Source of the DNA: a virus
Length of the DNA stretch: 47,016 bases
Virus record (IMG/VR): IMGVR_UViG_3300028840_000660
Coordinates: 1-47,016 of that record
Direction: 5' to 3' (one strand)
Position 1 is the stretch's first letter. Every line of letters begins with the position of its first letter. This document shows positions 1-47,016 of this stretch, piece by piece. The notes beneath the pieces are model-generated. The model was not told the origin of the DNA. It did not search any database and was given only the letters and a program-made list of their open reading frames with translations. The position numbers were made by a program, and so were the translations under genes.

Positions 1-144
1 CTGTTTCCTCAAAGCTATGGGAGTACAGCCTAATGGCGAAACCGCCGATGCTAAAGAAGTGCGAAAAGTGTCCACTGGTGGACAAAAACCAGTTCGTTCC
101 CGTCGAACGCCCGTTACAAGAGCCGACGTTGATCGTTATCGCCG
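1..144. repeat. Terminal direct repeat, left copy (circle junction)
   Basis: The first 144 bases are identical to the last 144 bases of the window (46873-47016). The simplest reading is a circular or terminally redundant genome cut at an arbitrary point by the assembler. The repeat lies inside coding sequence (end of a zinc-ribbon gene and start of the DNA polymerase gene), which argues against a true physical end here. The unique length is then about 46,872 bp. Confidence 0.9.
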
Positions 145-2306
145 AAGCGCCAGGGCAGACCGAAGTGCAAAAGAGAAGGCCGCTGATAGGGCAAGCGGGA
201 AGCAGGTTCAGGAGGGATCTAAACAAGGTGGGTGGAAATCACTTACGGTGCGTACTGATGAACACAGTGAACTGCCGACCTCCGCAGAACAGCAAGCCAA
301 CGGCACCGATGATACGGAGGTGTAGGCAGTATGTGGATTCTGTACTGGATGAGTATCCCGATCTTCCTATTCTTTTGCTTGGCGACGTGGCTGGTAGGTC
401 GTTCATTGTCAAAGACGAAAGGTTCCAGATCACAAAGGATCGAGGATACGCCTACGACACCAATGCTAATCGCCCTGGATTCCTTACATTCCACCCCTCC
501 TTCATTAACCGTTGCTATCACTATGATCCCATTGCAGTCCAAGTCTGGGAACATGACCTTCAGCGTGCCTGGGATTGGGGGGTGGGCAACTTTAGATACC
601 AAGATGAATACGATTATCGGTGTAGCGTCAATCACCACGACATCATAGATTATTGTGTACAGACCAGGGACTTGCTGGCGGTGGACATAGAAACCTCGGG
701 GCTTGATCCTCGTAGCGACACAATCACCGGCATAGCGTTCTGCCATACTCCTAACGATTCCATTGCCGTTCCTTGGCCGATCACCCAGAACGAAACCTAC
801 CTCGCCATCAAGGAAGTCCTGGAAAATCCCAAAGTCCACAAAGTATTTCAAAATGGTTTGTTCGATGTACAATTCCTAACAGTAGCAGGTATCCATACCG
901 AAGGATGGACATTCGATACCCGCTACGCCCACCATTGTACCTTGCCTGACGGTTCGAAGTATTTACGACCTCACAGCTTGAAATTTATGAACTCCATCTA
1001 CACCAACCTCCCACCATACAAAGCAGAATACACCGAGGTATATGGAGGTACCGGCAATGTCGATGTGGACACGATTCAAGAACTGGCTTGCCACGACACC
1101 AACGCCACGCTCCAGATCGCCCGGTGCTTACGAAAAGAACACGACCTATTGGAGCTTAATGAGTACTTTGCAACAGTACTTATGCCAACAATGTCCGTCA
1201 TCAACGACATGCACGTACGCGGTGTTAGGATTGCCGTTGAACGCCTCAAGACTTTGCAGGAGGTACTCAAGCCCAAGCTTAAAGAAATTGAGAAGTCCTT
1301 CATCGGCGTGAACCTGAACAGCCCAAAGCAAGTGGGCGATCATTTGACCGACATCGGTGTACAACTCACAAAGAAAACTCCCACCGGCAATCTGAAAGTG
1401 GACGCCGCTACGCTCCAGGAATTGCTGGACCGGGAAGAGAATCAGGAACACGCCAACGATATTGAGATGCTGTTGAAGTACCACGACCTCAAGAAAATGG
1501 AGGGCACATATTGCACTGGACTATTAAAACGCCTACATACTGGTCGGCTACATACGTCGTTTTCCATCGGCCCTTCCACGGGACGGTTCGCATCGTCCGA
1601 TCCAAATCTACAAAATATTCCAGAAGAAATACGCGAATACTTCATACCAGACGAAAACATGAAATGGGTAAAGGCAGACTACACACAGGTCGAACTATTC
1701 GTAGCCGCATTGGAGTACCAAGATGAAGATCTACTCGGGCATCTCCGATCTGGGGTTGACGTTCATGATACCTTACAACGACGTGCTTTCGGTGATCAGT
1801 ATGTCGCCAGTGATAAACGACAAAGACGAATTGCGAAGACAGTCGTGTTTGGGACTCTGTACGGACGAGGAGCGAGAGCTATTGCGGTCGCATTTGGAGT
1901 GTCTGTTGAACGGGCTAAACGATGGCAAGACGCCCTCTTCGAAACTTATCCTGCCATCAGGGAAGGACAGCAAAAGCAAGCCAGGGAAGCGAAGAAAAGC
2001 GGGATCATCCGTAGTAAGTTTGGAAACATCCGACAAACCAGGGAGTACACCAAAATAGTAAACCATCCGATTCAAGGCGGTGCAGCTGGTATCCTATGTA
2101 TTGCTTTGAAAAATGTTGGCGACCGGCTCCGCACCCTCCAACCATTGATCACAGTCCATGATGAAATAGATTTTCAAGTACCTACCGAACATCTTGCCGA
2201 ACACAAGCGACTAATCACGGACTGCATGTCAGCACCCATTGCACAGTTCGACCACTTTCAATTCCCGATTGATATAGACGTGGGGGAATCATGGGCGATC
2301 CATTAG
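33..2306 (+). CDS. Uracil-DNA glycosylase / 3'-5' exonuclease / family A DNA polymerase fusion
   Basis: Replicative DNA polymerase of 757 residues with three domains. Residues 1-165 are a family 4-type uracil-DNA glycosylase: Cys10, Cys13, Cys81 and Cys97 have the spacing of the 4Fe-4S ligands, the EAPG motif is at 38-41 and a HPS motif is at 154-156. Residues 210-360 are a DnaQ-like exonuclease with Asp218/Glu220, Asn274/Asp278 and Asp355. The polymerase domain carries motif A around Asp549 (DYTQVEL), motif B with Arg598, Lys602, Phe606 and Tyr610, and motif C HDE at 709-711. All catalytic acids appear intact. Phe606 corresponds to E. coli Pol I Phe762. Motif A ends in Phe where cellular enzymes have Arg. 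GGGAG at 19-23 supports the ATG at 33. The gene overlaps the next by 16 bp. Similar UDG fusions are known in some phage polymerases such as that of SPO1. Confidence 0.93.
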   Translation: MAKPPMLKKCEKCPLVDKNQFVPVERPLQEPTLIVIAEAPGQTEVQKRRPLIGQAGSRFRRDLNKVGGNHLRCVLMNTVNCRPPQNSKPTAPMIRRCRQYVDSVLDEYPDLPILLLGDVAGRSFIVKDERFQITKDRGYAYDTNANRPGFLTFHPSFINRCYHYDPIAVQVWEHDLQRAWDWGVGNFRYQDEYDYRCSVNHHDIIDYCVQTRDLLAVDIETSGLDPRSDTITGIAFCHTPNDSIAVPWPITQNETYLAIKEVLENPKVHKVFQNGLFDVQFLTVAGIHTEGWTFDTRYAHHCTLPDGSKYLRPHSLKFMNSIYTNLPPYKAEYTEVYGGTGNVDVDTIQELACHDTNATLQIARCLRKEHDLLELNEYFATVLMPTMSVINDMHVRGVRIAVERLKTLQEVLKPKLKEIEKSFIGVNLNSPKQVGDHLTDIGVQLTKKTPTGNLKVDAATLQELLDREENQEHANDIEMLLKYHDLKKMEGTYCTGLLKRLHTGRLHTSFSIGPSTGRFASSDPNLQNIPEEIREYFIPDENMKWVKADYTQVELFVAALEYQDEDLLGHLRSGVDVHDTLQRRAFGDQYVASDKRQRRIAKTVVFGTLYGRGARAIAVAFGVSVERAKRWQDALFETYPAIREGQQKQAREAKKSGIIRSKFGNIRQTREYTKIVNHPIQGGAAGILCIALKNVGDRLRTLQPLITVHDEIDFQVPTEHLAEHKRLITDCMSAPIAQFDHFQFPIDIDVGESWAIH

Positions 2307-3496
2307 TAAAGAATATACCAGACACAGGATGGATAGCGGAGTACATGAAATGGACCGAAGAGTCCGAACCACCGGCACGATTTAGATTTGCAACGGCGAT
2401 GGGTTTGATCAGTGCCGCAGTAAATAGGAAAGTGTGGCTGCCGTATGAGAACCGTGGGACGTACCCCAACCTGTGGATATTGCTGATGGGTCCACCCGGT
2501 TGCGGCAAGGACAGTGCGATCAACCAGGGATACGATCTGTTCATGCATATGGAAAACAGACCGAAAGTTATTGCCGAAAAGATTACACCAGAAGCACTGA
2601 TCAAAACGCTTGCACAGAACCGCGCCCAGGAAGGAGCAACGTCCACGAAAATGAACCGGGACTGCAAAGGCGTTGTGTTTGCACCAGAACTGGCAACGTT
2701 CCTCGGCAAGAGCAGGTACAATGAAGGGATGATGTCATTGTTGACGAGGCTCTACGATTGCCCATCCATCCTTCCAACCGAAACAATCATCCGGCACAAC
2801 ATAACCCTTGTGGATGTTTGCTTGTCCATGCTATGGGGTTCCACGCCGGACTGGTACACCCGGTACATGCCTGAAGGTGCAATGTGCGGTGGGTTCATGT
2901 CAAGGGTGACGTACTTCTTTTATCTTCAACGTGAGAAACGCATACCAAACCCCAAACCGTTCGACCTTGAACATCAGAACAGGTTGGTCACGGTCCTTGA
3001 CCAGATCGGTGCGCTGCAAGGTCCAATGGAAATCGTTGATGACGCCAAGGAAATGTACGATAAGTGGTACTGTGCGCTGCCCGATCCGGCAGACAATGGA
3101 GGGGAAGAGGTTGATGGATATATCAGTCGCAAGCCAATGACGGTAAAGAAGATCGCCATGATCCTGTCCATCAGCGAGTCGGACAACAAAAAAATTAAGC
3201 TCGACCACATGGACAAAGCCATCAAGATCATGGAGATACTGGAGAGGCATTTGTACATCGAAGTACCGAAGTTGGCAAGCACTGGACACGCACTGGCAAC
3301 GGACGAAGTACTACGTGTCCTGAAACTCAAACCGGAAATGTCCCGCAGGGAAGCAATGCAACGGTCGTATCGCAAACTGGAGGGGAAACGTGAAGAGTTC
3401 GACAAAATCATTGATTGGTTGTTGCATATGGAAAGCATTAAGCAGTTTAGAAAAGATGGTGCGACTGCTATCTGGTACAAAGCATTACGAAGGTAG
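2291..3496 (+). CDS. DUF3987-like P-loop primase/helicase-type replication protein
   Basis: Protein of 401 residues with an N-terminal segment and a P-loop at 67-73 (GPPGCGK), followed by a Walker B-like stretch near 127-134 (GVVFAPEL). The overall pattern (hydrophobic strand, P-loop, APEL, then a conserved W-G-S-T-P segment near residue 180) resembles DUF3987-type ATPases, which in phages serve as replicative helicase or primase-helicase proteins. The residue after the P-loop lysine is Asp74 instead of Ser/Thr, with Ser75 following. The gene overlaps the end of the polymerase gene by 16 bp, so the two are probably translationally coupled replisome parts. No separate DnaB-like helicase or primase was recognised elsewhere, which strengthens this role by exclusion. 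Confidence 0.7.
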   Translation: MGDPLVKNIPDTGWIAEYMKWTEESEPPARFRFATAMGLISAAVNRKVWLPYENRGTYPNLWILLMGPPGCGKDSAINQGYDLFMHMENRPKVIAEKITPEALIKTLAQNRAQEGATSTKMNRDCKGVVFAPELATFLGKSRYNEGMMSLLTRLYDCPSILPTETIIRHNITLVDVCLSMLWGSTPDWYTRYMPEGAMCGGFMSRVTYFFYLQREKRIPNPKPFDLEHQNRLVTVLDQIGALQGPMEIVDDAKEMYDKWYCALPDPADNGGEEVDGYISRKPMTVKKIAMILSISESDNKKIKLDHMDKAIKIMEILERHLYIEVPKLASTGHALATDEVLRVLKLKPEMSRREAMQRSYRKLEGKREEFDKIIDWLLHMESIKQFRKDGATAIWYKALRR

Positions 3497-3505
3497 GAGG
3501 TACAA

Positions 3506-3790
3506 ATGGACACGAGAACTGCCGTAGCATTGGGTGCATTATTAATCACCCTGGTTGGTGGGACCGTAGCGGCGGTGGATTACTTCGCCAAGTCGGATGA
3601 CCTACAGCTGGTTGAGTACCGCCTTGACCAGAAGATCAGGAACGATCAGATTTATGATTTGTACCGTGAAGCGTGGAGGTACGAGAATCGATACGAAGGG
3701 ACGCCTGTTTGTGACTGGCCGCACGATGACAAGGAGAGGTACAGGAAGATTAAGTTGAAGTTGCGGCGGTTGGAAGGGGAGGTGAGATGA
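3506..3790 (+). CDS. Small single-pass membrane protein
   Basis: Protein of 94 residues. Residues 5-26 form one hydrophobic segment after a short charged N-terminus, followed by a charged, Lys/Arg/Asp-rich, probably helical tail. AGGAGGT at 3495-3501 supports the ATG at 3506. It ends in an ATGA overlap with the next gene. It could be an inner-membrane anchor or a spanin-like lysis protein, but nothing specific shows this; the lysis genes recognised here are elsewhere. Function unknown. Confidence 0.7.
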   Translation: MDTRTAVALGALLITLVGGTVAAVDYFAKSDDLQLVEYRLDQKIRNDQIYDLYREAWRYENRYEGTPVCDWPHDDKERYRKIKLKLRRLEGEVR

Positions 3791-4029
3791 TAGAACATAT
3801 TCCCGGCATGTGGGCAGACATGGTGGACAGGGAGAGGGCGAAGCGTAAGAAGGCCGAGGCCGAGCTTGCGACCGCCGAAGACGACAAAGTGACTCTCTTC
3901 AGCGAGGCGGTGCGGCTAAAAAACGAGCTTGCCGAGGCGAAGCGTGTGCTTTTTACGGTTGCGAGCTGTTGGAAATGTCAAAGCTGTTGTGAACTGGCAA
4001 AGAAAACTTTGGGGGTGAAAAGTGGGTGA
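3787..4029 (+). CDS. Coiled-coil protein with C-terminal Cys cluster
   Basis: An 80-residue protein. Residues 14-56 are an uninterrupted charged heptad-like helix rich in Ala, Glu and Lys. The tail contains a compact Cys cluster, CWKCQSCC, around residues 61-68, which may bind metal. The start ATG overlaps the upstream stop (ATGA), and the end overlaps the next gene by 8 bp. Its DNA shares short exact repeats with the next gene, so the two may derive from a common coiled-coil module. Function unknown. Confidence 0.65.
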   Translation: MIEHIPGMWADMVDRERAKRKKAEAELATAEDDKVTLFSEAVRLKNELAEAKRVLFTVASCWKCQSCCELAKKTLGVKSG

Positions 4030-4323
4030 TTACGAAAGGGCAATAGTTGCTGCCTCGTACTGGCTGGACGCTTCCCCGCATGAACGGACAGAAGGGGATG
4101 GCTTGGTTCTCGCACAAGCTGTAAGAGACTTGTTGGACGAGCTTGCCGAGGCGAATACCCTACTCAAGCAAGAACAGGAAGAGTGCGGCAAGCACTTGGA
4201 CGAGAAATGCAAGTTGCGTTTTGAGTTAAACAGGGCCGAGGCCGAGCTTGCCGAGTTGCGGGGTAAGCATTGGAATCAATCAGCCGACATAGTGAGTGTA
4301 AGAGCCGAGCTTGTCGAGGCGAA
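3853..4323 (+). repeat. Dispersed 17-bp direct repeats in two coiled-coil genes
   Basis: GCCGAGGCCGAGCTTGC occurs at 3853-3869 and 4235-4251. GAGCTTGCCGAGGCGAA occurs at 3925-3941 and 4139-4155, with a one-mismatch copy at 4307-4323. All are in the same reading phase of the coiled-coil genes and encode Ala-Glu-Leu-type heptads. They most likely reflect duplication of heptad-encoding units. Confidence 0.6.
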
Positions 4324-4573
4324 GGATTACTGTATCGACATACTACAGGTTATTGCCCCACAGGTTGAGCCGCTCGACACCGTAGTTGGTCTTATATCGC
4401 AACTGGATAACATCTCCGCTGGCTGGAAGGCCGAACGGGACCGGCTGCGTGAAGGCCACAAGAGAATAGAGAAAATTGTGGGGGAGCAGAAGGATACCAT
4501 CGTTGGGTTACAGGGTTATGCGACAGGGCTGCGGGAGGCGTTGGAGAAGCTGATAGAAGGAGGACAACAATGA
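4022..4573 (+). CDS. Long coiled-coil protein, unknown function
   Basis: A 183-residue protein starting with GTG at 4022; GGGGGTG just upstream is a weak ribosome-binding site and coupling to the upstream gene is likely. Most of the chain is predicted helical, with Ala/Glu/Leu heptads and recurring ELAEA-type blocks. It is probably an elongated dimer or trimer. The stop overlaps the next ATG by 4 bp. No enzymatic motif is visible. Confidence 0.65.
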   Translation: MGDYERAIVAASYWLDASPHERTEGDGLVLAQAVRDLLDELAEANTLLKQEQEECGKHLDEKCKLRFELNRAEAELAELRGKHWNQSADIVSVRAELVEAKDYCIDILQVIAPQVEPLDTVVGLISQLDNISAGWKAERDRLREGHKRIEKIVGEQKDTIVGLQGYATGLREALEKLIEGGQQ

Positions 4574-4782
4574 ACAAAGCTAACTTCTGCATCGAATGCG
4601 GCGTCTGTCTACGCCACGACGACAACAAACATTTACTGTACTGTAACCGATGTTTTCACTACTTGGAGGGTCACAATGAAATCCCAGAAGAACTTCTTAG
4701 ATTTTGTGTCGGACGTTCAGGAAGATCCAAACCTGCTAACTGCGTTTGCGAAGGAAAGAAAGGAGAAGACAGCACTGTTTAA
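4570..4782 (+). CDS. Small zinc-ribbon-like protein
   Basis: A 70-residue protein with a strong ribosome-binding site (AGGAGGA at 4558-4564) before ATG 4570. The N-terminal 35 residues contain Cys7, Cys10 and Cys13 and then a CNRC pair, a plausible zinc-binding knuckle pair. The second half overlaps the next gene by 107 bp in another frame and looks unstructured. The domain is therefore encoded mostly in the non-overlapping part. Function unknown; possibly regulatory. Confidence 0.55.
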   Translation: MNKANFCIECGVCLRHDDNKHLLYCNRCFHYLEGHNEIPEELLRFCVGRSGRSKPANCVCEGKKGEDSTV

Positions 4783-4888
4783 GTTCTTCAAGGACAAAGG
4801 ATATACCGTCAGCGTTGAGGATTGCAGCAAGATGGCAGCGTGTTTGATTGGAGGGATGTCTATACAGAGTTACATCGACAGCTATTAG
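4676..4888 (+). CDS. Nif11-domain-like small protein
   Basis: A 70-residue protein with GGAGGG at 4665-4670 just before ATG 4676. The pattern 'FL-D-V-ED-L--A' near the N-terminus followed by 'F-K-KGY-VS-ED' matches the general shape of Nif11 domains, which elsewhere serve as leader peptides for ribosomally made, modified peptides or occur in proteins near nitrogenase. No modification enzyme lies nearby, so a peptide-precursor role is not supported. It overlaps the upstream zinc-ribbon ORF by 107 bp. Family assignment is tentative. Confidence 0.5.
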   Translation: MKSQKNFLDFVSDVQEDPNLLTAFAKERKEKTALFKFFKDKGYTVSVEDCSKMAACLIGGMSIQSYIDSY

Positions 4889-4897
4889 GAGGAAAGA

Positions 4898-5131
4898 ATG
4901 AAATGGAAACCATGTCTTAATAAAGACTGCAAGTTCTACGTCGAAGCCGAATGCGAACTGCGAATCTCGCAACGCATTCCACGCAAAGCACTGATCATGG
5001 AATTCGGCAGTCACGAAAACATCGCCGTTACAACGTACGGCAGCGGTCGAGCGGTAGTATATCCTTGCACGTTCTGTAAGGACTACGATGCTACGAAGTT
5101 TGATGTGTACAAGGAGCAAAGTGATGGCTAG
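4898..5131 (+). CDS. Cys-containing small protein, unknown function
   Basis: A 77-residue protein with AGGAGG at 4889-4894 before ATG 4898. Cysteines at residues 6 and 11, a further Cys near 19 and a CTFC pair near the C-terminus suggest a zinc-binding fold. The gene ends 8 bp inside the following endolysin gene. Not recognised beyond this. Confidence 0.6.
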   Translation: MKWKPCLNKDCKFYVEAECELRISQRIPRKALIMEFGSHENIAVTTYGSGRAVVYPCTFCKDYDATKFDVYKEQSDG

Positions 5132-5468
5132 GAAACTATCAGTACAACAGGATCTATTCCTTCGGGACGTCCACAAGCTGCTGACGTACGCTTGGGCTAA
5201 TGGGTTCAGCGTGACCGTTGGGGAAGCATACCGTACACTCGATCAGCAAGGATTACATTTTGCTAACGGCAGATCAAAGACGATGAAGAGCAAGCACTTG
5301 AAGCGGTTGGCTATTGATCTTAACTTCTTCAAGGACGACGATCTAATTACCAGCAAAGCAAAGCTACAACAGGTCGGCGATCACTGGGAAGCATTGAATC
5401 GTCGGAATCGGTGGGGTGGTAATTGGGGTTGGGTAGACGCTGGACACTTCGAAAGGGAACAGGAATGA
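5124..5468 (+). CDS. M15-family peptidase endolysin (L-alanyl-D-glutamate peptidase type)
   Basis: Cell-wall lysis enzyme that would cleave peptide cross-links of peptidoglycan. The 114-residue product has the M15/VanY-like zinc triad: His58 and Asp65 in SKHLKRLAIDLN and His108 in the C-terminal DAGHFE. A Trp/Gly-rich WGGNWGW stretch precedes the last ligand, as usual in phage M15C enzymes. AAGGAG at 5111-5116 selects ATG 5124; an in-frame upstream start at 5088 would lie inside the previous gene. There is no signal peptide, so export to the wall needs a holin; a holin-like gene lies at 11347-11526 on the other strand. Confidence 0.88.
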   Translation: MARKLSVQQDLFLRDVHKLLTYAWANGFSVTVGEAYRTLDQQGLHFANGRSKTMKSKHLKRLAIDLNFFKDDDLITSKAKLQQVGDHWEALNRRNRWGGNWGWVDAGHFEREQE

Positions 5469-5800
5469 AAAGATCCCGTAGATTGGCACGGGGTAGGTTG
5501 TTCGACAAACTCCGCAAGGAAGGCATGAAGCTGGAGGAAGTGGCAAAGAAGTATGGTGTATCGAAAATGACTGTACAACGACAGATAAAGGAGGCAAACC
5601 GGGATGACCCGAAACTTCGAAGCGACGGGCAAGCGTATAGGAAGGATGACGGACAAGAAAAACGAAGCTTACGGGGACAGCTTCACAAGAAGTGGCCGTA
5701 TCTTGCAAGTTCTGTATCCGAATGGGATCCCGACGAACTCGTACGTCTACGCATTAGGGATGTTACGGATAGTCGACAAGTTGTTTCGGATAGCGACTAA
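5465..5800 (+). CDS. Helix-turn-helix protein
   Basis: A 111-residue ORF starting at ATG 5465, whose TGA overlap with the endolysin stop suggests coupling. Residues 20-43 (KLEEVAKKYGVSKMTVQRQI) form a clear helix-turn-helix like those of resolvases and small phage DNA-binding proteins. The remainder (from about residue 48) overlaps the Nmad1-like gene in another frame by 197 bp and is basic and low in complexity. The functional part is probably the first 50 residues. It may bind DNA as a regulator or terminase-like factor. Confidence 0.6.
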   Translation: MKRSRRLARGRLFDKLRKEGMKLEEVAKKYGVSKMTVQRQIKEANRDDPKLRSDGQAYRKDDGQEKRSLRGQLHKKWPYLASSVSEWDPDELVRLRIRDVTDSRQVVSDSD

Positions 5801-6020
5801 TCCAACGGCGTTTGACGAAGATCCCTGGCAGGACATCGCCGGATATGCGCTGCTTATGGTGGGCCGAGAAGATCCTTGCGAGACTTTTGGGTCCGTTGAA
5901 GGCGATCCAGACGGGTTGCACGGTTTCCTCCCGACTGTGGATAGTACTTCTCCTGCCATTCAGAAAGAAGGTTATGAACCTCTCCCGTCGTCGGAGACTC
6001 ATAACGAAGATAGCGCTTGA
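5604..6020 (+). CDS. Nmad1/DUF1599-like nucleotide-modification-associated protein
   Basis: A 138-residue protein. Residues 21-88 contain GDSFTRSGRIL, LYPNGI, RIVDKLFRIA and WQDIAGYALLM. This is the signature of DUF1599 (nucleotide modification associated domain 1), a family common in phages and linked by comparative genomics to modified-base metabolism; biochemical function is unknown. GGAGG at 5590-5594 supports ATG 5604; ATG 5646 is an alternative with poorer spacing. The start overlaps the HTH gene by 197 bp. The C-terminal tail, outside the domain, overlaps the convergent virion gene by 167 bp. Confidence 0.78.
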   Translation: MTRNFEATGKRIGRMTDKKNEAYGDSFTRSGRILQVLYPNGIPTNSYVYALGMLRIVDKLFRIATNPTAFDEDPWQDIAGYALLMVGREDPCETFGSVEGDPDGLHGFLPTVDSTSPAIQKEGYEPLPSSETHNEDSA

Positions 6021-9000
6021 TCTTGCTGAGTTCCGATTTTGCTTGTAAGGTTTTGGACATCTGTGCTTTAGCGACGTCCAACGGCATAAGCTTGATACCC
6101 ATTATCCAGGAGAGTATATGGAACCTTCGTCGGTCTTCGTACCTAGCTGGCGCTTGACCTTCACCGATTTCCGGTACCGCTCTTGCCATGTTCATGAAGA
6201 AGGGATTCATGGATTTCAGGACGTGGAGGTACCTTGCATCCATGCCAGCTACCTCGCGCCCCTCTGTGAGATCCAGTGTTGGGCCAACCCCTATTATGTC
6301 TTGGATTGGCTTCGGCAACTCGCTCAACCACGCCAACCCTGGCGGCAATGGGTCCCTGTCGCCGGGATATTTGTAGATGGGACGGCGTGAAAAGAATTCC
6401 GTGCCGGGTTTACCGGCAACGGTTGGTCCTAGTTCAATGCCAACTTTGATGAAAGGGTTAAGCGATGCCAACAAATCCCGCATCTCAACCCTGTTCAGAT
6501 CTTGGAATGGAAAGTTAGGATTAAAGTATATTGGTTGGTCACTGTCGAAAAAGCGTCCCAAGCCCGGTACTCCCTTGAAGGCATTCTGTAGGGGGGTTTT
6601 GAACGCCTGTAGATCATCGAAGTACTCGGGCCGGACGCTTCTTTCTTGGTCAGTTTCGGGGTCCACGTACCCGATATTCCGAATACCCTTAGCCACATTG
6701 GAGTACTTATATGGTTTGGTTACGAGATGTTCAAATTGTAATGGAATGTTTTTTCGCATCCAAGTATAGAACGGCCAGATCCTCTTCATCGCATCCCGTT
6801 CAACTTTCGTTAGCTCATTATAATCGAATAGGTACTTACGCACGGCAAGCGCTGCGTCGTGGGCAGTATCACCTTTCAATCGCCGATCAATGTACAACCC
6901 AATCCTCGCATTATCCTCAATACCGGTACCGAATGCGCGACCCCCACGAATAAGTTCGAACTCATGGCTAACCGGATTCAACCGTTCTTTCATTTCCGGC
7001 TTACCGCCACGCAATGCTTTACGCAGATCCTCGGCAAACTTGGGTGCTATGTCAGCCGCCGCCCACCCACGCCCACGCACTCCGAGTCTCGTAATCTCCT
7101 GCCGGATCTGTCCGTATGTAAGGCCGTTGCCTAACATCTTTTCATCTGGTACTTTCCACGGTAGAATATCCTGTACTCCACCAGATTGCTTGATGCGTTG
7201 CCCTAGCTTCAAAGGATTAACGTCAGCCAAGTACATATTAAACCAGTTACTATAACTGTTCCTGAAATGAAACCCAGGATTAACAACCGTTGCATAGCCT
7301 TTCCATACATTCAATGCATGGTCGAAGGCGTTGCGTAGGATCTTTGCACCTTGATCAGTCTCAACGAACCGTAGCTTGTTAAGATCCTGTGCTATGTCCT
7401 TTGGTACTTTGTACACCGGAACTTTCTTGCTGATCCCAATCATCCTCTTTCCAAGTCCCGCCGCTACCTTCTCAAAATCCTCAAGTGCAATTAACGGTCC
7501 TTCCGACGCGGCACCGAGCCTCGCTATTACTTCCCGCATCGACTCAATATCCTGCATGATTTCCTGTACACCCAACCCCTTTGTCTCTATCAACGCTTGT
7601 ATGGCATGTTCAATTTCACCTTCCGACATGCCGTGCTTCTTCATTTCTTTCCTGGCAAGTTCCATGATCTTCGGCAGCTGTTCACCTTTTGCCTGTGTTA
7701 CTTTCACACCGAAGTTGTCCATTACCTTGCGGAGTTGCTTGGAGTCGATCATGGTATTGCTGAAGAACCGCAATGCACCTTTAGGCAGGTAGAATCCCTC
7801 ATCTGCGCCTAACTTCTTAGCTTTGTAAGCCAGCGTCCCGAGGCTAATACCGTCCAGTATCTCCCCGGCATCGTCAGCCTTAACACCAAACCTGTTCAAC
7901 ACCTCGTCGATAAAATGCTGGTGCGTCAGGAACCTAGCCTGTTCACTGGCCCGTAAAGCATACCCATATATAGGATCCTTCCCTATGTGAATACCTTCCT
8001 TTAGATCCTTTGGTGTCTTGGTTATATCATCAATGATTGGGATACCAAGCTTCTTGTAGTACTCCCGTGCTTCCTTCTCGCTATTGAACAGCCGTTGCTT
8101 GGTCGGTCCTGGCTTTGCGCCTTTGTCAAACAGCGACCCAGGTATGCCATGCGGTCCACCCTCATCGACGAACCACTTCTTGTTCTTCTTATCCCATAAC
8201 ATATAGTATCTAGGTGCGAAACCTTCCGTTGCTGCGTCCTTCAAAGCGTTGGGGTGCATCCACCCACCATCGACGTACTTCTGCCCAACGTCCTGTATCC
8301 TACGTCGCAGTTCGCCAAACAGTGCTTTCAGTTCATCGTCCCACTCAACCGGCGGCCCTCCAGGCTTTGCCAGCTGGTCAAACACTTTAACACGATCCTT
8401 CATGTCGGGAAGTCTGCGGGACAAATCCTCGCTGACCTTCAATACCTCCGTCAACTCCGCATCCATAGCATGTCGTGCAAAGTACTTGACATCATGGTAT
8501 CCAGATGGCATACCAAAGGATGCATTAAAGAGGCGGGCTAGGCCAGTGACGGTCTTCGAACTAGCCATGACCCCTGCGGCTTTGGCTGTAACCGGTGCGG
8601 CTGTGCTACGGACGGCGGCACGTACAGCACCAACTCCTAGCAGGTTGGACCAGTCGAGCAACACGTCACCAACGAAGCCTATACCCGCCATTAGCATATC
8701 AGCACGGCGGGGGTCCATCCCTGAGTTTTTGAACTTTTCGTGTACATCCATTGCACGAAGTATATCCGTGGTCATGTACTGCCTACCGCCAAATCCTTCA
8801 ACCGCGCCTTGTATCGTTTGGTCCCAGTTTATCCGGCCCGTTTCTTGGTAGCTGCGGAGTGCTTCGTACAAAGGACCGATTGTGGAATAGCCGGGACGGG
8901 ATACAATGTCCAGCGCTTTACCAAGTGTGGTTGTTGGCGGCGGTCGTTGCTCTGGACGCAACGATTGGCGTGGTACGTTACCTGTTTGAGGGACACCAAT

Positions 9001-9036
9001 GGTCGCGTACTGTTCTTCCAGTTCTTCAAATGCCAT
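5854..9036 (-). CDS. Large internal virion / ejection protein (putative)
   Basis: The largest gene: 1060 residues, the last of the leftward virion operon. The chain is mostly soluble, with a hydrophobic Ala/Gly-rich stretch near residues 110-160 that could insert in a membrane and a conserved-looking block near 740-800 (DYNELTKVERDAMKRIWPF). That block resembles segments seen in very large phage internal virion or 'large polyvalent' proteins. The order of three big Gly/Ala/Gln-rich genes at the end of the structural module fits DNA-ejection proteins of podoviruses. It abuts its upstream neighbour in a TAATG overlap. Its 3' end overlaps the convergent Nmad1-like gene by 167 bp. Confidence 0.65.
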   Translation of the reverse strand: MAFEELEEQYATIGVPQTGNVPRQSLRPEQRPPPTTTLGKALDIVSRPGYSTIGPLYEALRSYQETGRINWDQTIQGAVEGFGGRQYMTTDILRAMDVHEKFKNSGMDPRRADMLMAGIGFVGDVLLDWSNLLGVGAVRAAVRSTAAPVTAKAAGVMASSKTVTGLARLFNASFGMPSGYHDVKYFARHAMDAELTEVLKVSEDLSRRLPDMKDRVKVFDQLAKPGGPPVEWDDELKALFGELRRRIQDVGQKYVDGGWMHPNALKDAATEGFAPRYYMLWDKKNKKWFVDEGGPHGIPGSLFDKGAKPGPTKQRLFNSEKEAREYYKKLGIPIIDDITKTPKDLKEGIHIGKDPIYGYALRASEQARFLTHQHFIDEVLNRFGVKADDAGEILDGISLGTLAYKAKKLGADEGFYLPKGALRFFSNTMIDSKQLRKVMDNFGVKVTQAKGEQLPKIMELARKEMKKHGMSEGEIEHAIQALIETKGLGVQEIMQDIESMREVIARLGAASEGPLIALEDFEKVAAGLGKRMIGISKKVPVYKVPKDIAQDLNKLRFVETDQGAKILRNAFDHALNVWKGYATVVNPGFHFRNSYSNWFNMYLADVNPLKLGQRIKQSGGVQDILPWKVPDEKMLGNGLTYGQIRQEITRLGVRGRGWAAADIAPKFAEDLRKALRGGKPEMKERLNPVSHEFELIRGGRAFGTGIEDNARIGLYIDRRLKGDTAHDAALAVRKYLFDYNELTKVERDAMKRIWPFYTWMRKNIPLQFEHLVTKPYKYSNVAKGIRNIGYVDPETDQERSVRPEYFDDLQAFKTPLQNAFKGVPGLGRFFDSDQPIYFNPNFPFQDLNRVEMRDLLASLNPFIKVGIELGPTVAGKPGTEFFSRRPIYKYPGDRDPLPPGLAWLSELPKPIQDIIGVGPTLDLTEGREVAGMDARYLHVLKSMNPFFMNMARAVPEIGEGQAPARYEDRRRFHILSWIMGIKLMPLDVAKAQMSKTLQAKSELSKIKRYLRYESPTTGEVHNLLSEWQEKYYPQSGGNRATRLDRLQRTQKSRKDLLGPP

Positions 9037-10262
9037 TAGGGTAGTGTCCTAATTATATCCATGATCTCGCGTTCGCCATATATCCTGGCGATGTCGCTGA
9101 GCAAATTGTCCACGTTAATTCCACTGGCTTCTTCGCTGGCCCGGTACTCTGGATCGGACGTTACATCCCGTACCCATGAGGCTGCGGCAGTCTTAGCTAC
9201 GTTCCTGGCTAGCGGATCTTTTGGTACAAGCATTTCCCTAACTTGCTTGTCTCTGTCTGTGCCTCTCGTACCAGCTTGAGCATACGCTTTACGTCCTTCA
9301 ATGTGGGATGCGGTAGGATTCCTTCGTTTGTAATCCCTCCAGAACAGTTCGTACGACGTGGCTCGCTGCGGCCTTTGGGGTCTTGGTATTTGCATTGCCC
9401 CATAATGCCCACCAGCCATATCCATCAACGCCTGTGCGCCTTGGTTCAATTCCTGATCCATGAATATCTGCGGTCCGTGTTCCATCACCATCGAAGCAAG
9501 TTGGTCGCTGGCCTGTTGCTGTTGCTTGTACTTCTGCAATCTTACCAACGTTTCCTCTTCGTCCAGCTGTGCTTGCATCTTCAACCGCTTCTGTTGCTCA
9601 GCCATCATTTCCTGTTGGTGGGAACGCTGGTAGTTCCTGTCCAATGCAGCATAATACGATTGCCTACCCTGCTCCGTTTGGGTTAATGCGTGGGCCAGCA
9701 TACCCATGATCCTACCGCCTTTGCTCTGGTACTGACCGGCTGGCAGGAACGGTGCGTGTTGCTGCTGGGCTAGCTTGTTCATGCTAACCACATCTGGTGG
9801 CTGGGGTATGTCCAGATCGGCCATTGAGAATCCAAGTTCCGGCCTGGGTGGGGTTTGGAATGCGGCGGCCATTGCGCTGTACATCGAACTCGTGTCTTTC
9901 TTTTCAGCACCGGCTGCTTTACCCTTTGGCGCACCGCCCATCTTTACCTTCTTGACGATCTTCTTCTTGCCTTCCTCGTCGGTAGTCTCGGTAATCTCTG
10001 CCTCTGGAGGATCAGGAGGACCAACGAACTCGTCGGATGTATGGGTGTACTGGTTGGGTTCCGGCAAATCCAGACCTGGGTACAGCCAGTCCAGGGCAGG
10101 GTAAGTTGCTTTGTACAGCGAACGCATGGCAGGACCAACCTTGTCAGCCTCGGCGACGATCCGGTCCCACGGCTGCTGGATGCCAAGCTGCGTATTTACA
10201 GCCCGTAACCCACGCTGTAGGTAATCTGCTACGGACTTTGATAATGTTTTTTCCTCTGCCAT
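9036..10262 (-). CDS. Putative internal virion protein, Gln-rich
   Basis: A 408-residue protein with an acidic middle region (residues 80-115), a Gln/Met-rich helical segment (about 215-265) and a basic C-terminal half. There is no signal peptide or catalytic motif. It shares a TAATG junction with the 1060-residue gene and follows the 260-residue Gly-rich gene, so it is probably part of the same ejection or internal-head set. Assignment rests on position and composition only. Confidence 0.55.
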   Translation of the reverse strand: MAEEKTLSKSVADYLQRGLRAVNTQLGIQQPWDRIVAEADKVGPAMRSLYKATYPALDWLYPGLDLPEPNQYTHTSDEFVGPPDPPEAEITETTDEEGKKKIVKKVKMGGAPKGKAAGAEKKDTSSMYSAMAAAFQTPPRPELGFSMADLDIPQPPDVVSMNKLAQQQHAPFLPAGQYQSKGGRIMGMLAHALTQTEQGRQSYYAALDRNYQRSHQQEMMAEQQKRLKMQAQLDEEETLVRLQKYKQQQQASDQLASMVMEHGPQIFMDQELNQGAQALMDMAGGHYGAMQIPRPQRPQRATSYELFWRDYKRRNPTASHIEGRKAYAQAGTRGTDRDKQVREMLVPKDPLARNVAKTAAASWVRDVTSDPEYRASEEASGINVDNLLSDIARIYGEREIMDIIRTLP

Positions 10263-10271
10263 GTCTGTCTC

Positions 10272-11054
10272 CTACGGAGGATTGATGCCGGGAATATCAT
10301 ACGGTCCACCACCCATAAGTCTAGGCGGTCCTGGCTGAGGGAAGTTTCCATACCCACCACTACCCGGCGTCGGCGACCACCCGCCAAACTGATTGCCAAT
10401 ATCACCAGCATAGTCAGGTACTCCAGGTACGCCGGAACCTTGGAAATCCATCACATTCCTACCAACCTGCGTTAATCCCTGTCCGGCTGCCGCTGCTGCT
10501 TGCCAGGGGTTTACCCCACCACCCACATCACCCCCACCAACTCCCAATCCAAACCATGATCTCGGTTCGCTAAATGCCCTGCCGTAGATGTCACTGTATG
10601 CTGCCGACACGGCGTTGGCGTATCCTTGGGATGCTTGCCTTCTTGCCGCCATGTCGCCCAGCCGCATCGTGTCATCAATACGCTGAAGATCGGCTGTCAT
10701 CTGCGGCCCGGTAACGCCACGCTCGCCGTACCTTCTGGCAACGTCCTCCCTGGCTGCGGTTGCGCCCATTGCCAGCTGATCGGTCGTACCTGCATACTGC
10801 ATTTGCGTTAGTGGTTGTAGTGCTTGAAGGCTTCTTTGTAATGGTACCGGCAGCTGCCCATACCTCCAAGCATCCCAAACACCTTGCGCTGTGGCATACG
10901 GCAGCTTCGAACCGTACTTGGAAGCATCCTGTATATTTGTTAGGCGGCCCTGTCCTGGGGTTTCTCCCTGCCCACCAAGGCCGAACATGCTCCCAATACT
11001 GCCAATGCCGCTCATCAAGCCGCCGACACCGCCTAATATAGCTCCTATCGCCAT
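10272..11054 (-). CDS. Putative internal virion protein, Gly/Ala-rich with hydrophobic N-terminus
   Basis: A 260-residue protein. The first 30 residues form a Gly-rich hydrophobic segment (MAIGAILGGVGGLMSGIG) and the C-terminal 90 residues are Gly/Pro-rich and disordered. A helical Ala/Gln/Arg-rich core lies between. Small Gly-rich proteins with a membrane-active N-terminus upstream of larger internal virion proteins are typical of podoviral ejection modules. It overlaps the upstream gene by 10 bp. Confidence 0.55.
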   Translation of the reverse strand: MAIGAILGGVGGLMSGIGSIGSMFGLGGQGETPGQGRLTNIQDASKYGSKLPYATAQGVWDAWRYGQLPVPLQRSLQALQPLTQMQYAGTTDQLAMGATAAREDVARRYGERGVTGPQMTADLQRIDDTMRLGDMAARRQASQGYANAVSAAYSDIYGRAFSEPRSWFGLGVGGGDVGGGVNPWQAAAAAGQGLTQVGRNVMDFQGSGVPGVPDYAGDIGNQFGGWSPTPGSGGYGNFPQPGPPRLMGGGPYDIPGINPP

Positions 11055-11344
11055 TGTTTTCTCCCCGCCGTCTTCCCTCTTCGACGGCTCATTATATCGT
11101 GAACACGCTCTCTGACATACGCCTGTGTTTCTCGATCAGGTTCAGGCAAACCGTGCTTCTTGAATTGTTCCACTATCGCGGCGTCCAATGCAGCCCGTTT
11201 CCGCTTGCGTATTTCTTTCTTTACATCCGGTCCCTGGTTCTTACTCCATTGGAAACGCCGCTCCAGCATCTGGTACACCTTGAACAGCACCTTAGCGATG
11301 CTGTACACGGTCTTGACGATGGCGATGATCTGCATCGGCCCCAT
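11045..11344 (-). CDS. Basic small protein, unknown function
   Basis: A 99-residue protein, strongly basic after an amphipathic N-terminal helix (residues 4-25). The ATG at 11344 lies 2 bp after the holin-like gene's stop; a second ATG three codons later is possible. Position between lysis-like and internal-virion genes suggests a virion or lysis accessory role, but no motif supports one. Confidence 0.55.
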   Translation of the reverse strand: MGPMQIIAIVKTVYSIAKVLFKVYQMLERRFQWSKNQGPDVKKEIRKRKRAALDAAIVEQFKKHGLPEPDRETQAYVRERVHDIMSRRRGKTAGRKQWR

Positions 11345-11346
11345 AA

Positions 11347-11526
11347 CTACTCCTTTGGTGCGGCCTTCTCAATCTTATGGGCCACGCCGACACCGCCGAG
11401 CGCAACACCAAAGCCGATCAACAGATCTCCAATTGCTACCAGTTCTGGGATGACCGTTTCAAACGCTTGCATGGCCGTACCAACAGCAATCAACGACATT
11501 CCTAACCAAGTCTTCCATCCAGACAT
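11347..11526 (-). CDS. Holin-like small membrane protein
   Basis: A 59-residue protein. It begins MSGWKTWLGM, has two hydrophobic segments (about residues 8-24 and 29-48) and ends in a short charged tail with HKIEKAAPKE. This matches the shape of many small phage membrane proteins annotated as putative holins. It would permeabilise the inner membrane to release the M15 endolysin. It sits between a single-pass membrane protein gene (11529-11804) and a basic protein gene, with gaps of only 2 bp on each side. Confidence 0.6.
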   Translation of the reverse strand: MSGWKTWLGMSLIAVGTAMQAFETVIPELVAIGDLLIGFGVALGGVGVAHKIEKAAPKE

Positions 11527-11528
11527 GA

Positions 11529-11804
11529 TCAGTCCTCCATCTTGTTACGGATCCAATCTACATTTTCTTTTACGTGGTTGATCTCGTTCAGTACTATACG
11601 TTGTTCACGGGCACACATTTCAGCGTGATCCTCTTTCGTCAGCGGAGTTTTGCCCCGTTCGGTAATAGGACAAATCGAACCGTTTTCACTCAGCAACCGT
11701 TTTAACACCTTCCTACCCGTTAATCCAACTGCAACACCACCACCAGCAAACACGGCAAGCAGCGTTACAAACACTTTTTCATAATCGACGATAAACTGCT
11801 CCAT
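11529..11804 (-). CDS. Single-pass membrane protein with helical tail
   Basis: A 91-residue protein. The N-terminal segment at residues 11-30 is hydrophobic (VFVTLLAVFAGGGVAVGLTG) and the rest is charged and helical, with two Cys (about 45 and 64) flanking a KTPLTKEDH block. Similar small proteins occur beside phage holins. It could be a second holin component or a lysis regulator. Its ATG overlaps the stop of the repeat-protein gene. Confidence 0.55.
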   Translation of the reverse strand: MEQFIVDYEKVFVTLLAVFAGGGVAVGLTGRKVLKRLLSENGSICPITERGKTPLTKEDHAEMCAREQRIVLNEINHVKENVDWIRNKMED

Positions 11805-13231
11805 TAGATCTCCTCAAACCATTTAACAAGGGAGACACTTGGACCGGCAGATACCACTCTATACCTGTTTCCAGGTTTAACCCGACCACGCAGCGAAAGC
11901 ACTACCCGATCATGGCTAGCATTCAGTACTGCTTCTACCTTGTCAATTTGTGTTAGTGGTGTGTTGGTTGCGTCGGAATACAGGAACGCAATGTTTTGGT
12001 TTTCAAGTAGTACATATAAAGGCGATCCAAACGCAGCGTGCGAAGGCACACCAGTAGGGGACACACTCAGCAATTCACCAACAGTTACATCCACCGTGCC
12101 AAACGCTGCATGAGAAGACACACTATCTGGGGAAACGGTTTGGTCGTACAGCAACCACACGGTACCGAATGCTGCATGGGATGGAACTCCGTTAGGACTA
12201 ACCGTCTGTGTTGCATCGGGTGTCGTAACGATGGGTATCCCGAATGCCGCGTGCGATGGGACACCGTCGGGGCTTACAGACTGGGGTACAACCATTACTA
12301 CATCCCCAAATGCGGCGTGGGTTGGAACTCCATCGGGTGCGACGTTTTGATCGTATATTAGCCAGACGGTACCAAATGCTGCGTGTGAAGGTACCCCATC
12401 AGGACTGACCGTTTGCGCGGCACCTTCCGCAGTTACAATTGGTGTCCCAAATGCCGCATGGGACGGTACAGCATCAGGACTTACGGATTGTGGGACGAGC
12501 ATTACTACATCTCCAAATGCTACATGGCTAGTAACAGCGTCTGGAGATATAGTTTGTGGTACAATCATCGCCACAGCACCGAACGCAGCGTGGCTTGGTA
12601 CTCCGTCTGGAGATACGGTTTGTGGCACGTCCAATATAACCGTGCCGAACGCTGCATGAGATGCAACGGCATCCGGTGACACCGTCTGTGGTACAATCAT
12701 AGTAACCGTGCCGAACGCTGCATGACTTAGTACACCGTCCGGCGACACGGATTGTGGTGCATCCAGCGTAACCGACCCATGTGCGGCGTGGGATGGAACA
12801 CCCGTTGGACTGATCGTCAGCGGTGCCGGAACCCAAAGTATAGTACCCCGGTCTACCCACAGGACTCCGGCGCGGTTTTTGTACAGAATGTTTGCATCAC
12901 TCACGGTAGGAACGCCGTGCGCTGAATGTGTTTCAACCCCATCCGGCGTTACGGTCTGGTCATAGATCATAAATGGCGTACCGAATGCTGCGTGGCTGGC
13001 TACACCAGTAGGTTCTACGGTCTGGTCGGACGCAACGGTAACTGTGCCGAACGCAGCATGGCTGGCTACCGCATCAGGGCTGACCGTTTGCGGAGTGTCC
13101 ATCTCAACGGCACCATGAGCGGCGTGGCTAGCAACCCCGGTAGGAGCAATAACCTCCGACACTGGATGCCAGTAGATACCATCCCTACTGGTCCACTCTA
13201 TTCCGTCACGGTCTTTCCAGTTGATAGCCAT
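11804..13231 (-). CDS. Tandem-repeat virion or surface protein (16 SPDGVPSHAAFG-type repeats)
   Basis: A 475-residue protein. A short N-terminal region with WKDRDGIEW and DGIYW-type repeats is followed by 16 copies of a motif near 'SPDGVPSHAAFGTV', mostly spaced about 20-25 residues. After repeat 4 an insert repeats the N-terminal type (RAGVLWVDRGTILWV). The last 70 residues are a unique domain. Short beta-strand repeats of this type are found in phage tail and fibre proteins. No signal peptide is present, unlike its four upstream neighbours. Host-surface binding is the likely role. Confidence 0.65.
   Translation of the reverse strand: MAINWKDRDGIEWTSRDGIYWHPVSEVIAPTGVASHAAHGAVEMDTPQTVSPDAVASHAAFGTVTVASDQTVEPTGVASHAAFGTPFMIYDQTVTPDGVETHSAHGVPTVSDANILYKNRAGVLWVDRGTILWVPAPLTISPTGVPSHAAHGSVTLDAPQSVSPDGVLSHAAFGTVTMIVPQTVSPDAVASHAAFGTVILDVPQTVSPDGVPSHAAFGAVAMIVPQTISPDAVTSHVAFGDVVMLVPQSVSPDAVPSHAAFGTPIVTAEGAAQTVSPDGVPSHAAFGTVWLIYDQNVAPDGVPTHAAFGDVVMVVPQSVSPDGVPSHAAFGIPIVTTPDATQTVSPNGVPSHAAFGTVWLLYDQTVSPDSVSSHAAFGTVDVTVGELLSVSPTGVPSHAAFGSPLYVLLENQNIAFLYSDATNTPLTQIDKVEAVLNASHDRVVLSLRGRVKPGNRYRVVSAGPSVSLVKWFEEI
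12020..13147 (-). repeat. In-frame tandem repeats (16 units)
   Basis: Sixteen degenerate units of about 60-75 bp each encode the SPDGVPSHAAFG-like motif. The recurring core on the plus strand is close to 'CCAAATGCTGCATGGGA'. Units 1-4 are separated from 5-16 by a non-repeat insert near 12800-12900. The DNA is diverged enough at third positions to suggest age, but recombination between units is possible. Confidence 0.8.
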
Positions 13232-15138
13232 TATTGTAAACTTACTCCACCTGTTACCGACACACCACGCAATGTTTCGTAGCCTGTAAACTCTTCTGCC
13301 CCGTAATCAGGAGCGGCCCCATGCAAAACCACTTCGCCGTCTGACTTCTTTTGGAGCCACACATCATCTCCGTCGTCACGATCTATGCCAGCGGTCATGG
13401 TGATGATGTCTGTGGCATAGTCAATAGAAGATATTTCCCCGCAGTTTGCTACCGTGCCAATGCATATGTGGTCTGCATTAACGGTAGATAGATCAGATCC
13501 CCAACTCCCGTCTTGAAAGTACCGTGCATCATCCACTTCCACTGTGGTGTCACAACTCGTACCACCATTGCAGTCGTCAGCGGTAGCCACATCCGTTAAG
13601 TGTGTGCCACCGTCTATACAGGGCGACCCTGCTTGCAAGTTTAAATCTGGCTTCCCGCCCCACTCACCGTTGGTAAAGGTTAAGTCTGCCGGGGTGTCGA
13701 TGTCTGGGTCTGCAAAGAGAGGGTCGGCAGTTACGGGTGTAATCGCCTCGCTGTCAGCGTTGCCAGTTGTACCGTAGTTATTGGTGACGGTATTACAGGT
13801 CGCTATTTCTCCCGTCCCATCGGGCGCATAAAATGCTGGGTAGTATGTAGACCCACTGTAGGTGTCGTCCTCTGTAAACGCATCATATGCAAGATTGTTC
13901 TTGATGACGTTGTCGTCTACATCGTTTCCCGAACAGGATGTCGTGCCGAACGAGAAGGCCATACGATAAGAGTCCAGCGCAGCCGCATCGTCCTCGTTGA
14001 CATCCCCGTTAGAATCTAGCTGGTATCCGTGGTGGTAAAAGGTGTTGTTGTATACCCTGTTATTCTCTCCGTCACTGATGGATGCTTTCAGTCGTATACC
14101 ATACAAGGCGTTGGCAAACAGCCTGTTGTACCGCACAATGTTCCTGTCGGTGGCTACGGTCATACCTGAACCGGATGCCCCAGATATAAGGTGCGGTCCA
14201 CCGTACTGTGCGCCATACCCAACAAAGTTGTCCTCCACAAGGTTGCCATTGGGGTTTATATCGTTCCCGTCTGTCATGGACATAACCCGATAGCCGCACT
14301 TCTCAGTATTGTCGCATTCGTTCTCTGTGGACCAGCTTTCGTTGTGCAAATAGTTGTTGCGAATCACGCTGTAGTCTGTGCCGTTTACTCCGAGACTATG
14401 GTGGCAGTTGTGGTAGAAGTGGTTGTTTTCTATGGTTGCATAGTTGTTGCTACCGTTCCCAGCTGTAGGGGTGTCTGGGCCAAGATTTAGCATGGCAGGA
14501 CCGTCATCACCGCCGGGATCAGATGTAAACTCTCCGTGCTCGTAGAACGTACAGCCGTGTACCCAGAGGTGGGTGGCCTGGTCGGCAACATATAAACCAT
14601 TGTATCCGCTTGCGTCATAGTCCCCGTACCTGAACGTACAACTATCAATCTCTACATAGTCGCTGTAATAGATGTAACCCAGCCGGTCAAAATTCTGAAA
14701 GATAATGCCCTTAACCGTAACGTAGTCTCTACGGGCCGACTCCCCTGCATGCCAGTGTGGACCTACGCACAGGCCAGCGTTCCCGGTATTGCCACCGTCT
14801 AATATAACTTCCTCACCATTATAGTTCTCGTATGTAATGCGGCTGCCGCTTGTGCCAGAAGCTCCTGGCTGTATGCTTTCTTCGCAGTTGCTGCCGCCAA
14901 TGTTGTATGTATCGGCCCGATAGTATACTGTGTCCCCAGCGGCTACGGTAGAATTCGCCTCATGCGCCCCATTCCATGCCTTCGTGCCGTCACTGCCGCC
15001 ACAGTCTCGTTCTGCAACACGGTATGACGTTCCCGCACCACCAGCACAGTCTGCACCAAGGGTGCCGTCTATATAGTATGTTGCAGCAAACGCCGACGAA
15101 GGCAACAGGCACAGCACAATAGTTAATACAATTCGCAT
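13231..15138 (-). CDS. Exported right-handed beta-helix protein
   Basis: A 635-residue protein starting at ATG 15138, chosen over an in-frame ATG at 15159 because GGAGTG lies just upstream and the product then begins with a clean signal peptide (MRIVLTIVLCLLPSSAFA, cleavage after residue 18). The mature part has repeated N-N-x-(I/V)-x-N-N and 'YNN-F-H' turns typical of parallel beta-helix (pectate-lyase-like, NosD-type) proteins and is Cys-rich, which fits an oxidising extracytoplasmic site. It follows the 252-residue gene by 2 bp. It may be a secreted polysaccharide-binding or depolymerase-like protein, or a virion spike with an unusual export signal. Confidence 0.7.
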   Translation of the reverse strand: MRIVLTIVLCLLPSSAFAATYYIDGTLGADCAGGAGTSYRVAERDCGGSDGTKAWNGAHEANSTVAAGDTVYYRADTYNIGGSNCEESIQPGASGTSGSRITYENYNGEEVILDGGNTGNAGLCVGPHWHAGESARRDYVTVKGIIFQNFDRLGYIYYSDYVEIDSCTFRYGDYDASGYNGLYVADQATHLWVHGCTFYEHGEFTSDPGGDDGPAMLNLGPDTPTAGNGSNNYATIENNHFYHNCHHSLGVNGTDYSVIRNNYLHNESWSTENECDNTEKCGYRVMSMTDGNDINPNGNLVEDNFVGYGAQYGGPHLISGASGSGMTVATDRNIVRYNRLFANALYGIRLKASISDGENNRVYNNTFYHHGYQLDSNGDVNEDDAAALDSYRMAFSFGTTSCSGNDVDDNVIKNNLAYDAFTEDDTYSGSTYYPAFYAPDGTGEIATCNTVTNNYGTTGNADSEAITPVTADPLFADPDIDTPADLTFTNGEWGGKPDLNLQAGSPCIDGGTHLTDVATADDCNGGTSCDTTVEVDDARYFQDGSWGSDLSTVNADHICIGTVANCGEISSIDYATDIITMTAGIDRDDGDDVWLQKKSDGEVVLHGAAPDYGAEEFTGYETLRGVSVTGGVSLQ

Positions 15139-15140
15139 TA

Positions 15141-15899
15141 TCACTCCGCTTTGAAACATACTATTTCCATTGAGTAGCCCGTAGCTCCACTACTATCCAC
15201 CTCTGCACCTATACCAGATGCCGTAGATGACAATATTCTGTACCATGCCTCTGCGTTGTGGTCTTCTGGCGTTACAATCACATCGTCTGCGGCTGTTGCT
15301 GCCGGTATTTCATGATTGGATAAGGTCGGCGAGCCCGTCTCTCCCTGAACACCAGCAACACACACCTCAACACTTCCCGTGGTAGAGAGTCCACCAGCGG
15401 TTTCAAAGGTGCCATCGTTTTCGTAGTTGTCGAAGTTGCTTTCCCCCACATCAAACAAAAACGACCCGCCAGTCGGTCGAAATGTGTATACAAGGACTTG
15501 CTTGTTGTCGGTCCCGTCACTTGCATAGGTATCGCATGTAACCTCGTTTGTCGCATCTGCCCCCGTGCTTACCACCCATGCAACGGTTTGGTTAGAGCCG
15601 TCACTGGCAACATTTGTCCGTACCGTGTAGGTGTTGCCCACGATGTCGTCTGATACCGCCGTACAGGCAATACTTCCGTCCTGCACCCCAAAGAAGGCTA
15701 CGATAAGATCGCCAGTAGCCACATCCACAGGCTCTAGATCACAGGCAAGTGCCCCCGTGGCCTGTATGTCGTCCTTGCACTCGTCCTGATACGCAATAGA
15801 CACGGCAGACACATTCCCATCCACCCCGGTCAGGTCCACGCCTGTGAAATCAAGGGACATAAGGAAGGGCAAAAGTAAGAATAGCAATAGGCGTATCAT
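15141..15899 (-). CDS. Exported beta-rich protein, unknown function
   Basis: A 252-residue protein. Residues 1-15 form a hydrophobic signal-like segment (MIRLLLFLLLPFLMS), though without a sharp AxA cleavage site. The remainder is Asp/Thr/Ser-rich with several Cys, likely a beta-sandwich. It overlaps the upstream gene by 4 bp (ATGA). Family not recognised. It shares composition and export signal with its neighbours. Confidence 0.6.
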   Translation of the reverse strand: MIRLLLFLLLPFLMSLDFTGVDLTGVDGNVSAVSIAYQDECKDDIQATGALACDLEPVDVATGDLIVAFFGVQDGSIACTAVSDDIVGNTYTVRTNVASDGSNQTVAWVVSTGADATNEVTCDTYASDGTDNKQVLVYTFRPTGGSFLFDVGESNFDNYENDGTFETAGGLSTTGSVEVCVAGVQGETGSPTLSNHEIPAATAADDVIVTPEDHNAEAWYRILSSTASGIGAEVDSSGATGYSMEIVCFKAE

Positions 15900-17455
15900 T
15901 GTATGTTTACCCTTATTACTTGTGGTTGCGCGGCGGCTGCCCCTGTATAAGTAATCTCAAGCTGTGGTCTATCTGCGGCGGTTGCGTAGCTACTAGACCG
16001 AAACTGGGCTGCGCCACCTGACCCAGGATAGGGGATAATAAAACCGTAACGTATACCGCTATTGTTTGTCTGTGTTTCAACTACAGCGTGTCCAGTAGAA
16101 TTAAAAGTCCAAGTTTTTTCTCCCGTGCTTGTGCAATCAACAGCCGAGTCCACCAGAGAGGCGTTGCCTCGGTCGTCGGAGCCATCATAATCCCCTGCAA
16201 CATCCCCATCTACCCCAGAACTGTTTGCAACACACCCGTCCGTATTCCAGTCAGTCGGGCTTGACGCATGGTGTTTTGCGTTATTCCAGGTCGGCTCACC
16301 ATCGGATGCCGCACCGGAGCTAGCTCCCGCATCTACATCCCAAGGGCTGGTGGGATCGCCATACGACCTAAGAACGGGGTAAACGTGATATGAGCCGCCG
16401 CTAGAAAGAACACTATAACATTGCATCTTTAGAGTCGTTGCAGAAACATCTACCTCACCAACATCATCATAAAAAGACTTTAAATCAAAAGCAACGAGCG
16501 TATTATAGGTATTTCCACCAAAGAGACCAGTCATCGTTGCGGCGTTGCCGCCATAGTTGAAGTCTCCAGAAGTGTCCTTCATAAGAGTATCTTGGGTGCC
16601 GGAATAGTCGGCTCCAGACCTACCACCAAAAGTCTTAGAGTCGTTGAACGTGAGCTTTGTGGTGTTCTTGTCAAGGGCAGCAACCGGAACCTTGTCGTAG
16701 TAGTTAGAGCCTGAGATAGTCTTACGACGAACATCATCATCATTTGGCGTAATTGTAGGCTCGGTAGGCTTATTGTCGTAATCTACCTCGCCAGGGCGAA
16801 TACGGTGGATAATCTCGCTAGTCGTATTGTCCCTAAAGGCAATACCGCCCTTCTTGTCGGCAGACTCTTCAACTGTGGCCCCGTCTTCTTCTACGGTTAT
16901 GTCGTACTTGAGGCCAAAGGTGATTTCGTCACCAGACCACGCGGCGGGGATAAGAAGTTTGGTGGAGTTCTTGATCGACTCGGGGAGAATAAAGGTGTCG
17001 ACGAGGGTGTCGTTCTCGTACTTGATCTCGTAGGTAGCACTGTTAGCAAAAGTCCACTTAACGGTGTTCTCTTTAACCGTAGGCGTAGGCCACACGGCAG
17101 CAATGTCTTGAACAACTTCCTTGCCAGTGTCTTCGTTGCGAAGAACCAACTTGGTAAGCCGCCACGTTCTTTCATCATCCCAGTGACGGAAAGTAAACGT
17201 ACCGTCGTTCTTTATCCACAGTTTATATACCCCTGCTATAATTTCATGGTCATAGCCAAGACGGGTAGATGTCTGAACGGATGTGTTTACCTCTTGAAAG
17301 TTTTCCTGTGCATCCTTGTAGTATTTGGGGTATGAATAGAAGGTAAACTTCCCCGCCTCCGCATCGTTCTCCACTGCATAGTCTACTGCTACAGGTTCGG
17401 CATGAACCGCTACGGGAAGCAGCAAGAGCAGGGCAAGAACAAGTTTGTTCATCAA
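15896..17455 (-). CDS. Exported DNRLRE-like surface protein
   Basis: A 519-residue protein with a strong Sec signal peptide: Lys near the start, a Leu-rich core and AVHA at residues 16-19, with cleavage expected after 19. The N-terminal 230 residues are beta-rich. The C-terminal 230 residues (from about 285) have the look of a DNRLRE/CBM96-like jelly roll: an early T-L-x-F-N-D-S segment, 'NTLVAFDL', 'TWNNAKHH' and a C-terminal 'RPQLEITY'. Such domains bind carbohydrate on secreted or surface bacterial proteins and are unusual in a phage. It overlaps both neighbours by 4 bp. Confidence 0.62.
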   Translation of the reverse strand: MMNKLVLALLLLLPVAVHAEPVAVDYAVENDAEAGKFTFYSYPKYYKDAQENFQEVNTSVQTSTRLGYDHEIIAGVYKLWIKNDGTFTFRHWDDERTWRLTKLVLRNEDTGKEVVQDIAAVWPTPTVKENTVKWTFANSATYEIKYENDTLVDTFILPESIKNSTKLLIPAAWSGDEITFGLKYDITVEEDGATVEESADKKGGIAFRDNTTSEIIHRIRPGEVDYDNKPTEPTITPNDDDVRRKTISGSNYYDKVPVAALDKNTTKLTFNDSKTFGGRSGADYSGTQDTLMKDTSGDFNYGGNAATMTGLFGGNTYNTLVAFDLKSFYDDVGEVDVSATTLKMQCYSVLSSGGSYHVYPVLRSYGDPTSPWDVDAGASSGAASDGEPTWNNAKHHASSPTDWNTDGCVANSSGVDGDVAGDYDGSDDRGNASLVDSAVDCTSTGEKTWTFNSTGHAVVETQTNNSGIRYGFIIPYPGSGGAAQFRSSSYATAADRPQLEITYTGAAAAQPQVIRVNIQ

Positions 17456-19665
17456 TCCTCCTCCGCATAGTACCAGAGATCAAAGGCGATAATTACGTTT
17501 GCATCCATAGGGTCTGCCCCGAAGTGGATATATACGTTAGCACCGTTAGCACAAGAGCCAGAATCAAACCCGGTATCTGCCGTAGAAGCCCCGGCAGTTG
17601 TGTCAATAACGTCCATCACGGTAGCACCGGCAGCGGTATTAAAGTCCGGGGTAGTATCACAGATAATGTCAGCATCCAGTTCCGTAGTGGGATCACCACC
17701 GACATACGCAACTCGCCACTCTGTAATGGTGATGCCTTCGGGTGCATCGTCACCCACCTTGAATAGCGGCAAAGATCTGTAGGTTGATTCCTGGTCGTAG
17801 TATCCTGCTGGGTCAAATGTGAGAGAAACGTGTTTAAGTAAAGAGAACGCTGCTTCTCCCTGTATTTCTCCTGCTGCACCTCCATGAAATACAAGCTGGT
17901 CGTCTGTAACCTGTAAGCCTATTTGCCCCGCAGACGCAAGGGCCATATCTGAGGTGGAGTTCCAAATCTCAAACGTGGTTGCCCCGCCAAAATCGTGTAC
18001 CCCTGTAAATACATCCCCGTCTGCCTCTGCCACGTCGCTAACATCTGACAGGGTAGATTCCAAGCTGGCCTTGTCTGTAAGGCTTGCCTCTTTCCCGTCA
18101 AGCTGTGTCTGTATCGCAGATGTTACCCCATCGACATACAAGAGTTCTGCGGCGGTTAGAGACCCCGAGTCACTTATTCCATCGATAATGTTTATATCCG
18201 TTGTGCTAAGCGTTGCTCCGTCAAGGATTTCTAACTCTGCCTCCGAAAGGACTGCGGAGCCCATCGTAATGCTGGTGGTTGTGGTAAGTGGCTTTAAGAT
18301 GTCCACCGTCGAGGTTACCCCATCTATTTCCACAAAATCCGTTTCAGTGCCAGCCACATCCACGGCTAAGGTCATTACGATGTCATATGCTCCAGCCGAT
18401 TGCCCGAATATTGTTGCCTCACCGTCTGCGTCAGCATCGCTATCGTTGAAGGTCATCTTTGGGGCGGCTACCGCATCAAGCGAAACGGAATTGGCCTGTA
18501 GGGCCATATCGAAGTCAACTGTGTCTACGAAAGTGTTTGATGTAAAGTTAATCTGGTTTGCGCCACCGTCCTTGATTTCGAGGTCTTCGTCATCAACATC
18601 GATTAAGACTTCTCCGGTGCCAGCGTCTATAACCTCTACAAAGGAATCGCCCTCTGAGATTTTGTCTTCTGAACCACCACTTGTATCATCCTCCCATGTA
18701 ATCGTGCCCCCCGTATTCCATTTGGGTACCTGACCGTCCGTAGGCGTATCAGAGGCCGTTGTGGCCACCACATACGCAGAAGCCGTGCCGTTATAGATTT
18801 CCAGGGCATCATACCCAGAACCCCATCCGTCTGTATCGAATGACATCTCGCCATCTGCGTCTGTGGTCGGGTCTGCGGCTATCGGGAATGTGACTATACC
18901 CGTAAATGTCGGTGATGCGGTGGGTGCTTTTGCGTCAATCTGCGTCTGAATTGCGTCGGTCACGCCGTCAACGTATAACAATTCTGCCGCAGTGAGTGAG
19001 CCGCTATCAGAGATACCATCTATGATATTTAGGTCCGTCGTGCTGAGCGTACCCCCGTCTATAATCTCAAGCTCTGCTTCGTTCAGAGCAGCAGAACCCA
19101 TCGTTACGCTTGTTGTCAAGGTCATGGGCTTTAAGATGTCCACCGTTTCGGATACGCCGTCCACCTCGACAAAATCTGTTTCACTGCCTGCCACATCGAC
19201 GGCCAAGTACATAATCGTGTCATATGCACCGTTAGCTTGGCTAAATATTGTGGCCTCGCCGTCTGCTGCATCACTGTCGTTAAACGTAAGCTTCGGCGCA
19301 GAGGCTGGTATAGCCGTAAAACTAACAGCACTCACACCAACCAAAACCCAACACTTTGTGCCTGGGTTGTTGTCTGGGATAATTTCTTGGGGGCATGGGC
19401 TTTCCGTCGAATCTGCCCCACAATTAGAGTCGTCATCAAGTACATAAATACACGCATCCTGCCCCGTCGTAACGACCCATCCAACATCGCCATCTGCCAA
19501 TGCCTGATACGCCGGTGGACCAGCATCGCCATCGCCGTCGATTCCGTCCAGCGCTGTACCGCCGCCTGTCGGTGAACTGGCCGGGAAAAACTGTATGTCA
19601 GCAAACGAAGGGACGCTGAAACACAGCAACATAATGAACAACAAGCGGCTAAGATACCTGGACAT
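17452..19665 (-). CDS. Exported tail-fibre-like protein with internal duplication
   Basis: A 737-residue protein with an N-terminal Sec-type signal (SRLLFIMLLCFSVPSFA, cleavage after residue 22). Two copies of a 125-residue module lie at about residues 123-246 and 401-525, each ending in a 'LTAAELLYVDGVT-AIQTQ' block. That block is a common repeat in phage tail-fibre shafts. The C-terminal 150 residues are unique and may form the tip. A signal peptide on a fibre-like protein is odd. AAGGAG upstream of ATG 19665 supports the start. The stop overlaps the 519-residue gene by 4 bp. Confidence 0.68.
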   Translation of the reverse strand: MSRYLSRLLFIMLLCFSVPSFADIQFFPASSPTGGGTALDGIDGDGDAGPPAYQALADGDVGWVVTTGQDACIYVLDDDSNCGADSTESPCPQEIIPDNNPGTKCWVLVGVSAVSFTAIPASAPKLTFNDSDAADGEATIFSQANGAYDTIMYLAVDVAGSETDFVEVDGVSETVDILKPMTLTTSVTMGSAALNEAELEIIDGGTLSTTDLNIIDGISDSGSLTAAELLYVDGVTDAIQTQIDAKAPTASPTFTGIVTFPIAADPTTDADGEMSFDTDGWGSGYDALEIYNGTASAYVVATTASDTPTDGQVPKWNTGGTITWEDDTSGGSEDKISEGDSFVEVIDAGTGEVLIDVDDEDLEIKDGGANQINFTSNTFVDTVDFDMALQANSVSLDAVAAPKMTFNDSDADADGEATIFGQSAGAYDIVMTLAVDVAGTETDFVEIDGVTSTVDILKPLTTTTSITMGSAVLSEAELEILDGATLSTTDINIIDGISDSGSLTAAELLYVDGVTSAIQTQLDGKEASLTDKASLESTLSDVSDVAEADGDVFTGVHDFGGATTFEIWNSTSDMALASAGQIGLQVTDDQLVFHGGAAGEIQGEAAFSLLKHVSLTFDPAGYYDQESTYRSLPLFKVGDDAPEGITITEWRVAYVGGDPTTELDADIICDTTPDFNTAAGATVMDVIDTTAGASTADTGFDSGSCANGANVYIHFGADPMDANVIIAFDLWYYAEED
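18091..19299 (-). repeat. Internal duplication in fibre-like gene
   Basis: Segments at about 18928-19299 and 18091-18465 encode the same 125-residue module with roughly 80 percent identical residues by eye, separated by a unique spacer. This is an intragenic duplication rather than a mobile repeat. Confidence 0.75.
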
Positions 19666-19687
19666 CTCGTTGGACTCCTTTAACTCG

Positions 19688-19921
19688 TTAGCCTGTTTTT
19701 ACGCTGCCAACCCTGGACTTCTTTCCTACTCCCTTTGGTGTAATGATGTTGTTGACGATGGCATCCCGCTCGCTGTCGCTCATACGGTTCCACTTCTCTT
19801 CCGCTGTGCGTTCAACCATCTGCGATTCCATCTGGCGGCGCACCGACCGTAACTCGGTTTGTACTTCCTTCATCTGTGCCTGAAGTTCTTCAAACCTTTC
19901 TTCCAATTCTTTGTACGTCAT
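19688..19921 (-). CDS. Small coiled-coil protein
   Basis: A 77-residue protein. Residues 2-45 form a single heptad helix rich in Glu, Gln and Arg (KELEERFEELQAQMKEV), followed by a basic tail. The start overlaps the upstream glycosyltransferase stop by 4 bp. Possibly a trimeric virion linker or chaperone for the fibre proteins downstream. Not recognised. Confidence 0.6.
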   Translation of the reverse strand: MTYKELEERFEELQAQMKEVQTELRSVRRQMESQMVERTAEEKWNRMSDSERDAIVNNIITPKGVGKKSRVGSVKTG

Positions 19922-20721
19922 GTTTCATACCCTCCGACCTTGCGGTACGCCTGACGAAGCGTATCGCAGTTTGATGAATCCACGTACAAAGCGTCCAGAA
20001 TGTGACCGCATTGCACATTGAAATCCATACCTACTTTGTAGTCCTTTATATGCTCATGAGAACGCATAAACCAGAATACGTCCTCAGTCATGTGGGGAAC
20101 TGTCTGGAACCAGGGAAATGGTACTTTCTTGAAGTCGGAAACGCGCATCAGGGTACATCCGCAGCCGACCGCACCAACGTTGTCCCGCATTACCCCATCT
20201 TCGTCGATCAAGCGCTTGTAGTATTTTTCGTTGGCAAGTTTCAAATGTGTGCGTTTCTTGCCTACCCAACGGAATACCATCGGCTTGAAGGGATAGCCGC
20301 GAATGTAGTACCCACCGCTAACTGCGTTGAATTCCTCCATTCGCTTGATCAGGTTTGGCAACGTGTCGGACGGCATGATGGTATCGTCGTCGTAGAAGAA
20401 CACGTAATCAAAGCCGCCCTTGATCGCCATGCGGATTGCGTTGTTGCGTGCGTTTGCGATTTCAACGCGGTATTGAACTAGAAATACCACCCTAAACTCG
20501 TTCGCCTTAGCCCCCCATTCATAGACGTTCGACAGATGCGTCTGGTACGCGTAGTGCTGCACCGACGTCAGCGTCTGCACGGAAGCAAGGATGGTCTTGC
20601 AGCCTTTGGGCATTCCACGGAATTTGTTTCTCCGCAAGGTCGCAATGAAGTCCTTGTCCTTCTCGGTAACGAAGTCACCAGGAAAGGGGTGCTTGTCAAA
20701 CTGTACTTTGACAACCGCCAC
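19918..20721 (-). CDS. GT-A glycosyltransferase, copy 2
   Basis: A 267-residue glycosyltransferase-like protein. A Rossmann-type N-terminal half leads to 'ARNNAIRMAIKGGFDYVFFY' and a DDD motif at 111-113, the usual metal and nucleotide-sugar site. Further conserved blocks are RGYPFKPMVFRW, a GCGCTLMR strand and a TEDVFWF segment. It is clearly paralogous to the gene at 27178-27990: DDD falls at the same residue number and most blocks match. It probably transfers a sugar to a virion or host-surface target; the acceptor is unknown. Confidence 0.8.
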   Translation of the reverse strand: MAVVKVQFDKHPFPGDFVTEKDKDFIATLRRNKFRGMPKGCKTILASVQTLTSVQHYAYQTHLSNVYEWGAKANEFRVVFLVQYRVEIANARNNAIRMAIKGGFDYVFFYDDDTIMPSDTLPNLIKRMEEFNAVSGGYYIRGYPFKPMVFRWVGKKRTHLKLANEKYYKRLIDEDGVMRDNVGAVGCGCTLMRVSDFKKVPFPWFQTVPHMTEDVFWFMRSHEHIKDYKVGMDFNVQCGHILDALYVDSSNCDTLRQAYRKVGGYET

Positions 20722-20729
20722 AGATCACC

Positions 20730-21122
20730 TCACAGATGGAAGATTGCGTCAGATCCGGTCGCAGCCCACGATGCAGTAATGTCATTGCCGTTGGGCGTTA
20801 CGGTGAAACCATCCAATAGGCATATCAACCTGTTGCTGGTTGCCGATCCACCGTGTACAATGACGATTGCCGTGCAGTCACCGGCTGTCGAGTTCACCGA
20901 ACTGAACGTCGTGTCGTCTGCGTCGCATACACCGTCGGTCGTGATTGCTTTGCCGGTCACGCTGGCTGTAGCTGCCGACGAAGCACTAACGTGAACGTAC
21001 TGTGAGTGCGTTACGTTCGACGTGTACGTGGACTTCATCAGGATCGCTACGGCGTTGTCCGTGTCCCAATCGAACTCTTTGTTGGCGAAGCCTTCCAGCC
21101 CCTTGTTGTAGAAATCGGACAT
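20730..21122 (-). CDS. Small beta-rich virion protein, unknown
   Basis: A 130-residue protein without signal peptide. It begins MSDFYNKGLEGF and then shows Ser/Thr/Ala-rich strands, with 'ILMKSTYTSNVTHSQY' near residues 27-42, a pattern common in small phage tail or baseplate-attached proteins. It lies between a tail-associated gene and a glycosyltransferase gene. Function unassigned. Confidence 0.55.
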   Translation of the reverse strand: MSDFYNKGLEGFANKEFDWDTDNAVAILMKSTYTSNVTHSQYVHVSASSAATASVTGKAITTDGVCDADDTTFSSVNSTAGDCTAIVIVHGGSATSNRLICLLDGFTVTPNGNDITASWAATGSDAIFHL

Positions 21123-21127
21123 TTTTA

Positions 21128-21538
21128 CTACCCTCCCACTTGGATTTGCACGTATACTTCCATTTCCCTGTTACTGCCGTTTGTATATACCTCATCGAAA
21201 GCGCGGTCGGAAGTGACGTCTTCCCTGGCCCTTTCGTCCCTTACGTGCCGCCACGATTTGTCGGCGTTCTGTGTTTCAAGCACTCCTGTCGTTGTCATTC
21301 TCAATGAAGCGGATTGGTCGCCGTTGATCAGCTTTACACCCGCCCCATCTATTTGTAGATCTCCGGTCATCTTGACTATTCCGCTGCGTAGTACCGGCGT
21401 CCAGTCTTCAAGGCGCTCGCCAGTTAGCCCGTCGATGAGCAGCTTGATTACCTCGAAGTTCTCTTGCAGTAAATTTACAAGGTCTTCAATGCTTTGTACA
21501 CCGGAAACGTCCAGCAGCTGTAAAGATCTGTTTGCCAT
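21128..21538 (-). CDS. Tail-fibre-associated protein
   Basis: A 136-residue protein. An N-terminal helical part (residues 12-45) is followed by 'MTGDLQIDGAGVKLINGDQSA', a short beta motif typical of phage fibre shafts, and a final beta segment. It probably contributes to a fibre or to the junction between tail and spike. It is 4 bp downstream of the 656-residue tail gene. Confidence 0.55.
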   Translation of the reverse strand: MANRSLQLLDVSGVQSIEDLVNLLQENFEVIKLLIDGLTGERLEDWTPVLRSGIVKMTGDLQIDGAGVKLINGDQSASLRMTTTGVLETQNADKSWRHVRDERAREDVTSDRAFDEVYTNGSNREMEVYVQIQVGG

Positions 21539-21542
21539 GTCC

Positions 21543-23513
21543 TCACCAGGGGTTAATGATCAACCTGCTTGTCATAGTGAATTCTTTGTACAAAGGAATA
21601 TCGATACGAACCTTGGTGTAGTACCCTCGTGCTGGCCAGAAGTGTAGCAGTACATTTTCCTCGCCGGTCGTAGCGACGCTCATCGTCTTCCAAAGCGATC
21701 CATCAACGTAGACAGACACCGTTGCAGAAGGCGCATCAGCGCGAAAAAATATACGGTTTACCAACCCCCTCCTTCCTGACGAGTCGCCAATGTAGATTTC
21801 TGGAGATTCAAGGTATTGTACTGGAGTGGTTTCAGCACCATTGGTTTCTTCTAATTGATATAAGTACCCACTGGATCCAAGGTATGTTGTGTGGGATCCT
21901 GCACCCAACCGACCGCCAAGATCATACGTCCACAGGTTCTTGTTGCTGATGTCCCACTTGTGGGTTTCACTGGCGTCCGAGATCCAGATGGCGTTGTCGC
22001 TTCCTTTGAGTTCCCAATAGCTGGATGGGGAAGATAGGACGCTGGTTACTTGCGGTATCTCCACCCACCTCGAACCGTCAATGGCGTAGAACTTGTAGTC
22101 GGACGAGATGGTGTACACGATGCCGCCGAACATAGTACAAGCTGTGGATGAGTAGGTTCCTATGTCCAGGTTAAGGATACGCTTGGTCATTGAGTCGGGA
22201 TCCAAGCCCTCCAGTACCCAAGTCTCCCGTTCAAGGAATACAAGAATGCGGCGTTGATCCATTATGATTTGCTGTACCGTGTCGGGAAACTCAAAATAGT
22301 TCTCACCGATTGGTCCGAAGTACCCGAATCGTGGTTCGGTAATGTACGCCTCGCTGTAGTAAACACGGTTGGTGTACGTGCCCCACAACCGGTTGCTGTA
22401 GAAAGCAAGGTTGTTCAGGGTGTATGGACATGGGTACTTGTTATCGTCGTCCAATGCGGTCAACGATGTCAGCATCTCCTCTTCATCGTCGAACGTAGTG
22501 GTTCCAATGGCAACGGTTCCTACCAATCGGTAGATGGAGGAAGTGGTTACTGACAGATCAAGCCGGAATATTTCAACGTGCGTTACGTTGGAATCATCCG
22601 AAGCACTGTCTATACTTGCAACACGTTTACCACCAACCAACGTATTCACCCAGTGAGCGTCTTTGTATACACCGCCAGTTAGTAAACTTCCCATCGTAGT
22701 TGTGTTTGATCTGGCACCGTCACCGCTACGCTTGAAGCGCATTTTGTATTTAACATAAGTGGGGTACGTAGCGCCGTCTACTTTGTATTTGTTGGAAAGT
22801 GTATACGCATTGTACGTCATCCATCGGTGGGGAGAGATGTAGAAGCTGATGTTTGCGCCAGCGTCGGTAGCAGGATTGGTTTCGTCTGGATGTAATGCTA
22901 CGGTTAGTTCCGTCGCGCTGACGAAGGTTACTGTACCGGTAAAGCAAGTAGAGTCGGTACAGTCATAGACTTGAATGTGTTCTCCAGTCAACGCAGACGT
23001 AAATCCCGCCGCCGCAGAAGTAAGTGTTTTTGTGGCGTTGTCCCATGAACCGTTGGTACCTTGCTGGGTGTATATATCTACGAATTGTGCTTCGCCCAGC
23101 GACGTTGGCGCGTCAATGCCCATGTCGTATGCGGTGTCGTCGTCATCAATGTAACCCCAATTGGTACCGTCGGACCAGTACAGAGATTCATACCAAGGAA
23201 CCATCGAGGTTACGCTGCTTAGGGTTTGGGATTTTTTAAGTGTCTTGTCAAGATAGATCCCACTAGATCCTGCCACGGCGACACCCCGGTTGTATACGTT
23301 AATGCCGTATATGGTACCGTAGTCGGTGTTGCACACTTTCTTTGTGCTACGGCGGGTTGTGACTTCCTGGTCGTTGTACATCGAAATGTTTGAAGCATCC
23401 AAAGCGTGGCTAACGAACTCGCCGGTCTGTCTAGCGTCCAGCGTTTCGCCGTGCTTCGGCAGCGTTTTATCTATGCCGCGCCTGGGGTACCACTGTATTC
23501 TTCGTTTAGGCAT
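21543..23513 (-). CDS. Tail hub / stabilisation-like structural protein
   Basis: A 656-residue protein. It begins with a basic stretch (MPKRRIQWYPRRGIDKTLP) and continues as a beta-rich chain with repeated YWSDG-, LWGTY- and AIDGS-type blades, suggesting a beta-propeller. Proteins of this size and shape sit in podoviral tails (for example P22 gp10-type stabilisation proteins or nozzle proteins). Its ATG overlaps the tailspike gene's stop by 1 bp. Homology to a specific family was not established here. Confidence 0.6.
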   Translation of the reverse strand: MPKRRIQWYPRRGIDKTLPKHGETLDARQTGEFVSHALDASNISMYNDQEVTTRRSTKKVCNTDYGTIYGINVYNRGVAVAGSSGIYLDKTLKKSQTLSSVTSMVPWYESLYWSDGTNWGYIDDDDTAYDMGIDAPTSLGEAQFVDIYTQQGTNGSWDNATKTLTSAAAGFTSALTGEHIQVYDCTDSTCFTGTVTFVSATELTVALHPDETNPATDAGANISFYISPHRWMTYNAYTLSNKYKVDGATYPTYVKYKMRFKRSGDGARSNTTTMGSLLTGGVYKDAHWVNTLVGGKRVASIDSASDDSNVTHVEIFRLDLSVTTSSIYRLVGTVAIGTTTFDDEEEMLTSLTALDDDNKYPCPYTLNNLAFYSNRLWGTYTNRVYYSEAYITEPRFGYFGPIGENYFEFPDTVQQIIMDQRRILVFLERETWVLEGLDPDSMTKRILNLDIGTYSSTACTMFGGIVYTISSDYKFYAIDGSRWVEIPQVTSVLSSPSSYWELKGSDNAIWISDASETHKWDISNKNLWTYDLGGRLGAGSHTTYLGSSGYLYQLEETNGAETTPVQYLESPEIYIGDSSGRRGLVNRIFFRADAPSATVSVYVDGSLWKTMSVATTGEENVLLHFWPARGYYTKVRIDIPLYKEFTMTSRLIINPW

Positions 23514-25036
23514 TATGCACTATCCGCTATGACGATTGAGTTAGCAGCCGTGATCCACACAGCTACAGTGACGTTTGGCGTTGCCGCCCAGTTTGCATCG
23601 GTTGTTGCTGTCCAGGTCACAATGGAAGTAGCGATGGCCGCGCTTAACGTGACGGCTCCACCTGTATCTATACCGGACCCAAGTTCGGTTAGGGTTACGG
23701 TAGTTGCGTCACTGACGAAATGGTAGATGTGGGTTGATTGTTCCCCACTGGATGATCGGGCACTAACCGCCGCAATGCCAACTACCCCTCCGTCTGTGTG
23801 TGTGGTCGTGAAGAAGTCCACGGCTGAATCATCAGCAACGGCCCGTCGGCGGGCATAGTTCCAACCGCGTGCCAGTGTTAAATCCCCAGAATCCGCAATA
23901 CCAAAACCCAGCTGGCCGGTACACACGATCTTGCTTGGCCGGAACGTTCCATCGGAATCAATTGCAATCTGGTTAGCGTAGATCAGCTTACCATTCGGCG
24001 TACCGCCGTCGATGTCAGCATCGGTCAAGTTGTGCTGGTTACCAATGAAGGTACAGGTACTGTCCGTTACCGTTACAATGTAGTCACTGTCAGCACCCCG
24101 CCATCTGCAACTTACAAACACCGGGCTGTTCTCCGAACTGGCAAGAACCACGTTGTTCGTACAAACGCCGGATGTGGTTGTACCAAACCGGCAGCCGTTG
24201 AAGGTCGAGCAGTTTGTACCTGACCCCATTCGAACGTCGTACACGTTTGATTCAAAGTGTACTGACGAGCAAAGCAGGTTTTGGCACGAGGCCGACGCTC
24301 CACCGCTCTTGATGCCATAGTCCGAGTTTTCGATGTTGCAGGAATCTATGTGGGCGTGTATGCAAGCCCCTTCGAAGTCAATGGCGTTGTTTACTGCTGA
24401 ATTAAAGAAGCAACCTGGGCCGATGTTCAACGAACCGCCGGTACCTTTGACGCGTAGCAGATCATCTCCGCTGGTGGTAAGGTGCGTGTACGTCATGTGA
24501 AATGAGTAAGTGTCCACCACGATAGCCGCGCTACCAACATCGCTGATCAAGCAGTTGTGTACCCGTTGTTTGCTGTACCCATCGGCAAAATTCAGTGCCA
24601 CATCCGACCCGGCAGTACCCGGTCCGTCTATCTCCAGTCCTTCCACGATGACGTTGTTGGCTGACACAGAAATCATGTTGCCGGACGCGGTGGTATAAGT
24701 AATCGTCGAAGCGTTCCGGCCACAACCCAGGAGTCTTATACCAGCCGTTGTAATGGTAATGCCGCTGATCAGGTATGTACCGGGTGGGAATAAAACATCT
24801 CCACCGTCCGTCAAGCTGTCGATAGCCGCTTGTATTGCGGTCGTGTCGTCCGTAGCTCCGTTGCCGGTCGCTCCAAACGCCCTGACGTCGGCCCAAGGAG
24901 ATTTTGTTATGACGTCCGACGGCTTGATTGGGATGTCGTACCCACCATCAACGAGATCTTCGACGTCACCGGAGATGGCCGTCCAAGCGGTTTCAGAAGC
25001 CAAGGGACGGCGAACTTTTGTAATGTAGTCGGTCAT
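23513..25036 (-). CDS. Tailspike-like pectate-lyase-fold protein
   Basis: A 507-residue protein. Residues 49-90 contain VRAFGATGNGATDDTTAIQA followed by 'VLFPPGTYLI', the standard entry of phage tailspike right-handed beta-helices (pectate lyase superfamily, PF12708 type). The helix runs to about residue 370, with a C-terminal beta domain after that. Such proteins bind and often cleave capsular or LPS polysaccharide. No signal peptide is present, unlike the exported beta-helix at 13231-15138. Catalytic residues cannot be assigned from sequence alone. Confidence 0.8.
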   Translation of the reverse strand: MTDYITKVRRPLASETAWTAISGDVEDLVDGGYDIPIKPSDVITKSPWADVRAFGATGNGATDDTTAIQAAIDSLTDGGDVLFPPGTYLISGITITTAGIRLLGCGRNASTITYTTASGNMISVSANNVIVEGLEIDGPGTAGSDVALNFADGYSKQRVHNCLISDVGSAAIVVDTYSFHMTYTHLTTSGDDLLRVKGTGGSLNIGPGCFFNSAVNNAIDFEGACIHAHIDSCNIENSDYGIKSGGASASCQNLLCSSVHFESNVYDVRMGSGTNCSTFNGCRFGTTTSGVCTNNVVLASSENSPVFVSCRWRGADSDYIVTVTDSTCTFIGNQHNLTDADIDGGTPNGKLIYANQIAIDSDGTFRPSKIVCTGQLGFGIADSGDLTLARGWNYARRRAVADDSAVDFFTTTHTDGGVVGIAAVSARSSSGEQSTHIYHFVSDATTVTLTELGSGIDTGGAVTLSAAIATSIVTWTATTDANWAATPNVTVAVWITAANSIVIADSA

Positions 25037-25048
25037 TGGACAACCCTC

Positions 25049-25624
25049 CTACGCACTTGGTTCATAGTCGATGACAATAGTAAGGTCCGTTATCGGGACG
25101 GCTGCCAGTTCATCCTCAACTTGCAGGACGATTGCTTGTGAACGCGTCACAGTAGCCACCGTCTCCACAACGGTCATCTCGTTTGGTGTTTCGCCAGTGA
25201 CGGCGGTAGCGTTGGTGTACAAATAGGATATAATTGAATCGTCGCTGGAATTCAGAAGCTTAAAGTTGTAATAGTTGCTTGTGTCAGCGGCAATTGTGGT
25301 AGTTACCAGGACGGCAGCCCTTTGTACATCGATTGTAAATGGAGGACGCCATAGGGTGATGCGATCGTGCGGTCCATCATCCCAAACCCATATACCCGGC
25401 GACCCGTAGCCGTCGTCCAGCTTGACAAGCGTGTTGATGTTGTAGTCCTCACCGGCAATTGCGGTCAGATCGCTGGACATCGGCATTGCCCCGGTCATCA
25501 ATCGAGGATCCCAATCGCCACGAAGCCGCTGGTACTTCGTGCGGAACACGCCACGGGACACCGGAATGGCGATGCTATGCCGGTACTCCGTGACATCAGC
25601 ACATTTTACGATAAAATCAGTCAT
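25049..25624 (-). CDS. Virion-associated protein, unknown
   Basis: A 191-residue beta-rich protein. An early 'RLRGDWDPRLM' and 'ITLWRPPFTIDV' segment suggests a compact structural fold. It lies between the adaptor-like gene and the tailspike gene, with a 1-bp overlap upstream. Possibly a connector or spike-anchor protein. No family recognised. Confidence 0.5.
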   Translation of the reverse strand: MTDFIVKCADVTEYRHSIAIPVSRGVFRTKYQRLRGDWDPRLMTGAMPMSSDLTAIAGEDYNINTLVKLDDGYGSPGIWVWDDGPHDRITLWRPPFTIDVQRAAVLVTTTIAADTSNYYNFKLLNSSDDSIISYLYTNATAVTGETPNEMTVVETVATVTRSQAIVLQVEDELAAVPITDLTIVIDYEPSA

Positions 25625-26736
25625 CAGTCGTACTCCGTTACGCCGTAGCTGTCTGGTAGTTCAACCCTACCTTCTTCCCTTGGCCTAGCTGCAAACGACG
25701 CCATCGTGTATTCACGCTGCGGTGTCCACAGCTTCGTTAGTTCTATGCCGCTTTTCTGGGCAAAGCCGGTTGCGTACATGAAAGCACGTTCGATCTCCTG
25801 GCCTTCGGCTTCAATCATCAGCGCGTGCCACATTGTGAAGTACAGATACATGTCCTCGGCGTTGCGGTACGGTTTTAGCAAATGGTCAGTTTCGGCAAGG
25901 TCGTCTGGGTAGTAGCTATATTTGTAAATGAGGTTGTTGGTTGGCGACCATATCTCGTCGATAACGCCGCTGGTAACTTCCTCTCCGTCCGAATCGACCA
26001 GATCCCAGAACGAACCACCGTCGCCTTCTTCTTCTATTTCGGTGATTAGTCCGTAGGATCGGCTGAACGTCCATGTATGTGTTCCACCGTCGGTGGTGGT
26101 TCCGTTTGCTGTAGCAGATCCACCGCCAGTATCAGTGATTGGCTCGTTATCTGTAAAAGATCCAGGGTCAGTCTCAAAGTAGAGCTTTCCGTCGTATCCA
26201 TTCTGGTCGACGTATAGTATCTCTGCACTGGCTCCAGAACTTCCCCCTGTAGCAGTCTCTCCAATTGTGAAATCTTGCGTCTGAGCGTCAAAACTGACGT
26301 AATAGGGATCGACGATGGCATGTGGTACTCCACTGGTCGAATCCATTAAGAACCTGTCGCCGTCCGTGCCTGGGCATTTGTACAGCCAAAGTACGTGTTG
26401 TTTCTCAACGTCAAGCGTATACTCGTCAGGAACCCCCCGTTCATCCCGCCACGTATTGCTGACCTTTGCCCACGAACGAATGGAAGCAGGTTGTAATGGT
26501 TCGTTGTTGTATGTAACCCAGAGCAGCTTTCGAAGGGCCGAGTCGAGCGTGTATTTTGGTTTGTTCTTCTGGCCCCATAGCCAGCCGCGCTTGGTGAAAG
26601 CATCCAGCTGTTCCACAAGGACGCGGTTGCAGGAGTTGATGATCGTCAGGATCTGCGCCCTGGTAAGGTAGTTCGGGTTGGTTGTGTCTTCCGCAAGTTG
26701 TAGTAAAATGCGGTCAATTAGACTCGATACAAGCAT
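25624..26736 (-). CDS. Head-tail adaptor-like protein
   Basis: A 370-residue protein. The N-terminal 50 residues are helical (LIDRILLQLAED, YLTRAQILTIINSCNRVLVEQL), then 'TLDSALRKLLWVTYNNEPL' and a beta-rich middle, then a C-terminal helix near 320-345. This layout is seen in phage neck/adaptor proteins placed after the capsid genes. A Gly/Ser/Thr-rich insert near 160-220 resembles a small beta domain found in several virion proteins. Overlap with the upstream methyltransferase gene is 23 bp. Confidence 0.6.
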   Translation of the reverse strand: MLVSSLIDRILLQLAEDTTNPNYLTRAQILTIINSCNRVLVEQLDAFTKRGWLWGQKNKPKYTLDSALRKLLWVTYNNEPLQPASIRSWAKVSNTWRDERGVPDEYTLDVEKQHVLWLYKCPGTDGDRFLMDSTSGVPHAIVDPYYVSFDAQTQDFTIGETATGGSSGASAEILYVDQNGYDGKLYFETDPGSFTDNEPITDTGGGSATANGTTTDGGTHTWTFSRSYGLITEIEEEGDGGSFWDLVDSDGEEVTSGVIDEIWSPTNNLIYKYSYYPDDLAETDHLLKPYRNAEDMYLYFTMWHALMIEAEGQEIERAFMYATGFAQKSGIELTKLWTPQREYTMASFAARPREEGRVELPDSYGVTEYD

Positions 26737-27181
26737 CTTGTGGTTTCCTTACGTGTGCTTTGACGTACGGTCCAAACTGCGTCATGCCGACGGCATTGTA
26801 TTCCTGGGCTATTAAAACGTCCCACTTGTTGCAGTTGTACATACCGCCAAGCGGCTGATTGCGGTCGTAGTATATGAAACTGTTCACGTTCCAGAATGAT
26901 TTGTGCGTTGGATCCTGGAACGCGCCCATGCCGTTTGACGATGGGACGTCGATTTCTGCGGTCGAGCCGGGTTTCAGGCACCGGTATAGTTCATTCATTG
27001 TGTGTAATGGTTCTGGGAGGTGTTCAAATATATGTGAGGCACGGACCGAATCAAGGGAGGAAGACTTGAAAGGCCAGCCAGCAGTCAAGTCAGCGACCAC
27101 ATCCACACCGGGAAATGGACGTATATCGACGCCGACGTAACCGTCCGGCTTGCTCGATCCGCACCCCAACTCAACGTTCAT
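26714..27181 (-). CDS. SAM-dependent methyltransferase (class I, type 11-like)
   Basis: A 155-residue methyltransferase. Motif I ELGCGSS lies at residues 4-10, an acidic strand end follows (VGVDIRPF, residues 16-23), and 'IFEHLPEP' near residues 51-58 is the usual motif IV/EHL block. It is short for the fold, ending near the sixth strand. It overlaps the glycosyltransferase gene by 4 bp, so the pair may act on the same glycan, for example O-methylating a sugar. The substrate is not determined. Confidence 0.75.
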   Translation of the reverse strand: MNVELGCGSSKPDGYVGVDIRPFPGVDVVADLTAGWPFKSSSLDSVRASHIFEHLPEPLHTMNELYRCLKPGSTAEIDVPSSNGMGAFQDPTHKSFWNVNSFIYYDRNQPLGGMYNCNKWDVLIAQEYNAVGMTQFGPYVKAHVRKPQDACIESN

Positions 27182-27990
27182 AACATACCCCCCATCTTCT
27201 TTAGCTTCCGATGGAAACGGCGAACCGTATCCACGTTATAGCTGTCCACGTATATTGGATCGCATAGATGGCCGCAACAGATATTAAAATCCATTCCGAC
27301 CTTGTAATCTTCAATGTGTTCGGCGGCGCGTGTAAACCACCACGCATCTTCCGTGTGGCCGTGTCCGGTATAAAACCAGGGATAGGGTACATTTTTGAAG
27401 TCCTCGACACGGAACAGGGTGCAACCGCATCCCACGCCGCTGACGCGATGGCGAAGGACGTTGTCTTTGTCGACGTGTTTCTTGTATTCGTTCCAGCTGT
27501 ACAGCCGCATGTGGTGTTTGCCGTTCTCACCGGCCCATCGAAAGACCATTGGATTAAATGGATAGCCACGGACGAAGTATCCGGCAGAGATGGCGTTGAA
27601 CTCTTCCATGCGGGGAAGCAAGCGACCGAGGACGTCCCGGTCGTTTACCGTGTCATCGTCGAAGAAATACAGGTAGTCGAAGCCGCCGGAGATGGCGAAC
27701 TTGACGGCGTTGTTCCGGCTGTCTGCAATCGAAGCCCGTCGCAGCGTAATGAACGAAAAGCTGTAGTCAGGATGGTCCCGTCCCAACTGATAGAAGTTAA
27801 TACAGTGCGTTGCGTGGGACTCGTTGGGAATCATCGTAAGCGTCAGCGAAGCAACAAGCACCTTTTTCTTGCCGGGATCGGGACGCTTACCAAATTCTTC
27901 GTTCACATAGGCTGCAAATCCTTCGTCTATCTCGACTAGCTTTTCGCCCGGCCTGATTGCGTCTGCTGGGTGGCGCTTTTTCTTAGCCAT
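27178..27990 (-). CDS. GT-A glycosyltransferase, copy 1
   Basis: A 270-residue glycosyltransferase-like protein with a DDD motif at 111-113 after 'GGFDYLYFF', the block FVRGYPFNPMVFRW, GCGCTLFR and a TEDAWWF segment, and a Cys-containing C-terminus. It is paralogous to the gene at 19918-20721. It begins 55 bp inside the preceding zinc-ribbon gene and overlaps the methyltransferase gene by 4 bp. Its place inside the virion operon suggests modification of a virion protein or of host surface sugar late in infection. Confidence 0.8.
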   Translation of the reverse strand: MAKKKRHPADAIRPGEKLVEIDEGFAAYVNEEFGKRPDPGKKKVLVASLTLTMIPNESHATHCINFYQLGRDHPDYSFSFITLRRASIADSRNNAVKFAISGGFDYLYFFDDDTVNDRDVLGRLLPRMEEFNAISAGYFVRGYPFNPMVFRWAGENGKHHMRLYSWNEYKKHVDKDNVLRHRVSGVGCGCTLFRVEDFKNVPYPWFYTGHGHTEDAWWFTRAAEHIEDYKVGMDFNICCGHLCDPIYVDSYNVDTVRRFHRKLKKMGGML

Positions 27991-28220
27991 ATTTCACCTG
28001 TACGGAGCAGTAGCAAGTACGCCTTAAACATTTGCATACGCGTTTTGGGATAATAGGCGACGGAGCCGATAGAGCCACACTTTGGACAGAACCCGTGACG
28101 CATCTTTTGACCCTCTGTAAGGATCTTGCCGCATCCAGGGTAACCGAAGTTACCGCAGCGGTATAGTTGGATTTGATCTTCGGGTGTCCCTGAGTATGCC
28201 CCCACGACCCCGTCTCCCAT
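27936..28220 (-). CDS. Small zinc-ribbon protein
   Basis: A 94-residue protein. A CGNFGYPGCGK segment around residues 22-32 and a CPKCG knuckle around 45-49 make one zinc ribbon; the tail is basic and helical. The start ATG 28220 has only a weak ribosome-binding site. The last 55 bp overlap the glycosyltransferase gene. Small zinc-ribbon proteins after capsid genes are common in uncultured phages; function unknown. Confidence 0.62.
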   Translation of the reverse strand: MGDGVVGAYSGTPEDQIQLYRCGNFGYPGCGKILTEGQKMRHGFCPKCGSIGSVAYYPKTRMQMFKAYLLLLRTGEIWLRKSATQQTQSGRAKS

Positions 28221-28235
28221 TAGCTAAAGGTTGTG

Positions 28236-28709
28236 CTACATGCAGCGTACGAAGCACTTCGTTGTCGTGGTCGACAGCGAAGATGCACCACCAGACGCTA
28301 CCGCTTCGGCGGCCACAAGCATCGGTGGACACGCCCCAGCGTTTGATGCGGTTTCGAGTACGGCACCACCAGCCACGGCGTAGGACAGACAGCTTGACGC
28401 GCTGTGAATGTCAAGGACGTCGCCGACCGCCACGCCATCGTTGGACGCGGAACCCAGCCGGAGAATCCTGGCATTCGTCGCCAGCCCGTAGCAAATGACT
28501 TCGCCCTTCTCACCAGCGGCAATCGCGGCAGGGGCAATACCACAGGTCAATGCGGCTCTGGTCCCATGCGCGTTGTCAACAGACAGCCCGTCCTCTGTAC
28601 CGTCCATTTCCCACTGGAGGACTTCACCAGCGACAACTGCGGTAGCCGCCCTGACAGTAATCGTACCGTACTCTGCACCTGTGTTGACGATAGTTTTGAA
28701 TCTCGGCAT
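28236..28709 (-). CDS. Putative head decoration protein
   Basis: A 157-residue, Ala/Gly/Val/Ser-rich beta protein directly downstream of the capsid gene. Alternating short strands ('TITVRAATAVVAGEVLQW', 'EVICYGLATNARI') resemble DUF2190-like and other capsid-binding decoration proteins. AAGGAG lies just upstream of ATG 28709. Assignment rests on position and composition. Confidence 0.55.
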   Translation of the reverse strand: MPRFKTIVNTGAEYGTITVRAATAVVAGEVLQWEMDGTEDGLSVDNAHGTRAALTCGIAPAAIAAGEKGEVICYGLATNARILRLGSASNDGVAVGDVLDIHSASSCLSYAVAGGAVLETASNAGACPPMLVAAEAVASGGASSLSTTTTKCFVRCM

Positions 28710-28764
28710 AACCCTACTCCTTTTGACGGTTTTCCTGAAGCACCGACAGGTTCGTGTTCAACTA

Positions 28765-29643
28765 CTAGGTGATCTCCGTAATGTTCCCGTACGCGATAAC
28801 GCCGTGCTTGGAACGTTTGGAGGTCGTCAGGTTGCCCATCCACAGGATCAACGCGGCCTCGGTGTCCTGGTTGACCGGTCGCTGGAAAGGGGTTCGGATG
28901 AAGTTCGTTTGGCTGTCGATGTACAGCTGGATAAAGTTCAGGTTTAGGAAGATAAACCCAGCGTACGTCAGCAATCCGTTGGCCGCCGTGATCGAGTTGG
29001 TGGTGTAGGCTTCGTCCCAGAACAGGGTCAGGTTGCGGAACTGGATGTTGTCGAAGCCCATCTTCGCCATTTCGGGGTCACGGTAAATCTGCCTCGTGGC
29101 CATGTAGTTCTCATAACCCATGTATCCGGCGAGGCTTGCGAAGCCGAAGTTAGGAGGACCACCCGTACCCTTGCTGCACCACGCGTAGACTTGGCGCATC
29201 TTGACGGGGCCGGTCGCCAGCGTTGGCGCGTCGCTGTCGTCGATCCAGGTAAGTGCCGTACCCGCATCGTCGCCGACCTTGTTCTGCCACCATGTGTAGG
29301 TTGAAGTGTCGATCTCGCCAACGTCGTAGCTGTCTGACGCTTCGGCTACGATCGCACCCAGGCCAGCCATTTGCTTCGTGCTGGATTCCTGAGTTCTGTT
29401 GTACCGGCCCGTGCTGTACAGCGAACTGTTCATCTCTTCGAACAGGGACATCTCGGCCTGTTTGATCTTGGCAGAGATTAGGTTGATCAGCTGGGAACGG
29501 CCACTGTTCATTCGCCGGGTCTTCCTGTCGATTGATACGGATGCGGCCAGCTGCGCCCACGGATACCGGGCCGCCGTGATACCTTCCTGGACGGCGACGT
29601 CGATGGTGTCGTCAGCTTCGTACCAACCGGTCGTGAGGTTTTT
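28765..29643 (-). CDS. Major capsid protein, exon 2 (C-terminal 292 residues)
   Basis: Exon 2 of the HK97-fold-type major capsid gene. It begins at 29643, the base after the intron's terminal G, with codons for K-N-L-T-T-G-W. Joined to exon 1 it gives a 353-residue protein in which the junction reads ...PLMYG/KNLTTGWYEADD..., a continuous pattern typical of this capsid family (MYG-K-N-T-T near the N-terminal arm end, then a DTIDV strand and EGITAARY). An ORF caller would start this exon at TTG 29646, inside the intron; that start has no ribosome-binding site and gives a capsid lacking its first 61 residues. Translation presumably occurs from spliced mRNA. Confidence 0.85.
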   Translation of the reverse strand, partial: KNLTTGWYEADDTIDVAVQEGITAARYPWAQLAASVSIDRKTRRMNSGRSQLINLISAKIKQAEMSLFEEMNSSLYSTGRYNRTQESSTKQMAGLGAIVAEASDSYDVGEIDTSTYTWWQNKVGDDAGTALTWIDDSDAPTLATGPVKMRQVYAWCSKGTGGPPNFGFASLAGYMGYENYMATRQIYRDPEMAKMGFDNIQFRNLTLFWDEAYTTNSITAANGLLTYAGFIFLNLNFIQLYIDSQTNFIRTPFQRPVNQDTEAALILWMGNLTTSKRSKHGVIAYGNITEIT

Positions 29644-30281
29644 CAAAACCGCTACACTTTCATGCAGCGCTGGACTCTACCTTCGTGTTCTCTGCAAACA
29701 CGCCCAATGTCGAGTCTCTGAGGCTTTGGCTGAGTTTGTATCCATTCAAGTCGCGCATGGATTGGGCAAATGAAAACTCTTTTGCTCCGTACGGCGTTCC
29801 ATGAGGCATTGAAAGCCTATGCTCGCAGAATTCTAGTAGCTTCTCTGCGGCCTTACGCTTCCTTGATAACGTCATATATGGGATGATTTGTGGGAGAAGC
29901 TTTACACAACGCTTCATGCCGATTACGGCTACCTCCAGTTGGTCTTTCTTCCGCTCATCGTTTATGCGAGAAGGACGCTTCCGAACGTACAAAGTACCAA
30001 CACCCAGAGACTTTATGATACTGCCAGCACGTTCAATCAACTCAAAGTCCGTCCCTGCTACGGAGAATTGTGGACGAAGGGTTGGTTTCTGGCGTTTGTA
30101 CTGTTGCCGCGCCAGATGAAAACAGCCTTCGCCCTCTATGAATCCAACCAACCATCCCATATCAAACTCTGCCTTTGCCTGCTGATTGTCCATTGTTTCA
30201 TCCATTTAATTTTTACCTTATCAGTATAAATGGCTTTAGGAGTTTCCAGCATTTTCCTGGGTTTTAGTACGGCAAAAATCT
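29644..30281 (-). mobile_element. Group I intron in the major capsid gene
   Basis: A 638-bp intervening sequence. The 5' splice site follows GGT at 30284-30282: exon GUACGGU pairs with intron GCCGUAC (30273-30267) in seven base pairs ending in the diagnostic U-G wobble, with an 8-nt loop (P1). The intron ends in G (29644) and exon 2 starts AAAAACC, which can pair with the UUUUU just 5' of the guide (P10). Core-like segments are GGAAACTCCTAAAGCC near 30247-30232, a candidate P7 (GACTC 29716-29712 with GAGTC 29677-29673) and a perfect P8-like hairpin (CGTGTT 29702-29697, AACACG 29689-29684). It carries a homing endonuclease gene, so it should be mobile. Confidence 0.87.
29660..30205 (-). CDS. 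Intron-encoded LAGLIDADG homing endonuclease
   Basis: A 181-residue protein with one LAGLIDADG helix at about residues 17-28 (GWLVGFIEGEGCF), so it should act as a homodimer. The rest fits the LAGLIDADG_1 fold: 'FSVAGTDFELIERAGSIIKSLGVG' after the first strand and 'LEVAVIGMKRCVKLLPQII' in the second half. It would cut intronless copies of the capsid gene near the insertion site and drive intron spread; it may also help splicing as a maturase. The gene lies wholly inside the intron. Its last 20 or so codons overlap the proposed P7/P8 core elements. ATG 30205 or the ATG four codons later could be the start. Confidence 0.88.
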   Translation of the reverse strand: MDETMDNQQAKAEFDMGWLVGFIEGEGCFHLARQQYKRQKPTLRPQFSVAGTDFELIERAGSIIKSLGVGTLYVRKRPSRINDERKKDQLEVAVIGMKRCVKLLPQIIPYMTLSRKRKAAEKLLEFCEHRLSMPHGTPYGAKEFSFAQSMRDLNGYKLSQSLRDSTLGVFAENTKVESSAA

Positions 30282-30464
30282 ACCGTACATCAGCGGTACA
30301 ATGATGGATGCACCACCATCCTGGTACTTTACTGCATCCGATTTCCTCAACTTGAAGAAAAGCGGATTCCCCTTGAAGATATTGTCTTCCAACGTCGGTC
30401 GGTAGTAATCCAACGTTGTCGACAATACCTGATCAAAGGTTCTGGTTTCTGATACAATGCTCAT
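30282..30464 (-). CDS. Major capsid protein, exon 1 (N-terminal 61 residues)
   Basis: Exon 1 encodes residues 1-61, from ATG 30464 to the Gly codon GGT ending at 30282. It covers the N-terminal arm: TLDYYRPTLEDNIFKGNPLF, a Lys-rich turn and 'GASIIVPLMYG'. Read without splicing, the frame continues five codons into the intron and stops at TAA (30266-30264), so an unspliced transcript gives only a 66-residue fragment. The gap to the scaffold gene upstream is 12 bp and contains a GGGAGAG ribosome-binding site. Confidence 0.87.
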
Positions 30465-30476
30465 CGCACTCTCCCG

Positions 30477-31547
30477 TTAAATCATGCTTTCGTCCACGAT
30501 TGCGTCAAAGGCCCGTGCTGCGGCTTCCTCTGCGGAAGGCGTTTCGGTCTTGACTGGCGTCATAGCTGGAGAGCTTCGACCAATTGATGCCACTTTTGCT
30601 GCCCGTCGTGCAGCGCTGGATGCTTTCTTTGGGGCAACTCGCGGCGGTGTTGGCTGTTCAGGCTGCGCTGATGGCGGTTGCTGTTGATTGTATGCCCCCA
30701 TCTCGTCGGCCATCGGCGTTGACTGTGGAATCATCCTGTCGGCAAGTACGTAAGCTTCGGCGTCTGACATGCCGGAATAACGAACTTTGACTTCCGTCAT
30801 GGTGCCTTTCAATTCATCCCATCTGGGATACATTGGCTTACCGTCGGCATCGACAGTGTTCTTCGTCAGGTGTTCCGTAAGCTGGTCCTTGAACTGAGCC
30901 ATATCGTTCATGCCGCTTGCGATATTCTCCAGACCGCTTGCTCGGAGCTTTTCCGTGACGACACTCTCCACGAACAACCTTACTCTGTCCTCTTCTGTCA
31001 ATTGATCTTCGGGCTTGTCCGGTTTCGGCGTTTCGATGTGCAACGAAAACCGGTTCTCCTGCTGTTGTGGCGTTGACGCCGCTTCTGTCTTTCCCAACAA
31101 CCTCGCCGCAGCCTGTTCAGGGTTCGCCTTGATCCATTCCATAGCGGCAGCCGCTTGTTTTAGCTGCTGGTTCTCCGCTATTACTTCTTGGAATCGGTCG
31201 TACGGAACCGTGGTAGGAAGGTCTTCTTTAACGTCGTCACCTTCGCTCGACGCGTCCTCCGGCGGCTGCTCTTCCTCCGAAGGCTTGTCTGGGGTTTCTT
31301 CCTCGATTTCTACTTCGGCCTCTTCCTCTTCGGTCGCACCCAGTGCGGCCATTTCTTCCTCGGTAAGCGCAGTACTTTGGTGTACTGGTCCGAAGCCCTT
31401 GTCCACGATGGGAAGTGGAGGATCAACCTCGTCCGTCAACATGTCGGCGCTTGGCTGCACAAACGACTCTATTGGCGCATCGAGATTGGTTGTCTCCATG
31501 TTCCCCTCGGGTACGGTCCCTTCGGGTGCTTGCGTCGGATCTACCAT
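30477..31547 (-). CDS. Scaffolding-like protein
   Basis: A 356-residue protein. The first 110 residues are very acidic (runs of Glu/Asp at 70-105), followed by a helical coiled-coil segment (about 115-140) and a Pro/Gln/Ala-rich region, ending in a helical basic-then-acidic tail. This charge layout and its place immediately upstream of the capsid gene match head scaffolding proteins that guide procapsid assembly. No protease motif is visible. Confidence 0.7.
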   Translation of the reverse strand: MVDPTQAPEGTVPEGNMETTNLDAPIESFVQPSADMLTDEVDPPLPIVDKGFGPVHQSTALTEEEMAALGATEEEEAEVEIEEETPDKPSEEEQPPEDASSEGDDVKEDLPTTVPYDRFQEVIAENQQLKQAAAAMEWIKANPEQAAARLLGKTEAASTPQQQENRFSLHIETPKPDKPEDQLTEEDRVRLFVESVVTEKLRASGLENIASGMNDMAQFKDQLTEHLTKNTVDADGKPMYPRWDELKGTMTEVKVRYSGMSDAEAYVLADRMIPQSTPMADEMGAYNQQQPPSAQPEQPTPPRVAPKKASSAARRAAKVASIGRSSPAMTPVKTETPSAEEAAARAFDAIVDESMI

Positions 31548-31556
31548 TGTTTCCCC

Positions 31557-31700
31557 CTACGTTGGCTTCCAGCCGTGTTTAAGTCCTCGCAACAGACTTA
31601 GCTGCCGCTTGGCACTGTCGACCGTTTCAGCGGTCGATTTGACGTGCCACTTGCCGTCTTTCTTGACGTATATGGTTTTGCCTACTCGTTTGTATGGCAT
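31557..31700 (-). CDS. Small basic protein (47 residues)
   Basis: Too short to be called by many gene finders. ATG 31700 overlaps the upstream stop in TAATG, and the stop lies 9 bp before the scaffold gene. The product is basic: it begins MPYKRVGKTIYVKKDGKW and ends with a SAKRQLSLLRGLKHG helix. Very similar short 'MPYK..GKTVYVK..GKW' proteins occur in many phages. Function unknown. Confidence 0.62.
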   Translation of the reverse strand: MPYKRVGKTIYVKKDGKWHVKSTAETVDSAKRQLSLLRGLKHGWKPT

Positions 31701-33109
31701 TATCTCCTCGTTCGGCTTACTGTGTCTGTTGCACGTCCACCAAATGGAACATTTGCTCTAGGCTCTGCCCTTTCTATATGGTAAAGATCCTCAATCACAT
31801 CGTTGATTACTTCTGTGTCAAACCCCGCTTCGTTAAGCTGCCTAGCAATGTCATTGTAAGTCATTTCAGGAGTAGCCTGGGATGCTATATCCATTGCGGA
31901 AGCGAAGTCTGCGTCGTACCCCATGTCATCATAGCCCTCCATGATGATGTTTTCTTCGCGTACAAATGCGTCGTCCGGTGCATCGTAGAACGGATCATAC
32001 ATATCCTGTATATCACCACGCGCCATAGCTTCGGCACGGCCAGGATCAATCTGCCTTACCTTGTTTGGATCGCCGCCCATCTCCTTGACGGCTTTCTTTA
32101 CGCTAACTAACTTTCCGTTCTTGGCGAAGAACACACCGGCCCCGGTATTCGGATCATACACCACACTACGCGGCGACAGCCCCATCTTCTTCAACATTTC
32201 ACCCTGCCCCTTTTCTTGCAGGGACTTAGCGACCTCTTTTAGTTTTGTGCCGCCTTCCTCGTACGCTGGCTTCAAACCTTGCAATTTCTTTTGTACTAAG
32301 TGCGCTTCGATGGCTACCAGCTGATCGGGGTAATCCTGTGCAATGTCCTTCAGGAATGTCTGCATCCCCGCCCCACCCCACACATTTACCCGCTTCATGG
32401 CTTCGTCGGGACCAAGGTCGCGCATGAGCATTTCCTGTACTTCGCGACGATCTCCAACTGAATGCGTGTAGTTTACGTAGAAGGACGGGATGTCCTCGGG
32501 AAGGTGCGTCATGCCGGTACCGCGTTGCAATGCCAGCCTTCCTTTGTCGCCAATTAGCGCACCGCCGGGACGTTCTGCGTAGTCAGTGTAAGCCGCTACG
32601 TTGCCGCCGGGAACACCCCTGGCGTCTTCGTAGAATTCTTGGTACTTCGGATCGATTACCGCTGACTCCTGACGTAGACCGATCTTGGACGGATTCGATT
32701 GCAGTCCTCTACCAGCGGATTCGGAAAGCGACGAACGCTGTATCCAACGCTGCCGCTGTAGAGTTTTTCCTATGGGGGATTGCAGGAATATTCCTGGGAG
32801 TATCATATCGGCCAAGGCCATTCGATCCATTACCGATGCCCGTGGGTCCGTGGCTTTTGCCATTTCCATGCGGAACGCTTCGTTGGGCGTCATACCGCGC
32901 AGCGATGGTCGATGTGGTCCCGGCTGCATCTGACGACGTAGTTGCTCACCACCGGACCGGAATGATTGGGCGGTAATTGCGGGCGTGGCCTGGATTGCTT
33001 GGCGGGCTGCATCGTACATCGAAACCGTCCTACGCCTTAACGGATTCTGGATCTTGCCCCGTTCAGCTGGGAATAATTGAGCAAATGCCCTTCTGACTTG
33101 ATCCGGCAT
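31700..33109 (-). CDS. Large virion-module protein, unknown
   Basis: A 469-residue soluble protein between portal-proximal small genes and the scaffold gene. It has a basic N-terminus (residues 1-30), a central mixed region containing 'YTDYAERPGGALIGDKGRLALQ' style loops, and a strongly acidic C-terminal helix region (380-450). Its size and place could fit an internal virion protein or morphogenesis factor. No motif identified. Confidence 0.5.
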   Translation of the reverse strand: MPDQVRRAFAQLFPAERGKIQNPLRRRTVSMYDAARQAIQATPAITAQSFRSGGEQLRRQMQPGPHRPSLRGMTPNEAFRMEMAKATDPRASVMDRMALADMILPGIFLQSPIGKTLQRQRWIQRSSLSESAGRGLQSNPSKIGLRQESAVIDPKYQEFYEDARGVPGGNVAAYTDYAERPGGALIGDKGRLALQRGTGMTHLPEDIPSFYVNYTHSVGDRREVQEMLMRDLGPDEAMKRVNVWGGAGMQTFLKDIAQDYPDQLVAIEAHLVQKKLQGLKPAYEEGGTKLKEVAKSLQEKGQGEMLKKMGLSPRSVVYDPNTGAGVFFAKNGKLVSVKKAVKEMGGDPNKVRQIDPGRAEAMARGDIQDMYDPFYDAPDDAFVREENIIMEGYDDMGYDADFASAMDIASQATPEMTYNDIARQLNEAGFDTEVINDVIEDLYHIERAEPRANVPFGGRATDTVSRTRR

Positions 33110-33174
33110 TATCTCCTACCTCGTACACCCTGCATCTGTTTTAAGCGCTGTATGGCCCGTTTTCGTGCAGCCAT
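33109..33174 (-). CDS. Possible 21-codon mini-gene
   Basis: ATG 33174 opens a 21-residue, very basic reading frame (MAARKRAIQRLKQMQGVRGRR) that ends in a TAATG overlap with the 469-residue gene. It may serve only to deliver ribosomes to that gene, since AAAGGACC upstream is a weak site. It could also be chance. Confidence 0.3.
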   Translation of the reverse strand: MAARKRAIQRLKQMQGVRGRR

Positions 33175-33178
33175 TTTA

Positions 33179-33589
33179 CTACCGGTCCTTTAGCGGTTTT
33201 GCGTGTGGTCCTCTGCGCCAATCCCAGGATGTAGCAACCTGTCCCGGCGGTGTAACCCCTATCCCACCACCACCACCAGCAATTCGCCTAACTTTGGCAT
33301 TCCTAGCCATATCAGCTGCGTTGTAGCGCGGCCCGAATGTCTTCTCCAACTGCCGGTAGGACCAGTTAGGGCGTATGTTGTGCTTGGATGCTGGACCACT
33401 CATCCACCGTCCAGTTCGCGGATTCGGCTTGCCGCTGGTAGGACCGGCAGCCGCACGGGCAACTCCACCTGTTCCGGCAGTTCCTTGTACACGGCGACGG
33501 GTCTTACCTGCACTGTGCAACGGTCGCCCCGTCACGGCAGCCGTGGCCGCTTGCTCTGGTGTAACTCCCTTTCTTGGCAACATGGTCAT
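33179..33589 (-). CDS. Basic Gly/Pro-rich protein, unknown
   Basis: A 136-residue protein, rich in Arg, Gly and Pro, with a Gly run near residues 106-110 and a 'NWSYRQLEKTFGPRYNAADMAR' helical segment. It overlaps the previous gene by 4 bp. Low complexity prevents a family call. Confidence 0.5.
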   Translation of the reverse strand: MTMLPRKGVTPEQAATAAVTGRPLHSAGKTRRRVQGTAGTGGVARAAAGPTSGKPNPRTGRWMSGPASKHNIRPNWSYRQLEKTFGPRYNAADMARNAKVRRIAGGGGGIGVTPPGQVATSWDWRRGPHAKPLKDR

Positions 33590-33852
33590 CTCCCTTGGTC
33601 GAAGTACTGAACACGCTTTATCTTCTTGAAACCCCCATCCTCAACAATTCCCTTTTCACGCATCAGCGCAGCTTTTTGTTCTTTCGTTTCGATTCTGGCC
33701 GGTTGCCAGCCGCCCGTATCGCCTATTGGCTGGCCCAGCGTTTCGTCGATGTAACCGCCTTCAGGAACGTAAGCATCAACCAGCCTTGGCGGCTTGTCGC
33801 TTACCTTTACCCAACGGCCCTCTATGTACCTGTAGCTGCCCGTTTTGCTCAT
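33586..33852 (-). CDS. Small protein near portal, unknown
   Basis: An 88-residue protein. ATG 33852 (MSKTGSYRY) is preferred over an in-frame ATG at 33879 because it overlaps the upstream gene's stop as ATGA. The product has 'RYIEGRWVKVSDKPPRLVD' and 'GYIDETLGQPIGD' segments of a type found in small portal-adjacent phage proteins. Function unknown. Confidence 0.55.
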   Translation of the reverse strand: MSKTGSYRYIEGRWVKVSDKPPRLVDAYVPEGGYIDETLGQPIGDTGGWQPARIETKEQKAALMREKGIVEDGGFKKIKRVQYFDQGR

Positions 33853-34007
33853 TTTGACCCCTTGAAGCGCTTTTCCCACCGCATTTTGAGCCGTTCCTTG
33901 CGTCCGACCGGCAGCTTACCCGTCATCTGGTCCAGCTGCTTTGGGTTGCCTTTCTTCAGCTTGCGTTCTTTTCTCCACCATGCAAGGACTTCTTGGTTGT
34001 GAGCCAT
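33849..34007 (-). CDS. Small basic protein (52 residues)
   Basis: Found by reading the gap between larger genes. ATG 34007 starts a 52-residue, Lys/Arg-rich protein (MAHNQEVLAWWRKERKLKKG...) that ends in an ATGA overlap with the next gene and begins 1 bp after the preceding stop. Tight packing on both sides supports it as real. The 'LDQMTGKLPVGRKERLK' part looks helical. Function unknown. Confidence 0.55.
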   Translation of the reverse strand: MAHNQEVLAWWRKERKLKKGNPKQLDQMTGKLPVGRKERLKMRWEKRFKGSK

Positions 34008-34008
34008 G

Positions 34009-34197
34009 CTACGCGCCTTTCTTTAAAGATTTACGGATACAATCCTCGACCGTTTCGTACTTCTGTACGGACAGCGGTTGCTCCATGTGCTTCTTGCGCT
34101 TGTCCATTGGGCGTTTCGGCCAAGCTTTAAGGTTCTCGTCTACAATACGCTCTAGCTTTTTGTTGTAACTGCCGCCGCTGGGGTGTTTGGCTTGCAC
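34009..34197 (-). CDS. Small basic protein (62 residues), GTG start
   Basis: Begins with GTG at 34197, next to the portal stop, and encodes a Lys-rich helical protein with 'NLKAWPKRPMDKRKKHMEQP'. AGGGGG in the end of the portal gene may serve as ribosome-binding site. Part of a run of small genes between portal and scaffold. Function unknown. Confidence 0.5.
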   Translation of the reverse strand: MQAKHPSGGSYNKKLERIVDENLKAWPKRPMDKRKKHMEQPLSVQKYETVEDCIRKSLKKGA

Positions 34198-34198
34198 T

Positions 34199-36001
34199 TT
34201 AACCCCCTGGTTTCATTAGATCGGTTCTTGGTCGTGAGCCGTGTATCGAGCCAGTTCTTTTCCCCGCCGCAGCCCTACCACCTCGACCACCACCCTCCAA
34301 CGCTACCATCCTGGCCTCTTCCTGTTTTTGCTGGTTGATTGTTTCGGGCGGCAGCAGAACCTCATTGGCGTTCTCGTCGAGCAGGTTAAGGATCTTCTGT
34401 AGGATCGCGTAGCGGTTGGCTTCTGGGTATGCGAGGAACTGTTCTAGCATTGAAGCGCGTCGAATGTCCGTTTCTTTGGATTGTACTTGCATCGAACCGG
34501 TGTGGACCGTGACGTCGGTTTCCATCTTCATGATGTCGTCCGTTGGGGCGAATTGCTGGGGTGCGCCGATTTCACCGAGGTTTACCGGCAAGCCGCTGAT
34601 CAGCATCATGTCTTCCGCGCCGACGAATCGAGCGGCAATCGTCAACATTTTACGCGCCAACTTGCTGCAATGCTGTTCGACGAAGTCGTTCATGTCGCTG
34701 ACGCGAATGTTCGAACCGGCTATAATTTCGCTGGTTTCATAGGCGGTCTTTGTGCCGGGTACTTTCGACCCTTGGAGATATTCGTTGAAGCCGGTAATGT
34801 CACGGATGTCTTGCTTTATGTTTGCTTCGTGGACGGCCACGTCGGCTGGCAACGACGGAATGGGAATCATTACCAAGTCCTGTGGATTGCCCCGTACCTC
34901 GACGATGGTTGCTTCGTCGCCGCCAACAAGTTTCTGGCGGTCTTCGTGGGACATGTAGTTGCTGGGGGTAATGTACTTTGGTATTAGCTTCTTCCAGTGC
35001 TTCATCCAAAGCGACCGTAGGCGGGACAGTTCATCAAGCTGTTCGGCAATCAACTCCGCTTCACTGACGCATTCTATCTCGTCTGGGACTTGCATTGGTT
35101 CTAGGAATTCTGGAAGCAACCCTTCCGTGCCGAATGGATTGTCGAACTTCAGGAGCCATTTGCTGTGGCCGGGAGTTAGATATAGGAACCTGTCGCCAAG
35201 AAGATCCTGTATTTCGTAAACAATCGTGCGCCCATAAGCCTTAATTGCGTTCTTCCTCGTGTTGTCGTCGGCCTTGCTTTTCTTGTATCGGTGGATGACC
35301 TGTGGCGTAAAGATGCCCTTTTTGCCAAATTGCTTCTCGGCGACAGGTATTGGCATTACCATTCTGCGGATGCCGTACCAAGAGTTACGGCTACTGTCGG
35401 CCTCGATGTCCAGCATGTAGTCGAACGGCGATACGCGGTCGCTGACCACGGAGTCGTATTCAATGATGCCGTCTTGGTCGATGATCGCGTTGTATCCCGG
35501 CATTGAGATTCCACGACCGGAAATCAATGCGTCTTTGACCGTGCGGCGTATTTCGTACTTCATGTCCAGTTCTCGCCATAGCCAGTTGATATAGACCTCT
35601 TTGACCGTTGCAGCGAGTATTTCTTGGGGCAACGTTGGCGAAGCCCGTTTGCGAGGACGAACCGATATGTACGGGTTGCGAAACGTTGACATGGCCGCTT
35701 TGATTTCGACCATAGGCGTGAGCAACGGTACGCCGATGCCCCCTTTCTTGGATTCGTTCTTAAAGCGCTTTAGCGATTGACGGACGCGGTTCCAGTGCTT
35801 GTCGTAGTACCGGTCGCAAGCGCTGATCTGCGCCATCCATTCGCCGGTTGTTGGTTCGGGAGGCCGACCAATTTTCCCTTTGCCGGTCTTGCCCTTGCCG
35901 TGCGTTGGGAACTGGTCCTCGACAATTGCGTCCTGTTGGTCGCTGTCTGGGTATACATCGCCGGATAGATAGCGTTTTGGTTCGTCCTGATCGATTGCCA
36001 T
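34199..36001 (-). CDS. Portal protein
   Basis: A 600-residue protein forming the dodecameric DNA entry ring at the capsid vertex. An N-terminal Lys/Gly-rich tail (residues 30-50) leads into 'WNRVRQSLKRFKNESKKGG', then IKAAMSTFRNPYISVRPRK, 'DYMLDIEA' and a long alpha-helical stem containing 'AEQLDELSRLRSLWMKHWKK'. Late positions have 'DIRDITGFNEYLQG' and 'TAYETSEI', the usual portal crown-proximal block. It is encoded directly after the large terminase. AGGAG lies upstream of ATG 36001. Confidence 0.82.
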   Translation of the reverse strand: MAIDQDEPKRYLSGDVYPDSDQQDAIVEDQFPTHGKGKTGKGKIGRPPEPTTGEWMAQISACDRYYDKHWNRVRQSLKRFKNESKKGGIGVPLLTPMVEIKAAMSTFRNPYISVRPRKRASPTLPQEILAATVKEVYINWLWRELDMKYEIRRTVKDALISGRGISMPGYNAIIDQDGIIEYDSVVSDRVSPFDYMLDIEADSSRNSWYGIRRMVMPIPVAEKQFGKKGIFTPQVIHRYKKSKADDNTRKNAIKAYGRTIVYEIQDLLGDRFLYLTPGHSKWLLKFDNPFGTEGLLPEFLEPMQVPDEIECVSEAELIAEQLDELSRLRSLWMKHWKKLIPKYITPSNYMSHEDRQKLVGGDEATIVEVRGNPQDLVMIPIPSLPADVAVHEANIKQDIRDITGFNEYLQGSKVPGTKTAYETSEIIAGSNIRVSDMNDFVEQHCSKLARKMLTIAARFVGAEDMMLISGLPVNLGEIGAPQQFAPTDDIMKMETDVTVHTGSMQVQSKETDIRRASMLEQFLAYPEANRYAILQKILNLLDENANEVLLPPETINQQKQEEARMVALEGGGRGGRAAAGKRTGSIHGSRPRTDLMKPGG

Positions 36002-36009
36002 TTGTACTC

Positions 36010-37605
36010 CTAGTAATAAACGCTAGAGTCCCTACGTTCGTAATACGCGTCTGGTTCTTCGCCGAATTCCTCAACGAACCCCTGTATCGCCACTTTGCGC
36101 TGTTCGGAGAAACTAAATGGATCTGGCTTTTTGTGTTCGACGTACACCTTTGGTTGGTACATGTGGCGGTATCCGGTAACGGCCAGGGCAGCGGCCATTA
36201 CCCGGTCGTCAAAGCAACCCCTTTGCGCCGACATGGTGGAGTTTTCATTTTGAATGAAGGTGGACATTTCGCTGCGGGTCTTTTCACTGAATATTTTCAA
36301 GTTGTGGTTCATTGCACGGCGCAAGTTTGTAACAGCTATTTCTTTGGTTCTTTCGCTGGTGAGGAATCCAACCTTTTCCATTCTAGCGTCGGACGGGCTA
36401 CGTTTGTCATATTGGTAACGCTGAAGAATTTTGGAGATCGGATACACTCGCCGCAATACTTCAACGGTTGCGAATCCAGGGTTGTTAAGCTCAGGAACCA
36501 ACCATGCTTCGTTGAACCGCATCCCGAGCAACGCCATTTGTTCTCCGAATTCTCCTGGGTCGACGCAGTCACTAACGAATTCTCCAGCCTGTTCCATTGT
36601 TTCGCAGTTCAATATCCACCCCACTGACCTCGCGGCACCGACTCCAGTTCCTACATCCATCCCGATACAATATTGATCGTCGCGGTTTGGTTTTTCATAG
36701 AGCGTCAGGAATCGGTCTTGTTCGACTACGTCCTTATCGTGGACCGGGATGAATCCGAAGACCGACATGCCGCTGGCCAGGAACGCTTCTTCGGGAGTTG
36801 CGGGGTATTCTTGGGGAAATAGGTTGGCACCGAACAACATTTCACTGTTGTCCATTTCGTCAATCTTGTCACGCCGCCATTGCATCTGGTCGAGGCTTAG
36901 GTTGTTTTCCTCCATTAGTTCGCGCTCGTCCAGGTCCAAGTCGGACAGCATCATACGGGCCGGTCGTTTGTACATCGGATCGGCAAACCAAGGGAAGAAG
37001 TGGAGTTTGAAGTCGCCCCGCCCTTCCAGTGCTTTCATACAAGTTGCATGATACCAGTTACCGCGCCCTTTGGCGGTGGATTCAATCCAGATGGAACCTT
37101 CCTCGGGGACCGCTTGGAATAAACCACTTATCAATTCAACTGGGTTGGGCCATGAGGCGACTTCAGAACAGTGCAATCGGTGGATGCAGTCACCGCGACC
37201 GAACTCTTCGTATCCCGCTGTGCCGATATAGAATGTGCTGTTGGTACGTCGGAAGTATATTTCCCTTCGACTTTGCCGCCCGAAGTCGGGTTTCATATCG
37301 CCGCTTAGATTCTCGACGTAGAACTTAACACGGTCGAATAGTACTTGCGTACTTAATCTATCGTGGGCAATAAGGACACAGCGGAGGTTGTGCTTGAACA
37401 AGCATTCAAGCGTTATCAATGCGTCGATGTAAGAACTGAAACCTTCTTGGCGTGCTTTGAGGATGATGTCACGGTTGGTGCGGTGCCGGTCGTATTCGGC
37501 CTGTGCTTCGTTCGGAATGAAAGGTACCTTGTCACCGCTCTTGTTGACGATGTGGAAGAATTGCGCTATTGCCTTGGCTTCGTCAGTTAAGTTTGTCAGA
37601 TTCAC
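36010..37605 (-). CDS. Terminase large subunit
   Basis: A 531-residue packaging motor. ATPase: deviant Walker A KARQEGFSS at 50-58 (Lys50 leads, as in lambda-type terminases), Walker B-like 'LHCSEVA' with Glu148, and coupling motif ESTAKG at 175-180. Nuclease: Asp317 in GMDVGTG, Glu372 in PELNN and Asp466/Asp467 in FDDRVMAA. All expected acidic residues are present. The start overlaps the putative small subunit gene by 23 bp. Packaging type (headful or cos) cannot be read from the sequence. Confidence 0.9.
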   Translation of the reverse strand: MNLTNLTDEAKAIAQFFHIVNKSGDKVPFIPNEAQAEYDRHRTNRDIILKARQEGFSSYIDALITLECLFKHNLRCVLIAHDRLSTQVLFDRVKFYVENLSGDMKPDFGRQSRREIYFRRTNSTFYIGTAGYEEFGRGDCIHRLHCSEVASWPNPVELISGLFQAVPEEGSIWIESTAKGRGNWYHATCMKALEGRGDFKLHFFPWFADPMYKRPARMMLSDLDLDERELMEENNLSLDQMQWRRDKIDEMDNSEMLFGANLFPQEYPATPEEAFLASGMSVFGFIPVHDKDVVEQDRFLTLYEKPNRDDQYCIGMDVGTGVGAARSVGWILNCETMEQAGEFVSDCVDPGEFGEQMALLGMRFNEAWLVPELNNPGFATVEVLRRVYPISKILQRYQYDKRSPSDARMEKVGFLTSERTKEIAVTNLRRAMNHNLKIFSEKTRSEMSTFIQNENSTMSAQRGCFDDRVMAAALAVTGYRHMYQPKVYVEHKKPDPFSFSEQRKVAIQGFVEEFGEEPDAYYERRDSSVYY

Positions 37606-37972
37606 AAGCGTCGGTACCCTCTCTGGCCTGTGCTTCCATGTACTTTCTTACGACGTCCTCGGCCCTTACGTCGGACTTGTCAGCGAGCTTCCCTTTGTTG
37701 GGGATCAGTCCTTCACGCATCAACGTGTACAGTTCTTTGATCGCTGACAGTTGTACTTGCGGCGATTCACAATAGAAAGCCAGGTTCAAATGCGTAACGA
37801 TGATGTCGGCTGCATTGGTCTTGACCATATCGACGACCAGATTCAAATCCTCGTCGGGCAGCTTTCCTTTCAACGCAGACATGACACGGCTTTCGAACTG
37901 CGCCAGCAACGTGTTCATTCTGGCGTCGCGTGCTTCGGCACGTTCTCCGAACTTCGATGGTCCATTCGCCAC
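37583..37972 (-). CDS. Putative terminase small subunit
   Basis: A 129-residue, mostly helical protein starting with GTG at 37972 with a strong AAGGAGG site 6 bp upstream. It is the first gene of the leftward operon and overlaps the large terminase gene by 23 bp, the usual place of the DNA-recognition subunit. No helix-turn-helix is obvious; 'PQVQLSAIKELYTLMREGL' resembles the central helices of some small terminases. Assignment is mainly by position. Confidence 0.55.
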   Translation of the reverse strand: MANGPSKFGERAEARDARMNTLLAQFESRVMSALKGKLPDEDLNLVVDMVKTNAADIIVTHLNLAFYCESPQVQLSAIKELYTLMREGLIPNKGKLADKSDVRAEDVVRKYMEAQAREGTDACESDKLN

Positions 37973-38356
37973 AACGATCCTCCTTTCGTCGGATGTTTGA
38001 CCGCCCCCACCCCTGACCGCTAATGGGCGGTCAACCTAACCCCCACAACTTGTATACAATTCTGAATAGTAACTACATGTTGTTGTCCAATATTGTCAAG
38101 CAAAAATTCCACGAACCCCCTGATTTTTATGGAATGCTTATCCTACGGCGCTAAGCAAAAAATTTTCGTGGTTAAAGTTTTCGATGTACAAAGTAGTTAA
38201 CTTTTGAAATTTCGGATAAATTTCGTGGGACTCCTAAGCTGGTTAATATAATAACCACCCACCTTATGCGATAAGGTCGCTATATCAAACGTTGTTAATG
38301 ACCAGTGGAATTCACTTAATAAATACGCCGTGTTTGAAATGTTACAGGTCCAGCTG

Positions 38357-38389
38357 TTTATAACTCCTTGTAATTAAAGGAGTTATAAA
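38357..38389. repeat. Inverted repeat, 13-bp arms
   Basis: TTTATAACTCCTT at 38357-38369 is the exact reverse complement of 38377-38389, with a 7-bp spacer. There is no T-run on either side, so a terminator is unlikely. An operator or a cruciform element of the origin fits better. Confidence 0.75.
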
Positions 38390-38412
38390 GTTGCAAATGT
38401 TAGCTCTTCTAT

Positions 38413-38443
38413 TTCCTTATCCGGAATGATTCCGGATAAGGAA
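38413..38443. repeat. Near-perfect palindrome, 15-bp arms
   Basis: TTCCTTATCCGGAAT at 38413-38427 pairs with 38429-38443 around a single central base; the pairing extends outward with one bulge. Such a palindrome suits a dimeric DNA-binding protein or a cruciform-forming origin element. Confidence 0.8.
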
Positions 38444-38558
38444 TAGAGCCGGTAATCCCCCCTCCATAATATAACCCTATATATACTCTACAATATATAT
38501 TCTATATACTATGATATGATACCCAGTAAGAGAACAGCTAACAATGCCAACCCTGCAA

Positions 38559-38590
38559 CACGTTGGTATTGTTACACAATTACCAACGTG
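38559..38590. repeat. Inverted repeat, 10-bp arms
   Basis: CACGTTGGTA at 38559-38568 and its reverse complement at 38581-38590 are separated by 12 bp, about one helical turn between half-sites. This looks like an operator. Confidence 0.7.
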
Positions 38591-38657
38591 AACAGCATAA
38601 CTTCGTCCAACAGCCCTTCGGGCTGGACAATTCAATAGATTTAAACACTTACAGTGT

Positions 38658-38699
38658 TTATCCACAGTTTATTGGCAGTTTTCCACAGGTTTATCCACA
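38658..38699 (+). promoter_or_regulatory. DnaA-box cluster
   Basis: TTATCCACA, the consensus bacterial DnaA box, occurs at 38658-38666 and again at 38691-38699, with TTTTCCACA at 38679-38687. All three have the same orientation, with starts 21 and 12 bp apart. Two small perfect hairpins flank them (38642-38660, overlapping the first box, and 38698-38717). Together with the upstream A+T-rich tract this is the layout of a DnaA-dependent origin, although no phage DnaA is encoded. Confidence 0.65.
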
Positions 38700-38823
38700 G
38701 TTTGTAGAAACAAACTGAGTTACATCGGCAAATCGACGTTTGATTCCGGCTTCAATACGTAGTATTGCCGGTCAATGGTAAAACAGTGGTTGCCAACGTA
38801 TCAAAGAGGTGGGGTAGGTGGTT

Positions 38824-38850
38824 GGGGTAGTTTGGGTAGGGTAGGAAGGG
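38824..38850 (+). promoter_or_regulatory. G-quadruplex motif
   Basis: Four G-runs (GGGG, GGG, GGG, GGG) separated by 6, 2 and 6 bases meet the usual G3+N1-7 rule on the plus strand, inside a longer G-rich run from 38810 to 38853. It lies 150 bp upstream of the first rightward gene. It could affect replication start or transcription of the leader. Confidence 0.5.
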
Positions 38851-38903
38851 AGGAAAACACCCAGCACAACCATTCATAACCACCCAAACCTTGCCTCTCC
38901 CTC

Positions 38904-38937
38904 CTGACTCTCTTTTCCCGGTGGGGTGAAGAGTCAG
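38904..38937 (+). promoter_or_regulatory. Leader hairpin upstream of first rightward gene
   Basis: CTGACTCT at 38904-38911 pairs with AGAGTCAG at 38930-38937 around an 18-nt loop; flanking CTCC/GGAG can extend it. A similar GC-rich hairpin precedes the AAA+ gene (40340-40366). Possibly an mRNA-stabilising leader. Confidence 0.45.
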
Positions 38938-39000
38938 TCGGGAGGAGGCGGCGGCAAACGGCAATCGGCAGCAAACAACCCAAACGAAGGAGGAAACACA

Positions 39001-39360
39001 ATGGCAAACGGAACGGCACTCAACAAGATCAATGAGAATCTGGAGCAACTCATCGAGATGATGGGAGAGATCGACAACAGGGTCAAGAAGCTGGAGAAGA
39101 CCCCACGATCCCAGTCACCAAAGGTGCAGAGAGTCAAAGGGACAACGAAGCCCCGGTCCAGCTTTCTCGGCACGGCAAGAAAGATCTACGTGGCAGTTCA
39201 GCATGAAAAGTACCCCAAAGTGAAGGCTGCATACTGCTTCGATGGAAAGAACTGGGAAGAAAGAACGTTCTGGGGCAAGAGGAAGATGGACAAGCATGAT
39301 TGGGCCATGTACAAGCTTCACGGTGAGTTCAACAAAGCCGAGTCGGTTCCGGCCCAGTAG
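39001..39360 (+). CDS. Early protein with N-terminal coiled coil, unknown
   Basis: A 119-residue protein; AAGGAGG at 38988-38994 selects ATG 39001 over an in-frame ATG at 38926. Residues 5-32 form a short coiled coil (NKINENLEQLIEMMGEIDNR), followed by a basic linker and a C-terminal domain with 'KIYVAVQHEKYPKVKAAYCF' and 'WEERTFWGKRKMDKHDW'. It is the first gene of the rightward unit and probably expressed early. Family not recognised. Confidence 0.65.
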   Translation: MANGTALNKINENLEQLIEMMGEIDNRVKKLEKTPRSQSPKVQRVKGTTKPRSSFLGTARKIYVAVQHEKYPKVKAAYCFDGKNWEERTFWGKRKMDKHDWAMYKLHGEFNKAESVPAQ

Positions 39361-39377
39361 CATTGAACCCCTACGGG

Positions 39378-39402
39378 CTGACCAACTGTCAAGGTTGGTC
39401 AG
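39378..39402 (+). terminator. Hairpin after first early gene
   Basis: CTGACCAAC at 39378-39386 pairs with GTTGGTCAG at 39394-39402 around a 7-nt loop. No U-run follows, so it may be a processing or stability hairpin rather than a full terminator. Confidence 0.4.
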
Positions 39403-39459
39403 TCTCTATGGATGTTCGATGTACAAATCAATTAACCCAAGCATAGAAAGGAGGAAAGG

Positions 39460-39759
39460 ATGTTCAAGATTACCCAAGGCAGAGGCTTCCAGATCACGTT
39501 TGACAATGGTCTGGTGCTGTCCACCCAGTTCGGCTACAGCCACTACTGTTCGGTCAAGGACTACATGAAGGAGGAAGAATACGGAGATTTCCATGAGTCT
39601 CCCAATGCCGAAGTCGCTGTATTCTTTAAGGATAACGGCGATTGGTGTACCAAAGAAATCATGGAACTGGCCGGTTTGGAGGATCCCGGCGACGACGTTG
39701 TTGGCCACGTTAGCGTTGCAGACTGGACCAAGATCGTAGAGGCAATAGCAAAGTATTAG
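39460..39759 (+). CDS. Small acidic early protein, unknown
   Basis: A 99-residue protein with an excellent ribosome-binding site (AAAGGAGGAAAGG just before ATG 39460). It begins MFKITQGRGFQITFDNGLVL and has an acidic middle, and looks like a small alpha/beta domain. It stands alone between two hairpins. Similar short proteins are common in the early regions of phages. Function unknown. Confidence 0.65.
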   Translation: MFKITQGRGFQITFDNGLVLSTQFGYSHYCSVKDYMKEEEYGDFHESPNAEVAVFFKDNGDWCTKEIMELAGLEDPGDDVVGHVSVADWTKIVEAIAKY

Positions 39760-39768
39760 CAATTAACC

Positions 39769-39822
39769 CGGCAAGTGGCGTGTTTGTCCCTCATTAGGGA
39801 CAAACCGCCACGTACCTTGCCG
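39769..39822 (+). terminator. Long stem-loop after second early gene
   Basis: A nested stem: CGGCAAG with CTTGCCG outside, GGCG with CGCC in the middle and GTTTGTCCCT with AGGGACAAAC at the top, closed by a 4-nt CATT loop. It is strong enough to block exonucleases. No U-tract follows directly, so termination is uncertain. Confidence 0.5.
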
Positions 39823-39888
39823 AATCAATCACGCCACCGCAAAGACGAACACAAATCGTTGCGGTAGCAACGAAAGGAGAAGAAAACA

Positions 39889-40110
39889 ATGGCTATGCAC
39901 TACAAGTACACCATCACATTTTCGGATGATCACGGCTACAGCGAATTGATCGAAGTCATCGCCCCAACCCCAGCCACCATGAACAGAATGTTCACCCTGA
40001 TGTACCTTGGCATGGACCAAGGTGAGTCCATCGAAATTGAGCCGGAACCAATGGGCCAAGCTGACGATCTTCGGCAGATTTTGGATCGGCGAGTTCAAGG
40101 CATTTTGTAA
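39889..40110 (+). CDS. Small acidic protein, unknown
   Basis: A 73-residue protein with AAAGGAG at 39874-39880 before ATG 39889. Begins with alternating strands (HYKYTITFSDDHGYSELIEV) and ends in a helical region. No motif. It is the third of three stand-alone small genes with their own leaders. Confidence 0.6.
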   Translation: MAMHYKYTITFSDDHGYSELIEVIAPTPATMNRMFTLMYLGMDQGESIEIEPEPMGQADDLRQILDRRVQGIL

Positions 40111-40444
40111 CCAGTAACTATTCCCAACAACGCTGTCAAGCACTATACGTAGTGGTATAGTGAACGCTATACCACTATATAAAGTTCTTGACAATCAACC
40201 ACTTACAGTGATACATTGTACTTCTCACCTAAATTGGAAACACGATGCTAATATATAACCCAGCATCAAACGGCCATCAGCTAAATATAACAACTAACCC
40301 CCAACCCCATCTTTCCACCCTAACCTCCCTTCCTCCTTCGGTAAGGGGTCAGGGTTGACCCTTACCTCAGGAGGGGCGGTCGGGAAAACGGCGGCCACGG
40401 CGAGCCGCCAACAAAGCACCCCGGTGCAGAAAGGAGAAGAAACA
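40111..40444 (+). promoter_or_regulatory. Leader and promoter region of the AAA+ operon
   Basis: A 334-bp gene-free stretch. An inverted repeat (AGTGGTATAG 40151-40160, CTATACCACT 40167-40176) is followed by a possible promoter: TTGACA at 40188-40193 and GATACA at 40210-40215 with a 16-bp spacer. Farther on are a C-rich run (about 40297-40330) and a GC hairpin (GGTAAGGGGTCA 40340-40351 with TGACCCTTACC 40356-40366, one bulge). AAAGGAG precedes ATG 40445. The inverted repeat directly upstream of the -35 could be an operator. Confidence 0.45.
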
Positions 40445-41758
40445 ATGAGCAACACATCGGCTAAGGCTACGAGCAATCAGAAGTTTTGGTTGTTCAGGTT
40501 GACGAGGCGGCGATTCGAAGGCAAGGACATTACCAAGTCCCAGGCCAGCGATATTATCGGCGACGCCATCGAAATTCGCAAGCAAGGCAAGGACAATACA
40601 CCAAGGGAGCAGATCGACCGCCTTGAAATGCGAATGCAAACATGGTTCAGCGAATGGACCATAGACGAACTGAACCTCGATTACATCCCCAACAAGAAGC
40701 CGAACAAGCCCAGCACAAAGGAACCAGAGCCAGCAGAGGATGTACCTCCACCAACGCCGTCAGCACCATCCTACCCAGATACTCCGGCAGAGCATCCAGT
40801 CCCGGTCGAAGACAGCGACAGCCCTTACGAGAACCTGCCGGACGCTACTAGGGACAAGATTGACGAGATTGAGAGGATCCTCAAAGAGAAAGCAGCTGCC
40901 AAACAACCGGCATCCACCAAAACCGAGGATGATCCACCAGAAGAGGTGGAGGAAGAAGATTTACCTCCGGTGTACATCGAAATACCGGACGACGTAGAGT
41001 TCCCACCGGAATTCGTCATGCCAGCCCAGTTCAACCACTGGTACAGCCTTGCCAAGAACGGCATTAACTTTATGTTGGTCGGTCCGGCAGGATGCGGCAA
41101 AACCTACGTTGCCCAGATGATCGCCAAAGCATTGAAGCTCGATGCTTATACCTGTTCGCTGTCCGGCGGTGTTCGGTACAATCAGGTATTCGGCTCGACA
41201 AGAATCCAGAACGGTGAAACTGTATGGGAACCCAGCGATATGTTAAAAGCTGTGCAAGTTCCTGGCGTTGTCATCTTCGATGAGGCATTGGCACCGGATG
41301 CTGACATCCTGATTGGGTTGAACTCGCTGACCGAACAGAACCAACGCTTTATCAATACACCGGGCGGCGTTGTTCATGTTCATCCTGAGTGTAGGTTCAT
41401 TGCAACGGCCAACAACAAGGGCCGCCAACAGTCTCGGGGCTACATTGGCGCACAAATTCAAGACGGCTCAATCCTTGACCGGTTTGGTATCAAGTTTGAC
41501 GTTGATTACGACGAAACGGTTGAGGTCGGCATCGCCAATCAGTACTTGAATAAGAAAACCAGTAAAGCAATTGTATCGGCCATTAACAAGCTCCGAGAGA
41601 AACTGCGACAGAACGAAATCAACTTCGATCCAAGCACAAGAAGAATGATCCTCATGTGTCGGCAGATAAAGGAAGCTGGGATCGACAAGGACGTAGCATT
41701 CGAAACTACGTTCCTTACCTCGCTGTCCAGGGCAGAACGGCAAACCATCGGCTACTAA
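40445..41758 (+). CDS. MoxR/CobS-like AAA+ ATPase
   Basis: A 437-residue protein; ATG 40445 has a clear ribosome-binding site, unlike the in-frame ATG at 40355. Residues 1-80 form a helical domain with an ITKSQASDIIGDAI segment. Residues 85-190 are a Pro/Glu-rich linker. The AAA+ module has Walker A GPAGCGKT (213-220), Walker B VVIFDE (275-280), sensor 1 ATANN (320-324) and an arginine near 346 (SILDRF) that can be the finger. CobS/MoxR-type ATPases usually work with a vWA-domain partner as chaperones or remodellers. The next gene may be that partner. Such ATPases are recurrent in phages, with unclear roles. Confidence 0.82.
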   Translation: MSNTSAKATSNQKFWLFRLTRRRFEGKDITKSQASDIIGDAIEIRKQGKDNTPREQIDRLEMRMQTWFSEWTIDELNLDYIPNKKPNKPSTKEPEPAEDVPPPTPSAPSYPDTPAEHPVPVEDSDSPYENLPDATRDKIDEIERILKEKAAAKQPASTKTEDDPPEEVEEEDLPPVYIEIPDDVEFPPEFVMPAQFNHWYSLAKNGINFMLVGPAGCGKTYVAQMIAKALKLDAYTCSLSGGVRYNQVFGSTRIQNGETVWEPSDMLKAVQVPGVVIFDEALAPDADILIGLNSLTEQNQRFINTPGGVVHVHPECRFIATANNKGRQQSRGYIGAQIQDGSILDRFGIKFDVDYDETVEVGIANQYLNKKTSKAIVSAINKLREKLRQNEINFDPSTRRMILMCRQIKEAGIDKDVAFETTFLTSLSRAERQTIGY

Positions 41759-41769
41759 AGGAGAAGAAC

Positions 41770-42495
41770 ATGCTTACAGCCGAAGAGTACATTCGGTTAA
41801 AGCCGAAAGTATTGTTCATCCACAACTTGGATTTGCTGGAGCATATCTTGAAAGCAGATCCCAAGCAAACAGCGTACAAAGGCAAGACCGAACCGTACTG
41901 GAAAGCACACAACATCTTTGTGGAGGAGATTGAGAAAGTTGCACCGAAAGGACAATTCAGGAAGATCGAAGAGGGTTTCAATCGGCGGTCAACGACCGTT
42001 GAAATCGTGTCGGACCAAGGATCATTGAACATTGACCGGTACATTGGCGGCGACGATCTTTGCTTCGATGAACCAGTCAAACGGCTAAAGCCAAAGTTGT
42101 CCAGAACCATCATCTTCGACTTCGGCAAGAACGAACATGAGAATGCCGGTTCTGACTGCGCTGACCGATACCAAAAGGTCTACGAACAAACCATTCGGTG
42201 CGAGGAAGAAGGTACGCCATGCCGTGTAATTGCCGGAGCACAACACAGTTTCAGCGAAGGAACATTGAAATTGTACGTTGTCATCAAGAACTATACCGAC
42301 CCGATCTTTCCGGCAATCTGGGCCTGTATGAAAACCAACAGGGCGGCGTGGGCATTGAACAATCAAGTTGCCGACTTTCTTACCGGGACAAAAGACAGCG
42401 GCAATGGCCGAAGCGTGGAGTTAGTAATTGGCAAAGATATACCGGACGATGAGGATGTACAAATCGTGGACAGTGTAAAGATTAGGAGGAAGTAA
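41770..42495 (+). CDS. Putative vWA-like partner of the AAA+ ATPase
   Basis: A 241-residue protein starting at ATG 41770 after AAAGGAGAAG. The N-terminal 90 residues are helical. From about residue 113 the chain reads RTIIFDFGKNEHENAGSDCADRY, then 'GTPCRVIAGAQHSF', 'LKLYVVIKNYTDPIFPAIWACM'. This alternation of strands and helices resembles the vWA-like proteins found next to MoxR/CobS ATPases in phages, although the usual DxSxS metal motif is not present. It is separated from the ATPase by 11 bp. Assignment is by context and fold pattern. Confidence 0.42.
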   Translation: MLTAEEYIRLKPKVLFIHNLDLLEHILKADPKQTAYKGKTEPYWKAHNIFVEEIEKVAPKGQFRKIEEGFNRRSTTVEIVSDQGSLNIDRYIGGDDLCFDEPVKRLKPKLSRTIIFDFGKNEHENAGSDCADRYQKVYEQTIRCEEEGTPCRVIAGAQHSFSEGTLKLYVVIKNYTDPIFPAIWACMKTNRAAWALNNQVADFLTGTKDSGNGRSVELVIGKDIPDDEDVQIVDSVKIRRK

Positions 42496-42786
42496 ATGGC
42501 CCGTGTAATTGTCACAGACGGCAAAGGAAAACGGTTCACCAAGGAAGGAACAACGGTATCAGCCACCCTTGGTGTAGTCGCCGGGAACGAGTATTACGAA
42601 CTATGCGTCGTCGCTTCTGATGAAGGCGTCGAACGTGGAGGAAAGATAACCGTCACGAAGAATAGCTCCAAAGATCCAATCCCCAAGGAGGTTTACCGTG
42701 TCCCCCAGAAAAAGTTACGCAAGAAGGCACCCACGCAACCGCAAGGAACGCCGAATCCTCCGACACCGATTGAGCGCAAGGCGTAG
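42496..42786 (+). CDS. Small protein of the AAA+/SprT set, unknown
   Basis: A 96-residue protein starting directly after the upstream stop. The first 60 residues look beta-rich (MARVIVTDGKGKRF, YYELCVVASDEG). The tail is Lys/Pro-rich and disordered. No family recognised. Close packing with its neighbours suggests a shared function. Confidence 0.55.
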   Translation: MARVIVTDGKGKRFTKEGTTVSATLGVVAGNEYYELCVVASDEGVERGGKITVTKNSSKDPIPKEVYRVPQKKLRKKAPTQPQGTPNPPTPIERKA

Positions 42787-42800
42787 AAAGGAGAGGAAAG

Positions 42801-43481
42801 ATGGCTGGTCCGACACTGGATCAAGCAACAGCATTACAAACAGCATACGACCACTTCAATCAGAAGTTGTTTACTGGTCAGCTGAGTAACTGCATGGTTA
42901 CGTTCAGCCGGAACGCCAACATCATTGCGGGATACTATTCTCCTGCGATGTGGGAATCGGAAACAAGTGAGGGACAGTACAAGATTGCCGAAATTGCCAT
43001 CAATGTCAATTTGATGAAGCATACCGACATGGTTGAGTTCTATCTGACCCTCGTGCATGAAATGCTGCACCACTGGCAAGAGGAAGCAGGTACGGCAGGA
43101 GCAGAAGGATACCACAACAAAGAATACGCCGAAGCAGCGTGGATGCTGGGATTGCGGATCGACAACGGCAATGGCGGTGCTACAGGCAAAAGCGTAACGC
43201 AAACAATGGTGGAAGGTTCGGCAGTAGAACAAGCAATCAGGACGTTGCCGGAATCAGCCATTATCCCCTGGGAATCAAGCGAACTGCACTTGCCGGATGC
43301 GGAAAATCCTGGCGGCGGCACCGAACAAATGCCGAAGGATCCTGGCAAGCCAGAAACACAACCCAAAGGAACCCGGTCGAAGTACAGCTGTCCACTATGC
43401 GGTCTGAATGCATGGGCAAAACCAGATGTAATCCTTATATGTGGCAAAGATTCCAAGACGATGGTCGAAAGGAAGGTGTGA
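42801..43481 (+). CDS. SprT-like metallopeptidase
   Basis: A 226-residue protein. The zinc site is HEMLH at 86-90 with a third ligand probably His105 in EGYHNKEYA. The upstream part (AYDHFNQKLFTGQLSNCMVTF) matches the SprT-like domain entry. A C-terminal half-ribbon (CPLC near 197-200 and a single C near 214) resembles the SprT zinc ribbon but lacks the final Cys. Cellular relatives (SPRTN) cut proteins crosslinked to DNA. Here it could clear DNA-bound proteins, or process a phage or host factor. AAAGGAGAGG precedes ATG 42801. Confidence 0.78.
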   Translation: MAGPTLDQATALQTAYDHFNQKLFTGQLSNCMVTFSRNANIIAGYYSPAMWESETSEGQYKIAEIAINVNLMKHTDMVEFYLTLVHEMLHHWQEEAGTAGAEGYHNKEYAEAAWMLGLRIDNGNGGATGKSVTQTMVEGSAVEQAIRTLPESAIIPWESSELHLPDAENPGGGTEQMPKDPGKPETQPKGTRSKYSCPLCGLNAWAKPDVILICGKDSKTMVERKV

Positions 43482-43482
43482 C

Positions 43483-44145
43483 ATGGGAGATCTAGTAACT
43501 GTTGGTGGCCGAGGCTACAGCGGCAAAGCCCAACGCATTGTAATGAACGCCATGTCATTCATCTGGACACCTCCAAGAGGAACCGACTGGCAGCACGCCA
43601 TCGTCAGCAAGTCCACCGAGTGGGTAGCATTGAACCGTAACAACGGCGACATGGTTATCCGACACGGCTTCCAAAGGTACGGCACGGACAATTGGACCGA
43701 TGGGCTGTCCCACGGTACTTACCGGGTGGAATCAACACAGAAAACACAGTGGAAACTCCGCAAAGAACACGATGGCATACCCCACAAAGAAATCGAAACC
43801 CGCCTGGACCTTGCTATGTCGAGCCAGGACAGCTGCGTCACAGCGAAGTTTGATTTCAAAAGCACTGTAACGTTGCTATACGACCTTTGGTACGACGTAC
43901 AAAGGTTCATGCCGGAAAACTGTTTTCCCGATGTTTGGATACTGGAGCATCTGTGGCGCAATTGCGGCAGAAGAATTCGGCCACGAATGGAGGTAAACTT
44001 CTCAAGCACCAACCCAGAAGCACCCTACACGGTACACATCGAAAACCTAATGTACATCGGAAAGCCCCTGCTCAGGAAGGAAGGAGGAACGATTGAGTGG
44101 GATACGGACAACAACCAACCAAACACACAGGAGAAAGAAGCATGA
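43483..44145 (+). CDS. Hypothetical protein (220 residues)
   Basis: ATG 43483 is preceded by GGAAGGTGTG; the in-frame ATG 43441 would lie inside the SprT gene. The chain is mixed, with 'YDLWYDVQRFMPENCFPDVW' and 'RRIRPRMEVNF' segments and several Trp. It ends in an acidic disordered tail and an ATGA overlap with the SSB-like gene. It may be a replication or recombination accessory. No family recognised. Confidence 0.55.
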   Translation: MGDLVTVGGRGYSGKAQRIVMNAMSFIWTPPRGTDWQHAIVSKSTEWVALNRNNGDMVIRHGFQRYGTDNWTDGLSHGTYRVESTQKTQWKLRKEHDGIPHKEIETRLDLAMSSQDSCVTAKFDFKSTVTLLYDLWYDVQRFMPENCFPDVWILEHLWRNCGRRIRPRMEVNFSSTNPEAPYTVHIENLMYIGKPLLRKEGGTIEWDTDNNQPNTQEKEA

Positions 44146-44501
44146 TTATCACAAGCAAAGGTGGTGGACGACCGGGAATGATGCCAGTAGGAACACACCG
44201 GGTAAAGATCGGCAGAGTACAGCCGATGAAGGGAACGCCAACGATTATCGTAGTGTTTAACGGCCTGGAAGGCGACGCTGTGAACACCGAATGTCCTGAT
44301 TTCATCAACCTCGATACGGCTGAATGGCGAATCCGGCTGATCTACGAAGCGGCAACGGGCGATAAGTATCCGTCGGATGGTACAAGCTGGGACACAGCCG
44401 ACATCATCAACCGGGAATGCATGATCGAGGTCGAGCATCGGGAGAACCCCAACACTGGCGAGGATCAGGCAAGAGCGGCAAGGATTTATCCGATCAACTA
44501 A
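44142..44501 (+). CDS. DUF669-like, probable single-strand DNA-binding protein
   Basis: A 119-residue protein. The pattern 'PVGTHRVKIGRVQPMKGTPTIIVVF', a central 'IRLIYEA' helix region and late 'CMIEVEHRENPNTGEDQARAARI' is like DUF669 and other OB-fold phage SSBs. It overlaps the upstream stop as ATGA and lies just before a RecB-like nuclease and a Sak4-like annealing ATPase, a usual neighbour set for phage SSBs. A charged C-terminal tip is not evident. Confidence 0.55.
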   Translation: MIITSKGGGRPGMMPVGTHRVKIGRVQPMKGTPTIIVVFNGLEGDAVNTECPDFINLDTAEWRIRLIYEAATGDKYPSDGTSWDTADIINRECMIEVEHRENPNTGEDQARAARIYPIN

Positions 44502-44670
44502 GGGAAATTCTCCAACCCTAGAGGCCGCAGCCATCCGGTACAATGGCCGAAACAGGTGGTGAGTGGCAAGGAGGACTGTGATAAGGCCGGAGGGTAACAA
44601 GGCTAGGAAGATGGCCTCTCCTAGAACCCCCTATGATGGCTAAAGCAGTCCTCCGCTTTTTGGAGGAAAA
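44502..44670 (+). ncRNA. Candidate structured leader RNA controlling the Fe-S nuclease gene
   Basis: A 169-nt intergenic leader with many complementary segments. AGAGGCC (44520-44526) can pair with GGCCTCT (44613-44619); GCCAT (44530-44534) with ATGGC (44543-44547); CTAGGA (44603-44608) with TCCTAG (44619-44624). Near the end, TCCTCC (44649-44654) can pair with the ribosome-binding site GGAGGA (44662-44667), closing it. Alternatively CAGTCCTCC (44646-44654) pairs over nine bases with GGAGGACTG (44570-44578), which would free it. The two folds exclude each other. It matches no riboswitch class I recognise. Confidence 0.42.
44578..44643 (+). CDS. Possible 21-residue leader peptide
   Basis: GTG 44578 follows AAGGAGG (44568-44574) by only three bases and opens a 21-codon frame ending at TAA 44641-44643, two bases before the switch segment at 44646. 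A ribosome at its stop would cover that segment and expose the nuclease ribosome-binding site, as in translational attenuation. The short spacing makes this uncertain. Confidence 0.2.
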   Translation: MIRPEGNKARKMASPRTPYDG

Positions 44671-45744
44671 ATGGATGTGTACCGCTTTAGGGTGAAACCA
44701 GATTGGGAAAACCATGATAGGTGGTTTCAGCGTGGTAGAGTGTACCAAGCTACTACTGTAGGCGATGATGGGGTACAAGTGCAGCATTCTGACGGCCACA
44801 CTTGGTCAATTAATCATACACATGTAAACAAAATTACCGACCCAGAACCAACGCTAGAACTCCACCAATCAGACATCGATGCGCTTTGGTCCTGCCCACG
44901 TAGGTTCTACCTGCAATCCGTCATGGGTTTGCAATTGAAAACCCGTCCTTCGTACTTTGAGGTTGGGGAGATTTATCATTACGGTCTAGGCTGTATGCGA
45001 AACGTGATCAACTGGAAGAACACGGAAATGCAGGAACGCTTCACACGTATGGAAACAGCTATTAACGTACACTTCGAACCAACCGAAGCCCGTAGTGATG
45101 CAATGCGGCTGCTACGCTTCTGGTTGGAGAAAGAAAAGACCGATCCCCTCCCTTACAAACCGCTGGCCGTTGAACTCCCGCTAACATACCGCCATCCTGA
45201 CTGGCCGCCTGGAATGTACATCGGCGGTACGTTGGACGCTGTGCTGGCCGACAAGTTCAAAGAGGACCGCTGTTGGATTGGTGAGTGGAAAACTGCGACA
45301 CGGGCTGATGTGGGCTATTTCCGGTCAATGAAGAACGGACCGCAACCAGCTTGGTACTACCTGCTACTGGTAAAGAACCTTCAACACCTTGGCATCGAAG
45401 CAACCACCGTCCGAGGCCACATCTACGAGATCATCACGAAGCAAAAAGGCGAAGTAAAGGTAGAATCCTCCATCCTCGACGAAACAATGTTCCAGCGAGG
45501 CATCGAGTTTATTGGAGATTCTGTTGCACGGGCCAGCAGTCTCATAACCTCCGGCAAATTTCCCCGTGTCCTGTCCTCTTGCTATGGAAAATTCAATACC
45601 GAATGTCCCTTCATGCCTTGGTGCTATCGAGGCGGCAACCCCGAAACTGTGTACGATGATTTGCTGGCTTCGATGTACAAAGTAGTCGAACCCATGACAG
45701 CACTGGCTGATAGGCAGCGACCGATTCACCAGTATACGCTGTAG
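44671..45744 (+). CDS. PD-(D/E)XK nuclease with Fe-S cysteines (RecB/Cas4-like)
   Basis: A 357-residue nuclease. The core has His103 in GEIYHYGL, Asp189 in GGTLDAVL and Glu205/Lys207 in IGEWKTA, the D-ExK signature of RecB-family (PF12705) exonucleases. Cys75 near the N-terminus (CPRRFYL) plus Cys304, Cys312 and Cys318 near the C-terminus (ending CPFMPWC) match the four-Cys Fe-S staple of AddB and Cas4 proteins. An N-terminal domain of about 55 residues precedes it. With the SSB-like and Sak4-like genes around it, a role in DNA end resection for recombination or replication is likely. Confidence 0.85.
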   Translation: MDVYRFRVKPDWENHDRWFQRGRVYQATTVGDDGVQVQHSDGHTWSINHTHVNKITDPEPTLELHQSDIDALWSCPRRFYLQSVMGLQLKTRPSYFEVGEIYHYGLGCMRNVINWKNTEMQERFTRMETAINVHFEPTEARSDAMRLLRFWLEKEKTDPLPYKPLAVELPLTYRHPDWPPGMYIGGTLDAVLADKFKEDRCWIGEWKTATRADVGYFRSMKNGPQPAWYYLLLVKNLQHLGIEATTVRGHIYEIITKQKGEVKVESSILDETMFQRGIEFIGDSVARASSLITSGKFPRVLSSCYGKFNTECPFMPWCYRGGNPETVYDDLLASMYKVVEPMTALADRQRPIHQYTL

Positions 45745-45752
45745 GAGGAAGC

Positions 45753-46481
45753 ATGGAACCAAAGAACATACTGGAGGATGAAACCATTCAACCCGACCGA
45801 TCCGTATTACTTGTTGGAGCATCCGGTTCATTAAAAACGACCGTTGCTTCGCTATTTCCCGAACCGCAATGCTGGATAGCATCCAACCCCGGCCAGATGT
45901 GCGGCTTCCCAATGCACGTATGGGAGCGGCTACGGCAGAACAAGGACAATTACGTCATCAAGGCGGTGACGACTCCGTACCGGGACATCATCGATTTCAT
46001 TGGGAAGCACGACACCAACTATGCAACGTGGATAGTGGACGACATGACCTACCTTCAACATGTATTCCTGGCCGAGAAGAAAGGAGGTAAAACCAAAGCA
46101 ACCTACGACGATTGGGGTTTCATACTGGAGTGGTCGAGGGATATTGTAAAGCTAACCAGCGAGATTAAAGGACACCAAGTACTAATTGCACTTGAGCAAC
46201 TAGTCAAGGACGAAGTGGAAGGCAAGATTATTGGGCTGCCGCATGTATTTGGCAAGTTCTCTCATGATTTGCCAGCAATGGTACGTACTGCGCTGCACAT
46301 TACAGCCCAAGCTGTACCGAAAGCCGAGCCGAAGCGATTTGTTCATTCGGTGCCGGACACGTTCTGGAACTGGTGCAAAGATCGTGAAGGTATCCTCGGT
46401 CCGTATGAACCACATCCTGATTGGTTGGTAAAGTTTCTGGAGAACAAAGATGCGAACACGAATCCCAATAGTAACGTGTAA
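45753..46481 (+). CDS. Sak4-like RecA-fold recombinase/annealing ATPase
   Basis: A 242-residue protein of the AAA_24/Sak4 type. Walker A is GASGSLKTT at 22-30 and the Walker B strand is TWIVDDMTYL near 91-100. 'HQVLIALEQ' follows, a strand usual in this fold. Sak4 proteins anneal single strands and promote phage recombination together with an SSB. The ATG at 45753 follows TAGGAGGAAGC. The 3' end overlaps the next gene by 32 bp. Confidence 0.82.
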   Translation: MEPKNILEDETIQPDRSVLLVGASGSLKTTVASLFPEPQCWIASNPGQMCGFPMHVWERLRQNKDNYVIKAVTTPYRDIIDFIGKHDTNYATWIVDDMTYLQHVFLAEKKGGKTKATYDDWGFILEWSRDIVKLTSEIKGHQVLIALEQLVKDEVEGKIIGLPHVFGKFSHDLPAMVRTALHITAQAVPKAEPKRFVHSVPDTFWNWCKDREGILGPYEPHPDWLVKFLENKDANTNPNSNV

Positions 46482-46749
46482 GAATTGCCTGTACCCCGTC
46501 AGCGAACTTATAGTTCGCCAGACGGGACGGTGTCCAGACTGCAACAAACGGATGCTGGTACGGGGAAGGATCACCTCGATTGAGGCGGCAAAGATACTGG
46601 ACTGCTCGCCGGACGACCTGTACCGCTTGGCCAATCTTGGGCAGGTCCGTGGCGGTCACTATGAACCGAAGCGGAGGTGGTACGACAAAGCCAGCGTTGT
46701 AGCGTACCGAAGACGAGAAGAAAAGCGAAAGGGAAAACCTGATGAGTAA
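46450..46749 (+). CDS. Zinc-ribbon / excisionase-like HTH protein
   Basis: A 99-residue protein. Residues 9-37 contain CKNC and CPDC pairs forming a zinc ribbon, and residues 40-86 resemble a MerR/excisionase-type winged helix (ITSIEAAKILDCSPDDLYRL...RRWYDKASV). It is probably a DNA-binding regulator or replication factor. It overlaps the Sak4-like gene by 32 bp and the following gene by 8 bp. No integrase is present, so excision is unlikely. Confidence 0.68.
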   Translation: MRTRIPIVTCKNCLYPVSELIVRQTGRCPDCNKRMLVRGRITSIEAAKILDCSPDDLYRLANLGQVRGGHYEPKRRWYDKASVVAYRRREEKRKGKPDE

Positions 46750-47016
46750 AACAACGACGCACTGTTCCGCTTGCGGGGTATTGCTACAGTACAAATGGTT
46801 CAAGGTAGAATTGTTGGCCGATGAGAATGACCTTGGTGGGTTCAAAAGCGGCGAGTATGGCATTTGCCGTCCCTGTTTCCTCAAAGCTATGGGAGTACAG
46901 CCTAATGGCGAAACCGCCGATGCTAAAGAAGTGCGAAAAGTGTCCACTGGTGGACAAAAACCAGTTCGTTCCCGTCGAACGCCCGTTACAAGAGCCGACG
47001 TTGATCGTTATCGCCG
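46742..47016 (+). CDS. Zinc-binding protein, runs off the window into the repeat (circle junction)
   Basis: ATG 46742 opens a frame with CSAC near residues 8-11 and CRPC near 43-46, a zinc ribbon pair, in MSKTTTHCSACGVLLQYKWF and the following region. At the circle junction it continues at base 145 and stops at 325. The total is about 151 residues. The last 290 or so bases overlap the DNA polymerase gene in another frame; that tail is charged and probably disordered. The zinc domain lies outside the overlap. The frame seen at 17-325 is only the end of this gene. Confidence 0.55.
   Translation, partial: MSKTTTHCSACGVLLQYKWFKVELLADENDLGGFKSGEYGICRPCFLKAMGVQPNGETADAKEVRKVSTGGQKPVRSRRTPVTRADVDRYR
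46873..47016. repeat. Terminal direct repeat, right copy
   Basis: Identical to bases 1-144. See the left copy for interpretation. Confidence 0.9.

Follow-up and report, generated by a model that had tools for sequence, protein, structure and literature searches.

Group I introns of phages have been reported mostly in genes for nucleotide and DNA metabolism, such as those encoding DNA polymerase and reductase, and in terminase genes (PMC11878797). Capsid introns are nevertheless documented. The mycobacteriophage LittleE has an intron in its capsid gene, described as 'most likely a group I', that contains a LAGLIDADG ORF; splicing was demonstrated by RT-PCR and N-terminal sequencing (PMC3706429). 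The same paper cites lactococcal phage Tuc2009 on capsid introns. Delta- and Zeta-group crAss-like phages also have introns in their capsid genes (PMC7886860). A first-pass annotation of the locus described here noted that phage introns are reported less often in capsid genes than in replication, lysis and terminase genes. That bias holds, but capsid group I introns of this kind are already known, and our locus adds one more. What is new is the capsid family, which is different, and the insertion site, which is common to three phages.

The similarities to known systems are partial. Like our locus, LittleE has an I-CreI-like LAGLIDADG endonuclease within a major capsid intron, a U at the 3' end of exon 1 and a terminal intron G. 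The endonuclease region matches ours weakly (23% identity, E about 1). Conversely, the LittleE endonuclease is on the opposite strand, and both the capsid family and the insertion site are different. The crAss-like phage cr50_1 (MT774375) also has a capsid group I intron, and P4-P5-P6 nucleotides are common to both. However, its intron ORF is annotated as an HNH endonuclease, rather than LAGLIDADG, and the phage order and insertion site differ. The introns of Bacillus phage AR9 and Pseudomonas phage KIL1 differ from ours in host gene, which is terminase or a putative portal gene respectively. I-CreI and I-CvuI share a single LAGLIDADG motif and an alpha-beta fold with our endonuclease (TM 0.6-0.7) but are only 14-20% identical to it.

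The divided capsid gene

The window, which is the whole 47,016-nt stretch analysed (IMG/VR IMGVR_UViG_3300028840_000660), is a fragmentary metagenomic record of an uncultured phage. Its major capsid gene occupies positions 28765-30464 on the minus strand and is split by a 638-nt insert (29644-30281). The features are listed in Table 1. From the sequence and its comparisons, the insert is almost certainly a mobile group I intron.

Table 1. Features assigned at the capsid locus of the window.
Feature	Position	Strand	Description
Capsid exon 1	30282..30464	-	61 aa; aligned with intact capsids
Capsid exon 2	28765..29643	-	292 aa plus stop; NF033394 and phrog_9953 profile matches
Group I intron (predicted)	29644..30281	-	638 nt
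LAGLIDADG homing endonuclease	29660..30205	-	181 aa; single motif; in intron
P10 UUUUU	30274..30278	-	pairs with exon 2 AAAAA 29643-29639
P1 guide GCCGUAC	30267..30273	-	pairs with exon GUACGGU 30288-30282
P3 5' strand CCCAG	30257..30261	-	pairs with UUGGG 29707-29703
P4 5' strand UGCUGG	30246..30251	-	pairs with UCAGCA 30185-30180; invariant in relatives
P5 5' strand UCC	30239..30241	-	pairs with GGA 30191-30189
P5a hairpin CCAUUUA...UAAAUGG	30202..30233	-	
P6 5' strand GGC-AAA-GGC	30171..30179	-	pairs with GCC-AAA-GCC 29730-29722
P7	29673..29716	-	GACUC 29716-29712 / GAGUC 29677-29673; span holds P3' and P8
P8 CGUGUU/AACACG	29702-29697/29689-29684	-	
P9 hairpin	29650..29669	-	CGCUGCAU-GAAA-GUGUAGCG
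Terminal G of intron	29644..29644	-	sequence

Exon 1 ends with PLMYG. Read without splicing, the frame continues as RFLPY and stops after these five codons. Joining position 30282 to 29643, as originally proposed, gives a single frame of 353 residues that reads PLMYG/KNLTTGW. There is an A both directly after exon 1 and as the first base of exon 2. Hence, a joint moved by one base yields an identical mRNA, and the 30282/29643 joint was chosen because of the U.G and terminal-G rules for group I introns.

Exon 2 alone exceeds the NCBIfam cut-off for NF033394 (capsid_maj_Podo, E 3.6e-57). The joined protein matches the phrog_9953 major head protein over residues 7-345 (E 5.9e-53). These matches, together with alignment to intact capsids, support the capsid identity. 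Failure of such capsids to align across the joint had been named as an observation that would count against the split. Intact capsids align straight through Gly61/Lys62; they include those of Myxococcus phages Mx8 and Mx9, Stenotrophomonas phage BUCT555, Ruegeria phage 45A6 and others. Related phages with an uninterrupted capsid gene therefore exist, Mx8, Mx9 and the IMG/VR contig L066 being examples. A search with exon 2 of a further contig, L050, recovered 17 IMG/VR capsids, and 16 of these also cross the joint unbroken, the single exception being L050 itself (as L065). Searches for close relatives of the window phage, with or without an intron, found none: an exact peptide pattern from capsid exon 2 returned one distant locus only and one from the terminase returned nothing.

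Elsewhere, the window contains an ORF in which a uracil-DNA glycosylase domain is fused to a 3'-5' exonuclease and family-A DNA polymerase (33-2306, plus strand). Two similar family-2 glycosyltransferases lie within the virion gene block (27178-27990 and 19918-20721, both minus strand), one of them adjoined by a methyltransferase-like ORF (26714-27181). A further ORF (11804-13231, minus strand) is made of many copies of VSPDGVPSHAAFGTV-like repeats.

The ribozyme core and related introns

All of the core helices, P1 and P3-P9, could be placed by hand, as could P10. P1 is a helix of 7 bp, GUACGGU/GCCGUAC, including the terminal U.G pair at the 5' splice site. We scanned all 17 U positions between 30 nt upstream and 16 nt downstream of this site; at the proposed U alone does a helix anchored by U.G exceed 4 bp. 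The last base of the intron is G, as expected. P10 comprises 5 bp (AAAAA:UUUUU). The next two bases of exon 2, CC, are unpaired, and the earlier description of AAAAACC as complementary was slightly overstated. The interior has the pseudoknotted P3-P7 core with P4, P5, P6 and P8, and P6 consists of two GGC/GCC helices flanking AAA/AAA. When 20 kb of the window (both strands) was scanned with a descriptor of the P3-P8 topology that requires A-rich joins, the one match was this intron. With 40 shuffled sequences the descriptor gave 11 matches (0.28 each), a rate that corresponds to a ~0.4% chance of a match within the 638-nt interval.

The first-pass annotation called for a group I covariance model to be fitted to the interval. 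At the curated threshold, an Rfam search found no match in the window. In a relaxed search RF00028 was the sole group I match, and it aligned over its full length (1-253 of 253) at 29651-30313. Thus, a group I model does fit the interval, although the score, 15.7 bits, was under the gathering score of 50. The E-value is 0.21 over 4,227 families and ~5e-5 for a single model named beforehand. The alignment puts a 435-nt stretch in the P6 region, and we attribute the low score to this insertion in the P6 loop. The AR9 terL and KIL1 introns are over the RF00028 cut-off. Conversely, matches to the cr50_1 capsid intron are split and sub-threshold, and there is no RF00028 match at the capsid-site introns of L050 and a third contig, L049. 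Since ORF-bearing relatives also fail, the cut-off is a detection limit rather than a defining property.

The first ~180 nt of the intron, used in a blastn search, identified introns in AR9 terL, PBS1, Thomasclavelia phages and cr50_1. P3-P6 nucleotides are 71-72% identical to the AR9 terL and KIL1 introns over the aligned stretch, and all the related introns have almost the same sequence in P4 and the joins next to it. P5a, which lies outside the endonuclease domain, covaries. In six introns, all 42 cells are paired and both sides have changed in 6 of the 7 pairs; slid controls were far lower. A pattern built on P4-P5-P4' identified 45 loci in IMG/VR, among which both strands of P3 vary with pairing kept. 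Two stricter intron patterns had zero matches. Taken together, the fold, P1, P10, the terminal G and these relatives support the group I reading and the splice sites. In AR9 terL (L013, 504-1849) we also observed four group I introns within ~1.35 kb, each of which scores above the Rfam cut-off.

The intron ORF and the P7 helix

An ORF that was absent from the first-pass annotation fills most of the intron. It matches PF00961 (LAGLIDADG_1) with 26.2 bits against a cut-off of 23.1. The AlphaFold model has a mean pLDDT of 84.7, and its best PDB match is I-CreI, so that both the motif and the fold are those of a LAGLIDADG endonuclease. I-CreI has a single motif and acts as a homodimer. The window endonuclease, also with one motif, is probably a homodimer of this type. 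Exact endonuclease peptide patterns found nothing in viral contigs or genome contigs. Against named phages there was no match at E 1e-5 and only weak matches at relaxed E-values.

In two IMG/VR contigs, L050 and L049, this capsid codon is likewise interrupted by a homologous intron, and their endonucleases are 63% and 59% identical to that of the window. Most of the window ORF lies within the P6 loop and it overlaps the catalytic core at both ends. Relatives start at an ATG inside AUGGACAAUCAGCA, in P5/P4'; this start is also available in the window (ATG at 30193, 177 aa). Four codons before it, the window ORF has an extra ATG in the same frame, located in the 3' strand of P5a, and there is an AAGG in the P5a loop. 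With the first ATG in a stem and AAGG in its loop, ribozyme folding may limit translation of the endonuclease.

At the other end, the UAG within the 3' strand of P7 (GAUAUAGUC) is the very codon that terminates the ORFs of the relatives L058, L060 and L062, which are in the same frame. This strand is GUAGAGUC in the window, L049 and L050, where the 5' strand is GACUC, so the two are still complementary. The outer pair of P7, next to the guanosine site, is thus C-G in the capsid-site lineage versus A-U in relatives. The patterns behind this tally accepted A or C at that position and no other base, so further states may exist besides these two. The paired change from A-U to C-G converts UAG to GAG, and the ORF therefore runs on across the catalytic core as far as a UGA at the P9 loop. 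The C-terminal ~30 residues, which the core encodes, are poorly ordered in the model.

The P7 change may have been selected because it opens the endonuclease frame. Our broader suggestion is tentative, and we think it less probable than its alternatives: that introns of one lineage became specialists for a single capsid codon and lengthened the endonuclease frame until it crossed the ribozyme core. If so, the core would encode protein as well as catalytic RNA, splicing and endonuclease translation would be mutually exclusive for each transcript, and this exclusivity could time capsid production.

The odd C-G pair, and the sub-threshold Rfam score, might instead mark a degenerate group I intron that has lost splicing in a dying or defective genome. 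This is very unlikely. None of the core helices is broken, the change in one P7 strand is matched in the other and is common to L049 and L050, and the reading frames of the two exons and of the endonuclease remain open and are conserved.

The empty allele and its implications

If 625 nt are removed from L050, its capsid reads PLMYG/KNDTVKSYSG. Likewise, removal of 641 nt from L049 gives LMYG/DNSTVDWYEDY. The L066 capsid is 88% identical to that of L050 and has no intron. Alignment of the L050 and L066 flanks contains one gap only, of exactly 625 nt. Hence, the site exists with (L050) and without (L066) the element, and the empty allele, which is the counterpart of L050 and not of the window phage, shows the L050 intron boundaries. 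The L049 capsid gene contains a second group I intron (4203-4443, minus strand), beyond the short exon that follows the first one; RF00028 recognises this second intron with 54.1 bits, above the cut-off.

These alleles bear on the remaining explanations. The insert could be a free-standing homing endonuclease gene between two separately translated capsid subunits, made without splicing. The endonuclease ORF is indeed located between the two capsid parts, and a TTG (29646) can open exon 2. This arrangement leaves unexplained the ribozyme fold and its covariation, as well as the exact, codon-preserving gap against L066, and we regard it as highly improbable. An assembly chimera or sequencing error, conceivable for a locus known from a metagenomic contig only, is just as improbable; the same arrangement is present in two independent contigs, L049 and L050, with endonucleases 59-63% identical. 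Least probable is an intein or translational bypassing, either of which would also restore a continuous protein: stop codons interrupt every frame of the insert and its length is not divisible by three, which excludes an intein, and 638 nt far exceeds the known phage bypass of T4 gene 60 (about 50 nt), with a ribozyme fold present besides.

Relatives have the element either at this very position or not at all, with the empty site undamaged, so the intron reading is secure. As far as comparison of sequences can decide, the same-site introns and the empty allele settle the matter in its favour. If splicing follows the known chemistry of group I introns, P7 would bind an external guanosine, which would attack after U(30282). 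The free 3' OH of exon 1 would then attack after G(29644), joining the exons, and capsid would be made only from spliced RNA. The start codon in P5a/P5 and the stop in P9 would make ORF translation and ribozyme folding exclusive events for any one RNA. For mobility, the endonuclease is predicted to cut intronless capsid genes at ...ATGTACGGT/AAAAAC..., and repair of the cut would copy the intron into the capsid gene. Between the window and L050 the endonucleases are 63% identical and the capsids 43%. Such conservation of the endonuclease above the capsid fits lateral spread by homing, without amounting to proof.

The locus, for which relatives supply an empty allele, is a clear example of a homing intron within a structural gene that is expressed late and at a very high level. 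It runs against the reported bias to nucleotide- and DNA-metabolism genes. Where an endonuclease ORF extends into the core, an intron can escape the Rfam model for group I and, consequently, split capsid genes in metagenomic data are probably under-called. In the paired P7 change, the helix is kept and the frame is opened, so that one sequence would serve both RNA catalysis and protein coding.
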